A DNA stretch of 64,000 nt, from the NCBI GenBank assembly GCA_022842205.1, contig JALHQA010000007.1, forward strand, positions 1 through 64,000, written 5' to 3'. Shown one piece after another: positions 1-64,000 of the stretch. The position numbers were made by a program, and so were the translations under genes. The DNA comes from Hyphomicrobiales bacterium. Lineage in GTDB: Bacteria; Pseudomonadota; Alphaproteobacteria; Rhizobiales; Methylopilaceae. Positions within the stretch are counted from its first letter, which is position 1. The number at the start of each line of letters is the position of its first letter. The notes under the pieces are model-generated. The model did not search any database. It was not told the DNA's origin and saw nothing but the letters and a program-made list of their open reading frames with translations.

Positions 1-107
1 GGAGAAGAGTAGCTTTGGCGGAGAAGAAATGCAAATTGTTTAGCGTTTACAGGGAGATAGGCGGACATCGGCGGCTCCTTGCGCTTATTGGCGGAGCTAG
101 CCATATT

Positions 108-154
108 CCCTCCGAAGGCAGAGGTCACAGGTTCGAATCCTGTCGGGTGCGCCA
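108..154 (+). pseudogene. 3' half of tRNA-Arg(CCG): anticodon loop, 3' anticodon stem, variable region, T arm, acceptor 3' strand and CCA; 5' half absent (candidate att core)
   Basis: CCCTCCGAAGGCAGAGGTCACAGGTTCGAATCCTGTCGGGTGCGCCA matches the 3' half of a typical alphaproteobacterial tRNA-Arg(CCG). No matching 5' acceptor strand (GCACCCG) or D-arm is seen in 1-107. Confidence 0.8.
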
Positions 155-205
155 GCCGCTCTGAACGAATGGGGCGGCCGCCGCGACAAAGGGCAAGGAG
201 ACTTC

Positions 206-526
206 ATGCCCCGCACACTGCTCGCGTTCGCTTTCCTTCTTTCCGCCGCGCCCGCCGCTCTCGCCACGTCCGGGCCGGGCTGCCTCGTCGTGGTCAATGT
301 CGCGGACAACGACGTGCTCAATCTGCGCGCCGGTCCGGGCGCGAGCACGCCGGTCGTCGATGTTTTGCCGCCGGGCCGGCACGGCATCATCCATCTCGAC
401 GCCGAATGCCGCCCGACGGACATTGCCTGGAGCAGCCGCTGGTGCCCGGTCACGCATTACAATGGCGACCGGGTCACAAAAGGCTGGGTGAAGGCGCGCT
501 ATGTGCGCGACAGCGACTGCCCGTAA
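206..526 (+). CDS. Secreted SH3b-domain-like protein
   Basis: N-terminal signal peptide; VLNLRAGPGASTPVVDVLPPG...GWVKARYV typical of bacterial SH3 (SH3b) domains. Confidence 0.7.
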   Translation: MPRTLLAFAFLLSAAPAALATSGPGCLVVVNVADNDVLNLRAGPGASTPVVDVLPPGRHGIIHLDAECRPTDIAWSSRWCPVTHYNGDRVTKGWVKARYVRDSDCP

Positions 527-529
527 TCG

Positions 530-1129
530 TCAGATCACCCCGGCCAGAATCGCCAGACCCGCCAGCGCCGCCGCGCCGCCGGCAGCGCGGGCAACACGAC
601 CGCCCTGTTTCGCCGCGATCCTGCCGAGCAGAAAGCCGAAGCCAACGCCAGCCGCGTGCAGCAGCGCGGTCGCCAGCATGAAGCCGAGACCGTAGCCAAG
701 GCCGCCCGCATCCGCCGGCATTTCCGCGCCATGCGCGTGGCCGTGAAAGACCGCGAACAGGCCGGCCAGCGCGGCCATGGCGGCGACCGGCGCCCTGACG
801 CTAAACGCGACCGCGGCGCCGAACACGACGATCGACAGCGCAATGCCGGTTTCGACGAACGGCACCTCGATCCCGGCAATGCCGAGCCCGCCGCCGACCG
901 CCATCAGAACGACGAAGCTCGCCGGAACGGCGTAGAGCGCACGGCCGCCGAGCTGCCAGGCCAGAATGCCGACCAGCACCATCGCCAGAACATGGTCGAG
1001 GCCGCCGGCCGGATGCTCGAACCCGTCGGCGAACCCCGCCGTGTGGCCGATGCCGGTATGCGCCAGCGCCGCCGACGGCAGCAGAAAAAGGGCGGCAACC
1101 GCCGGAGTGCATGCAAGAAATCTGGTCAT
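530..1129 (-). CDS. HupE/UreJ family membrane protein
   Basis: Signal peptide then HTGIGHTAGFADGFEHPAGGLDHVLAMVLVGILA...FHGHAHGAE, the HupE/UreJ signature. Confidence 0.88.
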   Translation of the reverse strand: MTRFLACTPAVAALFLLPSAALAHTGIGHTAGFADGFEHPAGGLDHVLAMVLVGILAWQLGGRALYAVPASFVVLMAVGGGLGIAGIEVPFVETGIALSIVVFGAAVAFSVRAPVAAMAALAGLFAVFHGHAHGAEMPADAGGLGYGLGFMLATALLHAAGVGFGFLLGRIAAKQGGRVARAAGGAAALAGLAILAGVI

Positions 1130-1232
1130 CTGTTCTCCTCGTCAGGTGCCACCAAGGACGGCCCATATCCTCCGGCAGGGAGCAAATCCCGTGCCTTGCC
1201 AAAAATTGCAAAATGCAAAACCCGTCCCGCCC

Positions 1233-1248
1233 TTAACCTTTCATTAAC
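1233..1248 (+). promoter_or_regulatory. Candidate full CtrA box (TTAA-N7-TTAAC) upstream of minC
   Basis: TTAACCTTTCATTAAC, exact match to TTAA-N7-TTAAC. Confidence 0.6.
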
Positions 1249-1292
1249 CGGCGCACCGCCTAATCGGTCATCCTTTGTTAAGGAAGTAAGCG

Positions 1293-1988
1293 TTGGTAGC
1301 GTCTGCTCACACACTTCAGGCGCCGCGTTTTCGCGGCAAGTCCTATCTGGCGCTCGTGCTCCAGCCCGCCGCGCCGTTCGAGGCCTGGCTTGACCAGCTG
1401 GCCGAACTCAGTCGCCGCTCGCCCGGCTTTTTCGCCACACGTCCGGTCGTGCTCGACATTTCCGATCTGCGTCTGACCGACCGCGATCTCATGACGCTTG
1501 TCGCGGCGCTGGAGCGCTGCGGCATCCGCGTCATGGGTTTCGAGGGCGCGCACACCACCGCGCTCGCCCCGGGCCTGCCGCCCGTGCTCAAGAGCGGGCG
1601 CCTGACCGGCGATGTCTCGCCCGGCACATCGAAACAGGAAACGCCGCCGCCTCCCCCGGCCGCGCCCTCTTCGGTGACGGTCGAGAATGTCCGGTCCGGT
1701 CAGAGCATTTTCGCCGACGGCGATGTCACGGTTTGCGGGTCGGTCGCTTCGGGCGCGGAAGTCGTCGCCGGCGGCTCGATCCATGTCTATGGCGCGCTGC
1801 GCGGCCGCGCCATCGCCGGTGCGCAGGGCAATGCCGGCGCGCGCATCTTCTGCAGGAGGCTCGAGGCTGAATTTCTCGCCGTCGACACCTGCTACCTGAC
1901 CGCCGAGTCGATCGATCCGGCCCTCTCGGGGCAGGCGGTCCAGATCCGCTCGGATCACGACCGGCTCAAACTCGACATTCTGCGCTGA
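1293..1988 (+). CDS. minC: Septum site-determining protein MinC
   Basis: MinC-like N-terminal and C-terminal beta-helix domains (RSGQSIFADGDVTVCGSVASGAEVVAGGSIHVYGALRGRAIAG); directly upstream of minD/minE. Confidence 0.92.
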   Translation: MVASAHTLQAPRFRGKSYLALVLQPAAPFEAWLDQLAELSRRSPGFFATRPVVLDISDLRLTDRDLMTLVAALERCGIRVMGFEGAHTTALAPGLPPVLKSGRLTGDVSPGTSKQETPPPPPAAPSSVTVENVRSGQSIFADGDVTVCGSVASGAEVVAGGSIHVYGALRGRAIAGAQGNAGARIFCRRLEAEFLAVDTCYLTAESIDPALSGQAVQIRSDHDRLKLDILR

Positions 1989-2008
1989 ATTTTCCGGAGG
2001 AGTACGCC

Positions 2009-2827
2009 ATGGGCGAGGTTATTGTCGTTACATCAGGAAAGGGCGGCGTCGGCAAGACGACGACAGCGGCATCGCTCGGCGCGGCGCTGGCCTCCTTCGG
2101 CGATACGGTGGCGGTGGTCGATTTCGACGTCGGCCTGCGCAATCTCGATCTCGTGCTCGGGGCCGAGCGCCGCGTCGTTTTCGATCTCGTCAATGTCATC
2201 CAGGGCCACGCCAAGCTTCCTCAGGCCCTGATCCGCGACAAGCGGCTCGAAAATCTCTGGCTCCTGCCGGCTTCGCAGACGCGCGACAAGGACGCGCTGA
2301 CGGAAGAGGGCGTCGAACGCGTCATCACCGAACTTCGCCAGCGTTTTGACTGGGTGATCTGCGACAGCCCGGCCGGCATCGAGCGCGGCGCGACACTGGC
2401 GATGCGCCATGCCGACATCGCCGTCGTCGTCTCCAATCCCGAGATTTCCTCGGTGCGCGACAGCGACCGCATCATCGGCCTGCTCGACGCCAAGACGGTC
2501 AAGGCCGAGCGCGGCGAACAGCTCGACAAATTCCTGCTGCTGACGCGCTACGACCCGGCGCGCGCCAGCCGCGGCGACATGATGGCGGTCGAGGACGTCA
2601 TCGAAATCCTGTCCATACCGCTGCTTGGCATCGTGCCGGAAAGCGAGGAGGTTCTCCGCGCGTCGAATATCGGCACGCCGGTGACACTCGCGAGCCCGCA
2701 GAGCCGCCCGGCCCGCGCCTATCTCGACGCCGCGCGGCGGCTGCGCGGCGAAGCCGTAGGCGACATCGAGGTTCCGGTCGAAAAGCAGAGCCTACTGGCG
2801 CGCCTGTTCGCACGGAGAGCAGCATGA
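2009..2827 (+). CDS. minD: Septum site-determining protein MinD
   Basis: [21 protein letters not shown] deviant Walker A; full-length MinD-like. Confidence 0.97.
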
Positions 2828-3105
2828 GTTTTCGCAGCCTGTTCGGGCGCCGCGACACCAGCGCGGCCAAGGCGCGTGAGCGCCTGCAGATCCTGCTCGC
2901 CCATGAACGCGCGGGCGGCGGCTCGTCCGATCTTCTGGCGCGGCTGCGCGAGGATGTGCTCGCCGTGATCGCCCGGCATGTCGAGATCGATCCCGACAAG
3001 GTTCAGGTCAGCATGACGAAGCAGGACGATGTCTCGATCATCGAGATCGACGTCGAAGTGCCCGACACCAGCCTGCCGCGTCTTCGCGTGGCCGGTTCGC
3101 GCTAG
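2824..3105 (+). CDS. minE: Cell division topological specificity factor MinE
   Basis: [13 protein letters not shown]-type MinE motif ([14 protein letters not shown]); 4-nt overlap with minD. Confidence 0.95.
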
Positions 3106-3106
3106 A

Positions 3107-4861
3107 TCAGCGCACGCGCCAGACCTTGAAAACATCGCCGGCCGGCACAGGCTCGAGATAGTCCGGCACGTCGCCACGCGTCAGCGCATGTCGCAAACCG
3201 TCTTCCGGGAATTTTACCGGCAGTTCGCCGCGCGCCGGACAGAGCATGACATAGGCGACGCCGCGCCGCTTCAGCATGTGTCCGGCGTCGGACGGCGGCG
3301 CCGACCAGAGCTCATGCGCCGTTCGGATGCCTTCGTTGAGTCGGTGATAGGGCGCCGCAAGCGCGCTGTGCGGCGTCAGCGCAGGAAGGAACGGCCCGGC
3401 GTCGATATCGGCCAGAAACAGTCCGGGCGGCAGCGTCTTCAGCGCATCGAAACTTGCGGTCGCGCGGCACGCGCCCTTGTCCCCCGTGTCGGACTCCGAG
3501 GTCTTGCCCGGCGACGCCGCGAGCGTCACCACCAATGTTGTAACGACAGCCGGCGAGAAGGTGAGCGCAACGAGCGTCGCGGCGACAAAGCCCGCCTTCA
3601 CAACGCGGTTCGCGACAACAGGAAACGCGCCGGCCATGATGACGGCGCCGAACGCCGCGCCGTAACCGAGCATGCGCACCATGAACAGGCCCGACAGAAC
3701 CGACGCGGCAAACACCCCGGCCGCAAGAATCCACGCGGGGTCGCGCCGCACGCCGGTGCGCGTCACTACGATGCAGAGTGCGGCGGCCGCCATGACGACC
3801 GGCGCGATCAGCGCGGCGGCGATCTCCGGGTTCGACGCCCAGAGAGCCCACAAGGTCCGGACCTCGACGACATGGTCGAGCCAATAAGGCCTGAGGACCG
3901 GGTCCATATGCGCATATGGCCCGCGCAGGCAGGCCGGATCGAGCACCAGATAGACGGCCAGCGCCGCACCGCCCGCCAGACCGGCCGCGGCAAACCGCGT
4001 CAGCGCCGTCCCGCGCACGAGACTTGCCAGCGCGAGGCCGCCGCCGGCGACCGCGAGCCCGGCAAGCAGATTGGCGGAAAGCATGTCGCAGGACGCCGCG
4101 GCCCAGAGGCGGGGCGGCGTCTGCACGAGGAAGGCGAGCGCCGCAGTTGCCGCCAGCGACAGGCCGTAGCGTCGAGCGGCAGGCGCGAAGGCCGGATCGG
4201 CCGCAAAGCGCAGCGCCACCGCCGCACCGGCGATCGCGGCGAAGACAAGCGCTTCGAGCCCGACAGCGAGAAGAAGTCCGGTCGAGACGCCGGCAAGCCA
4301 GGGTCCCCAGCGTGTCTCGATGTTGATCGCGCCGGCCAGCATCAGCATGGCGAGCGCCATCTGCACATTGTGGTGGTCGATGCGCCCGACGGCGAACTGG
4401 ATCATGACGGGGTAGGACGCGATGAAGATCGCCGCCGCGAGAACGGCGGAGGAACCGCCGAGCCGCCGCGCGGCGAGCACCGCGCCAAGCGCCAGCGGAA
4501 AGATCCACAGCAGCGGCCAAAGCAGGCGCATCGCCGTTTCCGCCGCCGCCGGCACCATGACGAGGGCAAACACCTGATAAAGCGCCATGAGGCCGCCATC
4601 GACGAGGCGCGACCAGTGCATGTCGAGGCCCTCTGGCGGCTGCAGGCGCTCGATCAGCGTGTCGACCCAGCCGCGACCGCCGATGAGCGCCCGCACGATG
4701 TAAAAGCGCAGCGCGTCGTCGGTGTCGTTCAGGGTCTCGGCGAGGCGGCCATAGCCGCGCAGGGTCTGGCCGACGGCAAGCAGGACCGAGATCGCAAGCG
4801 CGACCCTGGCCGGGCGCCCCGGCGATGTCAGATCCGGAACCGGCGACCAGGCCATCGTCAT
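3107..4861 (-). CDS. Polytopic membrane protein, glycosyltransferase (PMT/OST-like)
   Basis: Many TM segments; N-terminal DTDDALRFYIVRALIGGRGWVDT...MHWSRLVD resembles the first loop of GT-C enzymes; start taken at internal ATG (MAWS region), uncertain. Confidence 0.6.
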   Translation of the reverse strand: MTMAWSPVPDLTSPGRPARVALAISVLLAVGQTLRGYGRLAETLNDTDDALRFYIVRALIGGRGWVDTLIERLQPPEGLDMHWSRLVDGGLMALYQVFALVMVPAAAETAMRLLWPLLWIFPLALGAVLAARRLGGSSAVLAAAIFIASYPVMIQFAVGRIDHHNVQMALAMLMLAGAINIETRWGPWLAGVSTGLLLAVGLEALVFAAIAGAAVALRFAADPAFAPAARRYGLSLAATAALAFLVQTPPRLWAAASCDMLSANLLAGLAVAGGGLALASLVRGTALTRFAAAGLAGGAALAVYLVLDPACLRGPYAHMDPVLRPYWLDHVVEVRTLWALWASNPEIAAALIAPVVMAAAALCIVVTRTGVRRDPAWILAAGVFAASVLSGLFMVRMLGYGAAFGAVIMAGAFPVVANRVVKAGFVAATLVALTFSPAVVTTLVVTLAASPGKTSESDTGDKGACRATASFDALKTLPPGLFLADIDAGPFLPALTPHSALAAPYHRLNEGIRTAHELWSAPPSDAGHMLKRRGVAYVMLCPARGELPVKFPEDGLRHALTRGDVPDYLEPVPAGDVFKVWRVR

Positions 4862-4977
4862 CTCCCGGCGGCACAATGCCGTTTGCCGGTTCATGCCGGG
4901 TAAAGAGCCAAGTCGAGCGCGAAGCGTTACCTCTCCTAAAGCCTTTCCGGGGCAATCTCCGCTCGTTCATCCGGGGA

Positions 4978-5448
4978 ATGCGTTTCTTGCCCACCGCCAC
5001 CGCCAAAGCCGCAAGCCGCCGGCCATTTGCCTCCGCGCCGGCGCGCCTTGTGCGCCGCGCCTTCGCCTTCAACCTGACGCGGTTCCTCGTGGTCGGCACG
5101 GCCGGGCTCGTCACCGACACGCTTCTCTTTTCCGTCCTGTCCGCCGGGGGCCTGTCGGATGCCGCTGCCCGCGCGCTCTCGCTCATTGCCGCGACCGGCG
5201 TCACCTGGCGGCTCAACCGCCGCTTCACCTTCGGCCAGAGCGAGCGCCGCCAGGGCTCGGAAGGCGGGCTCTACGCCGCTGTCGCCTTCTGCGCCCAGGG
5301 GCTGAACTACGCCATCTTCCTGACGCTGCGCGACATGGCCCCGATGCTGCCGGCGATCGGCGCCATTCTGGTCAGCGCAGCCTGCGCCGCCGTCTTTTCC
5401 TATAGCGGCCAGCGCTTCATCACCTTCCGCGGGCAGATCCGCGCATGA
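4978..5448 (+). CDS. GtrA family protein
   Basis: RFLVVGTAGLVTDTLLFSVL...WRLNRRFTF...RFITFRG, GtrA-like four-TM protein; start at ATG 4978 rather than the longer ORF. Confidence 0.85.
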   Translation: MRFLPTATAKAASRRPFASAPARLVRRAFAFNLTRFLVVGTAGLVTDTLLFSVLSAGGLSDAAARALSLIAATGVTWRLNRRFTFGQSERRQGSEGGLYAAVAFCAQGLNYAIFLTLRDMAPMLPAIGAILVSAACAAVFSYSGQRFITFRGQIRA

Positions 5449-6926
5449 CGGATACCGAAACTCTCATCATCGGCGCCGGCCCGGCCGGGCTTACCGCCGG
5501 CTATCTCCTGACCAAGGAAGGCCGCGACGTCATCGTCATCGAGCGCGACGAGACCTATGTCGGCGGCATTTCCCGCACTGTCGACTACAAGGGCTTCCTG
5601 TTCGATGTCGGCGGCCACCGCTTCTTTTCGAAGTCGAAGGAAGTGGTCGATCTCTGGAAGGAGATCCTGCCCGACGACTTCATCGAGCGCCCGCGCCTGT
5701 CGCGCATCTTCTATGGCGGCAAATACTATTCCTACCCGCTGAAGGCGCGCGAGGCGCTGTTCAATCTCGGCATTTTCAACAGCGCGCTGTGCGTGCTGTC
5801 CTATGGCTGGGCGCGGATGTTTCCTGTGAAACAGCCAACCACATTTCACCAATGGGTACGCAACCAGTTCGGCGAGCGTCTGTTTTCGATCTTCTTCAAG
5901 ACCTATACCGAAAAGGTCTGGGGCATGTCCTGTAACGACATCTCCGCGGACTGGGCGGCGCAGCGCATCAAGGGCCTCGATCTCGGCACCGCGATCAAGA
6001 ATGCGCTCGGCATCCGCCCGCGCGGCAAGGGCCAGATCAAGACGCTGATCGAGAGCTTTCAGTACCCCCGGCGTGGCCCCGGCATGATGTGGGACGCCGC
6101 GGCTGCCAAACTCCGCGGGCGCGGCGGCAAGGTGCTGATGGGACGCACACTCGCCTCGCTCTCATGGGACGAAGGCGCCCGCGTATGGACGGTCACCGCC
6201 ACGAGAGCCTCGGGTGCCACGGAGAGCTTCACCGCGAGGAACATCATTTCGTCCGCGCCGATCACCGAACTCGCAAGCGCGCTGTCGCCGCGTCCGTCGA
6301 GCCTGCCGCATGCCCGCGCGCTCAGATACCGCGACTTCCTCACCGTCGCCCTGATCATCAAGACAGACAGAGAGCTCTTCCCCGACAACTGGATCTACAT
6401 CCACGATCCGAGCGTGAAGGTCGGCCGGGTGCAGAACTTCCTGTCATGGTCGCCCGCGATGGTGCCGGAGCCGGGTTATGCCTGTCTGGGCCTCGAATAT
6501 TTCTGCTTCGAGGGCGACGGGCTCTGGACGTCGGCCGACGCGGAACTGATCGCGCTCGCCAAGGAGGAAATCGGCCGGATCGGACTGATCGATCCCGCTT
6601 TCGTCACCGATGCCTGTGTCGTGCGCCAGCCCAAGGCCTATCCGGTCTATGACGAGGATTACCGCGTGCATGTGAAGGCGGTGCAGGGCGACCTCGCGGC
6701 CCGCTTCCCGACGCTCCATCTCGTCGGCCGCAACGGCATGCACAAATACAATAATCAGGACCACGCCATGATGACCGCCATGCTGACGGTCCGGAACATC
6801 CTGGCGGGCCGGCAGGTCTACGATGTCTGGGGCGTCAACGAGGACGCCGAATATTCCGAAGCCGGGACATCGGGCGAACGGGCCGCTTTGGGCAGCGAAC
6901 GGCTGGTGCCCACCCGCGCCGCCTAA
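5445..6926 (+). CDS. NAD(P)/FAD-dependent oxidoreductase (protoporphyrinogen oxidase / UDP-galactopyranose mutase-like)
   Basis: LIIGAGPAGLTAGYLLTKEGRDVIVIERD dinucleotide-binding motif, GGISRTVDYKGFLFDVGGHRFFSKS; 4-nt overlap with gtrA. Confidence 0.88.
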   Translation: MTDTETLIIGAGPAGLTAGYLLTKEGRDVIVIERDETYVGGISRTVDYKGFLFDVGGHRFFSKSKEVVDLWKEILPDDFIERPRLSRIFYGGKYYSYPLKAREALFNLGIFNSALCVLSYGWARMFPVKQPTTFHQWVRNQFGERLFSIFFKTYTEKVWGMSCNDISADWAAQRIKGLDLGTAIKNALGIRPRGKGQIKTLIESFQYPRRGPGMMWDAAAAKLRGRGGKVLMGRTLASLSWDEGARVWTVTATRASGATESFTARNIISSAPITELASALSPRPSSLPHARALRYRDFLTVALIIKTDRELFPDNWIYIHDPSVKVGRVQNFLSWSPAMVPEPGYACLGLEYFCFEGDGLWTSADAELIALAKEEIGRIGLIDPAFVTDACVVRQPKAYPVYDEDYRVHVKAVQGDLAARFPTLHLVGRNGMHKYNNQDHAMMTAMLTVRNILAGRQVYDVWGVNEDAEYSEAGTSGERAALGSERLVPTRAA

Positions 6927-7056
6927 CCTCGTGGTTACCATAGACAAAGGGCGCGTGGCGGATCGGCCACATTGCCCTTTAAAGAAAGACCCCTAGGATT
7001 GCAGCCGTGCCCCCGCCCCCCAATGTAGCGGCGGCATCATTTCAGCAGGCTCACCA

Positions 7057-8205
7057 ATGCGTTTTCTTCCGCGCCGCGCGCTTGCGGCTTTCCTTGTTGC
7101 CGCCATTACCCCCGCCTTCGCGCAGGAAATGCCCGCCCTCCCGGTTTCGGTCGCAAAGCCGGTCAAACGCCAGGTCATCAACTGGGCCGAAATGCCCGGC
7201 CGCTTCGAGGCCGCCAATTCCGTCGAGCTTCGCGCCCAGGTAGCCGGCGAGCTCGAGAGCGTGCATTTCGAGGACGGCCAGAACGTCAAGGCCGGCGATC
7301 TTCTGTTCCGCATCGACGCGGCGCAGTTCAAGGCCGCTCTCGACGCCGCAGAGGCCACGGTCCGCACCAACCAGACCCGGCTCGATCTTGCCGCCTCGGA
7401 GCAGAAGCGCGGGCAGGAACTGCGCGGCTCGGGCAATATCGCCGAGTCGGTGTTCCAGCAACGCAACCAGGCCTTCCTTGAGGCGCAGGCCAATCTCGAC
7501 GCCGCCAGGGCGGAGCTTGACCGAGCGCAACTCAATCTCGGCTACACCGAAATCCTCGCGCCGATCTCCGGCAAGGCCGGCCGCAAGCTCGTGACCGAAG
7601 GCAATCTTATCTCCGCCGGCTCGGCAGGCACGCTGCTGACGACCATCGTTCAGTACGACCCGATCCATTTCTATTTCGACGTCGACGAACAGAGCTATCT
7701 TGCCTACCAGCGCGCCCGCGCCGCCCAGACGCTCGGCCAGAACTACCAGACCGTCTACATTGCCCTGTCGGACGAGACGGCGTTCACCCATGAGGGCAAG
7801 CTCGACTTCGTGGCCAACCAGATCGACGAGGAGACCGGCACGATCCGCGTCCGCGCCGTGCTGCCGAACGCGGACGGCTTTATCACGCCCGGCCTGTTCG
7901 GCCGCGTGAAACTGCAGACGCGCCCCCTCTATGAAGCGCTCGTCGTTCCCGACGAAGCGGTGATGCTCGACCAGACGCGCCGCCTTGTCATGACGGTCAA
8001 GGAAGACGGCACGGTGGAGCCGAAGCAGATCGAGGTCGGACCGCGCATCGGCAAGCTGCGGGTCGTGACGAAAGGCCTTACCGAAAACGATCTGGTGATC
8101 ATCAACGGGCTGATGCGCGCGCGGCCGGGCGGCAAGGTCGTTCCGACGACGGTTCAGTTCGATGTGCCCGCCGACCTGACCAAACCCAGCGCGACACCGA
8201 ACTGA
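7057..8205 (+). CDS. RND efflux periplasmic adaptor subunit (AcrA/MexA-like)
   Basis: Membrane fusion protein layout: RAQVAGELESVHFEDGQNVKAGDLLFRID, long coiled coil, beta-barrel. Confidence 0.95.
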   Translation: MRFLPRRALAAFLVAAITPAFAQEMPALPVSVAKPVKRQVINWAEMPGRFEAANSVELRAQVAGELESVHFEDGQNVKAGDLLFRIDAAQFKAALDAAEATVRTNQTRLDLAASEQKRGQELRGSGNIAESVFQQRNQAFLEAQANLDAARAELDRAQLNLGYTEILAPISGKAGRKLVTEGNLISAGSAGTLLTTIVQYDPIHFYFDVDEQSYLAYQRARAAQTLGQNYQTVYIALSDETAFTHEGKLDFVANQIDEETGTIRVRAVLPNADGFITPGLFGRVKLQTRPLYEALVVPDEAVMLDQTRRLVMTVKEDGTVEPKQIEVGPRIGKLRVVTKGLTENDLVIINGLMRARPGGKVVPTTVQFDVPADLTKPSATPN

Positions 8206-8219
8206 CGGACTGACAGATC

Positions 8220-11200
8220 ATGCGCTTCGGGCACTTCTTCATCGACCGGCCGATTTTCGCGGCGGTCGTCTCCATCGTCACCGTCGTGATCGGCCTGGTC
8301 GCGCTCGTCCAGCTTCCAATTGCCCAGTATCCGTCGATCGCGCCGCCGACCGTCGTCGTCACCGCGATATATCCCGGCGCCAACGCCGAAACGATTGCCG
8401 AAACCGTCGCCGCTCCGATCGAGCAGCAGATCAACGGCGTCGAAAACATGATCTACATGACGTCGCAGGCGACGTCGGACGGCACGCTCAACATCACCGT
8501 CACCTTCGAGATCGGCACCGATCTCGATATCGCGCAGGTGCAGGTCCAGAACCGCGTCAACGCCGCGGAGCCGCGCCTGCCCGAAGAGGTGCGCCGCCTC
8601 GGCATCACGGTCAACAAGTCGTCGAACGACTTCCTGATGGTGGTGAACCTGTTCTCGCCCGACCAGTCGCTCGATGAACTGTATGTATCGACCTATACCT
8701 ATCTGAACATCCGCGATCGCCTCGCGCGCCTCGAAGGCGTCGGCGACATGTTCGTGTTCGGCGCGCGCGAACTCAGCCTGCGCGTCTGGCTAGACCCGCT
8801 GCGGCTCGCTTCCTATTCGCTGACGCCGGGCGAAGTCATCGCCGCGCTGCAGGAGCAGAACGTGCAGGTGTCGGGCGGCGCCCTCGGCCAGCCGCCAGCG
8901 CCCGACAATACCGATTTCCAGATCATGGTGACGACCCAGGGCCGCTTCCGCACCGCGGATCAGTTCAAGGACGTCATCGTCAAGAGTTCGAACGGCCGCC
9001 TGCTGCGGCTGAAGGATGTCGCGCGCGTCGAATTCGGCGCACAGACCTATTCGACCAATTCCTATCTCAACGGCCAGTATTCCGTCGGCATCGGCATCAA
9101 CCAGCGACCCGGTTCGAACGCGCTGTCGGCCGCGGAGATCGTGCTGCGCGAGATGGAGACGCTGAAGAAGGACTTCCCGGCGGGCCTCGACTACGCCGTC
9201 GTCTACAACCCGACCGAGTTCGTCGCCGACTCCATCGAAGCCGTGACGCATACGATCTGGGAAGCGATCGGGCTGGTCGTGCTGGTCGTTCTGATATTCC
9301 TGCAGAGCTGGCGCGCCGCGATCATTCCGATTCTTGCGATTCCGGTGTCCTTGATCGGCACGTTCGCGGTCATGGCCGGCTTCGGCTACTCGATCAACAT
9401 GCTGACGCTGTTCGGTCTGATCCTCGCGATCGGCATCGTTGTCGACGACGCCATCGTCGTGGTCGAGAACGTCGAGCGCAACATTGCCGAAGGCAAATCG
9501 CCGCGCGAGGCCGCGCATATCACGATGGACGAGGTTGGCGTCGCCGTCATCGCGATCGCGCTCGTTCTGTCGGCGGTGTTCGTGCCGACGGCATTCATCC
9601 CCGGCATCTCGGGCCAGTTCTACAAGCAGTTCGCGCTGACGATTGCGGCGGCGACGATCATCTCGGCGTTCAATTCGCTGACATTGTCGCCGGCGCTCGC
9701 CGCGATCCTCCTGAAGCCGCACAGGGAGGGGCACAAGAAGGGTTTCCTGCAGCGCGCCGCCGACGGCTTCAACCGCCGCTTCGACTGGCTGTCGCTGAAA
9801 TATTCCCACGGCGTCGAACATGTCGTGAAGCGCAAACTGCTCTCGCTTGGCGTCTACGGTGCGCTCGTGCTGCTGACAATGTTCGTGTTCAACCGCGTGC
9901 CGCAGGGCTTCATCCCGGCAAGCGACCAGAGCTATGCTATCGTCGCGGTCCAGCTGCCCGAAGGCGCATCGCTGCAGCGTACCGACGCGGTCGTCCGCAA
10001 GATCATCGACATCGCGCGCAAGACCGACGGCGTCGCCAACGCCATCGGCATCGCGGGCTTTTCCGGCGCGACCTTCACCGCGGCGTCCAACGCGGCCGCG
10101 ATCTTCACCCCGTTCGAGCCGTTCTCGGTGCGCGTGCCGAAGGGCCGCACGGCGAACGCCATCATCGCCGATCTTCAGGCCGCCGTCGGCGGCATCGAAG
10201 AAGGCTTCATCATCGTCATCGCGCCGCCGTCCGTTCAGGGTCTCGGCACCGGCGGCGGCTTCAACATGCAGATCCAGGATCGCGGCGGCGTCGGCATCCG
10301 CGCGCTGGAAGCGGCCGTGACCGAAGTCACGACGGCAGCGGCGCAGGAGCCGACCCTGATGGGCGTCTTCACCACCTTCAACACCCGCTCGCCGCAGATC
10401 TATGTCGATATCGACCGCGAGAAAGCCCAGATTCTCGACGTGCCCGTCGGCAACATCTTCCAGGCGCTGCAGGTCTATATCGGCTCGGCCTATGTCAACG
10501 ACTTCACGGCGTATGGACGCTCGTTCCAGGTCAACGCCCAGGCCGACTCGCCCTACCGCGTCGAACCCGCAGACCTGACGCGCATCAAGGTCCGCTCTTC
10601 GGCGGGGGCGCTCGTTCCGCTCGGCACTCTCGTCAAGATCAGCGACAACACCGGCCCCTACGCCGTCAACCGCCACAACCTCTATACCGCCGTGTCGGTG
10701 CAGGGACAGGGCGTGCCCGGCGTCTCGTCCAGCGCGGCGCTCGCCAAGATGGAGGAGATCGCGGCGCGCGTGCTGCCGCCAGGCGTCGGTTTCGAATGGA
10801 CCGAGCTTGCCTTCCAGGAGCGCAACGCCGGCAATCCGGTCTTCATCTTCGTCCTTGGCGTTCTGTTCGTCTTCCTCGTCCTGTCGGCGCAGTATGAGAG
10901 CTGGTCGCTGCCGTTCGCCATCATCCTGATCGTGCCGCTGTCGATCCTTGCGGCACTTGCCGGGGTCATGCTGCGCGGCCAGGACAACAACATCCTGACG
11001 CAGATCGGCTTCGTCGTGCTGATCGGCCTTGCCGCAAAGAACGCGATCCTGATCGTCGAGTTTGCGCGCCAGAACGAAGAGGAAGGCAAAGGCCTGATCG
11101 AGTCCGTGGTCGATGCCTGCCGCCAGCGCCTGCGTCCAATCCTGATGACCTCGCTCGCCTTCACGCTCGGCACGGTTCCGCTGGCGATCGCCAGCGGCGC

Positions 11201-11381
11201 CGGCGCCGAACTCCGGCAGGCCATCGGAACGGCGGTCGTGTTCGGCATGCTGGGCGTAACCGTGCTCGGCCTGTTCCTGACGCCGGTGTTCTACGTCACC
11301 ATCCGCAGCCTCAGCACCCATTTCGACACCGCCCACCTCAACACTTTCGCAAGCAGAGTCAAAGGCTTGGTACGGCGCTGA
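8220..11381 (+). CDS. RND efflux permease (AcrB/MexB, HAE1 family)
   Basis: 1053 aa; FFIDRPIFAAVVSIVTVVIGLVAL...; GIVVDDAIVVVENVER and full HAE-1 architecture. Confidence 0.97.
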   Translation: MRFGHFFIDRPIFAAVVSIVTVVIGLVALVQLPIAQYPSIAPPTVVVTAIYPGANAETIAETVAAPIEQQINGVENMIYMTSQATSDGTLNITVTFEIGTDLDIAQVQVQNRVNAAEPRLPEEVRRLGITVNKSSNDFLMVVNLFSPDQSLDELYVSTYTYLNIRDRLARLEGVGDMFVFGARELSLRVWLDPLRLASYSLTPGEVIAALQEQNVQVSGGALGQPPAPDNTDFQIMVTTQGRFRTADQFKDVIVKSSNGRLLRLKDVARVEFGAQTYSTNSYLNGQYSVGIGINQRPGSNALSAAEIVLREMETLKKDFPAGLDYAVVYNPTEFVADSIEAVTHTIWEAIGLVVLVVLIFLQSWRAAIIPILAIPVSLIGTFAVMAGFGYSINMLTLFGLILAIGIVVDDAIVVVENVERNIAEGKSPREAAHITMDEVGVAVIAIALVLSAVFVPTAFIPGISGQFYKQFALTIAAATIISAFNSLTLSPALAAILLKPHREGHKKGFLQRAADGFNRRFDWLSLKYSHGVEHVVKRKLLSLGVYGALVLLTMFVFNRVPQGFIPASDQSYAIVAVQLPEGASLQRTDAVVRKIIDIARKTDGVANAIGIAGFSGATFTAASNAAAIFTPFEPFSVRVPKGRTANAIIADLQAAVGGIEEGFIIVIAPPSVQGLGTGGGFNMQIQDRGGVGIRALEAAVTEVTTAAAQEPTLMGVFTTFNTRSPQIYVDIDREKAQILDVPVGNIFQALQVYIGSAYVNDFTAYGRSFQVNAQADSPYRVEPADLTRIKVRSSAGALVPLGTLVKISDNTGPYAVNRHNLYTAVSVQGQGVPGVSSSAALAKMEEIAARVLPPGVGFEWTELAFQERNAGNPVFIFVLGVLFVFLVLSAQYESWSLPFAIILIVPLSILAALAGVMLRGQDNNILTQIGFVVLIGLAAKNAILIVEFARQNEEEGKGLIESVVDACRQRLRPILMTSLAFTLGTVPLAIASGAGAELRQAIGTAVVFGMLGVTVLGLFLTPVFYVTIRSLSTHFDTAHLNTFASRVKGLVRR

Positions 11382-11435
11382 CCACCGCGACATCGCGGCG
11401 TTTGCGCTGCTGCGGGCTTCGCGCCACAAGGCTTC

Positions 11436-11789
11436 ATGAAGATCGCGGGCCTCTGTTTGCGCATCGTCGTTGCATGGCTGCTCGTCATGCAGCCGATGTT
11501 CGGCGCTCATGCATCGGCGCGGATGGCCAATGCGCCGTTCGCGGCGCAGCTTTGCCGCGGCGGGCCCGCGCCCTCGGCGGATATTGCCGGGGACATTCCC
11601 GGCCAGCCGGAACGCGACCATTCCGATTGCTGCATGTCCTGCGCGCTGGTCGCCGCGCCGCCGCCGCGCGATATGGCGATCCGGACGCCGATACCCGCTA
11701 TCGCCGAACGGCCCGCCGTCCGTCCCGGCCACGCGCCGGTCACCCAGGCCGGTCTCGGCCCGCAATCGGCCCGCGCACCGCCTCTCTGA
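11436..11789 (+). CDS. DUF2946-like small Cys-rich secreted protein
   Basis: Signal peptide and HSDCCMSC motif typical of DUF2946; adjacent to a copper chaperone gene. Confidence 0.6.
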   Translation: MKIAGLCLRIVVAWLLVMQPMFGAHASARMANAPFAAQLCRGGPAPSADIAGDIPGQPERDHSDCCMSCALVAAPPPRDMAIRTPIPAIAERPAVRPGHAPVTQAGLGPQSARAPPL

Positions 11790-11851
11790 ACTCTCCGACC
11801 ATCATCGCCGCGCCCGTTCGCGCGCCATTTCGCTGTTTCTGGAGAGTTCCC

Positions 11852-12352
11852 ATGTCCGTTTCCCTGACCCGCCTTGGCGCGGGCTTCGCCCTCATTCTCG
11901 CTTTCGCCGCACCCGCGTACGCACACAGCTACAAGGCCGGCGCGCTCGAAATCTCGCACCCCTGGGCGCGCGAGACGCCGCCGGCGGCGAAGGTCGGCGC
12001 CGGCTATCTCAAAGTGAACAACACCGGCACCGAAGCCGACCGCCTGATCGCGGTCGAGACCGAGGGTGCGGAAAAGGTGGAGATTCACGAGAGCACCAAC
12101 GACAACGGCGTCGCCAAGATGCGCCAGGTCGAGACCGTCGAACTTCCCGCCGGGACCGAAACGGCGCTGAAGCCGGGCGGGTATCATCTGATGCTGATCA
12201 ATCTCAAGGAGCCGCTGGCCGAAGGCATGCGCGTTCCCGCGACGCTCGTGTTCGAGAAGGCCGGGAGGCTCGACGTGGAGCTTGCCGTCGAAGGCATGGG
12301 CTATGGCGGCCCGCAGGCCGGCCACGAGCACGGCGGCCAACACAAGCATTGA
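11852..12352 (+). CDS. Copper chaperone PCu(A)C
   Basis: ALEISHPWARETPP...GAGYLKVNNTG...VEIHE...MRQVETVELPAG...LKPGGYHLMLI; His-rich C terminus; start at internal ATG 11852. Confidence 0.93.
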   Translation: MSVSLTRLGAGFALILAFAAPAYAHSYKAGALEISHPWARETPPAAKVGAGYLKVNNTGTEADRLIAVETEGAEKVEIHESTNDNGVAKMRQVETVELPAGTETALKPGGYHLMLINLKEPLAEGMRVPATLVFEKAGRLDVELAVEGMGYGGPQAGHEHGGQHKH

Positions 12353-12358
12353 AACCGG

Positions 12359-12378
12359 AGCCCGCCGTAAGGCGGGCT
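12359..12378 (+). terminator. Stem-loop downstream of the PCuAC gene
   Basis: AGCCCGCC-GTAA-GGCGGGCT followed by a T-rich stretch. Confidence 0.6.
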
Positions 12379-12408
12379 TCACTTTCTTTTGGCCGAGAAC
12401 AGACTTGC

Positions 12409-12429
12409 AACCCGGCCCGCGCCGGGTTT
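12409..12429. other. Second stem-loop immediately before mmcB
   Basis: AACCCGGC-CCGCG-CCGGGTT-type inverted repeat. Confidence 0.55.
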
Positions 12430-12438
12430 GGTTAGCGC

Positions 12439-12939
12439 ATGGAACAAAACGAGATTCTGGCGGGCCTCGCGCCGACGTCGCGCCTCAGGCCGGACGGCCG
12501 CCAATCCCCCCGCGCCGCCGACATCGCCCGCGGCACCATGCGCCTGATGCGCGGGCTCGGCCTGTCCTGCGTGCCCGAACTGCCGCTGGCATCGGGCCGG
12601 CGGGCCGATCTTGTGGCCTTCTGCCCCAAGGGGCGGATCTGGATCGTCGAGATCAAGTCCTGCCTCGCCGATTTCCAGGCCGACCACAAATGGGAGGACT
12701 ACCGCGCCCATTGCGACCGTCTGTACTTCGCGGTCGATCCGGATTTTCCGCAATCGGTCATTCCGGACGAGGCGGGGCTCATCCTCGCCGACCGTTATGG
12801 TGCGCAAATTCTAAGAGAGCCTAACGAGCACCCGCTCGCCGGCGCGACGCGGCGCATGATGGCGCTGCATCTTGCCCATACGACCGCCCACCGGCTGCAC
12901 ATGATGTGCGATCCGGAACTCGAACGCGAGATGATGTGA
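12439..12939 (+). CDS. mmcB: MmcB family DNA repair protein
   Basis: RRADLVAFCPKGRIWIVEIKSCLADFQADHKWEDYRAHCDRLYFAV, nuclease-like MmcB family. Confidence 0.88.
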   Translation: MEQNEILAGLAPTSRLRPDGRQSPRAADIARGTMRLMRGLGLSCVPELPLASGRRADLVAFCPKGRIWIVEIKSCLADFQADHKWEDYRAHCDRLYFAVDPDFPQSVIPDEAGLILADRYGAQILREPNEHPLAGATRRMMALHLAHTTAHRLHMMCDPELEREMM

Positions 12940-12955
12940 TGCGCCAGCGCCGCCC

Positions 12956-14764
12956 TTATTTCGGGCGGTGCTTCTTCTTGCGCTCCTTCGGCCTTCCGGC
13001 ATCGCGCGGCTTGTCGGCGGAATGCGCCTTCCTGGGCTTGAAGTCTTTCTCGCGATGCTTCGGCCCACGATGTTTCGGACGGTCGGCATGGGGCCGCTCT
13101 GCATCCTTGCGCGGACGCACCGAAGGCGCGGGCGTTCCGTCGGCGCCGATCCGCACGATCTCGACATCGCCATCCGACTTCCGCACCGCATGGGCAAATC
13201 TTTCCGCGACGGCGGCGGTCACCTCGAACTTGGTCTCGCGCTCGAAAATGCGGATCGCGCCGATCTCCTGGCGCGTCACGTTTCCGCGCCGGCACAGCAT
13301 GGGCAGCAGCCATTTGGGATCGGCGTTCTCGCGGCGGCCGATGCGCATCATAAACCAGGCGCCGCCGACAAACGGCTCACGCGGCGGGCGCGGTTCGCCC
13401 CCTTTATCTCGGGGCCCCGCGTCCGGACGCGTATCGCGCGCATTGCGGCGCTCGCCGGGATCGATCACCTCTTCCGGCGCCGGCAATTGCGAACGCCACA
13501 CGCGCACGAGCGCCGCCGCGATGTCTTCTGCCGAACGGCCGGCAAGCAGCGCCGCAGCCATGTGCCGGTCGTCCTCGCTCGGCACCTCCCGCAGCAGCGG
13601 ATCGTCCAGCAGGCGCTCCTGATCCAGATTGCGGATTTCCTCGGCCGTCGGCGGACCGCTCCAGATCGGCACCACGCGTGCGGATGCCATCAAGGTTTCG
13701 GCTTTCCGCCGCCGCGACGGCGGAACGAGCAGCACGCTGGTGCCCTTGTTTCCCGCACGGCCGGTGCGGCCGGAACGATGCTGCAGCACTTCAGGGTCGC
13801 CGGGCAGCTCGGCGTGGATGACGAGGCCGAGACCGGGCAGATCGATGCCCCGGGCGGCCACGTCCGTTGCGACGCAGACGCGCGCGCGGCCGTCGCGCAA
13901 CGCCTGCAGCGCGTGGTTACGATCGCTCTGGCTGAGTTCGCCCGACAGCGCGACGACGGAGAAACCGCGCTCCAGAAGCGTCGCCTGAAGATGGCGCACC
14001 GCGTTGCGGGTGTTGCAGAAGACGATGGCGCCCGGCGCCTCGAAATAGCGCAACAGGTTGACGACCGCGTGCTCGGCCTCGTTCGGCGCTATGCGGACGG
14101 CGCGGTAGTCGATATCGGCGTGGCCGTCCTGCGTGCCCTTGACCTCGATGCGCAGCGCCTCGCGCTGGTAGCGCTTGGCCATGGTCTCGATGCTGCGCGG
14201 CATCGTCGCCGAAAACAGCAGGGTGCGGCGCCCGGCGGGCGTCGTTTCGAGAATGAATTCGAGATCCTCGCGGAAGCCGAGATCGAGCATTTCGTCGGCT
14301 TCGTCGAGCACGACGGCGCGCAGGTGTGACACGTCAAGGCCGCCGCGCTCGATGTGATCGCGCAGGCGTCCGGGCGTACCGACGACAATGTGCACACCGG
14401 CCTGCAGGCGGCGCCGTTCGGCCTTCGGGTCCATGCCGCCGACGCAGGACACGATGCGCGCTCCGGCCGGCCGGTAGAGCCAGTCCAGTTCGCGCTGGAC
14501 CTGCAGCGCGAGCTCGCGCGTCGGTGCAACGATCAGTGCAAGCGGCACCCCCGCATGATCGAGCCGCTCGGCATCGCCGAGCAGGGTTTCACCGATGGCG
14601 AGGCCGTAAGCCACCGTCTTGCCCGAGCCGGTCTGCGCGGAAACAACGATATCGCGTCCCGCGGCATTGTCGGCGAGCACGGCCTCCTGGACCGGCGTCG
14701 CCTCGTTGTAATCACGCTCGGCGAGCGCGCGGGCGAGGGACGGGTGAGTGGTCGGGAATGCCAT
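12956..14764 (-). CDS. DEAD/DEAH-box RNA helicase with DbpA-type C-terminal domain
   Basis: AQTGSGKT, DEAD, SAT, HRSGRTGR motifs; C-terminal RNA-binding domain and basic tail. Confidence 0.95.
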   Translation of the reverse strand: MAFPTTHPSLARALAERDYNEATPVQEAVLADNAAGRDIVVSAQTGSGKTVAYGLAIGETLLGDAERLDHAGVPLALIVAPTRELALQVQRELDWLYRPAGARIVSCVGGMDPKAERRRLQAGVHIVVGTPGRLRDHIERGGLDVSHLRAVVLDEADEMLDLGFREDLEFILETTPAGRRTLLFSATMPRSIETMAKRYQREALRIEVKGTQDGHADIDYRAVRIAPNEAEHAVVNLLRYFEAPGAIVFCNTRNAVRHLQATLLERGFSVVALSGELSQSDRNHALQALRDGRARVCVATDVAARGIDLPGLGLVIHAELPGDPEVLQHRSGRTGRAGNKGTSVLLVPPSRRRKAETLMASARVVPIWSGPPTAEEIRNLDQERLLDDPLLREVPSEDDRHMAAALLAGRSAEDIAAALVRVWRSQLPAPEEVIDPGERRNARDTRPDAGPRDKGGEPRPPREPFVGGAWFMMRIGRRENADPKWLLPMLCRRGNVTRQEIGAIRIFERETKFEVTAAVAERFAHAVRKSDGDVEIVRIGADGTPAPSVRPRKDAERPHADRPKHRGPKHREKDFKPRKAHSADKPRDAGRPKERKKKHRPK

Positions 14765-14865
14765 GAATTTTTGCCGTGTCGGAACGAGGAAGTGCGCGAA
14801 CGCGACAACGTGCCGGTCCCGGAGGGCCGGTCGTCACGTGGTCCTGCACGAAAGAAGTTTCGGGC

Positions 14866-15087
14866 CTATTTGCCCGCCGCCGCCCTTAGAGCAGCATTGA
14901 TGCGATCCTGCCAGTTCGGACCGCCGTTCTGGAAATGCTCGAGCACATCCTTGTCGATGCGCAGCGAGACCGTTTCCTTGACGCCCGGCAGCGCAGGTGT
15001 CGCAACGGGGCCGGGAGCGGGCTTGGTGGTGACCGTCTTGAAGGCCGCCTCGGCCGCCTTCCTCGGATCGATGCGCCGGTCAGCCAT
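14866..15087 (-). CDS. BrnA-like antitoxin-family small protein, orphan
   Basis: VSLRIDKDVLEHFQNGGPNWQDRINAALRAAAGK resembles the BrnA ribbon-helix-helix C terminus; start ATG overlaps the response regulator stop by 1 nt (TGATG). Confidence 0.7.
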   Translation of the reverse strand: MADRRIDPRKAAEAAFKTVTTKPAPGPVATPALPGVKETVSLRIDKDVLEHFQNGGPNWQDRINAALRAAAGK

Positions 15088-15635
15088 CAGCGCGGCGCGC
15101 GCTTGGCGAGAATGCGCTGCAGCGTGCGACGGTGCATGTTGAGGCGGCGCGCGGTCTCGGACACATTGCGTCCGCACAGCTCATAGACCCGCTGGATATG
15201 CTCCCAGCGCACACGATCGGCCGACATCGGATTTTCCGGCGGCTTCGGCTTGTGATCCGGCAGCGCCATGAGCGCAGCGTGGATTTCATCGGCGTCCGCC
15301 GGTTTCGCCAGATAGTCGATCGCGCCCATCTTCACCGCCGTCACCGCGGTGGCGATATTGCCGTAGCCGGTCAGCACGATGCCGCGCGCGTCCGGACGCT
15401 TCTGCTTCAGCGCGGAAATGACATCGAGTCCGTTGCCGTCGCCGAGCCGCATGTCGACCACGGCAAAGGCGGGCTGCTGGCTGTCGACAAGGCTCAACCC
15501 CTCGCGCACGCTTTCGGCGGCGTGCACCGTGTAGCCACGTGTTTCCATCGCGCGGGCAAGCCGCTGCACGAACGCCTTGTCGTCATCGACAATCAGCAAG
15601 GAAAGATCGCCCTCGCGGGCGGATAGATCGGCCAT
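15087..15635 (-). CDS. actR: ActR/PrrA/RegA family redox response regulator
   Basis: Receiver domain LLIVDDDKAFVQRLARAMETRGY and C-terminal Fis-type HTH NVSETARRLNMHRRTLQRILAKRAPR characteristic of RegA/ActR. Confidence 0.93.
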   Translation of the reverse strand: MADLSAREGDLSLLIVDDDKAFVQRLARAMETRGYTVHAAESVREGLSLVDSQQPAFAVVDMRLGDGNGLDVISALKQKRPDARGIVLTGYGNIATAVTAVKMGAIDYLAKPADADEIHAALMALPDHKPKPPENPMSADRVRWEHIQRVYELCGRNVSETARRLNMHRRTLQRILAKRAPR

Positions 15636-15734
15636 GATTCCCAAAGTCTGGAAGCGCCGCAGCGGCGCGATGCCGCACATCTATTAGGCAAACTCGCCCG
15701 GCACAAGCTTTCCGGGCGATTTCACGGCAAAAGC

Positions 15735-17033
15735 TCAGGCTTTGGCTAACTCGAACGCCGCCCTCGGCCATGTGACCCGGACGATCGCTCCCTGTTCGCC
15801 ATTGTCGAACCCGACCCTGGCACCCGATCTCTCGAGAAGGGTCTTGGCGATGAAGACGCCGAGCCCGAGCCCCGGGCGGTCGGTGTCCGGCCCGGCGCGC
15901 CGCGCGCCCCGGGTCGTCAGATAGGGATCGCCGAGACGCGCCAGAACCTCCGGCGGAAAGCCCGGGCCATCGTCCATGATGGTCACCGCAATTTCGGCAT
16001 TGTCCCAGCGCGCCTCGATCCGCACCTCCGAGCCGGCGAAATCGACGGCGTTTTCGACAAGATTTCCAAGGCCGTAGAGGACGGCGGGGTTGCGCCTGAC
16101 AACCGGCTCCCGGCGCGCGTCGTCGCGGGCGTCGATGCCGATCGCCACGCCGAATTCGCGATGCGGCGCGACGACATCCTCCAGAAGATGGCGGATCGTC
16201 ATCTCCGAATGCGGCGCGTCATCCTCATGCAGTGAGGTCAGCTTTTTCAGGATCTCGCGGCACCTGTCGACCTGCTCGCGAAGCAGCGTCACGTCCTCTT
16301 TCACCGGCCCTTCGGGGACCCCCTTTTCCAGTTCGCGGACCACGAGCCGGATCGTCGCCAGCGGCGTGCCGAGTTCGTGCGCCGCCGCCGCCGCCAGACC
16401 GTCGAGGGCCGAAATATGCTGCTCGCGCGCAAGTACGAGTTCGGTCGCCGCCAGCGCTTCCGACAATTGCCGGCCTTCGTCGGCGACCCGCCAGGCATAG
16501 ATGCCGATGAAGCCGAGCGAGATCGAGATGGCGGTCCAGGTGCCGGCCACATAGAGAAACGGCACCGAAAAATCGCTGCCCGGCCAGGGCAGCGGCAGAT
16601 GGAAAAAGGCCAGCACGGTCACGCAGGCAAAGGCCAGCAGGCCGAGAATCGTCGTCGGCAACGGCGGCAGGCTGGTTGCCGAAATCAGCACCGGCGCCAG
16701 AAACAGCATGGAGAACGGGTTCGCCAGGCCGCCGGTCAGGGCAAGCAGCACCGCGAGCTGCAGAATGTCAAAACCGAGCAGCATGGCGGCGCGGAGGGTG
16801 TTGAGGCGCTCGGTGACCGGATAGGCGATGCGCAGCCAGAGGTTCAGGGCGGCGGACAACGCGATTGCCGCAAGGCAGAGGGCGAGGGGCAGCTCGACCC
16901 CCAGTCCGAGATAGACACCGAGCACGGCGACTGTCTGTCCAGCGATGGCCAGCCAGCGCAGCCGGATCAGCGTGTCGAGACGGATCTGGAAGGCGGGGGC
17001 GAACGAGGTGTCGCGGTCGAAGAGCTCGGGCAT
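15735..17033 (-). CDS. actS: ActS/PrrB/RegB family redox-sensing histidine kinase
   Basis: Six TM helices with GGLANPFSMLFLAPV quinone-site-like motif; H-box AAAAHELGTPLATI; HATPase. Confidence 0.93.
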   Translation of the reverse strand: MPELFDRDTSFAPAFQIRLDTLIRLRWLAIAGQTVAVLGVYLGLGVELPLALCLAAIALSAALNLWLRIAYPVTERLNTLRAAMLLGFDILQLAVLLALTGGLANPFSMLFLAPVLISATSLPPLPTTILGLLAFACVTVLAFFHLPLPWPGSDFSVPFLYVAGTWTAISISLGFIGIYAWRVADEGRQLSEALAATELVLAREQHISALDGLAAAAAHELGTPLATIRLVVRELEKGVPEGPVKEDVTLLREQVDRCREILKKLTSLHEDDAPHSEMTIRHLLEDVVAPHREFGVAIGIDARDDARREPVVRRNPAVLYGLGNLVENAVDFAGSEVRIEARWDNAEIAVTIMDDGPGFPPEVLARLGDPYLTTRGARRAGPDTDRPGLGLGVFIAKTLLERSGARVGFDNGEQGAIVRVTWPRAAFELAKA

Positions 17034-17135
17034 CGCTCTCCTTTAGCCGACACCGCGTTCGGGCGAAACGCCGCCGCCAAGGTGCGAGACACAAGGCTCG
17101 ATATTGCCGGCCGGAAGGACTAGATAGCGCCGGTC

Positions 17136-17900
17136 ATGCTGCACGCCGCCCCCGCCATCGAAGTCGACAGGCTCGTCAAGGACTACAAGACGACGCGCGC
17201 CGTGGACGGCATCAGCCTTTCCATCGCACCCGGCTCGATCACCGGCCTGCTCGGCGGCAATGGCGCGGGCAAGACAACGACCATCACCTCGATCATGGGG
17301 CTTCTGCGCCCGACGTCCGGCACCGTCCGGGTGCTGGGGTCGGACATGAACCGCGAGCGCCACCGCGTGCTGCACCGCATGAACTTCCAGAGCCCCTATG
17401 TCGATCTGCCCGGCCGTCTGACCGTGCGCCAGAACATCGTGACCTTCGCCCGTCTGTACGGCGTCGCGCATGCGAAGGAGCGTGCCGCGGAACTTGCGGA
17501 CGAACTCGATCTCAACGAGTTTCTCGACCGTGCGACAAGCAAGCTGTCGGCCGGGCAGAAAACGCGTGTTGCCCTGGCCAAATCCCTCGTCAACGATCCC
17601 GAGGTTCTTCTGCTCGACGAGCCTACGGCCTCGCTCGACCCCGACACCGCCGGCTGGATTCGCGACCGTATCGCGGCGCATGCCCGGGAGCGCGGCGCCA
17701 CCATTCTTCTCGCCTCGCACAATATGCGCGAGGTCGAGCGTCTGTGCGACCGCGTCATTTTCATGCGCCGCGGCAAGATCGTCGACGATGCGACCCCGGA
17801 TGAGCTTCTGCGCCGGTATGGACGCGCCGATCTGGAGGACGTGTTCATCGATGTTGCGCGCGGCACCGAGCGTCAGACCGAGACGGAGACTGCGCTGTGA
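17136..17900 (+). CDS. ABC transporter ATP-binding protein
   Basis: GGNGAGKTTTITSIMGLL Walker A, LSAGQKTRVALAKSL signature, LLLDEPTASLDPD Walker B. Confidence 0.96.
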   Translation: MLHAAPAIEVDRLVKDYKTTRAVDGISLSIAPGSITGLLGGNGAGKTTTITSIMGLLRPTSGTVRVLGSDMNRERHRVLHRMNFQSPYVDLPGRLTVRQNIVTFARLYGVAHAKERAAELADELDLNEFLDRATSKLSAGQKTRVALAKSLVNDPEVLLLDEPTASLDPDTAGWIRDRIAAHARERGATILLASHNMREVERLCDRVIFMRRGKIVDDATPDELLRRYGRADLEDVFIDVARGTERQTETETAL

Positions 17901-18712
17901 GTGCACGCTACTCCGCATTCTCACCCTCCCGCATCGCCGCCATGAACGCCCGCCAGTGGTACGTACTCCGTTCGTCATGGCCGCGTATTCTGGAGATCAT
18001 CTATTGGCCGGCGATCTCGATGATCACATGGGGCTTCGCCCAGATGTGGGTCGGCCAGGAGAGCGGCGGCACCTTCACCGTCGCGGCGTCGACGCTGCTC
18101 GGCGGCGTCATCCTGTGGGATGTCCTGGTGCGCGGCTCGCTCGGTTTTTCCATCACGTTTCTTGAGGAAATGTGGTCGAAGAACATCGGCAACCTGATGA
18201 TGAGCCCGCTGACGCCGCTTGAATATGTACTGTCGCTCGCGTCGATGAGCCTGATCCGGCTTTTCATCGGACTCGTTCCCGTCACGCTGATGGCGATCTG
18301 GCTGTTCGGCTTCAACATCTGGAGTCTGGGCCTGCCGCTCGTCGCCTTCTTCCTCAATCTGATTGTGCTCGGCTGGTCGGCTTCGCTGGTCGTCTCGGGC
18401 GTCGTGCTGAGACACGGACTCGGCGCCGAGGGCATGGCGTGGATCGCGGTCTTTGTGCTGATGCCGTTCTCGGCGATCTTCTATCCCGTTTCGGTGCTGC
18501 CGGAACCGGCGCAATATGTGGCCTTTGCCTTGCCGAGCTCCTATGTGTTCGAGGGCATGCGGGCGCTTCTGATCGACGGGGTGTTCCGCGCCGATCTCAT
18601 GCTGTGGGCGGCGGGCCTCAACCTCGCCTACGGCGCGATCGCGGTTCTGGTCTATCTGCGCGTGCTCGAAAGCGCCCGCACGGCCGGGACACTGCTGTCG
18701 CACAACGACTAG
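17897..18712 (+). CDS. ABC-2 type transporter permease
   Basis: Six hydrophobic segments; 4-nt overlap with the ATPase gene. Confidence 0.9.
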   Translation: MSARYSAFSPSRIAAMNARQWYVLRSSWPRILEIIYWPAISMITWGFAQMWVGQESGGTFTVAASTLLGGVILWDVLVRGSLGFSITFLEEMWSKNIGNLMMSPLTPLEYVLSLASMSLIRLFIGLVPVTLMAIWLFGFNIWSLGLPLVAFFLNLIVLGWSASLVVSGVVLRHGLGAEGMAWIAVFVLMPFSAIFYPVSVLPEPAQYVAFALPSSYVFEGMRALLIDGVFRADLMLWAAGLNLAYGAIAVLVYLRVLESARTAGTLLSHND

Positions 18713-18741
18713 ACGCTTGATTTTTCGAGACACCTTCCGAT

Positions 18742-19335
18742 ATGCGGGGCGCTATGCACAACGGCGAGACTGAAAACGGGGCGGCTCCGTCCGAACCTGA
18801 AAACCCGGCTGCGGAACCCGCTACCGACGATCGTGCGCGGCTTGAGGCCGAGAACGCGGACCTGAAGGACCGGGCGCTGCGCGTGATGGCCGAGATGGAA
18901 AACCTCCGAAAGCGCACCGAGCGCGAGGTCCATGACGCGCGTGCCTACGCCGTGTCGGCGTTTGCGCGCGACCTTCTGACCGTTGCCGACAATCTCGACC
19001 GGGCGCTCGCGGCCGTGCCGCCGGACGACGAGGACCCGGCGCTGAAGGCGCTGACCGAGGGTGTCAGCCTGACCAGCCGCGAGTTCCAGGGCATCCTCGC
19101 AAGGCACGGCGTCACCCGGATCGAGCCCCAGCCCGGCGAGCGGTTCGACCCCAATATTCACCAGGCCATGTTCGAGGTGCCGGACCCTTCCCGCCCGACC
19201 GGCGAGGTCGTGCAGGTCATGCAGCCCGGCTTTGCCCTGTCCGGCCGGCTGTTGCGGCCGGCGATGGTCGGTGTTTCCAAGGGCGGGCCGAAGCCGCAGG
19301 TCGAAGCCGGCGCGTCGGTCGACCGCTCGGCGTGA
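18742..19335 (+). CDS. grpE: Nucleotide exchange factor GrpE
   Basis: [41 protein letters not shown]; start may be 18754. Confidence 0.95.
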
Positions 19336-19410
19336 GCGCGTCTCCCGCGCGTTAACGTCCTGTAAACGGTCTGCCCGCTTACCGGGTGGACCCGCTTTCG
19401 TCATTACGCA

Positions 19411-19710
19411 ATGGTCCGGTTCGGAAAAGGTACTGGGGACTTTGCGGTGACGGTCATGCCTCGTTTTCATCTGCGTGCGCGCCCGAGGGCCGATGAGGTT
19501 TCGGTCGCCATTCATGGCGCAGGCGCCACCGCGACCGTCCTTCCTCCGGACAACGCGCCGGATTTCCCGGGCGTTCGCGATCTCAGACTTGCCAACGCGC
19601 TGCGCTACGCCAGCGCCCTCGCCGGTCGGCTCGGCACCGATGTCGGCGTCCTCGACGACAGCGACACAGTCTTCTTCATCGAGGAGCCGGAGCCCGGCCT
19701 CGTCCTCTGA
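19411..19710 (+). CDS. Hypothetical protein
   Basis: ORF with coding-like composition between grpE and dnaK; no family recognised. Confidence 0.45.
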   Translation: MVRFGKGTGDFAVTVMPRFHLRARPRADEVSVAIHGAGATATVLPPDNAPDFPGVRDLRLANALRYASALAGRLGTDVGVLDDSDTVFFIEEPEPGLVL

Positions 19711-19755
19711 TAAGGGAAATACGCGGCTGCCCTGTCCGGACAGCCGCGCGTAAGG

Positions 19756-20055
19756 TCAGGCCGCGGCCCGGTTCTTGATAAAGCCGATGATCGCGGTGAG
19801 GACGAGACCGCCAACGCCGCCGCCGACCGCCTGGCCGAGGATCGCGCCAACATCGAAGCCCGCGCCTTCCGCCGTCGTGATCAGGTTCGGCAGCAGCGTC
19901 GACAGCAGATAGCCGCCGCCCACGCCGCCGGCCGCGCCGGCAACCGAGTTCAGCAACGCGCCAAGATCGAACCCTTTGTTGATCTTTCCTGCCGCGTTGC
20001 CGCCAATCGCTCCGGACACCAACTGAACGATGAGATTGATGATTTCGGGCGACAT
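19756..20055 (-). CDS. Small glycine-rich hydrophobic protein, function unknown
   Basis: MSPEIINLIVQLVSGAIGGNAAGKINKGFDLGALLNSVAGAAGGVGGGYLLSTLL...; start placed at ATG 20055. Confidence 0.65.
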   Translation of the reverse strand: MSPEIINLIVQLVSGAIGGNAAGKINKGFDLGALLNSVAGAAGGVGGGYLLSTLLPNLITTAEGAGFDVGAILGQAVGGGVGGLVLTAIIGFIKNRAAA

Positions 20056-20187
20056 ATGGTTCTCCCAGATGCCCCGCGTGGTCGTTTCCCCCCGCCCCGG
20101 GGCCCGGACGGGAATCAGGATTGCGCCGAGGTTACCGGGCTTGCCGTAAGGCGCAAGGCGTGACGCACAACAAAGCCCGCATCCTGT

Positions 20188-20218
20188 CTTGCGGCCCAAA
20201 ATCGGCCTTCTTATATAG
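20188..20218 (+). promoter_or_regulatory. Candidate RpoH-type heat-shock promoter upstream of dnaK
   Basis: CTTG (20188-20191), 18-nt spacer, CTTATATAG (20210-20218). Confidence 0.45.
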
Positions 20219-20352
20219 CCGCCAACACCACATACGATTGTGGTTATTTGCCTTGGGAGACCGCTGCCCGCCAGATCGGGACGGCTTTGAACCGGGGTGC
20301 CTCACTTCAGGGCCCCAACCGGTCTCGCTGATAAAAAAGGGGATGTAAGACA

Positions 20353-22266
20353 ATGGCGAAGGTCATCGGTATCGACCTCGGAACGACCAATTCATGCGTG
20401 GCCGTCATGGACGGCTCGGCACCCAAAGTCATCGAGAACGCGGAAGGCGCGCGCACGACGCCGTCGATCGTCGCGTTCACCGACGAAGGCGAGCGCCTTG
20501 TCGGCCAGCCGGCCAAGCGCCAGGCGGTGACCAATCCCGAACGCACCATTTTCGCGGTGAAGCGCCTCATCGGCCGCCGCTTCGACGATCCGGAAGTCGT
20601 CAAGGCGAAGAAGCTGTCGCCGTTCCCGATCGTGAAGGGCGACAATGGCGATGCCTGGGTCGAAGTCGACGGCAAGAAATATTCACCGGCGCAGATCTCG
20701 GCCTTCATCCTGCAGAAGATGAAAGAGACGGCCGAATCCAATCTCGGCCATACGGTCACGCAGGCCGTCATTACGGTTCCCGCCTACTTCAACGACGCGC
20801 AGCGCCAGGCGACGAAAGACGCCGGCAAGATCGCCGGGCTTGAAGTTCTGCGCATCATCAACGAGCCGACGGCGGCTGCGCTCGCCTACGGCCTCGACAA
20901 GAAATCCACCGGCACGATCGCGGTCTACGACCTCGGCGGCGGCACGTTCGACGTGTCGATCCTCGAGATCGGCGACGGCGTGTTCGAAGTGAAGTCGACC
21001 AACGGCGACACGTTCCTCGGCGGCGAAGACTTCGACATGCGCCTCGTCGGCTTTCTCGCGGACGAGTTCAAGAAAGAGCAGGGCATCGACCTACGTAACG
21101 ACAAGCTCGCCCTGCAGCGTCTGAAGGAAGCCGCCGAAAAGGCGAAGATCGAACTCAGCTCGGCGCAGCAGACCGAAATCAACCTGCCGTTCATCACGGC
21201 GGATGCGTCGGGTCCGAAACATCTGACCCTGAAGTTGACGCGCGCGAGGTTCGAGCAGCTCGTCGACGATCTCGTGCAGCGCACGGTCGATCCGTGCCGC
21301 AAGGCGCTTGCCGACGCCGGGCTGAAGGCGTCGGACATCGACGAGGTCGTCCTCGTCGGCGGCCAGACCCGCATGCCGAAAGTGCAGGAGGTCGTGAAAG
21401 CGTTCTTCGGCAAGGAACCGCACAAGGGTGTCAACCCGGACGAGGTCGTCGCCATCGGCGCCGCCGTCCAGGCCGGCGTTCTGCAGGGCGACGTCAAGGA
21501 CGTTCTTCTGCTCGACGTCACGCCGCTGTCGCTCGGCATCGAGACGCTGGGCGGTGTCTTTACGCGGCTTATTGATCGGAACACAACCATTCCGACCAAG
21601 AAGTCGCAGACCTTCTCGACGGCCGAGGACGGCCAGACGGCGGTCACGATCCGCGTCTTCCAGGGCGAGCGTGAAATGGCGGCCGACAACAAGCTGCTCG
21701 GCCAGTTCGATCTCGTCGGCATTCCGCCGGCGCCCCGCGGCTCGCCGCAGATCGAGGTCACTTTCGACATCGACGCCAACGGCATCGTCAATGTGACGGC
21801 GAAGGACAAGGCGACGAACAAGGAGCAGCAGATCCGCATCCAGGCCTCGGGCGGCCTCAGCGACGCCGACATCGAGAAGATGGTCAAGGATGCCGAGGCC
21901 AACGCCGACGCCGACAAGAAGCGCCGCGCGCTCGTCGAGGCGAGGAACCAGGGCGAGAGCCTCGTTCACTCGACCGAGAAGTCGATCAAGGAACTCGGCG
22001 ACAAGGCCCCGGCCGCCGACAGGGAAGCGACCGAAAGTGCGATCGCGGAACTGCGCACCGCCCTAGAAGGCGACGACGTCGACGCCATCCAGGCGAAGAC
22101 TCAGGCGCTCGCCCAGGCCGCGATGAAGATCGGCGAGGCTCTGTACGCACAGCAGCAGGACGGCGGTGAAGGCGGCGATGCCGGCGCGTCCTCTTCCGAG
22201 CAGAAGGAAGACGTGGTCGACGCCGACTTCACCGAAGTCGACGACGACGAAAAGAAATCGGCGTAA
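20353..22266 (+). CDS. dnaK: Molecular chaperone DnaK
   Basis: [21 protein letters not shown]; full-length HSP70. Confidence 0.99.
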
Positions 22267-22281
22267 CTTGCGTCGCACCAT

Positions 22282-22308
22282 CCCCGCCCGCGCTGCGGGC
22301 GGGGTTTT
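22282..22308 (+). terminator. Rho-independent terminator/attenuator between dnaK and dnaJ
   Basis: CCCCGCCCGC-GCT-GCGGGCGGGG-TTTT. Confidence 0.75.
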
Positions 22309-22331
22309 CACTTTCCGGGCTGAAGTGAACC

Positions 22332-23468
22332 ATGGCTAAACGCTGTTATTACGAAACCCTCGGTGTCCAGCGCACCGCGAAGGATGGCGATCTCAAATCG
22401 GCTTTCCGCAAGATGGCGATGGAATGCCATCCCGACCGCAATCCCGGCGATTCGTCCGCCGAAGCGCGGTTCAAGGAAATCAACGCCGCCTACGAAACGC
22501 TGAAGGATCCGCAGAAGCGCGCGGCCTATGACCGTTTCGGGCACGCCGCGTTCGAGCACGGCAATGGCGGCATGCACGGTTTCGGCGGCGCCGATTTCGG
22601 CGCCTCGATGTCCGACATTTTCGAAAGCATGTTCGGCGACATCATGGGCCGGCGCGGCCGCGGCGGCGGAACCGCCCGCGAACGCGGCGCCGATCTCCGC
22701 TACAACATGGAAATCACGCTCGAGGACGCGTTCAGCGGCAAGCTCGCGCAGATTCGCATGCCGACGCCCGTCACCTGCGAGGCCTGCGGCGGCTCCGGCG
22801 CGAAGGCCGGTTCCAAGCCCGCGACCTGCATGACCTGCGGCGGCGCGGGCAAGATCCGCTCCACGCAGGGCTTCTTCCTGATGGAACGGACCTGCCATGT
22901 CTGCCAGGGGCGCGGCGAAATCGTCGAGGACCCGTGCGCCTCCTGCAACGGGCAGGGCCGCGTCACGCGCGAACGCACGCTTCAGGTCAATATCCCGCCC
23001 GGCGTCGAGGAAGGCACCCGCATCCGCCTCGCCGGCGAGGGCGAGGCCGGCATGCGCGGCGGCCCGTCGGGCGATCTTTATATTTTCCTCTCCATCGCGC
23101 CGCACGAGCTGTTCCAGCGCGACGGCGCCGACCTTTATTGCCGCGTGCCGGTGGCGATGACCGAGGCCGCGCTCGGCGGCGAGGTCGAGGTGCCGACCAT
23201 TTCCGGCAGCCGCGAGAAGGTGAAGATCGCGGAGGGCACACAGTCCGGCAAGCAGTTCCGCATCAAGGGCAAGGGCATGCCGGTGCTGCGCTCGCGCGAG
23301 GTCGGCGACCTCTACATCCAGGTCGAGGTCGAAATTCCGAAAAACCTCACCAAGCGCCAGCGCGAACTCCTGGAGGAGTTCCGGAAATCCTCCTCGGACG
23401 ACAACCACCCTGACTCGACGGGTTTTTTTGCACGCGTGAAAGATTTGTTCGGTTCGCGCGAAACCTGA
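22332..23468 (+). CDS. dnaJ: Molecular chaperone DnaJ
   Basis: J-domain with HPD (CHPDRN), G/F region, four CxxCxGxG zinc-finger repeats. Confidence 0.99.
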
Positions 23469-23533
23469 GTTAGGATGATTCTCAGGACGGCTGTCAGCCG
23501 CCTTTGTTTCCCGTCTCCCGGCAGCCACCGCGC

Positions 23534-24151
23534 ATGAACAGTCCTGCCCCTCTCGCCCCCCGGCTGAAAAAGAAACCGGATTTCCGGGACGAGGCGCGTT
23601 TCATCAAGAACTGGATCGACAAGCCGCTGATCATCGGCGCGGTCAGCCCGTCGGGGAAAGCCCTGGCGAAAATGATGGCGGCCCCGATCGACCCGGAGCT
23701 TCCGGGGCAGGTTCTTGAGATCGGGCCCGGCACCGGCCCCGTGACGGCGGCGCTGATCGCGCGCGGCGTGGACGAGGCCCGTCTCGTCCTGCTCGAATTC
23801 AACCCGGATTTCGTGACGCTGCTGCGCCAGCGTTTCCCGCGCGCGACGGTTCTTCAGGGCGACGCGTATGACGTGCGCGGACTTGCCGAAGGCGTGCTGA
23901 CCGGACCGCTGGCCGGCATCGTCTCCAGCCTGCCGCTTCTGACCAAGCCGGTCCCCCGGCGGGCGCGGCTCCTCAACGATTGTTTCGATCTCGCCCATCC
24001 GGGCGCACCCTTCGTTCAGTTCACCTATATGGTCCAGCCGCCGATTCCGGTCTTCGCCATCGGCGAGGCGGTTGCGACCGGCAGTCCGCGAATCTGGCGC
24101 AACGTGCCTCCGGCGCGCGTGTGGACCTATCGCCGGCAGGTCACTGCCTGA
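23534..24151 (+). CDS. pmtA: Phosphatidylethanolamine N-methyltransferase PmtA-like (class I SAM methyltransferase)
   Basis: VLEIGPGTGPVTAALIARGV...LVLLEFNPDF...VSSLPLL motifs of rhizobial PmtA. Confidence 0.75.
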   Translation: MNSPAPLAPRLKKKPDFRDEARFIKNWIDKPLIIGAVSPSGKALAKMMAAPIDPELPGQVLEIGPGTGPVTAALIARGVDEARLVLLEFNPDFVTLLRQRFPRATVLQGDAYDVRGLAEGVLTGPLAGIVSSLPLLTKPVPRRARLLNDCFDLAHPGAPFVQFTYMVQPPIPVFAIGEAVATGSPRIWRNVPPARVWTYRRQVTA

Positions 24152-24157
24152 GACGAG

Positions 24158-24724
24158 ATGAGCAAGCCGAGGATTCTTGTATTTGCGGGTTCGGTCCGCA
24201 CCGGATCGCTGAACGAGACCTTGGCCGCCTTCGTCGCGCGCCAGCTGCGCGCGCTTGACGCCGATGTCTCGCATATAAGCCTGAACGACTATCCGATGCC
24301 GCTTTACAACGGCGATCTCGAAAAGGCCGAGGGCCCGCCCGAATCCGCGAAGAAGCTCCACGCGCTTTTTGCCGCGCATCAGGGCATTTTCATCGCCGGG
24401 CCCGAATACAATGCCGGCATCACGCCCCTCGCCAAGAACACGATCGACTGGGTCAGCCGGGTCGATATTTCCGTCTACCGCACCCGCGCCTTTGCCCTCG
24501 GCGCGGCCTCCGATGGGCGGCTCGGCGGCTATCGCAGCCTGATGGCGACGCGGCAGGTCCTGGAACTCGGCTGCGGGGCGTTTGTCCAACCGGAAATGAT
24601 ATCGGTGTTCCACGCCTCGAAGTCCTGGAACGAGGACGGCGACCTCGCCGACACGTCCGCACAGCGCTCGGCGCGCCGTGCCGTCGAAGCGCTCGCCGCA
24701 AACGCACGCAGGTACGCGGCATGA
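24158..24724 (+). CDS. NADPH-dependent FMN reductase family protein
   Basis: [18 protein letters not shown]...[21 protein letters not shown]. Confidence 0.92.
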
Positions 24725-25425
24725 GCGGCACGACCAGCGCGCGCGACCGGATGATCGTCGCGCTCGACATGCCCGATCCTCTCGCCGCCAAGAACATGGC
24801 GCGCCGTCTCGGCACGTCGGTCAGTTTCTACAAGATCGGGTATGAGCTCGGATTCGCCGGCGGTCTTGCGCTCGCCGAGGAGCTTGCTGGCGACGGCAAG
24901 AAGATCTTCTTCGATTTCAAGCTGCACGACATCGGCAACACGGTGGCGCGCGGCGTTGCTTCCCTTGCCAATACAGGCGCGACTTTCGTGACCGTCCACG
25001 CCTATCCGCAAACCATGCGCGCCGCTGTCGAGGGACGCGGCGACGCCAAGGTGAAGCTTCTCGCGGTCACCGCCCTCACCTCTTATGACGATGCGGACGC
25101 CGCCGAGGCGGGCTATGCGCTCGCGGTGCGCGATCTCGTGCGCCTCCGGGCCGAACAGGCGCGCACCATCGGTATGGACGGCGTCGTCTGCTCGGCCGCC
25201 GAAACCGCGCTGGTGCGCGATGTCGTCGGATCCGACATGGTCATCGTGACGCCGGGCATCCGCCCGAAGGGCGCGAGCACCGGCGACCAGAAGCGCACTC
25301 TGACGCCCGGCGAAGCCATCGGAGCCGGCGTCGATTATCTGGTGGTCGGCCGGCCTGTAACAACGGCGTCCGACCCGCAAGCCGCAGCCGAGGCCATCGT
25401 CGCCGAAATCGAAGCGGCCCTGTAG
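24721..25425 (+). CDS. pyrF: Orotidine-5'-phosphate decarboxylase
   Basis: [15 protein letters not shown]...[21 protein letters not shown]. Confidence 0.97.
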
Positions 25426-25447
25426 CAACACCGACACCGGAGGAACA

Positions 25448-25741
25448 ATGCCTAAAGGTTACTGGATCGCGCGCATCGACGTCACAAACCCCGAGCCGTT
25501 CAAGAACTACGCGGCCGGTGCATCGGAAGCCGTGAAGAAGCATGGCGGCCGCTATCTCGCCCGCGGCGGCGCCCATCAGGCGCTTGAGGGCGAGGCCCGC
25601 GCGCGCAATGTCGTCATCGAGTTCCCGTCGATGCAGGCCGCGGTCGATTGCTGGAACTCGCCTGAATATCAGGCGGCCAAGAAGCACCGCGACGGCAATT
25701 GCGAGGCGCAATTTGTTGTCGTCGAGGGTATTGAGCCCTAA
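25448..25741 (+). CDS. DUF1330 domain-containing protein
   Basis: [20 protein letters not shown]...GGRYLARGG...[24 protein letters not shown]. Confidence 0.9.
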
Positions 25742-25782
25742 AGCAAAACCGTGATGCAATCGCGGCGAGACGGGGAGAGGCT

Positions 25783-26586
25783 ATGCGGCTGGTAGTGGTT
25801 GGCGCGGCGGGACGCATGGGCTGCGCGCTGATCCGTGCCCTGCTTCTGACACCCGGCGCGAATCTGGCGGGCGCCATCGAACGCGAGGGATCGCCGGCGC
25901 TCGGTCAGGATGCCGGTGCGCTGGTCGGCCTGCCGGAAACCGGTATCAAGGTCAGCGCCGACCCGCTTGCCGCCTTCTCCCAGGCCGAGGGCGTGCTTGA
26001 TTTCACCTCGCCGGCCGCCACGGTCGAATTTGCCGGCCTCGCCGCGCAGGCCCGCATCGTCCATGTCATCGGCACGACCGGCTTCGACGAGGAGCATATC
26101 CAGAAGCTCGACGCCGCCGCGCGCCATGCGGTCCTCATCCGCTCCGGAAACATGTCGCTCGGCGTCAATCTGCTGGCGGCGCTCGTCCAGAAAGCGGCCG
26201 CGGCCCTGCCCGATTTCGACATCGAAATTCTCGAAATGCACCATCGCGCCAAGGTCGACGCGCCGTCCGGCACCGCGCTGCTTCTCGGCGAGGCGGCGGC
26301 GGCGGGACGCAAGGTCGGGCTCGCGGATGCCGCGGTGCGCGTTCGCGACGGCCAGACCGGCGCGCGCGTGCCGGGCACGATCGGCTTTGCCACATTGCGC
26401 GGCGGCTCGGTGGTCGGCGAACATACCGTTATTCTCGCCGGGGCGGGCGAACGCATCGAACTCGGCCACAAGGCCGAGGACCGCGCGATCTTCGCCACCG
26501 GTGCGATAAAGGCAGCGTTGTGGGGCAAGGGCCGTCCGCCCGGCCATTATTCGATGGCCGACGTTCTCGGAATTGCCGATCTGTAA
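25783..26586 (+). CDS. dapB: 4-hydroxy-tetrahydrodipicolinate reductase
   Basis: [39 protein letters not shown]. Confidence 0.97.
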
Positions 26587-26595
26587 GGAGATTTC

Positions 26596-27216
26596 ATGTC
26601 CCGTACGCTTGTCCTCGTCCGGCACGGCCAGAGCGAATGGAATCTCAAAAACCTGTTCACCGGCTGGAGGGATGTCGATCTCACCCCGACCGGCGTCGAG
26701 GAGGCGCATGAGGCCGGACGAAAGCTGAAAGCGGTCGGCCTCAGGTTCGACATCGCCTTCACGTCCGAACTGGCGCGCGCCCAGCGCACGCTCGACATCA
26801 TCCTGTCGGAACTCGGGCAGCCGGACATCGCGGTGAAGAGGAACATTGCCCTCAACGAGCGTGACTATGGCGATCTGACGGGGCTGAACAAGGAAGAGGC
26901 GGCCAGGAGATGGGGCGAGGAGCAGGTCCTCGAATGGCGCCGGTCCTACGACATCGCGCCCCCCGGCGGCGAAAGCCTGCGCGACACGCTGGCCCGGACG
27001 CTGCCTTATTATGTCCGCGAGATCCTCCCCGAGCTTCTGTCCGGCAAGAATGTCATCGTCACCGCCCACGGCAATTCGCTGCGGGCGCTGATCATGGTGC
27101 TGGAAGGTCTCGACAGGGACGGCATTGTCCGGCGCGAACTCGCGACCGGGGCGCCGATGATCTACCGGTTGAGCGCCGAAGCCCGTGTTCTGGAACACAA
27201 AGACCTGTTAGGTTAG
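26596..27216 (+). CDS. gpmA: 2,3-bisphosphoglycerate-dependent phosphoglycerate mutase
   Basis: [26 protein letters not shown]...[17 protein letters not shown]. Confidence 0.96.
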
Positions 27217-27242
27217 AACGATTATAACAGGTGCCGAAAAGC

Positions 27243-27271
27243 TTGCGGGCAAAGTGGTCGATTTGTTATAG
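27243..27271 (+). promoter_or_regulatory. Candidate sigma70-like promoter for irr
   Basis: TTGCGG (27243-27248), 17-nt spacer, TTATAG (27266-27271). Confidence 0.45.
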
Positions 27272-27283
27272 TTCAACGACTTC

Positions 27284-27303
27284 GACCCGCCCCAAGGCGG
27301 GTC
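27284..27303 (+). terminator. Stem-loop between gpmA and irr, in the predicted irr leader
   Basis: GACCCGCC-CCAA-GGCGGGTC followed by TTGCTTT. Confidence 0.6.
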
Positions 27304-27325
27304 TTGCTTTGCCTTTCAGGGATTT

Positions 27326-27799
27326 GTGATGGCCGAGGATAACGTTTCGAAGACGCTGGATTGCGGGCTCCGCCCCTCCACCTGTGTGGCGCGGGATGTG
27401 GGCGGCATGCTGCGGAGCGCAACGCTCAGGCCGACCCGCCAGCGCATAGCGCTCGGCCGGTTGCTCTACGCCAAGGGCGACCGTCATGTGACGGCGGAAA
27501 TCCTTCACGAGGAAGCCATGCGCGCCCGCGTGCCGGTTTCGCTCGCGACCGTCTACAACACGCTGCATCAGTTCACGCAGGCCGGCCTGCTCCGCGAGGT
27601 CGCGGTCGATGGTGCCAAGACCTATTTCGACACCAATGTCTCCGACCACCACCATTTCCTGGTCGAGGGCGAGAACCAGCTGATGGACATTCACGGCGAC
27701 CACATGACGGTCGAAGGTCTGCCGGAAGCCCCCGAGGGCATGGAAATCGCCCGCGTCGACGTCGTCGTGCGCCTGCGCCGCAAGGGCAAGAACAGCTGA
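27326..27799 (+). CDS. irr: Fur-family iron response regulator Irr
   Basis: LRPTRQRIALGRLLYAKGDRHVTAEILHEEA...VPVSLATVYNTLHQFTQAGLLREVAVDGAKTYFDTNVSDHHHFLVE; HHH motif as in Irr. Confidence 0.93.
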   Translation: MMAEDNVSKTLDCGLRPSTCVARDVGGMLRSATLRPTRQRIALGRLLYAKGDRHVTAEILHEEAMRARVPVSLATVYNTLHQFTQAGLLREVAVDGAKTYFDTNVSDHHHFLVEGENQLMDIHGDHMTVEGLPEAPEGMEIARVDVVVRLRRKGKNS

Positions 27800-27838
27800 C
27801 CAAAAGCAGCTGGCAGGCGTTCGGACATCTAAGATGCG

Positions 27839-27865
27839 AAAGGCCCCGTTCCGGGGCCTTTTCGT
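27839..27865 (+). terminator. Rho-independent terminator after irr
   Basis: AAGGCCCCG-TT-CCGGGGCCTTTTCGTTT. Confidence 0.85.
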
Positions 27866-27872
27866 TTAGCCG

Positions 27873-28484
27873 CTAGAAGATCTCGCCGGGATAGACCCCG
27901 AACAGCTGGTCCTGCCGCATCCAGCCGTCGAAACGGTCGCCGGAAATCCGGCACCATTCGCCGGAGCAGACCTCGACCGTGGCAAGCACCTTGGGCTGGA
28001 GCTGGGCGATGATCTCGGCTTCCTGGGCGCCGGAATTTCTGAGCGGCAAGGCCGGCTCGGACGACCACGGCGCGACCAGCGCGGTGCGCTTGCCCGACAG
28101 CAGCGAATGAAACACCCAGCCGTCGGCACCGTCGGCGTCGCGCACCCGCCGCCAATTGTCCCATTCGGCGATGATTTCGACCGGAAGGCCGGCGCGCTGA
28201 TAGGTCCACACGACATCGTGTTCCTTGCCGGCGCCGCGGCGGACATTCACTTCATTCGATTTCAGGCTGACAAAGCGCGGCAGCGGCAGGCCCGACACCG
28301 CGCCCATCGCGACGGCCCCGGTGGTCTTGGCCGCCTGCGCCTGCGACGGGGAAAGAGCGTCGGTCGCCGTCGGACCGCCAAGCCATTCGCCGGCCGAGAT
28401 CGCGAGATAGGCCGCGCCGGCCGCCACGGCCGCGAATGCCGTCACACGTCCGGCCGTCCGCCACAGATACGCCTGGCCATACAT
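27873..28484 (-). CDS. SH3b-domain protein with N-terminal TM segment
   Basis: FVSLKSNEVNVRRGAGKEHDVVWTYQRAGLPVEIIAEWDNWRRVRDADGADGWVFHSLLSGKR; start placed at ATG 28484. Confidence 0.8.
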   Translation of the reverse strand: MYGQAYLWRTAGRVTAFAAVAAGAAYLAISAGEWLGGPTATDALSPSQAQAAKTTGAVAMGAVSGLPLPRFVSLKSNEVNVRRGAGKEHDVVWTYQRAGLPVEIIAEWDNWRRVRDADGADGWVFHSLLSGKRTALVAPWSSEPALPLRNSGAQEAEIIAQLQPKVLATVEVCSGEWCRISGDRFDGWMRQDQLFGVYPGEIF

Positions 28485-28800
28485 AAGGAGATACTGCCCC
28501 GTGCCGGTTGTTATTGCGGTTGATGCGGCGAGCCGCCTGCTCCGTCCGCGTTCGAGAAAATACCCCCTGCGCCGTTGACGAAATCCTAACCCAGCGAGAA
28601 TGACGCCGGCCAGTGCGATTTGACGCATCGCAACGGGAATTGCGCCGCGACAGCGGCGTCTATGTATGTACGAGTTCATTCCGCCGCGACAAGCTTTTCC
28701 CCAGGTCCGGAAAATTGTCGCCTCGCCGTTAGATTTTTGTTCCCTTTTTGTTCTGTTCGTGGAACTCTCGCCGTCAGGTTTCCAAGACAGGGAGGTGGCG

Positions 28801-29154
28801 ATGTTCCGTATCCTAATGACGATACCCGCGCTTGCAGGCTTCTGCATGCCGCTCGCCGCGGCCGAGCTTGTCGCCCCGGCGACGCTGGGCGCGAGCTTTT
28901 TCGACTCAAAGCCGATCACGACGACGGATGCCAGGGGGCGCGCGTCCCGGCTGGTCTTCGCGCCCGAAGGAACGCTGACGCGCACCAGCGCGTCCGGCCG
29001 GGCCTCCGAGGGCAAATGGCGGCTTTCGGAAGACGGGTTCTGCATGCAGGTCGGCAAGGCCAAGACCGAAAGCTGCTACATCGTGCTGAAGCGCGACGAC
29101 GGCACGATCTCGGCCCTGCGCCGGTCCGGCCAGCCCTTCACATGGCAGAAGTAG
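28801..29154 (+). CDS. Small secreted protein, function unknown
   Basis: Signal peptide MFRILMTIPALAGFCMPLAAAE; RASEGKWRLSEDGFCMQV...SCYIVLK layout. Confidence 0.7.
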   Translation: MFRILMTIPALAGFCMPLAAAELVAPATLGASFFDSKPITTTDARGRASRLVFAPEGTLTRTSASGRASEGKWRLSEDGFCMQVGKAKTESCYIVLKRDDGTISALRRSGQPFTWQK

Positions 29155-29940
29155 TTACGGACCGCCCTGGAAGCCGCTGAGCGGGTTGGCGCGGTCGAAG
29201 GCATAGGTCAGCGTCTCGAAGCGCATGGAGCGGGCGTCGATCATCAGAAGACGCCCGACCAGCCCTTCGCCGAACGGCGCGATCTCGCGGATGGCCTCGA
29301 GCGCCATCAGCGAGCCGACGACACCGGCGAGCGCGCCGAGCACGCCGGCCTGCTCGCAGGTCGGGATCGTGCCGTCCGGAGGCGGCTCGGGGAACAGGCA
29401 TCTGTAGGTCGGATTCGGCACGCCCTCCACCTTGCTGTCCTCGTATGGACGCAAGGTCGTGATGGCGCCGTCCATCGTGCCGAGCCAGCCCATCACGAGC
29501 GGTCTTTTCGCGCGGAACGCGGCGTCGGACACGAGATAGCGGGTCGAGAAATTGTCGGAGCCGTCGAGAACGATGTCGTAGCCTGCGATCAATCCTTCGG
29601 CGTTTTCATGGGTCATTCGCGCGTTGTGCGTTTCGACGGCAATATGCGGGTTGACCGCCCGCACCGCATCCGCCGCGCTGTCGACCTTCAGGCGGCCGAT
29701 ATCTCCGGTGCCGTGCAGAACCTGGCGCTGCAGGTTCGACAGCGACACCGTGTCGTTGTCGATGACACCGAGCGTACCGACACCGGCGGCGGCCAGATAA
29801 AGCAGGATCGGGCTGCCGAGACCGCCGGCGCCGATGACCAGCGCCCGCGCGGCCTTCAGCTTCTGCTGGCCCGGCCCGCCGATTTCGCGCAACACGATAT
29901 GGCGGGCGTAGCGTTCCAGTTCGTCCGGAGACAGCGTCAC
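29155..29940 (-). CDS. moeB: HesA/MoeB/ThiF family adenylyltransferase
   Basis: RYARHIVLREIGGPGQQKLKAARALVIGAGGLGSPILLYLAAAGVGTLGVIDNDTVSLSNLQRQVLH. Confidence 0.93.
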   Translation of the reverse strand: MTLSPDELERYARHIVLREIGGPGQQKLKAARALVIGAGGLGSPILLYLAAAGVGTLGVIDNDTVSLSNLQRQVLHGTGDIGRLKVDSAADAVRAVNPHIAVETHNARMTHENAEGLIAGYDIVLDGSDNFSTRYLVSDAAFRAKRPLVMGWLGTMDGAITTLRPYEDSKVEGVPNPTYRCLFPEPPPDGTIPTCEQAGVLGALAGVVGSLMALEAIREIAPFGEGLVGRLLMIDARSMRFETLTYAFDRANPLSGFQGGP

Positions 29941-30548
29941 GCCGCTTCTCCTTCCGGCGGAACCGCGGCCCAGAGGAGGGCGTCCTCCAGCCGGTCATGG
30001 CCCCAGAACATCTCGCCGTCCTCGGCGATGAAGGTCGGCGCGCCGAAAATGCCAAGCGAGGCCGCGCGCTCCACCTGCCCGCGCAGAGCGAGCTTGTTGT
30101 CCTCGGCCTGCGCCCGCTCGACGAGCGCGTCGGCATCGTGGCCGAGCGCGGTCAGAATTTCCCGGATCGGCGCGTCGTCCGAAATCACGCCGCCTTCGCC
30201 GAATTCGAAGGCAAGCACCGCGCGGGTGAAATCAGGCACCGATGTGGGGTCCAGCACCAGCGCCACGCGCGCGGCGAGCAGCCCGTTCTGGGGAAATTCC
30301 GGCGGCTGCTTGAAAGGAAGGGCGAATTTCACGCACAGGCGCTCGAGGTCGCGCCACATATAGGCGCCCTTCACCGGGTTGGCCTTGTAGGGCGAGGTGG
30401 TGAGGCCCGTTTTGGCGAAGATCGGGCCGAGCAGCAGCGGCTTCCAGACAAGCTCCACCCCCGCCGCCTCGGCCAGCGGCCCGGCCCGCATCACGGCGGG
30501 ATAGGAATAGGTGGAGCCGTAGTCGTACCAGAAATCGAGACGGGGCAT
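29937..30548 (-). CDS. 2-hydroxychromene-2-carboxylate isomerase/DsbA-family protein
   Basis: LDFWYDYGSTYSYPAVMRAGPLAEAAGVELVWKPLLLGPIF; C-terminal GIFGAPTFIAEDGEMFWGHDRL. Confidence 0.92.
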   Translation of the reverse strand: MPRLDFWYDYGSTYSYPAVMRAGPLAEAAGVELVWKPLLLGPIFAKTGLTTSPYKANPVKGAYMWRDLERLCVKFALPFKQPPEFPQNGLLAARVALVLDPTSVPDFTRAVLAFEFGEGGVISDDAPIREILTALGHDADALVERAQAEDNKLALRGQVERAASLGIFGAPTFIAEDGEMFWGHDRLEDALLWAAVPPEGEAA

Positions 30549-30649
30549 CGTGTCCTGCGGGCCTACTGGCGCATTGGCGGTTTTTGGCCTAAAGGCCGGG
30601 GCCATACGCTGTCGCGTATATCTAAGCTGCCCTCGCACGGATTTTGAGT

Positions 30650-31882
30650 ATGAACAAGAAGACCCCGAAAAAGGTCGTCCTCGCCTATTCGGGCGGTCTC
30701 GACACCTCCGTCATCCTGAAATGGCTGCAGACGGAATATGGTTGCGAGGTCGTCACCTTCACCGCCGATCTCGGCCAGGGCGAGGAGCTCGGCCCGGCGC
30801 GCCAGAAGGCGGAGCTGCTCGGCATCAAGCCGGAAAACATCTTCATCGAGGATCTGCGCGAGGAGTTCGTGCGGGATTTCGTCTTCCCGATGTTCCGCGC
30901 CAACGCGCTCTATGAGGGCCAGTACCTGCTCGGCACGTCCATCGCCCGGCCGCTGATCTCGAAATGGCAGATCGAGATTGCCCGCCGCACCGGCGCCGAC
31001 GCGGTTGCTCACGGCGCGACCGGCAAGGGCAACGACCAGGTGCGTTTCGAGCTCGCCTATTACGCGCTCGAGCCCGAGATCACCATCATCGCCCCGTGGC
31101 GCGAATGGGATCTCACCTCGCGCACGCGCCTGCTCGAATTCGCCGAGGCGCACCAGATTCCGATCGCCAAGGACAAGCGCGGCGAGGCGCCGTTCTCGGT
31201 CGACGCCAATCTTCTGCACTCCTCCTCCGAAGGCAAGGTGCTGGAAGACCCGGACGATGCCGCGCCGGACATCGTCTATCAGCGCACGATCGCGCCGGAA
31301 GACGCGCCCGACAGGGCAACTGTCATTACCATCGATTTCGAGAAGGGCGACCCGGTCGCGGTCGACGGCGTGAAGCTGTCGCCGGCCGCGTTGCTGACGA
31401 AGCTCAACGAGCTTGGCAAGGCGAACGGCATCGGCCGGCTCGATCTCGTCGAGAACCGGTTCGTCGGCATGAAGTCGCGCGGCATTTACGAGACGCCCGG
31501 CGGCACGATCCTGCACAAGGCCCATCGCGGCATCGAGAGCATCACGCTCGACCGCGAGGCGCTGCATCTCAAGGAGCAGCTGATGCCGAAATATGCCGAG
31601 CTGGTCTATTACGGCTTCTGGTTCGCGCCGGAGCGCGAAATGCTGCAGGCGCTGATCGACAAGAGCCAGGACCTCGTCACCGGTCAGGTCAAGGTCAAGC
31701 TCTACAAGGGCAACGCCGATGTCGTCGGCCGCTCCTCGCCCTATTCGCTGTACGACAAGGAACTCGTCACCTTCGAGGAAGGCGCGGTCGCCTACGACCA
31801 CCGCGACGCGGAGGGCTTCATCAAGCTCAACGCGCTTCGCCTGCGCACGCTCGCCGCGCGCAGGAAGAAGACGGGCCTCTAG
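30650..31882 (+). CDS. argG: Argininosuccinate synthase
   Basis: [41 protein letters not shown]. Confidence 0.98.
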
Positions 31883-31920
31883 TCAAATCCCTGCCGCAAA
31901 GCACTGCGACTTTTCCGGTC

Positions 31921-32196
31921 ATGACGAGCAGAATCCTGAACGGAAGAGCCGCACTTTGGGGCGCAGCAGGCTGTTTGCTGCTGCTCCCGCTCGTGGCGAT
32001 GCAGTTCACCGATGAAGTCGCGTGGGACGGCGCCGACTTCCTGGTCTTTGGCGCGATGCTGGTCGCCGCCTGCGGCGCGTATGAACTCGCTGCGCGCCTG
32101 ACGCGGCAAACGGCGTATCGGGCTGCGGCCGCGGCTGCCATCACAGCACTCTTCATTCTGATCTGGCTCGAACTCGCGGTCGGGCTGTTCGACTGA
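31921..32196 (+). CDS. Small membrane protein (three hydrophobic segments), function unknown
   Basis: MTSRILNGRAALWGAAGCLLLLPLVAMQFTDEVAWDGADFLVFGAMLVAACGAYELAARL...; start inferred. Confidence 0.65.
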   Translation: MTSRILNGRAALWGAAGCLLLLPLVAMQFTDEVAWDGADFLVFGAMLVAACGAYELAARLTRQTAYRAAAAAAITALFILIWLELAVGLFD

Positions 32197-32295
32197 GCCG
32201 CGATCCTTAACACCCCTTAAACCCCGAGCCGCGAAACTGCCGCTGAGGCCGCGCATGCCGCGCGGCGTCAGGCATGCGCCGAGGAACGACGGACG

Positions 32296-34575
32296 ATGTT
32301 CGGTTTCGGCGGGAAGACGCGCAAGAAAAAGCGCGAACCCCGGTTCGATTCGCATCCCGAGGAATTGCTGGACCTCCGCCTCGGACCGGGGGACCGGGCG
32401 CACACCTATGGTCTCGGCCGCCGGGCGCGCACCGCCGATCTCGAGGAAGTCGAGATCGACGACGAGGAGGAGGAAGAGCCGTCACCGAAGCGCGGGGCCG
32501 GACGAAATTCCAGGCGCGCCGCGCCGGAGCCTGACGACGACGAAGAGGAAGAAGAGGAGGAGGACATGGAAGAGGAAGAAGCGCCTCCTCCGCGCCGCCG
32601 TGCGCGGGCCTCCTCTTCGCGCGCGAAAAAGAAACCGGCGAAGAAGCGCCGCAACGATCCCGTCGGCTTTTTCGCGCTCGGCCGGATGATCCGCTTCGGC
32701 GCGCACGCCGCTTTGTGGGGCGGTCTCGCGGTCATCGCGTTCGTCGCTTTCGAGGCGACACGGCTGCCGCCGATGAGCGCGCTCGAAATTCCGCCGCGCC
32801 CGCCGAGCGTCACTCTGGTCGGCGTCGACGGCACGCGCTTTGCGACGCGCGGTGACGGCGCGGGCGCGAAAGTCGAGCTACGCCATCTGCCGGATTACGT
32901 GCCGCAGGCCTTCATCGCCATCGAGGACCAGCGCTTCCGCTCGCATTTCGGCATCGATCCCATCGGCCTCCTGCGCGCGGTGTACGAGAACACCACCGCC
33001 GGCCAGGTCGTGCAGGGCGGCTCGACCATCACGCAGCAGCTTGCGAAGAATCTGTTTCTCACGCCGGAGCGCTCGCTCGAGCGCAAGGTGCAGGAAGCGA
33101 TCCTCGCGCTGTGGCTCGAATGGAAATTCACCAAGGACGAGATTCTCGAACTCTATCTGAACCGCGTCTATTTCGGCTCCGGCGCCTATGGCATCCAGGC
33201 CGCGAGCGAGCGCTATTTCGAAAAGCCCGCGAGCTACATGACGCTTGGCGAAGCCGCCATTCTCGCCGGTCTCGTCAAGGCGCCGTCGCGCCTGTCGCCC
33301 TCGCGCGATCCTGCCGCCGCGGAGGCGCGCGCGCAGATCGTGCTCGCCGCGATGGCCGAACAGGGCTTCATCAAGGACAAGGAGGCGGCGCGCGCGATGA
33401 GCGTTCCGGCCGCCATCGCCGCGCCGCGTATGGACGGTTCCGCCGGCTATGTCGCCGACTGGGTCATCGACCAGCTGCCCGAACTCGTCGGCAAGCTCGA
33501 CCGCGATGTCATCGTCGACACCACGATCGATCCGATCCTGCAAGCCGAGGCCGAACAGGCGCTCGTCTCCGAGCTCAATGCCGGCGGCGGCAAATACGGC
33601 GTCAACCAGGGTGCGGTCGTCTCGCTCGATCCCGGCGGCGGCGTGAAGGCGCTTGTCGGCGGGCGCTCCTACGCCAGGAGCCAGTTCAACCGCGCGGTCG
33701 CGGCGAAACGCCAGCCCGGCTCGGCGTTCAAGCCGTTCGTCTATCTCACCGCCGTCGAAATGGGCCTGACGCCCGACAGCCTCGTGCAGGACGCGCCGTT
33801 GAAACTGAAAGGCTGGTCGCCGGAAAATTTCGACAAGAAATATCTCGGCACCGTCACGCTGTCGGAAGCCTTGGCGCGATCGATCAATTCCGTCGCCGTG
33901 CGGCTGACCATGGATGTCGGTCCCGCCAATGTCATCAAGACCGCGCACCGCATGGGCATCTCGTCGCCGCTGAAGGACAATGCCTCGATCGCGCTCGGCA
34001 CGTCGGAAGTGACACCGCTCGAACTTGCCGCCGCCTACACGCCGTTTGCGAACGGCGGCACCGCCGTCGTGCCCTATGTCGTGCGCCGCGTGCGCGTCGC
34101 GGAAACGGGAGAGGTTCTTTACGAGCGTCATGGTTCCGGGCTCGGCCGCATCGCCGATCCGCGCCACCTCGGCATGATGAACCAGATGATGTCGGAGACG
34201 CTGCGCATCGGAACCGCGCAACGCGCCGACCTTCCCGGCTGGCCCGCCGCCGGCAAGACCGGCACCAGCCAGGATTATCGCGATGCCTGGTTCGTCGGCT
34301 ACACCGCCAATCTCGTCACCGCGGTCTGGCTCGGCAATGACGACAATTCGCCGACCAAGCGCGCGTCGGGTTCGGGCCTGCCGGTGCAGGTGTGGAGCCG
34401 CTACATGACGGCGGCGCATCGCGGCGTTCCGGTCGCGGGACTGCCGGGCCTGTTCGGAGGACAGGATGTCGCCGGCCGTTCGCAAAATGAAATGTGGGCC
34501 GGCGCACGCGCGCATGAACTGCCGCAGCCGATCCGCGCGCCGCTCGATTTCCTGAAGAAGCTGTTTGGCGGGTAG
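32296..34575 (+). CDS. PBP1A-family bifunctional penicillin-binding protein with charged cytoplasmic N-terminus
   Basis: GT51 motif FIAIEDQRFRSHFGIDPIGLLRA...GGSTITQQLAKNLFL; transpeptidase KRQPGSAFKPF, KTGTSQDYRDAWFVGYT. Confidence 0.96.
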   Translation: MFGFGGKTRKKKREPRFDSHPEELLDLRLGPGDRAHTYGLGRRARTADLEEVEIDDEEEEEPSPKRGAGRNSRRAAPEPDDDEEEEEEEDMEEEEAPPPRRRARASSSRAKKKPAKKRRNDPVGFFALGRMIRFGAHAALWGGLAVIAFVAFEATRLPPMSALEIPPRPPSVTLVGVDGTRFATRGDGAGAKVELRHLPDYVPQAFIAIEDQRFRSHFGIDPIGLLRAVYENTTAGQVVQGGSTITQQLAKNLFLTPERSLERKVQEAILALWLEWKFTKDEILELYLNRVYFGSGAYGIQAASERYFEKPASYMTLGEAAILAGLVKAPSRLSPSRDPAAAEARAQIVLAAMAEQGFIKDKEAARAMSVPAAIAAPRMDGSAGYVADWVIDQLPELVGKLDRDVIVDTTIDPILQAEAEQALVSELNAGGGKYGVNQGAVVSLDPGGGVKALVGGRSYARSQFNRAVAAKRQPGSAFKPFVYLTAVEMGLTPDSLVQDAPLKLKGWSPENFDKKYLGTVTLSEALARSINSVAVRLTMDVGPANVIKTAHRMGISSPLKDNASIALGTSEVTPLELAAAYTPFANGGTAVVPYVVRRVRVAETGEVLYERHGSGLGRIADPRHLGMMNQMMSETLRIGTAQRADLPGWPAAGKTGTSQDYRDAWFVGYTANLVTAVWLGNDDNSPTKRASGSGLPVQVWSRYMTAAHRGVPVAGLPGLFGGQDVAGRSQNEMWAGARAHELPQPIRAPLDFLKKLFGG

Positions 34576-34578
34576 AAC

Positions 34579-34628
34579 GTCATTCCGGACGCAAACAGCG
34601 CGACTCGCTACGCGATTTCCGGGATGAC
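34579..34628. repeat. Inverted repeat between convergent genes
   Basis: GTCATTCCGG (34579-34588) / CCGGGATGAC (34619-34628), one G-T mismatch. Confidence 0.6.
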
Positions 34629-34630
34629 GA

Positions 34631-35407
34631 TCAACGCCTGCGGCGCGTGCGCTTCGGCATGTTGATGCCGTAGCGGTGCAGGTCGGAGCCTTGCGTTTTC
34701 AGCCAGGCTTCAGCCTCGTCGGTGTCCGGGAACAGCCGGTAGACGATGTTCCAGAACCGGTCGCCGTGATTCATTTCGCGACGATGCGCGACTTCATGCG
34801 CGCAGAGATAATCGAGCACGAAAGTCGGCGCGAGAATAAGGCGCCACGAAAAGGCGAGGTCGCCCTTCACCGAGCACGAGCCCCAGCGCGAGATCGTGTC
34901 CTTCACGCTGATGCGCCCGACAGCAACGCGCAGACGCCGCGCATGCCGCTCGACCGTCGGCTCGATGTCCTTGCGTGCTTCGCGCTTCAGGAAATCCAGA
35001 ACGCGGCGCGAGAAATGTTCTTCCGGTCCGTAGACGCCGATCACGCGCACGCGGCCCGGTTCCTGCGGCTCGATGCGCGTGACGCCGCGCACGCCGCGCC
35101 AGACGAGACGATGCGGCACGCCGCGCAGCGGAATGATCTTGCCGCGCGCGAACGGCACCGCTTCCGGCACGGTCTGCAGCCGATCGGCGATCCAGTCGAC
35201 CTGACGCAGCGCGAAGCTGCGGCCGTGCACGAGCGGCACGCGCTTCGGCAGCGTGAGCACGACCTGGCCCGTGGGATTCTTCACGCGCAGCGTTATCCTG
35301 CGCGCAGCCGCGTTGCGGCGCACGGCGATTTCGATCGGCCGACCGCGCACGATCATGTCGAACGTCGCGGGCTCACCGGCCTTCTGGGAAAATAATCTGC
35401 TCAGCAC
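34631..35407 (-). CDS. SprT/YgjP-like (DUF45) metallopeptidase
   Basis: RWGSCSVKGDLAFSWRLILAPTFVLDYLCAHEVAHRREMNHGDRFWNIV; start uncertain. Confidence 0.9.
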   Translation of the reverse strand: MLSRLFSQKAGEPATFDMIVRGRPIEIAVRRNAAARRITLRVKNPTGQVVLTLPKRVPLVHGRSFALRQVDWIADRLQTVPEAVPFARGKIIPLRGVPHRLVWRGVRGVTRIEPQEPGRVRVIGVYGPEEHFSRRVLDFLKREARKDIEPTVERHARRLRVAVGRISVKDTISRWGSCSVKGDLAFSWRLILAPTFVLDYLCAHEVAHRREMNHGDRFWNIVYRLFPDTDEAEAWLKTQGSDLHRYGINMPKRTRRRR

Positions 35408-35459
35408 GGGACAAAGATAGCAGAACCGCGGCCCTTTTCGAGAGGTTTTAAACGTTCTT

Positions 35460-36239
35460 TTAATGGGCCGGGTTGAGGACGGCGGATTCAACCACCTTTA
35501 CGAGCATTTCGAGATCCTCGGGCCGTGACAGGCGGTGATCGCCGTCCTTGATGAGCGTCATGGTGACGTCATCCTCGGCCAGATGCTCGACGAGCCGCAT
35601 CGCATGCGCCCATGGCACATCAGGGTCTTGCATTCCCTGAAGAATCCGCACCGGAGCGCCGGTGCTGAAAGAGGCATCGAGGATGATATGGCGCCGCCCG
35701 TCCTCAATCAGGGCACGGGTGATCGGGGTCGGCTCCTCGGAATATTCCGACGGGTGGCGGTACACTCCCTCGTTGAGGATGGCGGCCCTGACATGCTCCG
35801 GGAAGCCATTCCACATTAAATCTTCTGTAAAATCGGCCGCCGGCGCGATCAGAACGAGGCTCGAGAGCTTTTTTCCCTCGGCCTTGAGCGCCCGCGCCGC
35901 GAGGAGCGCAAGCCAGCCGCCCATGCTGGAGCCGACGAGGATCGGCGCTTCGCCGCCCGCTTCACGGATCACGGCCAGCGCATCCTCCAGCCAGTCGGAG
36001 ATCGTGCCATCCTCGAACGCGCCCCCGGACTCGCCATGGCCCGAATAGTCGAACCGCACCATGGCCTGGCCGGTCCGCGCCGCCCAGTCGGCCAGGACGC
36101 TCGCCTTGGTCGAGAGCATGTCCGAGCGGAAGCCTCCGAGCCAGATCACGGCCGGCCCTTTTCCGGGCGTGCGGCGCAGAGCGATCCTGCGGCCCGCCAC
36201 ATTGATATGTTCCAGTTGCTCCATGGCCTGCAAATGCAT
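35460..36239 (-). CDS. Alpha/beta hydrolase
   Basis: VIWLGGFRSDMLSTKASVL...RFDYSGHGESGG...LVGSSMGGWLALLAA nucleophile elbow. Confidence 0.93.
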   Translation of the reverse strand: MHLQAMEQLEHINVAGRRIALRRTPGKGPAVIWLGGFRSDMLSTKASVLADWAARTGQAMVRFDYSGHGESGGAFEDGTISDWLEDALAVIREAGGEAPILVGSSMGGWLALLAARALKAEGKKLSSLVLIAPAADFTEDLMWNGFPEHVRAAILNEGVYRHPSEYSEEPTPITRALIEDGRRHIILDASFSTGAPVRILQGMQDPDVPWAHAMRLVEHLAEDDVTMTLIKDGDHRLSRPEDLEMLVKVVESAVLNPAH

Positions 36240-36378
36240 GACGCGATGTCATATGTAAACCGCACGCGCCGCTGCCGGTTCGTGTTGACTTCCCGCGGAA
36301 ATATCCCATCCTCCGCCACGCGCGGACCGCACGCGTGACAGCGGCCGCGCATATCGCAATGTTTAAGGAGAATGCCCC

Positions 36379-36918
36379 ATTCGCCGTCCGATGAGATCAA
36401 TGGCGCCCGTCCAAAAGGATGGACCGCGCGTAAACCGTGAAATTCGGGTTCCGACCGTGCAGCTGATTGGCGCCGAAGGAGAAAACCTCGGCCCGACCGC
36501 AATAGATCAGGCGCTTGCGCTCGCCGAGGAGGCCGGGCTCGACCTGGTCGAGATCGCGCCGAACTCCGAGCCGCCGGTCTGCAAGATCCTCGACTACGGC
36601 AAATACAAGTTCGCGGCGCAGAAGAAGGCCGCCGAGGCGCGCAAGAACCAGAAGACCGTCGAGGTCAAGGAAATCAAGATGCGCCCGAACATCGACGACC
36701 ACGACTACGAGACGAAGATGAAGGCGATGCGCCGTTTCTTCGACGAGGGCGACAAGGTCAAGGTGACGCTGCGCTTCCGCGGCCGCGAAATGGCCCATCA
36801 GGATCTCGGCCTGAAGCTTTTGTGGCGCGTGCGCGACGAGGTCCAGGGCCTCGCCAAGGTCGAGAGCGATCCCTCGCTTGAAGGCCGCCAGATGGTGATG
36901 ATCCTCGCGCCGCGCTAA
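36379..36918 (+). CDS. infC: Translation initiation factor IF-3, apparently with AUU start
   Basis: [66 protein letters not shown]. In-frame ATT 36379 lies 8 nt after TAAGGAG and gives (M)RRPMRSMAP. Confidence 0.9.
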
Positions 36919-36936
36919 CCACCCGCCACATATGAC

Positions 36937-36964
36937 AAAAAGCCCGCCAGACGGCGGGCTTTTC
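36937..36964 (+). terminator. Rho-independent terminator after infC
   Basis: AAAAAGCCCGCC-AGA-CGGCGGGCTTTTC. Confidence 0.85.
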
Positions 36965-37045
36965 TTATTCTCCGGCGGCCCCGGCCGGCGCAGTAGAACA
37001 CACCGCTTGTCTTCTCTGCGCGCTGCCGCTATGAACCCCGCTTCT

Positions 37046-37110
37046 CTCCCGCCCGGCCGTAAAAGGGCTGCCGTGGCGGGAGCTTTGCTTGGGCCGGCCT
37101 GATCCGGCCC
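37046..37110 (+). promoter_or_regulatory. Two consecutive stem-loops in the rpmI 5' leader (candidate r-protein autoregulatory leader)
   Basis: CTCCCGCC(37046-53)/GGCGGGAG(37075-82) with nested CGGC/GCCG; GGGCCGG(37091-97)/CCGGCCC(37104-110); no U-tract. Confidence 0.5.
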
Positions 37111-37131
37111 ATCCTCTTCAAGGAGAGCCAA

Positions 37132-37335
37132 ATGCCCAAAATGAAGACCAAGTCGGGGGCGAAGAAGCGTTTTCGCCTGACCGGCACCGGTAAGGTGAAG
37201 TCGGCCCAGGCCGGCAAGCGTCACGGCATGATCAAGCGCACGAAGAAGCAGATTTCCGATCTGCGCGGCACGACGGTTCTGTGTGAATCCGACGCCAATA
37301 TCGTTCGCCAGTTCCTTCCCTACGGCAGCCGCTAA
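37132..37335 (+). CDS. rpmI: 50S ribosomal protein L35
   Basis: [37 protein letters not shown]. Confidence 0.98.
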
Positions 37336-37360
37336 GGCCTAACCGACAAGGAGACAGATC

Positions 37361-37717
37361 ATGTCCCGTGTAAAACGCGGCGTCACCTCGCACGCCAAGC
37401 ACAAGAAGACTCTCAAGGCCGCCAAGGGCTTTTACGGCCGCCGCAAGAACACGATCCGCGCCGCCAAGGCCGCGGTCGACCGTTCGATGCAGTACGCCTA
37501 CCGCGATCGCAAGAACAAGAAGCGCACGTTCCGCGCTCTCTGGATCCAGCGCATCAACGCCGCCGTCCGCGAGGGCGGGCTGACCTATTCCCGCTTCATC
37601 GCGGGTCTCGGCAAGGCGGGCGTGCAGGTTGATCGCAAGGTTCTTTCGGACCTCGCGGTGCGCGAACCGGCGGCTTTCCAGGCGCTCGTCGCGCAGGCCA
37701 AGGCCGCACTCGCCTGA
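37361..37717 (+). CDS. rplT: 50S ribosomal protein L20
   Basis: [55 protein letters not shown]. Confidence 0.99.
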
Positions 37718-37724
37718 TCCTGTC

Positions 37725-37797
37725 ATGGCCGGGCCGGAAGAATTCCGGGCCCCGGCCATCCACGAGTTCCTTGTCAGGAACGTCAAAGTCGTGGATG
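37725..37797. repeat. Compound palindromic element between rplT and pheS
   Basis: ATGGCCGGG/CCCGGCCAT (37725-37733/37751-37759, nested CCGGAA/TTCCGG) abutting CATCCACG/CGTGGATG (37757-37764/37790-37797, nested GTTCCT/AGGAAC). Confidence 0.75.
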
Positions 37798-37826
37798 CAC
37801 GGGTTTGACGCCCCCGCGGAACTCTC

Positions 37827-38909
37827 ATGAGCGATCTCAGCGCACTCGAAGCCTCGATACTCAACGACATCGCCGCCGCCTCCGACGAGGCGGCGCTTGA
37901 GGCGGTGCGCGTCGCCGCGCTCGGCAAGAAGGGCTCGGTCTCGGCCGAGCTCGCAAAGCTCGGCGCGATGTCGCCGGACGAGCGCAAGTCCTATGGCGCC
38001 GCCGTCAATACGGTGCGCGACCGCATCGCCGCGGCGCTGGCGGACCGCAAGGCAAAACTCGGCGACGCCGCGCTCGATGCGAAGCTTGCTGCGGAAGCCG
38101 CCGATGTGACGCTGCCGCTGCGTCCTTCGGCACTGGAAGCCGGACGCATTCATCCCGTCAGCCAGGTCACGGAAGAGATCGCCGCGATCTTCGCCGATCT
38201 CGGCTTCTCCGTCGCCGAAGGCCCGGACATCGAAGACGACGAGCACAATTTCACCGCGCTGAATTTTCCGGTCGGTCATCCCGCCCGCGAGATGCACGAC
38301 ACCTTCTTTCTCGCGCCGGGCGCGAACGGCGAACGCAAGGTGCTGCGCACCCACACCTCGCCGGTGCAGATCCGCACCATGCGGACAAAGACGCCGCCGC
38401 ACCGCGTCATCATTCCGGGGCGTACATATCGCAACGACTCGGACCAGACCCATACGCCGATGTTCCATCAGGTCGAAGGCCTCGTCATCGACCGCGGCGC
38501 CCATATCGGCCAGCTGAAATGGACGCTGATCGAATTTCTCAAGGCCTTCTTCGAAGTGCCCGAGGTCGAGATGCGGATGCGCCCGAGTTTCTTCCCGTTC
38601 ACCGAGCCGTCGATCGAGGTCGACATCCGCTGCGACCGGTCGGGCCCGGAAATCCGCATCGGCGAAGGCAAGGACTGGATGGAAATCCTTGGCTGCGGCA
38701 TGGTTCATCCCAACGTGCTGAGAAATTGCGGGCTCGATCCCGACGAGTGGCAGGGCTTTGCCTGGGGCATGGGCATCGACCGGCTGGCGATGCTGAAATA
38801 CGGCATGCCCGATCTTCGCGCCTTCTTTGACGCCGATGTCCGCTGGATCGAGCATTACGGCTTCCGGCCGCTCGACCTGCCGACGCTGATCGGAGGGCTG
38901 AGCTCGTGA
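37827..38909 (+). CDS. pheS: Phenylalanine--tRNA ligase alpha subunit
   Basis: [28 protein letters not shown]...; [13 protein letters not shown]. Confidence 0.98.
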
Positions 38910-41299
38910 AGTTCACGCTTTCCTGGCTGAAAGAGCATCTCAAGACCGAGGCCGGGCTCGACGTCATTACCGAGGCGCTGACGCGTGTCGGTCTGGAGGT
39001 CGAGCATGTCGAGGACCCCGCGAGCGCGCTCGCCCCTTTCGTGACCGCGAAGGTGCTTGAGGCGGCCCGCCATCCGAATGCCGACAAGCTTCAGGTTCTG
39101 AAGATCGATCAGGGCGACGGCAAACCGGTGCAGGTCGTGTGCGGCGCGCCGAATGCGCGCGCCGGCATGATCGGCGTCTTCGCCGCCGAGGGCACGACGA
39201 TTCCGGGCAGCGGCATGGTGCTGAAGGCCGGCGAAATCCGCGGTCAGGCCTCGCACGGCATGATGGTGTCCGAACGCGAGATGGGCCTCTCCAACGAGCA
39301 TACCGGCATCATCGAAATGCCGGAGGGCACGCCGGTCGGAACACCCTTCGCGCCTTTGATGGGCCTCGACGATCCGGTGATCGAGATTGCGGTCACGCCG
39401 AACCGGCCGGACTGCCTTGGCGTTTCGGGTCTGGCGCGCGATCTGGCCGCCGCCGAAATCGGCGAAGCCATTACACGCAAGCCACAAACCGTGAAGGGCG
39501 CCTATCCCTGCCCGGTGAAGGTGACGCTCGATCTCGACGATCCCGGTCTCGCGCCGGCCTTCGCGCTGCGCATGGTCCGCGGCGTGAAGAACGGCCCGTC
39601 GCCGGAATGGCTGCAGAAGAAGCTGCGCGCCGTCGGACTGCGCCCGATCAACGCGCTGGTCGACGTCACCAATCTTCTGACGATCGACCGCGCCCGCCCG
39701 CTGCATGTGTTCGACGCCGCGAAGGTCTCGGGCGATCTTGTCGTCCGCCGCGCGAAGCCGGGCGAAACGCTGCTCGCGCTCGACGGCAAGACCTATTCCA
39801 TCGACGAAACCATGGTCGTGATCGCCGACGGGAACGGCGTCGAATCCCTCGGCGGCATCATGGGCGGCGAGGCGACCGGCTGTACCGATGATACCGTCGA
39901 TGTCCTGATCGAGAGCGCGCTCTGGGATCCTTTCAACATCGCCAAGACCGGCCGCGCGCTCGGCGTGCATTCGGACGCACGTCATCGCTTCGAGCGCGGC
40001 GTCGATCCCGATTTCACCGTCCCCGGCCTTGAACTCGCGACGCAGATCATTCTCGATCTCTGCGGCGGCGAACCGTCGGATATTTTCCTCGCCGGCGAAA
40101 TTCCCGACACGCGCCGCGCGATCGATTTCCCGGTCTCGGAGGTCAAGCGGCTGACCGGGCTGGACCTGCACGCGGCCGAGATCAAGATCGTGCTGCAGAA
40201 TCTCGGCTTCACGGTCTCGGGAGCAGGCGAGATCTTGAAGGTCGCGGCGCCGAGCTGGCGCCCGGACATTCACGGCAAGGCCGATCTCGTCGAAGAGGTC
40301 ATGCGCATTGTCGGCCTCGACAAGGTACCGGCCGTCCCGCTGCCGAAAACCGAAAGCATCTCGTGCGCCGTATTGACGCCGCTGCAGAAGCGCGCCCGCA
40401 CCGGCCGCCGGGCGCTCGCCGCGCGCGGCCTCGGCGAGGCAATCACCTGGTCCTTCGTGTCCAAACCGCAGGCGGAGATGTTCGGCGGCGGCAAGCCGGA
40501 ACTGGCGCTCGCCAATCCCATCGCCGCCGATCTTTCGGACATGCGGCCGAGCCTGCTGCCCGGGCTCGTTGCCGCCGCGCAGCGCAATGCCGACCGCGGC
40601 ATCGCTGAATCGGCCCTGTTCGAGCTCGGCCAGATTTTCCTCGGCGACGGCCCGGACGACCAGCGCCTCGCCGCCGCGAGCCTCCGCCGCGGCCAGCCGC
40701 GCCACTGGTCCGGCGTCCGCGCGCCCGATGCATTCGACGCCAAGGCCGACGCGCTCGCGCTGCTGTCGGCCCTCGGGATCGACACTTCGCGCGTCCAGAT
40801 CGTCCCCGGCGGGCCGGACTGGTTTCATCCAAACCGGTCGGGAACGATTCAGCTCGGCCCGCAGAACGTGTTCGGCCATTTCGGCGAATTGCACCCCCGC
40901 CTGCTGAAACAGCTCGGCACCGACGGCCCGCTGGCCGCCATGGAGATCGTGCTCGACGATCTGCCGGAGCCCAAGGCGAAGCCGACCAAGTCGAAGCCCG
41001 CACTCGCAATTTCCGATCTGCAGCCGGTCTCGCGCGATTTTGCCTTCGTGGTGGAACGCCGTGTCCGCGCCGCCGACATCCTGCGCGCCGCGCTGAAAGC
41101 CGAGCCGAAGCTGATCGTCGGCGCCGATGTATTCGATGTCTATGAAGGCAAAGGCATTCCGGACGGCATGACGTCCGTCGGCGTCGCCGTCACGCTGCAG
41201 CCGCGCGACAAGACCCTGACCGATGCGGAAATCGACGCGGTGTCGGAAAAAATCGTCGCCGCGGTGGCGAAGGCCACAGGCGCGACGCTCAGAGGCTGA
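38906..41299 (+). CDS. pheT: Phenylalanine--tRNA ligase beta subunit
   Basis: [33 protein letters not shown]; 797 aa; 4-nt overlap with pheS. Confidence 0.98.
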
Positions 41300-41343
41300 C
41301 GCCGCCTCTTGATCCCGGGCGGCATTTCCGCTGTCTGTTGGGC

Positions 41344-42120
41344 ATGGGCATTCTCGACATTTTTGATCCTTTACGCCGCGCCATCGGTGGAGCGATCGTC
41401 CGCTATCTCACGCGGCCGCAGAAAGGATTCGAGCCTGCCTCGACCAGCGACCCGGCGAAGCTGCGGCAGGCCCTGCGCCCCGGCGACGTCCTGCTGATCG
41501 AAGGCTCGAGCCGCATCGCCGCCGTCATCAAATATCTGACGACCTCCACCTGGAGCCATTCGGCCCTTTATATCGGCAGCTATCAGGGCGAGCGGCATAT
41601 GCTGATCGAGGTCGAGGTCGATAACGGCTGCAATGCCGTTCCGCTGTCGAAGTACGAGAATGCGCAAACGCGGATTTGCCGTCCGGCCGGACTCGACGAC
41701 GAGGGGCGTCAGGAGGTTATCGATTTCATGATCTCCAAGATCGGCCTGCGCTACGACACCAAGAACATTCTGGATCTCGCCCGCTATCTTCTGCCGAAAC
41801 CCCCGGTGCCGGCGCGCTTCCGCCGCCGCCTGCTCGCGCTCGGCTCGGGCGATCCGACACGCGCGATCTGCTCATCGCTGCTGGCGCAGGCGTTCGAGCA
41901 TGTGCAGTATCCGGTCCTGCCGCGCATCACGCGCGCCTCGGCGACAACCAACCGCCAGCGCCGGCAGCGCAGCGAAATATTGCACATACGCCATTATTCG
42001 CTCTACACGCCGCGCGATTTCGACATCTCGCCCTATTTCGCCATCGTCAAGCCGACCCTCCAGGCCGGCTTCGACTACAAGGCGCTGGTGTGGCGCCGCG
42101 CGCCAAAGGCCGCCGAATGA
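41344..42120 (+). CDS. YiiX/YebB-like NlpC/P60-type cysteine hydrolase
   Basis: [45 protein letters not shown]. Confidence 0.85.
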
Positions 42121-42779
42121 TTGCCGCCGCTCTCCTCGCCCTCCGTCAGGCGTTCTCGCCGCCGTTCCGCTCGATCCTGTTCAAGACCGTCGGGCTCGCC
42201 CTCGTCTTTCTCGTTTTGCTCGGCATTCTCTTGCAGACGCTGGCGGCAAAGCTGATCGACTTCTCGAACCAGAACTACGATCTCGCTGCCTCTGTTCTGT
42301 CCGGCCTCGGCATCGTCGTCGCGCTTTTCTTCCTTGTGCCGCCGGTCGTCTCGCTCGTCGCCGGCTTTTTCCAGGACCGCATCGCCGATCTGGTCGAGAG
42401 CTCGCACTACCCGCAGGATGCGCCGGGCCGCGAACTGCCGACCGGCCGCTCCATCCTGCTCGCCACGCGGTTTGCCCTGCTTGTGCTTGCCGTCAATATC
42501 GGCGCGCTGCTTCTCCTGCTCGTGCCCGGCGTCAACATCATCGCCTGGTGGCTCGCCAACGGCTATCTGCTCGGCCGCGAATATTTCGAGTTCGCCGCCA
42601 TGCGCTTCATGACGGAAGACGAGGCGCGGGCGCTGCGCCGCAGCCGCCGCGGCATGGTCTTCATCGCCGGGCTGTTCGTTGCCGCGTTCATGGCGATCCC
42701 GGTCCTCAATCTCGCGACGCCGCTCGTCGCTTCGGCCTTCATGATCCATATTTTCAAGGGCATGAAGCGCGTGGCATGA
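42117..42779 (+). CDS. EI24/CysZ-like membrane protein
   Basis: [23 protein letters not shown]...[18 protein letters not shown]24 signature; 4-nt overlap with upstream gene. Confidence 0.85.
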
Positions 42780-43102
42780 AAACATCGATTCTCTATCTCG
42801 CGGCGGCGCTCGCCGAGATCGCCGGCTGCTTCGCCTTCTGGGCATGGCTGCGCCTCGACAAAAGCGCGCTCTGGCTCATTCCCGGCATGGTGTCGCTTGG
42901 GATATTCGCCTGGCTTCTGACGATGGTCGATGCATCGGCGGCCGGCCGCGCCTATGCCGCCTATGGTGGTATTTACATCGCCGCATCCCTCGCTTGGCTC
43001 TGGGGTGCCGAGGGCCTGCGCCCCGACCGCTGGGACCTGATCGGCGCAACGATCTGCCTCATCGGCGCTGCCGTCATCATCGCCGGCCCGCGCGCGGCCT
43101 GA
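42776..43102 (+). CDS. YnfA family membrane protein
   Basis: [25 protein letters not shown]...[31 protein letters not shown]. Confidence 0.95.
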
Positions 43103-43103
43103 G

Positions 43104-44876
43104 ATGATCGCGCCCGGCACCGTGCTGCTGCACGACAATTCGCCTGCCGCCGGACGCAGCCTCCTGTTCGAAGAACCCGAGCGCGTATTGACGACGCGCG
43201 ACCCGGGATTCGTGCCGGCGCTGTTGGAGGAAGCCGAGACCGCGCTCGCCGATGGCTGGCATGTCGCGGGCTATCTCGGTTACGAGTTCGGCCTGATTTT
43301 CGAGGAGCGCCTCGCCGCCCTGCTGCCGCCCTTGAACGTGCGTCCGCTGCTCTGGCTTGGCGTTTACCCCGCACCCGAGATTTTGGACCGTGCCTCGACG
43401 GCGGAATGGCTGGCGGCCCATGTGAAAGGAGCGCCGGCGCGCGTCGACGAGATCGCGTTTTCGATGTCGCGCGCGGAGTATGAAGCCGCATTCACACGCG
43501 TGATGGATTATATCCGCGCCGGTGACGTCTACCAGGTCAACCTGACCATGCTGGCCCGTTTCCGTCTCGGCGGAGATCCGGTGGCGCTCTACCGCGATCT
43601 CTGCCGCAAGCAGCCCGTGGCGCACGGCGCGCTGATCGAGACCGGCGCCGAGACAATTCTCTCGCTATCGCCCGAGCTCTTCATCGAGCGTCGCGGACGG
43701 AAACTCACGACGCGACCGATGAAGGGCACGATCCGCCGCGGCCGCAACGCCGGGGAGGACATGGCGCTGATGCGGGAACTGCGCGCCGACGAAAAATCGC
43801 GCGCGGAAAATCTCATGATCGTCGATCTTCTGCGCAACGATCTCGGCCGCGTCGCGGAGATCGGCAGCGTCGAGGTCGAGCGCCTGTTCGACATCGAGAC
43901 CTACAAGACGCTGCATCAGATGACATCGACCGTCTCGGCGACGCTCCGTAAAGACACCAGCTTTGGAAGTGTACTGCATGCGCTGTTTCCATGCGGCTCG
44001 GTCACCGGCGCGCCGAAGATCCGCGCCATGCAGATCATCAACGAGGTCGAATCCGGACCGCGCGGACTTTACTGCGGTAGCATCGGATATGCCGCGCCGA
44101 ACGGGGATTTCTCCTTCAATGTCGCGATCCGCACCGCCGTCGTCGGCAAGGATGGGCGCGGCGAGATCGGCATCGGCGGCGGCGTGGTCGCGGATTCCAG
44201 GCTCGAGGGCGAGTATGACGAGGCGCTGCTGAAGCTGCGCTTTTTCCGCGAGCCCCACGCGCCGCTCGGCCTGATCGAGACCATGCTCTGGGACGAGCGC
44301 GGTTTTTATCTGCTCGATCGCCATCTCGAGCGGCTCGAAACCTCGGCCGCGTTCTTCGAAATTCCGTTCCGGCGGCGAGCGGTCGCCGCCGCGCTCGACA
44401 AGGCGGTCAGATCGCTGCTGCCGCCGCAGCGTGTCCGGCTGGTTCTGTCGGAAGACGGCGATGTGGAGGTGACCGCGGTCGACCTCGTGCCCACGTCGCG
44501 ATTCCGCTTCATCATCGCGACCGGACGCGTCTCGTCGTCGGACCCGCTGCTGTTTCACAAGACGACGCAGCGCGCGCTTTACGACAGCGCGCTGGCCGAA
44601 GCGAAATCCGCCGGAGCCGACGAGGCGATCCTCGTCAACGAACGCGGCGAACTGACCGAGGGCAGCTTCACCAATATTTTTATCGAGAAGGACGGCACGC
44701 TGCTGACGCCCGCTCTGTCGTCGGGCCTTTTGCCCGGCACGTTGCGGGCCGAGCTCCTGGCCACCGGCAAGGCCGAGGAACGCGTATTGACAATGGACGA
44801 TCTTGACGCCGCCGACCGCATCTTCTTCGGCAATTCGCTGCGCGGGCTTTTGCCTGCCGAACCGCTCACGCCCTAG
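43104..44876 (+). CDS. pabB: Aminodeoxychorismate synthase component I fused to 4-amino-4-deoxychorismate lyase (PabB-PabC)
   Basis: N-terminal chorismate-binding domain (SLSPELFIERRGRKLTTRPMKGTIRRG, GGVVADS) plus C-terminal PLP class IV domain (ILVNERGELTEGSFTNIFIEKDG). Confidence 0.94.
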   Translation: MIAPGTVLLHDNSPAAGRSLLFEEPERVLTTRDPGFVPALLEEAETALADGWHVAGYLGYEFGLIFEERLAALLPPLNVRPLLWLGVYPAPEILDRASTAEWLAAHVKGAPARVDEIAFSMSRAEYEAAFTRVMDYIRAGDVYQVNLTMLARFRLGGDPVALYRDLCRKQPVAHGALIETGAETILSLSPELFIERRGRKLTTRPMKGTIRRGRNAGEDMALMRELRADEKSRAENLMIVDLLRNDLGRVAEIGSVEVERLFDIETYKTLHQMTSTVSATLRKDTSFGSVLHALFPCGSVTGAPKIRAMQIINEVESGPRGLYCGSIGYAAPNGDFSFNVAIRTAVVGKDGRGEIGIGGGVVADSRLEGEYDEALLKLRFFREPHAPLGLIETMLWDERGFYLLDRHLERLETSAAFFEIPFRRRAVAAALDKAVRSLLPPQRVRLVLSEDGDVEVTAVDLVPTSRFRFIIATGRVSSSDPLLFHKTTQRALYDSALAEAKSAGADEAILVNERGELTEGSFTNIFIEKDGTLLTPALSSGLLPGTLRAELLATGKAEERVLTMDDLDAADRIFFGNSLRGLLPAEPLTP

Positions 44877-45594
44877 GCGGCGGGATTTTCCCCTTCGGTA
44901 CAGGCGCCGGCGTTTTCGGCTCGTAGCGGCAGATGTCGTTGATGAGGCAGCGCCAGCATTCCGGTACACGCGCCTTGCAGACATAGCGCCCGTGCAGAAT
45001 CAGCCAATGGTGGGCATGCAGCAGCGCCCAGTCCGGCACGACCTTCGCCAGCGCGAGCTCGACGTCCAGCGGATTTTTTCCCGGCGCAATCGGGATACGG
45101 TTGCCGAGCCGGAACAGATGCGTGTCGACCGCGATCGTCGGCTCGCCGAAGAAGATGTTGAGCACGACATTTGCCGTCTTGCGGCCGACGCCCGGCAGCG
45201 CCTGCAATTCCTCGCGCGTTCGCGGCACGTCGCCGCGATGGCGCTCGATCAGAAGCTGCGACAGCGCAAAGACATTCTTCGCCTTGGCATTGTACAGACC
45301 AATGGTCTTGATATGGCCGGATATGCCGGATACGCCGAGGCTCACCATCTTCTCCGGCGTGTCCGCCACCGCGAACAGCTTGCGCGTTGCCTTGTTGACC
45401 CCGGCATCGGTCGCCTGCGCCGACAGCACGACGGCGACGAGCAGGGTGAACGCGTTCACATATTCGAGCTCGCCCTTCGGCTCGGGATTGGCCTTCTGGA
45501 AACGGCGGAAGACCTCCTCGATCTCGTCCGGGGAAAGTTTCCGGCGTCGGGCCGGCGCTTTTTTTCTTGGAATTGGAGACTGGCGGGCTGGCAT
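44866..45594 (-). CDS. nth: Endonuclease III
   Basis: HhH LPGVGRKTANVVLN; Fe-S Cys C-x6-C-x2-C-x5-C (CKARVPECWRCLINDIC); start chosen to avoid the divergent neighbour. Confidence 0.96.
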   Translation of the reverse strand: MPARQSPIPRKKAPARRRKLSPDEIEEVFRRFQKANPEPKGELEYVNAFTLLVAVVLSAQATDAGVNKATRKLFAVADTPEKMVSLGVSGISGHIKTIGLYNAKAKNVFALSQLLIERHRGDVPRTREELQALPGVGRKTANVVLNIFFGEPTIAVDTHLFRLGNRIPIAPGKNPLDVELALAKVVPDWALLHAHHWLILHGRYVCKARVPECWRCLINDICRYEPKTPAPVPKGKIPPPRA

Positions 45595-45617
45595 GGACGC
45601 GCTAATATGCACGCGCG

Positions 45618-46115
45618 ATGACACAAGCACATCCCGCCGAGACGCCGATTTTCAAGGCGGTCCTCTGGCCGCACCGGTCGCTGGGCCCGCAAGGCTTCCA
45701 GAGCCTGATGCTCGCCATCGCCATCGCCAGCGCTTTTCTCAGCCTGCCCTTCTTCATGATCGGAGCGTGGCCCGTCGTGGGCTTTCTCGGCCTCGACGTG
45801 CTGCTGGTCTTTCTGGCGTTCCGCTGGAGCTACAAGACCGCCCGCGCCCGCGAGGAGGTGTCGCTCAGCCTGCTCGAACTGTCGGTGAAGAAGACATCGC
45901 ATTGGGGCGCGACGTCCGAGTTCCGCTTCAACCCGGCCTGGGTGCGCCTCGACCGCGAAGAGGATGAGGAATTCGGCCTGACGCGCCTGATCATCTCGGA
46001 ACGGCGGCGCGTGGTCGATGTGGGCGCATTCCTCGCGCCGGTGGAGCGCGCGGATTTCGCCAGGGCCTTCGCGTCTGCGCTCAACCAGGCCAAGCGCGGC
46101 GCGGTGTTTTCCTAG
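45618..46115 (+). CDS. DUF2244 domain-containing membrane protein
   Basis: LWPHRSLGPQGFQSLMLAIA...FNPAWVRLDRE. Confidence 0.9.
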   Translation: MTQAHPAETPIFKAVLWPHRSLGPQGFQSLMLAIAIASAFLSLPFFMIGAWPVVGFLGLDVLLVFLAFRWSYKTARAREEVSLSLLELSVKKTSHWGATSEFRFNPAWVRLDREEDEEFGLTRLIISERRRVVDVGAFLAPVERADFARAFASALNQAKRGAVFS

Positions 46116-46288
46116 AATTTACGTTTTGCCTTGGCGTAGAGCCACGCTCCGACGCTGGCGATCAGGCCCACCACGATCAGCCAGAACAGGATAATCACGC
46201 CGATTGCGCCGAAAACGGCCTGCAGCGTGTCCCAGAATCCGACATTGGCAATGAGGATGGCGAGCAGAACTAGAATCAGGATCGGCAT
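46112..46288 (-). CDS. 58-aa two-TM microprotein, absent from the ORF track
   Basis: MPILILVLLAILIANVGFWDTLQAVFGAIGVIILFWLIVVGLIASVGAWLYAKAKRKF with GGAG Shine-Dalgarno 6 nt before ATG; overlaps the DUF2244 stop tail-to-tail. Confidence 0.7.
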   Translation of the reverse strand: MPILILVLLAILIANVGFWDTLQAVFGAIGVIILFWLIVVGLIASVGAWLYAKAKRKF

Positions 46289-46580
46289 GTCATCTCCGGG
46301 TATTTTACGGATTCAGGTCATCGACCGTTCTGCCTAACCCGCAACTTGCGCCGGACGTTCCTGGCAAGGTTAAAATCCGTACCGTTCCGGCTCCCGTTAC
46401 TTCTCCAGCAGCACGGATGCATCGCCATCCGATTGCAAGGCAAGGGTTTTCGGTTCGCCGCGGCGACCGCCCTTAACGATGAGAGAACGCTGACATAACT
46501 ACATCCTTGAGTTGATTTGAATGTCGTATGCAATCTACACGCAAGGCGCCATTCCGGCGCACCAAGTCAGGGAGAGCAAC

Positions 46581-47321
46581 ATGTTAAGCTACAAGCGGAC
46601 ACTCGCCGTCCTCGCCAGCGCAACGGCTCTGGTTCTGGTGATGGGCACGACCGCCGATGCGCTGGGCCTTGGCCTCGGCGGACGCGGCAAGAGCGCCAGT
46701 TCGAGTTCCGGCGGATCAACCGCCAGCAGCCGGGGCGGAGCCCTTGGCGGGCTTGGCCGCAGCGTCGGACGCGCCGTGGGCGGTCTTGGCCGCTCGGTCG
46801 GCGGCGCGCTCGGCGGTGTCGGCGGCAAATCGACCTCCGGTACATCGTCCGGCACCAGCATCGGCAGCCGTTCGTCGGCCGGCGTGAGCGTTGGCAACAC
46901 GTCCGCGGGCGGCCTTGCCGTCGGTGCCACCGTCCTCGGTGCCCGGGGGGTCAACGCCGACGCTGTTATCGGAGGCGCCAACACGGCGAAAGTCGACGCC
47001 ACGGTCGGCGGGGCGGACACGATCGGAACCACCGCGACGGTGAACGCCCTGCGCAGCGGCTCGCTCCTCGATGCCGATATCGGCGCCAATGTCGGCGACC
47101 TGAACGCCCGTATCGGCGCCAATGTCGGTCCAGGCCTGGGCCTCTCGGTCGATATTGGCGGCCCCGGGGGCCCTGGAGGTCCCGACGGGCCGGATGGCCC
47201 CGGCTCTCCTGACGCCAGCGCAGCGGGCATGACGACCGCCGATCTGACCACGATCTGCGGCAATGTCCTGGCCAATCCGGCTCAGTACAATGGCCTGATC
47301 GTCATGAAGTGCATGCAATAA
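46581..47321 (+). CDS. Secreted Gly/Ser-rich low-complexity repeat protein
   Basis: Signal peptide; LGGLGRSVGRAVGGLGRSVGGALGGVGGK, DADIGANVGDLNARIGANVGPG, and GGPGGPGGPDGPDGPGSPD; GGGAG Shine-Dalgarno before ATG 46581. Confidence 0.75.
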   Translation: MLSYKRTLAVLASATALVLVMGTTADALGLGLGGRGKSASSSSGGSTASSRGGALGGLGRSVGRAVGGLGRSVGGALGGVGGKSTSGTSSGTSIGSRSSAGVSVGNTSAGGLAVGATVLGARGVNADAVIGGANTAKVDATVGGADTIGTTATVNALRSGSLLDADIGANVGDLNARIGANVGPGLGLSVDIGGPGGPGGPDGPDGPGSPDASAAGMTTADLTTICGNVLANPAQYNGLIVMKCMQ

Positions 47322-47344
47322 AGCTCCTTATGCCTTCCGGCGGG

Positions 47345-47370
47345 AAGCGCGGCCTCCGGGCCGCGCTTTT
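47345..47370 (+). terminator. Rho-independent terminator
   Basis: AAGCGCGGCC-TCC-GGGCCGCGCTTTT. Confidence 0.85.
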
Positions 47371-47507
47371 GCACGTTAAGGGTGCGGCACGCGTTGTCAT
47401 TGATTTTTCAGGGTGGATGAGTAGGGTGCCGCCCAAATCGCACATGGTCGGCTTTTGCTTTGTCCGCGTCCGAGCGGCGGGCCGCCCCTATTTTGGATTC
47501 CATATCT

Positions 47508-49331
47508 ATGAAACTGCGCAATGTGGCGATCATCGCCCACGTCGACCATGGCAAGACGACCCTCGTCGACGAACTCCTGAAACAGTCCGGTTCCTACCGC
47601 GAGAACCAGCGCGTCGCCGAGCGCGTGATGGATTCGAACGATCTCGAAAAGGAGCGCGGCATCACCATCCTCGCCAAGGCGACCTCGATCGTCTGGAAGG
47701 ACACGCGCATCAATATCGTCGATACGCCCGGCCACGCCGATTTCGGCGGCGAGGTGGAGCGCATCCTCAACATGGTCGACAGCGCCATCGTGCTCGTCGA
47801 TGCCGCCGAAGGTCCGATGCCGCAGACCAAGTTCGTGGTCGGCAAGGCGCTGAAAGTCGGCCTCCGCCCGATCGTCGTCATCAACAAGGTCGACCGCTCC
47901 GACGCCCGGCCCACCGAGGTCATCAACGAGGTGTTCGATCTGTTCGCCGCGCTCGACGCGAGCGACGAGCAGCTCGACTTCCCCATTCTGTATGGCTCCG
48001 GCCGCTCCGGCTGGATGGCCGACAAGCCGGAAGGTCCGTCCGACCAGGGCATGGCGCCGCTGCTCGATCTCGTGCTCAAGCACGTGCCCGAGCCGACGAT
48101 CCACGCCGACACCCAGTTCCGCATGATCGGCACGCTGCTGGAAGCAAACCCCTTCCTCGGCCGCATGATCACCGGACGCATCACGTCAGGCACGATCAAG
48201 CCCAACCAGACGATCAAGGTGCTGGCGCAGGACGGCACGGTGGTCGAGCAGGGCCGCGTCTCCAAAATTCTCGCCTTCCGCGGCATCGAGCGCACGCCGA
48301 TCGAGGAAGGCTCCGCCGGCGACATCGTCGCCATTGCCGGTTTGCCGAAAGGCACCGTTGCCGACACGTTCTGCGATCTCAGCGTCACCGAGCCGCTGAA
48401 GGCGCAGCCGATCGATCCGCCGACCGTGACGATGTCGTTCATCGTCAACGACAGTCCGCTCGCCGGCACCGAGGGCGACAAGGTGACGAGCCGCGTCATT
48501 CGCGACCGCCTCATGAAAGAAGCCGAAGGCAATGTCGCGCTGAAGATCGAGGAAGCCGCCGACAAGGATTCGTTCTTCGTGTCGGGACGCGGCGAACTTC
48601 AACTGTCCGTACTGATCGAGACCATGCGCCGCGAAGGCTTCGAAATCGCCGTCTCGCGCCCGCGCGTCGTGCTGCAGCAGGACGAGAACGGTCAGACGCT
48701 CGAACCCATCGAGGAAGTCGTCGTCGACGTCGACGAGGAACATTCCGGCGTCGTCGTGCAGAAAATGGGCGAGCGCCGCGCCGACATGCTGGAAATGAAG
48801 CCGTCGGGCGGCAACCGCGTCCGCCTCGTGTTCCACGCGCCGACGCGCGGCCTCATCGGCTATCAGTCGGAACTGATGACCGACACCCGCGGCACCGCGA
48901 TCATGAACCGCCTGTTCCACGCCTATGAACCCTACAAGGGCGAGATCGCCGGCCGCCGCAACGGCGTCCTGATCGCCAACTCGCCGGGCGAGGCGGTGGC
49001 GTACGCACTGTGGAATCTCGAAGACCGCGGCCCGATGATGATCGAACCCGGCTGGAAGGTCTATCAGGGCATGATCGTCGGCGAACACACGCGCGACAAC
49101 GACCTCGAAGTCAACGTGCTCAAGGGCAAGCAGCTGACCAATATCCGCACGACCTCCAAGGACGAGGCGGTGCGGCTGACGCCGCCGATCCGCATGACGC
49201 TGGAGCGCGCCCTGACCTACATCCAGGACGACGAGCGCGTCGAGGTCACGCCGAAATCGATCCGCCTGCGCAAGGTCCATCTCGATCCGAACGACCGCAA
49301 GCGCTCGGAAAAGCTCAAGGAAGCCGTCTGA
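47508..49331 (+). CDS. typA: Translational GTPase TypA/BipA
   Basis: MKLRNVAIIAHVDHGKTTLVDELLKQSG...; full-length BipA. Confidence 0.98.
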   Translation: MKLRNVAIIAHVDHGKTTLVDELLKQSGSYRENQRVAERVMDSNDLEKERGITILAKATSIVWKDTRINIVDTPGHADFGGEVERILNMVDSAIVLVDAAEGPMPQTKFVVGKALKVGLRPIVVINKVDRSDARPTEVINEVFDLFAALDASDEQLDFPILYGSGRSGWMADKPEGPSDQGMAPLLDLVLKHVPEPTIHADTQFRMIGTLLEANPFLGRMITGRITSGTIKPNQTIKVLAQDGTVVEQGRVSKILAFRGIERTPIEEGSAGDIVAIAGLPKGTVADTFCDLSVTEPLKAQPIDPPTVTMSFIVNDSPLAGTEGDKVTSRVIRDRLMKEAEGNVALKIEEAADKDSFFVSGRGELQLSVLIETMRREGFEIAVSRPRVVLQQDENGQTLEPIEEVVVDVDEEHSGVVVQKMGERRADMLEMKPSGGNRVRLVFHAPTRGLIGYQSELMTDTRGTAIMNRLFHAYEPYKGEIAGRRNGVLIANSPGEAVAYALWNLEDRGPMMIEPGWKVYQGMIVGEHTRDNDLEVNVLKGKQLTNIRTTSKDEAVRLTPPIRMTLERALTYIQDDERVEVTPKSIRLRKVHLDPNDRKRSEKLKEAV

Positions 49332-49466
49332 TTATTTTTCGGATGGCTTGAACCCGGGAGGCGGGCGGCGCGACCAATCGATATGCGCCGATCCCCCTCC
49401 CCGGCGCACACATCAAGGGCCGGGCGCACCCGTCATCCCCTCCGACGGCGCCCGGCCCGCTTCTTT

Positions 49467-50728
49467 TCAGACCGCGCGCTCCAGAAGCTTTCGATCGGCC
49501 TCGTGCGTGAAGGCCTTCAGCGCCCGCTCGCGCGCGATCTTGGCGTGCCGCCGCGCGGCCCTGGCGAAATTACCATCGTCATCGCCCAGGGCCTCAAGAG
49601 CCGCGAAAGCCTTCTGCAGGCGCAGCTGAACTTCGGCATTGCCCGCCGCATCGCGCGCGACGGGGGCGAAAGCGTCGTCGAGCAACTCTTCCGCCGACGG
49701 CTCGCGGACATGGATGTGCTCGTACTCCGCGCCGCCATCGAAGGCAGACCGGCAGTCGTGCCACTGGGCAAGCAGACGGAGCTGTACGGCGATGACATCC
49801 ATCGCCGTGCCCGGATCGTTGACGGCGGCCGACAGGGCCCGCTGCGCTACCTCGCACAGAACAATAAGTCCGTACCGCATGTCCTGCTCGAAGGTCCTGC
49901 GATCCCCGAGCACGAAGCTCGCCGCGATGCTGTTCTCGCCGTCCTCGTCGAGCGTACCGCGATAGCGGGCGAGCGGCCGCCCCGGATACATGAACGAGCC
50001 GGTATCGGCTTCGAGATAAAGCGTGATCTCGTGCTTGTCGGCCAGGCGGCCGAGCGCCGCCATGTCGATATACTGTACGTATCCAACACTCGGCGCGGCA
50101 ATGGCGGTCGTACCGCGCGGGAGAGCCTTGTAGGCCTTGCCTCCACGAAACGGCTGGGCGCCGCGCATCTCGATCGCGTCCCGCGTCACTTTCTCCAGCT
50201 TGCTGATTGTATTGCTGACGCGACCAAGACGCGCCAGAGAGTCGACCCAGCGGATCAGGGTCGCGACAACCGCCACCAGAACGAGGATCGTGACGCCGAA
50301 CATGATCACGCGGCCGTGCGCGCCGTAGGACTCGGTCTCCAGGGCAACGAGGCCCACCACGCTGAACAGAAAGGCGCCGATGAAGGTCGACAGCGCGTTG
50401 TGCGCGTGATTGTCCTCGGTCAGGAGCTCCGTCGCACGGGGACTGCCCGACTGCGCCGCGGCGGCCTGGGCGGCGACCATTGTTGACAAGGAAAAGGTGG
50501 TTACGGCCAGCATGCTGCTCGCCATAAGCGACAGGATGGTATCGACAGCACGGCCGCCGATCTTTACGGCGATGTCGCTTGGCACATAGGGAGCGAGGAA
50601 CGCGGCCAGAACTGCCGTCGCAACGCCCAGCACACCAAACAGCGCCGCACGCAGCCAGAGGCGGCGCACGGCCAGGCGCAGCTTGAACAGCCACGCCGTG
50701 TTGAAGAAGCCCCCGCTCGCGGGCGTGC

Positions 50729-50732
<4 letters not shown>
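49467..50732 (-). CDS. DUF2254 domain-containing membrane protein
   Basis: [35 protein letters not shown]...[18 protein letters not shown]. Confidence 0.92.
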
Positions 50733-51712
<980 letters not shown>

Positions 51713-51802
51713 CGAAACCTCCTGAAGGGCGCGTATATCCGAAGCTCTACACAAAGGCCGCGCGGGGTTTATTTCAAGTGCCGGGCGCTCCGGCGTGTGA
51801 TC

Positions 51803-52276
51803 TCAGATGCTGAAATCATAGTTCGGGGCGGCTTCCCCGAACACCCGCCGGCTCTGCGCGTCGCGGCACAGATCGTCGACCGTGATTTCCTGAAGCTTTT
51901 CGAGAAAAATCTCGGACGCCTGGTCGATGGCGGGCACCACGACATCGCGCACAAGCGCGGACGGCTCGGCGCCGCCATCTTCGGGATCGGCCTTGCTGCC
52001 GTTCATGACAGGGGCCGGCGAGGACGCGGCGCGGACAATGTCCGCCACGGTGATGCGGCGGCGCTCGCGCGCAAGTTCGTAGCCGCCGCGCGGACCGCGC
52101 ACGCCTTTCAGGATGCCCGAACGCACCAGAACCTGGAGCAGGGTTTCGAGATGGCGCGGCGGCAGCGAGTGCCGCGCGGAAAGAGCCTTGGCGGCGATCG
52201 GAGCCGGCCGCGCGTGATAGGCGATGTCGACCACGGCGGCGATCGCAAGCAGACTGCGACGCGGAAGCAGATTCAT
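51803..52276 (-). CDS. Rrf2-family transcriptional regulator without the Fe-S cysteine triad (CymR-like)
   Basis: RHSLPPRHLETLLQVLVRSGILKGVRGPRGGYELARERRRITVADIV; single Cys only (DDLCRD). Confidence 0.92.
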   Translation of the reverse strand: MNLLPRRSLLAIAAVVDIAYHARPAPIAAKALSARHSLPPRHLETLLQVLVRSGILKGVRGPRGGYELARERRRITVADIVRAASSPAPVMNGSKADPEDGGAEPSALVRDVVVPAIDQASEIFLEKLQEITVDDLCRDAQSRRVFGEAAPNYDFSI

Positions 52277-52281
52277 ACCCT

Positions 52282-52752
52282 TCAGCCCTTCTTCCCCCCG
52301 GTGCCGGTCGATCCGAAGCCGCCCGCACCGCGTATTGTTTCGTTTATTACGTGGGTCTCGACAAGATCGGCCGTGACGACCGGCGCGACGACGAATTGAG
52401 CGACGCGCATACCCCGCGTGACCGTGAAATTTTCCCCGCCGAGATTGACGAGCAGAACCTGGACTTCCCCCCGATAGTCCGAGTCGACCGTTCCCGGAGC
52501 ATTTGCAACCGTGACGCCATGCCGGAGAGCAAGCCCCGAACGTGGCCGCACCTGGCCCTCATATCCCTCTGGCAACTGGAAAATCAGCCCCGTGGGAACA
52601 AGCTTCCGCGCGCCCGGACTTAACTCCAAACCGGAGCCTTCTTCAACCGCCGCGATCAAATCCATGCCTGCGGCGCCCGCCGTCGCATAGGCCGGAAGCG
52701 GCAGGCCGAGGCCATGCGGCAGCCGGGTGACGGCAACCTTAATACGAGTCAT
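52282..52752 (-). CDS. dut: dUTP diphosphatase
   Basis: [16 protein letters not shown]...[27 protein letters not shown]...[10 protein letters not shown]. Confidence 0.98.
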
Positions 52753-53966
52753 CCCAGTAGCTCCGCGAACCGCGCGATCAGTTTCTCGGCAACGTCCGAC
52801 TTGCTCATCGTCGGCCAGGTCTCGACCCCTGCGGCCGACACAAGATGGACGGTGTTGGACACCCCGCCCATGACACCGCTCGCGGGCGAGACGTCGTTGG
52901 CGACGATCAGGTCGCAGCGCTTGCGCTTGAGCTTCTTTCTGGCATGCGCGACGACATCGTCGGTTTCGGCGGCAAAGCCGACGACGAGAGCCGGCCTGTT
53001 GTCGTCGAGCGTGGCGACGGTGGCCAGGATGTCCGGGTTCTCGACGAGGTCGAGTTTCGGCGGTCCGGACTTCCCTTTCTTGACCTTGGAATTCTTCGCG
53101 CGCTTGACGCGCCAGTCGGCGACGGCGGCGGCAAACACCGCAATATCGGCCGGCAGCGCCAGCCCGACCGCATGCAGCATTTCCTCTGCGGTCTCGACCT
53201 TCACGACTTTCACGCCCGCCGGATCGGGCAGCGCGACCGGCCCGGAAACAAGAGTGACATCGGCGCCGGCGCGCGCCGCGGCGGCGGCAATCGCATGGCC
53301 CTGGCGGCCGGATGAGCGGTTGGCGAGGACACGCACCGGATCGATCGGCTCATGCGTCGGGCCGGACGTCACGATCACGCGGCGTCCTGTCAATACGCCG
53401 CCGGCTCCGGTTGCGCCGAGCAGCGTTGCGGCGGCATCGGCGATCTCGATCGGCTCGGCCATGCGGCCGAGCCCGCTTTCGCCGCGCTCGGCCATCGCGC
53501 CTGTATTCGGACCGACAAAGCGGATGCCGTCCTGGCGCAACCGGTCGGCATTGCGCCGCGTCGCGGCATGGTCCCACATCCGCGGGTTCATGGCCGGCGC
53601 CACGAGAACGGGCTTGTCGGTTGCGAGCAGCGCCGTCGATGCCAGGTCATTTGCGAGGCCATTGGCCATTTTCGCCAGAAGATCGGCGGTTGCCGGCGCC
53701 ACGATGATGAGGTCAGTGTCGCGGGCAAGGCGGATATGGCCGACATCCTGCTCGTCGGCGAGATCAAACAGGCTGGTGAAGACCCGCTCGCCGGAGATGG
53801 CGCCGACCGCAAGCGGCGTCACGAACTGCGCCCCGGCCTCGGTCAGGATGGCGCGGACCATCGCGCCCCGTTCCTTCAGCCGGCGGATCAGGTCGAGGCT
53901 TTTATAGGCCGCGATCCCGCCCCCGATCACAAGAAGAATGCGCTTGTTTTGCAATAGCTTACTCAT
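52749..53966 (-). CDS. coaBC: Bifunctional phosphopantothenoylcysteine decarboxylase/phosphopantothenate--cysteine ligase
   Basis: [27 protein letters not shown]...PAMNPRMW...[14 protein letters not shown]. Confidence 0.97.
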
Positions 53967-54001
53967 AGCACACAGGGGTCGTGCCGATCCCGGGCTTTTC
54001 C

Positions 54002-55570
54002 CTATCCCAGAACGATGAATAAAGCGAGAAGTCCGGCAATGACCCAAAGCGCGAGATGCCCCCAGCGGGCACGCCGCGCCTCGGCGCGGCCGATGTCGCG
54101 GACGCTTTCGGGCGCGAGCGGAAAGCCCCGTACCGTCATCTCCTCAAGACTGCGGGCGAGATACTGCGTCCGCGCCATCAGATCGGGCACATCGGCCAGC
54201 GCGCGTCCGAGCCGGAGCGCGCCATCCGCCACGTCCTCGATCTTGCCGACCGGGCCGAGATAGCGGGTGATCCATTCGCGGACGACGGGTTCGGCCGCGG
54301 TCCACATATCGAGCCTCGGATCGAGCGAGCGCGCCACGCCTTCGACGACGACCATCGTCTTCTGCAGCATGATGAGTTCGGGCCGGGTCTCCATGTGGAA
54401 GATCTCGGTGATCTCGAACAGCTGGGTGAGAAGCCGCGCCATCGAGACGTCCTGGGCGAGGCGGCCGTGGGTCGGCTCTCCGACCGAGCGCAGGGCGCGC
54501 GCGAACTCCGCGACGCTCTGGTCCGGCGGCACATAGCCGGCGTCGAAATGCACCTGGGCGACGCGAAGATAGTCGCGCTCGATGAAGCCGTAGAGCATTT
54601 CGGCGAGGAAGCGCCGCTCTTTCGGCCCAAGCCGTCCCGTGATGCCGAGATCGACGGCGACGATGTTGCCGGCGGCATCCACGAACAGATTGCCGGGATG
54701 CATGTCGGCATGGAAGAAGCCGTCGCGCATGGCATGGCGCAGAAAACTCTGGATCAAAAGACGCCCGAGCGCCGGAAGATCGTGACCCGCGGCGCGCAGG
54801 GCCGCGTGGTCGGACAGTTTCACGCCCTCAACCCATTCAAGCGTCAATACATCCTTCGCCGTCCGCGCCCAGTCGACGGACGGCACGCGGAAGCCGGGAT
54901 CGTCCTTGGTGTTCTCGCCCATTTCCGACAGGGCGGCGGCTTCAAGCCGAAGATCCATTTCCAGCGCGACCGAGCGCGCCAGCGTATCCACCACCGCGAC
55001 CGGACGCAGGCGCCGCGCCGGCGGATTGAAGCGTTCGATCAGGCGGGCGATGGAATAAAAATTCGCAAGGTCGCGCCGGAACTTCCGTATCACTCCGGGC
55101 CGCAGCACCTTCACCGCGGCATCGCGCGCCGCAGGTCCGGCGGCGACCTTGGCCTTGTGGACCTGCGCGATCGAGGCGGCGGCAACCGCCGGACCGAATT
55201 CGACAAAGCTCTCCGCCACCGGTTTGCCGAGGGCGGCCGCGACCATCTCCTCGGCGTCGGCCTGCGGGAAAGGCGGCACGCGGTCCTGCAGGTTTTCGAG
55301 ATCGGCTGCGATCTTCGTACCGACAACGTCGGGCCGTGTCGCGAGGAACTGGCCGAGCTTCACATAGGACGGCCCGAGGCGCGCCAGGGCGGCCGACAGC
55401 GGGGCGGTGTTCCGCGAGGGTCCGCGCCGTTCGATCAGACGCAGCGCGCGCAGCGTGCCGCGCACCGGCGCGGGGAACGCATCGAGATCGACCGCGCCGA
55501 AAACGCCTTCGCGGGCGAAGACGTATCCTGTCCGTACAACACGGCCGAGCTGGGCGAGATTGGCGAACAC
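54002..55570 (-). CDS. ubiB: Ubiquinone biosynthesis protein UbiB (ABC1/ADCK-type kinase-like)
   Basis: [20 protein letters not shown]...[30 protein letters not shown]. Confidence 0.97.
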
Positions 55571-55579
55571 GGCGGCGCC

Positions 55580-56362
55580 CTAGAGCCGCCAGCCGGAATG
55601 CAGCGCGGCGATGCCGCCGGTGTAGGGCGTATGGCTGACGCGGCCGAAACCGGCATCTCCCATCATCATCGCAAGCTGTTCCGGCGGCGGGAATTTCCGG
55701 ATCGATTCCACGAGATAGCGATAGGCATCCGCATCGCCCGTCACCACCCGCCCGATCTCCGGGATCAGGTTGAACGAATAAAGATCATACGCCTTGTCCA
55801 GCAACGCGGCGTCGACCGTCGAGAATTCGAGGCAGAGAAAATGTCCGCCCGGCTTCAGGACGCGGCGGAATTCGGCCAGCGCACGGTCCATCCGCGGCAC
55901 ATTGCGCAGGCCAAAAGCAATGGTCACGGCATCGAACTCGCCATCGCCGAAAGGCAGTTCCTCGGCATTCGCCTCTGCAATAATGACGCGCCCCGCAAAG
56001 CCCGCGGCGTCGACGCGCTCGCGACCGACCTCGAGCATGTTCGGATTGATATCGGACAGCGTGACCTGCACGCCCGGCCCGCCGCGCTTCAGAACGCGCA
56101 GCGAAATGTCGCCGGTGCCGCCCGCGACATCGAGCAGACGGAAGGCACGTCCGCCGCGCGGCAGGGAGAGAGCTGTCACCATCGCGGACTTCCACGCCCG
56201 GTGCAGGCCGCCGGACATCAGATCGTTCATGAGGTCATAGCGCGCGGCGACATCGCGGAAGACGCGGTCCACCCGGCCCTGCTTTTCCTGCAGGGGCACG
56301 TCCTCGAAGCCGAAATGCGTGGTATCAGGCGCGCTTGCGCTCTCAGTCATGGTCTCGCTCAT
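55580..56362 (-). CDS. ubiE: Demethylmenaquinone/2-methoxy-6-polyprenyl-1,4-benzoquinol methyltransferase UbiE
   Basis: [56 protein letters not shown]. Confidence 0.97.
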
Positions 56363-56428
56363 CGATGCGCGGCGAACCTATATTATGGCAACTTCCTTAG
56401 CCAGTTACCCTGCCCGACAGACTTAACC

Positions 56429-57280
56429 ATGCCCGAGCTGCCCGAAGTCGAGACCGTCCGCCGCGGACTTACCCCTGCCCTCGAGGGGCGCAGGCTGGTC
56501 ACGGTCGAGGCCCGGCGCAAGGATCTGCGTTTTCCGTTTCCGGACCGCTTTGCCGACCGGCTGACCGGACGAACAGTCACCGCGCTTGGCCGCCGGGCCA
56601 AATATCTCCTCCTCGATCTCGACGATGGCCAGGTGCTGATCGCCCATCTTGGGATGTCAGGCTCTTTCCGGGTCGAGGGCGATGTGCCGGGCAGCTTCCA
56701 TCACGAACGCTCGCGGCTTGCCGCGCACGACCATGTCGTCTTCACCACCGACCGCGGCGTGCGTGTCATCTATAATGACCCGCGTCGCTTCGGCTTCATG
56801 CTGCTGAGCGACCGCGGCGAGCTTGGCGCCCATCCCCTGATAAGCCCGCTCGGGATAGAGCCGCTCGGCAACGAGCTCAGCGCCGCGTTCCTGCTGGAAG
56901 CGTTGAAAAAACGGACGACCTCGCTGAAGGCGGCCCTCCTGGACCAGAAGATCATCGCCGGCCTCGGCAATATCTATGTCTGCGAGGCGCTGCACCGCGC
57001 GGGCCTGTCGCCGCGCCGCTCGGCGAAAAACATGGCGCCGGCCCGGGCGGCTCCGCTGGCCGAAGCCATCCGGGCCGTCCTGCTGGAGGCGGTGGAGGCG
57101 GGCGGCTCCTCGCTGCGCGATCACGCCCGCACCGATGGCGAACTCGGCTATTTCCAGCATTCCTTTCGCGTCTACGACCGCGCGGGGCAGCCCTGCGTGA
57201 AGCGAGGCTGCAAAGGCAGCGTCCGCCGCATCGTCCAGAACGGCCGCTCGACCTTTTATTGCCCGGCCTGCCAGAGATAG
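56429..57280 (+). CDS. mutM: Formamidopyrimidine-DNA glycosylase
   Basis: [15 protein letters not shown]2TH; zinc finger [28 protein letters not shown]; internal to the long 54056-57280 ORF. Confidence 0.97.
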
Positions 57281-57434
57281 GCCTGTTAGAGATAAGCCGG
57301 ATAAGAGAGGCCTGTCTGTCGTTGACCTTGCCCGGCGATCGGACTATGAACACCGCCAAAGCGGCGGGTCATTCCCGCCGCCCTTTTGATTTTACGCCCC
57401 GCTGCTGAGCGGCGCGAACCCAAGGAAGATACTG

Positions 57435-57698
57435 ATGGCCAATACGAAGTCGGCCAAGAAGGCCGCGCGCAAGATTGCGCGCAAGACCACGATCAACAAG
57501 AGCCGCCGCACCCGCGTCCGCTCCCAGATCCGCAAGGTCGAGGACGCACTGGCCGCGGGCGACGCCAAGGCAGCCGCCGAGGCGCTGCGTGGCGCACAGC
57601 CCGAACTGATGCGGGCGGCCCAGAAGGGCATCCTTCACAAGAACACCGCGTCGCGGAAAGTTTCACGTCTCGCTGCACGGGTGAAGGCGCTCGGCTGA
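57435..57698 (+). CDS. rpsT: 30S ribosomal protein S20
   Basis: [39 protein letters not shown]. Confidence 0.98.
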
Positions 57699-57720
57699 AC
57701 CCCGAATTCAGAAAAGTTCA

Positions 57721-57749
57721 AAAAGCCCGGCCCAGAGCCGGGCTTTTTT
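57721..57749 (+). terminator. Rho-independent terminator after rpsT
   Basis: AAAAGCCCGGC-CCAGA-GCCGGGCTTTTTTG. Confidence 0.88.
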
Positions 57750-58417
57750 GTGTCCGAATTCCGGCGGGTGTCCATCGACCGCGCGCCGGAGGGGCCGTGG
57801 CAGCGGCGTCACAGCGCCGTTGTTAAAGCGTCACACCGACCCGGTTTCGGCCGGTACCCTCTTGATTTCCGCAATCGCCTGAATCCGCAGGGACTGCCGC
57901 CAAACGGCGCTCGCCCGCGCACAAATTTTGTCTATAAATCAAATTCTTAGGCGGGATACGGCGGGGCCGGGTAGCGGCAGGGCTCGGTCAATATCCGGCG
58001 GTTAATATATTTTTAACCCGAAGCGACATGAAAGCCACGGCCGGGCCGAGGCGGCTGAATCGCAAGAGGATCAGGGCTTTGCCACAATTCATTTGTGGCG
58101 GACCGTCCGTACGAGGCGGGTTGGACTCGTTTCGAGGGGTGTTTTTTTTATTGCCGCCCGAAACAAGGCGTGGCTATGTTTTCTTCGTCAGCGGGCGGCG
58201 CCCAAAGACCTCTAGAAATTGTGACAGAGTTATAGCCCATGATTTCATGGGATGGGGAGTTTTTGTCTGCATCCGGCGGCTTGGGGCGCTTCCGGCTAGT
58301 TCAACGAAGAAGCTTTGGGTGCGTGCTGTACTTCTTCGAACCCCGTGTCGCGTAGAACAACATCAAGATGACAATGGGGATGCGCTCCGAATACTTCGGG
58401 GTGCATAGGGTAATTCT
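57750..58417. other. Candidate chromosomal replication origin region (oriC)
   Basis: About 670 bp of apparently noncoding DNA, locally AT-rich, between rpsT and rhodanese-dnaA-dnaN-recF-gyrB; contains a CtrA box, T8 tract and DnaA-box-like palindrome GCCACAA-ttcat-TTGTGGC (58081-58099). Confidence 0.5.
58002..58017 (+). promoter_or_regulatory. Perfect CtrA box within the candidate origin
   Basis: TTAATATATTTTTAAC = TTAA-N7-TTAAC, embedded in palindrome GGTTAA-TATATTT-TTAACC (58000-58018). Confidence 0.6.
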
Positions 58418-58864
58418 ATGACTCTGCAATCGCAGGCTGGGTATGCGGGAGATGTTGATCCTCTCACCGCCTATAATGACCTTGCCAGCACGAGCTCTGC
58501 TCAGCTGATCGACGTTCGCACCCGTGCGGAATGGAGCTTTGTCGGTGTTCCCGACCTTGGCGCCATTGGCAAGGAGCCGATCCTGATCGAGTGGCAGAGC
58601 TGGCCGCATATGCAGGTCGCAGGCGATTTCCTCGACAGGCTCAAGGCGGAACTCGCCGCGCGCAATGTCCCCCAGGATGCCCCCCTCTATTTCCTGTGCC
58701 GGTCGGGTGTCCGCAGCGCTGCTGCGGCGACCTGCGCGTCGGCCGAGGGATTTGGCAAAAGTTTCAACGTCGCCGGCGGCTTTGAAGGCCCGCCCGATGC
58801 GGGCCGCCATCGCGGACGCACGGCCGGCTGGAAGGCCAGTGACCTGCCCTGGATACAGACTTGA
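58418..58864 (+). CDS. Rhodanese-like domain protein
   Basis: [20 protein letters not shown]...[23 protein letters not shown]...[11 protein letters not shown]; active-site loop CRSGVRS. Confidence 0.93.
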
Positions 58865-58878
58865 GAAGCACAACGGAC

Positions 58879-60411
58879 ATGACCGACGACATTTTCTTCG
58901 ATCCATCGGCCCGCAACCGGGCCGATGACACCTACGACACCACAAGCACCCGCCTTCAGGAGACAGAAATGTCCGCGCCTGCTTTATCACCTTCCAGCGG
59001 CGACTACGGTGCGGCCTGGCAACGGACTCAACGGCGTCTGCGCGCGGAACTTGGCGAGGACATCTATCTGTCCTGGTTCGCCCGCATCGAGCTGGAGTCG
59101 GTCGACAAGTCCGGGCTCGCGCATCTGTCGGTTCCGACACGCTTCCTCAGGAGCTGGATCCAGTCGCATTACGCCGACCGGATTCTGCGCGCCTTCCAGG
59201 CAGAGGATGCCGACATCCAGCGCATCGAACTTTCGCTCCGCACGGCCGGCGGCCGTCCGGCATCGGCCCGTCCCGTGGCAGCCGCTTCAGGCGTTGCCGT
59301 AAAATCCGGCGCCGCGCCGGCAGCCGCGCTTGGCGCAACGACTGAAGCGCAGCCGGCGGGCGGCAGCCTTGTCGGATCTCCGCTCGACCGCCGGATGGGT
59401 TTCGACTCGTTCCTGGTCGGCCGCTCGAACGCCCTCGCCCATGCTGCGGCGCAGGAAGTGGCGAAGGCCCGCCCCGGCGAGCCGATCCGCTATAATCCGC
59501 TTTACGTTCACGCGGCTGTCGGCCTCGGCAAGACGCATCTCCTTCATGCGATCGCCGGTCAGGCGGAAGCGGGCGGGCGCCGCGTGCTCTATCTCACCGC
59601 CGAACGATTTATGTTCGGCTTCGTCAATGCGCTGCGGGCGCAGACCGCGCTCGCCTTCAAGGAAACGCTGCGCGGCATCGACATGCTCGTCATCGACGAT
59701 GTGCAGTTCCTGCAGGGCAAGACGGTCTCCGCCGAGTTCGGCCATACGCTGAACGCGCTGATCGATGCCGGCCGCCAGGTCGTCGTCGCCGCCGACCGTC
59801 CGCCGGCGGAACTGGAAAGCCTCGACGACCGCCTGCGCTCGCGCCTTGCCGGCGGCCTTGCCGTCGAGATGGCGTCGCTCGACGAGGATCTCAGGCTGTC
59901 GATCCTGAAGGGCCGCGTCGCCGCCGCGCACGAGAGCAATCCGGGCTTCGACGTGCCGCCTTCTGTTCTCTCCTATGTCGCGCGCACGGTGACGGCCAAT
60001 GGCCGCGATCTCGATGGCGCGGTGAACCGGCTTCTTGCTCACAACACCCTTACGGGAGCGGCAGTGACGCTCGAGATGGCCGAAGAGGCCCTGCGCGATC
60101 TCGTCCGCAACCGCGAGCCGAAGCGCGTCAAGATCGAGGACATCCAGCGCATCGTCGCGCGCCATTACAACGTCTCGCGCGCCGACATTCTCTCCGCGCG
60201 CCGTACGGCGACCGTGGTGCGTCCTCGCCAGATCGCGATGTATCTCTCGAAGGTGCTGACGCTGCGCTCGCTGCCGGAAATCGGCCGGCGTTTCGGCGGC
60301 CGGGACCACACGACGGTGCTGCATGCGGTGCGCAAGATTGATGGCCTGCTTCACACCGACACCGCGCTCAGCGAGGATGTCGACCTTCTGAAACGGATGC
60401 TGTCCGAATAG
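58879..60411 (+). CDS. dnaA: Chromosomal replication initiator protein DnaA
   Basis: [23 protein letters not shown] Walker A; C-terminal [19 protein letters not shown]; start at ATG 58879 preferred to the upstream TTG. Confidence 0.97.
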
Positions 60412-60531
60412 GATGAAACGCTTGCGAAATGGCCGGGGAGGGGCCAATCTCCCCGGCCCGGCGCTTTCGGGCGCCTCGGGCGGCTAGGCCCCGCGGCCTC
60501 CGGCCGCCTTCCACGGAATGGAATATCGAAA

Positions 60532-61650
60532 ATGAAAGTGACCCTTGAACGGGCCGCGCTGCTCAAATCCCTCGGGCATGTCCATCGCGTCGTGGAGCGC
60601 CGGACGACCATCCCGATCCTGTCCAACGTCCTGGTGCGCGCGGAAAGCGGCGGGCTTCGGCTGCAGGCGACCGATCTCGACCTTGAAGTCGTCGAGACCG
60701 CGCCGGCCGATATCGGCACCGCCGGCTCGACCACGGTTCCCGCCCATACATTTTACGACATCGTCCGCAAACTGCCTGACGGCGCCCAGATCGCGCTCGA
60801 GCAGGCGGGCGATTCCGGCACGCTGACGATCCGTTCGGGCCGTTCGCGCTTTTCGCTGCAGACGCTCGCGGAATCGGACTTTCCGGATCTTGCCGCCGGC
60901 GAACTCCCGGTGAAGTTCGACCTCACGGCCGCCGATCTGAAGCGCCTGATCGACAAGACCCAGTTCGCGATCTCGACCGAGGAGACGCGCTACTATCTCA
61001 ACGGCATCTATCTGCATGCGATCGAGGTCGATGGCGTACCGATGTTGCGCGCGGTCGCGACCGATGGACACCGGCTTGCGCGCGTGGAGCTGCCCTGTCC
61101 GAAGGGCGCCGCACAGATGCCGGGCATCATCGTGCCGCGCAAAACCGTGTCGGAAGTCCAGCGTCTCGTGGAATCGCCGGATGGCTCGGTCACCATCGAG
61201 CTGTCGCCGACCAAGATCCGGTTCACGCTCGGCGACGTCGTCCTGACATCGAAGCTGATCGACGGCACCTTCCCGGACTATGCGCGCGTCATCCCGCAAG
61301 GCAATGACAAGTCGCTGACCGTCGACAAGGTCGAGTTCAAGGCTGCCGTGGATCGCGTGTCGACGATCTCGTCCGAACGCGGCCGCGCGGTAAAACTGGC
61401 GCTCAGCGACGGCAAGCTGACCCTGTCCGTCAGCAACCCGGATTCGGGCTCGGCGACCGAGGAGATCGAGGTCGACTACGGCTCGGAGCCGCTCGATATC
61501 GGTTTCAACTCGCGCTATCTGCTCGACATAACCGATCAGATCGACACCGACACCGCCTTGCTCAAGCTTGCCGATCCGGGCTCGCCGACCGTGATCCAGG
61601 ACAAGGAAGGCTCTTCGGCCTTGTACGTCCTGATGCCGATGCGAGTTTAA
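60532..61650 (+). CDS. dnaN: DNA polymerase III beta sliding clamp
   Basis: MKVTLERAALLKSLGHVHRVVERRTTIPILSNVLV; C-terminal ALYVLMPMRV. Confidence 0.98.
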   Translation: MKVTLERAALLKSLGHVHRVVERRTTIPILSNVLVRAESGGLRLQATDLDLEVVETAPADIGTAGSTTVPAHTFYDIVRKLPDGAQIALEQAGDSGTLTIRSGRSRFSLQTLAESDFPDLAAGELPVKFDLTAADLKRLIDKTQFAISTEETRYYLNGIYLHAIEVDGVPMLRAVATDGHRLARVELPCPKGAAQMPGIIVPRKTVSEVQRLVESPDGSVTIELSPTKIRFTLGDVVLTSKLIDGTFPDYARVIPQGNDKSLTVDKVEFKAAVDRVSTISSERGRAVKLALSDGKLTLSVSNPDSGSATEEIEVDYGSEPLDIGFNSRYLLDITDQIDTDTALLKLADPGSPTVIQDKEGSSALYVLMPMRV

Positions 61651-62802
61651 GTCACGGTACCGTCGTCCGTACGGGCCGTCATCACGCGGCTCCGGCTCAC
61701 GCATTTCCGCAATCACCCATCGCTCGCGCTGAGCTGCGGGCAGCGTCTTGTTGCGCTGACCGGACCGAACGGGGCCGGCAAGACCAACCTTCTCGAGGCA
61801 ATCTCGCTGCTGGCGCCGGGGCGCGGCCTTCGCCGCGCCGCGCATGCCGATATCGCGCAGATCGACGGCAACGGCTCGTGGGCGGCCGCAGCGGAAATCG
61901 AGGGAGCGCTGGGCGAGGCCGCGCTCGGCACCGGCATCGAAGCGGACGACAATGAAGGCGCCTCCCGCCGCTGCCGCATCAACGGCGCGGCGGTGTCCGG
62001 GCCCTCGGCCTTTGCCGATCATCTGCGGGTTGTCTGGCTGACGCCGGCCATGGATGGGCTCTTCACCGGGCCTGCCGGCGATCGCCGCCGGTTTCTCGAT
62101 CGCCTCGTGCTCGCGGTCGACCCGTCGCATGGCACCCGCGTCAACGCATTCGAACGCGCCTTGCGCTCGCGCAACAAGCTGCTGGAAGAAGGCGCTCGCG
62201 ATCCGCGCTGGCTCGATGCCGTCGAGCACGAGACGGCCGAGCTTGCCGTCTCCGTTGCCGCCGCCCGCATCGAAACCGTGGCGCGCCTCGCAGGACTGAT
62301 CGCGGAAACGAAGTCGGATTCCGGTATTTTCCCTCATGCGGAGATCCTGCTGGGCGGTTGGATGGAGGACAGGATCGGCTCCGGCAGCGCCGCCGACGCC
62401 GAGGACATATACCGCGACCGGCTACGCGAGCTGCGCGGCCGCGACCGCGCGGCGGGACGCACCACCGAAGGCCCGCACGCATCCGATCTCACCGTCCGCC
62501 ACGCGCCGAAGCAGATGCCGGCCAATCTGTGCTCGACCGGGGAGCAGAAAGCGCTCCTCCTTGGACTTGTTCTTGCGCATGCCCGGCTCGTCGCCCGGCT
62601 CTCCGGCGCAACGCCGATCGTGCTTCTGGATGAGGTTGCGGCCCATCTCGATCCCGATCGCCGGGGCGCCCTTTACGGCGTTCTGGAAGACCTTGGCGCG
62701 CAGTCCTTCATGACCGGCGCCGACATCGCCCTGTTCGACAGTCTGGGGCCGAATTCCGCGGTGTTTTCGATCGGCCCGGGCCGATGCGAACAGGCGCGTT
62801 GA
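61651..62802 (+). CDS. recF: DNA replication/repair protein RecF; start codon unresolved
   Basis: ITRLRLTHFRNHPSLALSCGQRLVALTGPNGAGKTNLLEAISLLAPGRGLRRAAHADIAQ... The Walker A lies upstream of the first in-frame ATG (61993); no ATG/GTG/TTG back to the dnaN stop. Confidence 0.9.
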   Translation, partial: VTVPSSVRAVITRLRLTHFRNHPSLALSCGQRLVALTGPNGAGKTNLLEAISLLAPGRGLRRAAHADIAQIDGNGSWAAAAEIEGALGEAALGTGIEADDNEGASRRCRINGAAVSGPSAFADHLRVVWLTPAMDGLFTGPAGDRRRFLDRLVLAVDPSHGTRVNAFERALRSRNKLLEEGARDPRWLDAVEHETAELAVSVAAARIETVARLAGLIAETKSDSGIFPHAEILLGGWMEDRIGSGSAADAEDIYRDRLRELRGRDRAAGRTTEGPHASDLTVRHAPKQMPANLCSTGEQKALLLGLVLAHARLVARLSGATPIVLLDEVAAHLDPDRRGALYGVLEDLGAQSFMTGADIALFDSLGPNSAVFSIGPGRCEQAR

Positions 62803-62809
62803 GGCCGCT

Positions 62810-62942
62810 GAATCGGGCTGCTAAAAACGCAATTCCAGCAATGCGTTAGAAGGCGGAAAAAAATCGCGATTCCTGGCGCGATTCCGGCCGGATTCGCGTG
62901 AATTTCCGGGGTGATTCGCCTATATTAATGATGCTGCGAATC
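62810..62942. promoter_or_regulatory. Cluster of six GANTC (CcrM-type methylation) sites upstream of gyrB
   Basis: GANTC at 62810, 62868, 62880, 62891, 62913 and 62938. Confidence 0.7.
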
Positions 62943-62982
62943 GCTCCCGGTCCGCGGACTTTTTTCAAGGAATTTTTGCATC

Positions 62983-64000
62983 ATGGCCCAACCTGCCGGA
63001 GCCCGGTCCGACAGCGATTACGGCGCGGACTCGATCAAGGTTCTCAAGGGCCTCGACGCCGTGCGCAAGCGCCCCGGTATGTATATCGGCGACACCGACG
63101 ACGGGTCGGGCCTGCATCACATGGTCTATGAGGTCGTCGACAACGCGATCGACGAAGCGCTGGCCGGCCATGCCGATCTCGTGACCGTGACGCTCAACGC
63201 CGACGGCTCATGCACCGTATCCGACAACGGCCGCGGCATTCCGACGGACATCCATACGGAAGAGGGCATTTCCGCCGCCGAGGTCATCATGACCCAGCTG
63301 CATGCCGGCGGAAAATTCGACCAGAATTCCTACAAGGTCTCCGGCGGCCTGCATGGCGTCGGCGTTTCGGTCGTCAACGCGCTGTCGAAATGGCTGCGCC
63401 TGCGCATCTGGCGCGACGGCAATGAGCACGTCATGACGTTCACGCATGGCGACGCCGACGCGCCGCTGGCGGTTGCCGGCGAGGCCAACGGCCGCCGCGG
63501 CACCGAAGTCACCTTCCTGCCGTCGAAGGAAACCTTCACCCAGGTTGAATTCGACTACGCGACGCTCGAACACCGCCTGCGCGAACTGGCCTTTCTGAAC
63601 TCGGGCGTCCGCATTGTCCTGACGGATGCGCGCGGCGTCGAGGAGAAGCGCGAGGAGCTTATGTACGAAGGCGGCATCGAAGCCTTCGTGCGCTATCTCG
63701 ACCGCACCAAGAAATCGCTCATCGACCGGCCGATCGTCGTTCGCGGCGAGCGCGAGGGCATCGTCGTCGAAGCCGCCTTGTGGTGGAACGACAGCTATTA
63801 CGAAAACGTCCTCTGCTTCACCAACAACATTCCGCAGCGCGACGGCGGCACCCATCTCGCCGGTTTCCGCGCGGCGCTTACGCGGCAGGTGACGAGCTAT
63901 GCGGACACGTCGGGCATCTCGAAAAAGGAAAAGGTCGCGCTGACCGGCGACGACTGCCGGGAGGGCCTGACCTGCGTTCTGTCGGTCAAGGTACCCGATC
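62983..64000 (+). CDS. gyrB: DNA gyrase subunit B, 3' truncated by window end
   Basis: [54 protein letters not shown]...; open-ended, so missing from the ORF track. Confidence 0.98.

Follow-up and report, generated by a model that had tools for sequence, protein, structure and literature searches.

The upstream region of gyrB in this bacterium of the order Hyphomicrobiales is probably a sigma70 promoter responsive to GcrA and CcrM, with two YGATTCG sites as its core. This reading is drawn from sequence, and is based upon the arrangement of six GANTC sites between recF and gyrB, the conservation of GANTC at the promoter, and the presence of both regulatory proteins in the genome. The features of the region are itemized in Table 1, numbered within the window (the whole 64-kb stretch of DNA that was analysed).

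Table 1. Features of the recF-gyrB region, in window coordinates. G002 and G003 are genomes of the same genus.
Feature	Position	Strand	Remarks
recF-gyrB intergenic region (gyrB promoter and leader)	62803..62982	+	recF frame ends at 62802, gyrB ATG at 62983; 52% GC
GANTC site 1	62810..62814	.	GAATC; TGAATCG, far upstream, no YGATTCG match
GANTC site 2	62868..62872	.	GATTC; CGATTCC, 5' of -35, lineage-specific
GANTC site 3	62880..62884	.	GATTC; CGATTCC, 5' of -35; a single GANTC at a roughly equivalent place in each of G002 and G003
GANTC site 4	62891..62895	.	GATTC; GGATTCG, immediately 5' of -35, lineage-specific
Putative -35, GTGAAT	62898..62903	+	17-nt spacer to -10; TGAA-type hexamer in four genus members and Bosea relatives at a similar distance from -10; prediction
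GANTC site 5	62913..62917	.	GATTC; TGATTCG, matching the extended GcrA motif exactly; 3 nt 5' of -10, within the spacer to -35
Putative -10, TATATT	62921..62926	+	CCTATAT block kept in four genus members and many families
GANTC site 6	62938..62942	.	GAATC; CGAATCG, i.e. CGATTCG on the other strand; ~+5; the conserved site, in 4/4 genus members, with a comparable site in many other families
Ribosome-binding site, AAGGAA	62967..62972	+	CAAGGAATTTT kept across the genus
gyrB, 5' part	62983..64000	+	NCBIfam DNA gyrase subunit B, E 1.5e-176; gene call extends to 65406 in contig C7

The block conserved within the genus comprises GTGAAT, 17 nt, TATATT and then AAGGAA, before the gyrB ATG at 62983. 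A strict sigma70 scan of the gyrB upstream region (TTGACA/TATAAT) found no promoter, so the promoter call is based upon conservation. Taking the start point to be ~62933 from the position of the conserved -10, the six GANTC sites are located at -123, -65, -53, -42, -20 and +5, and those at -20 and +5 lie in the interval from -40 to +40 around this predicted start. The same two sites flank the -10, one within the -35/-10 spacer and the other at ~+5. They are also the only ones of the six to match YGATTCG (62913 as TGATTCG, and 62938 as CGATTCG on the reverse strand), and they conform to the extended motif YGAKTCK / TGATTCG, which the other four do not. YGATTCG is the extended motif found at GcrA-activated promoters (PMC7987155). 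It occurs in 20 of 402 promoters of this genome (5%), and in that list gyrB is the sole promoter with two such sites. A structured RNA leader was rejected, as the gyrB leader gave no Rfam match and folds unremarkably, and no match to DnaA- or CtrA-like sites was reported in the recF-gyrB region.

A first-pass annotation of this DNA had described six GANTC sites in 133 bp, with five of them in 75 bp, and all are present at the positions it gave (62810-62942 for the six, 62868-62942 for the five). The background that it assumed, of about one site per 300 bp, was too high; the window contains 103 GANTC, or 1 per 621 bp, compared with 349 in dinucleotide shuffles. The intergenic stretch is 52% GC against 65% for the window, and in 864 kb of this genome GANTC occurs at 3.25 per kb in non-coding and 1.77 per kb in coding DNA. 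Promoters were ranked within these 864 kb (31% of the genome), together with a pattern scan of the whole 2.78-Mb genome. The cluster has the highest GANTC density in the sampled DNA, and among 515 upstream regions that of gyrB has six sites; the next highest count is three, reached by seven regions. In the genome scan triple GANTC at short gaps are found at about two dozen places and a five-site chain at gyrB only. Under a Markov model built on the composition of the 180-bp intergenic stretch, P(>=6 GANTC) is 0.0009. The cluster is thus real and clearly unusual; its density by itself is not astronomically improbable, and would not settle function. The sister genome G002 has five GANTC in 133 bp (L314:8890-9022; at 2970891) within long open frames, with no clear promoter; dense clusters are thus found outside promoters too, and density alone is weak proof. 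A tandem-repeat origin was dropped, as TRF found no repeat in the cluster region.

Conservation picks out a single site within the genus. The +5 site (62938) is present in all four genomes, the -20 site (62913) is found only in the genome described here, and a single GANTC is located 5' of the -35 in each of G002 and G003. More widely, the DNA upstream of gyrB was compared at 120 loci of both named and unnamed relatives, of which 94 have GANTC and 64 YGATTCG within 200 bp; the gyrB starts in the relatives were taken as the ATG with the best ribosome-site match, and some of these upstream windows may be shifted. The mean number of GANTC per 200 bp is 1.15 upstream of gyrB and 0.25 in coding DNA, and YGATTCG makes up 51% of the upstream GANTC against 9% of those in coding DNA (Fisher 9e-21, uncorrected for relatedness). 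Since such p-values ignore relatedness, the tally by family is the safer number. Of the 28 families in the order sample, 23 have GANTC at half or more of their gyrB loci, and 17 reach this level for YGATTCG. Among control orthologues, YGATTCG is found at 3 of 30 dnaN loci, compared with 21 of 29 for gyrB. The conservation upstream of gyrB orthologues that the annotation named as a check holds for GANTC at the promoter, which is kept far above the controls, and does not extend to the tightness of the cluster, because the relatives mostly have one site (one in 45 of 83 order-sample loci, two in 20 and none in 12). One locus (L291, family f16) has five GANTC in the 200 bp upstream of gyrB, in a different arrangement from that in the window.

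The position of the site differs between families, and some lineages that have GcrA lack it. The Methylopila-related genus of the same family has TGATTCC in place of YGATTCG. The gyrB upstream DNA of Methylopila sp. Yamaguchi (L085) is near-identical to that of a genus g3 locus of the same family (L016), from which the family is probably allied to Methylopilaceae. Among 31 dereplicated gyrB orthologues, YGATTCG is most often located 7-12, 17-20 or 27-32 bp from the -10. These distances look like helical phasing, with few lineages contributing, so that the associated p of ~1e-5 should not be taken literally.

The annotation had described the element as right beside the dnaA block, and a link to that block was rejected. 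While recF adjoins gyrB in this genome and in G002, a recQ-like helicase gene (L252:5379-7190) lies between the two in G003, where the promoter block and the +5 GANTC are kept. Elsewhere recF is often undetected upstream, and GANTC is still present at 49 of the 59 loci where no recF was detected within 1.5 kb 5' of gyrB. The GANTC element thus belongs to gyrB rather than to the dnaA block. Where gyrB follows recF by no more than 60 bp GANTC is found at 5 of 15 loci, compared with 89 of 105 other loci (p 7e-5), and gyrB genes so placed probably have no promoter of their own. In G002 the GC skew, calculated for 21 sampled stretches, reverses close to the dnaA/gyrB end and a second time at ~1.6-1.8 Mb, from which gyrB is probably near the replication origin in the genus. 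Proximity to this skew-inferred origin makes early hemimethylation plausible, and the hemimethylation-timed expression of gyrB that had been proposed is a plausible prediction.

Both proteins required for such control are encoded in the genome. CcrM is an adenine methyltransferase that matches 6pbd over its full length (E 3.5e-150), with DPPY and TQKP and the CcrM C-terminal part. GcrA has its DNA-binding and sigma-interacting domains, matching PF07750 (E 1.5e-56) and 7ye1 over residues 1-162 (E 8.9e-44). The ccrM gene, upon which the annotation had made its proposal depend, is therefore present, and gcrA with it. Of the GcrA/CcrM-responsive element that it envisaged, the two proteins, the exceptional density and the conserved promoter GANTC are supported; the tightness as such is not conserved, and the dnaA-block link is unsupported. 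Each of the 23 genomes tested has GcrA, those of families with no GANTC site at gyrB among them, and for these genomes its loss was rejected as the cause of the missing site. The 200 bp upstream of gcrA itself (L145:4253-4452; G000:C1:204253-204452) contain three GANTC, among the top counts in the sample.

The other gyrase subunit gene has a related arrangement. GANTC is found at 27 of 30 gyrA orthologues, and in the order it often abuts the -10 (GAATCGGCTATAA). In this genome the gyrA promoter (L249, G000:C6) reads CGGAATCGCCTATCTT, with GANTC directly 5' of the -10, and its junction GAATC-GCC-TATCTT corresponds to the GATTC-GCC-TATATT of gyrB. The gyrB promoter thus combines both arrangements, i.e. 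a site abutting the -10 as in gyrA, and a downstream site. In C. crescentus gyrA expression is lower in a ccrM deletion and the gene is a member of the GcrA regulon (PMC3973325). YGATTCG is also located upstream of genes identified by eye as dnaG-like (G000:C3:155082-156986) and rpoD-like (G000:C3:152920-154932), and primase and sigma70 may share GcrA/CcrM control.

GcrA binds domain 2 of sigma and stimulates formation of the open complex at methylated promoters (PMC7403470), and promoters in which GANTC lies in the -35/-10 interval make up a temporal class of their own (PMC4287350). In the proposed mechanism CcrM would methylate the GANTC sites of the gyrB promoter, and RNA polymerase, with GcrA attached to domain 2 of its sigma factor, would bind GTGAAT-17-TATATT. 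The DNA-binding domain of GcrA would then read the methylated YGATTCG at -20, +5 or both, and this contact would accelerate open-complex formation. The output of gyrB would in this way be linked to the methylation state of the promoter, and hence to replication of the locus, and the two gyrase subunits would be co-controlled, since gyrA bears a site of this type. The functional core would consist of the YGATTCG pair that flanks the -10, the +5 site being ancestral in the genus. The other four GANTC would be a lineage-specific addition that either raises the local occupancy of GcrA or is neutral. Being lineage-specific and lacking the extended motif they may be neutral or auxiliary. Against the GcrA/CcrM reading count the variable position of the site and its absence from some lineages with GcrA, the TGATTCC of the Methylopila-related genus and the negative strict sigma70 scan. 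The GcrA targets of B. subvibrioides likewise showed no extended motif (PMC7987155), and the presence of GANTC by itself is a weak predictor of GcrA regulation.

The density of sites may then be no part of the function. We lean slightly towards the explanation that the conserved site or sites alone matter, and that the dense cluster is neutral, having arisen in AT-richer non-coding DNA tolerant of GANTC together with a local repeat (CGCGATTCC twice). This is compatible with the promoter reading given above, and competes only with a function for the density. It is consistent with the almost 2-fold higher GANTC rate of non-coding DNA, with the lack of both extended motif and conservation in four of the six sites, with the mostly single-site promoters of the relatives, and with a chance expectation of ~0.07-0.09 such clusters over the entire non-coding DNA of the genome. 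Against it, at the upstream GANTC rate of the genome six sites at the gyrB promoter specifically have P = 2.5e-5, the cluster is located exactly on a promoter that conservation already marks as using GANTC, and an extra site 5' of the -35 is present in G002 and G003 as well. A function for the additional sites might come from their spacing. The GANTC at 62868, 62880, 62891 and 62913 are 12, 11 and 22 bp apart, and could form an array phased at 11 bp. GcrA or another protein would read these sites from a single face of the helix, and methylation would then control gyrB cooperatively or in a graded way. The fit to a helical repeat is better than ~99% of random placements (p 0.011, with the period scanned from 10 to 11.5), GcrA is a dimer in PMC3667746, and two GANTC lie side by side in the mipZ promoter of C. 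crescentus. The p value is nonetheless modest and was chosen post hoc, the array is missing from the other members of the genus and there is no tandem-repeat signal, so that we regard a phased array as doubtful. Most improbable is that the GATTC repeats are sites for another regulator and the GANTC incidental, an example being the direct repeat GTTC-N7-GTTC of the alphaproteobacterial LexA type. LexA and GANTC sites can overlap (PMC7987155), and ATTC-CGGCCGG-ATTC at 62881 has the N7 spacing; this is the only candidate, and as ATTC-N7-ATTC it lacks the G of GTTC in both half-sites and was rejected as a LexA box. Such an origin would also explain neither why YGATTCG is kept in different families at differing positions nor the parallel with gyrA.

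A broader and distinctly unlikely proposal is that gyrB of the Hyphomicrobiales represents a class of GcrA promoter, in which the methylated site is 3' of the start and separated from the -10 by between one and three turns of the helix (modes 7-12, 17-20 and 27-32 bp). In the species described here a phased array 5' of the -10 would be added, giving a multi-site, graded sensor of methylation that couples the supply of gyrase to replication of this origin-proximal locus. If the GcrA/CcrM reading is correct, replication-coupled methylation control of both gyrase subunits would operate well outside Caulobacter, and the capacity for DNA supercoiling would be coupled to the cell cycle widely in the alphaproteobacteria. 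The varied and apparently helically spaced sites provide a natural series on the placement of GcrA relative to RNA polymerase, with this species as the natural maximum in the number of sites.

The closest known counterparts are the GcrA/CcrM sigma70 promoters of C. crescentus (mipZ, podJ, ctrA P1, gyrA and parE). These share with gyrB the presence of CcrM and GcrA, a methylatable GANTC near a sigma70-like promoter, the extended YGATTCG and a DNA-topology gene as target. They differ in the order, Hyphomicrobiales here, in the number of sites (six here, compared with one or two for mipZ and ctrA P1), and in that the genus-conserved site lies just 3' of the inferred start of a promoter known from its sequence. 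The promoter of repABC in Agrobacterium tumefaciens similarly has several GANTC (three) in a replication-linked operon, and is activated by GcrA with site-specific effects of mutation (PMC11514494). The gene and replicon are different, and the individual sites were tested in A. tumefaciens, whereas those of gyrB are read from the DNA. gyrB itself ranks near the top of the conserved GcrA targets predicted for 23 Caulobacterales (PMC7987155), a prediction that concerns the same gene and motif and was likewise made from conservation. The present analysis differs in covering families of the Hyphomicrobiales, the position relative to the -10 and control genes, and in a cluster size that is peculiar to this species. 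GcrA/CcrM control of gyrB, already suggested for the Caulobacterales, thus very probably extends to the Hyphomicrobiales.
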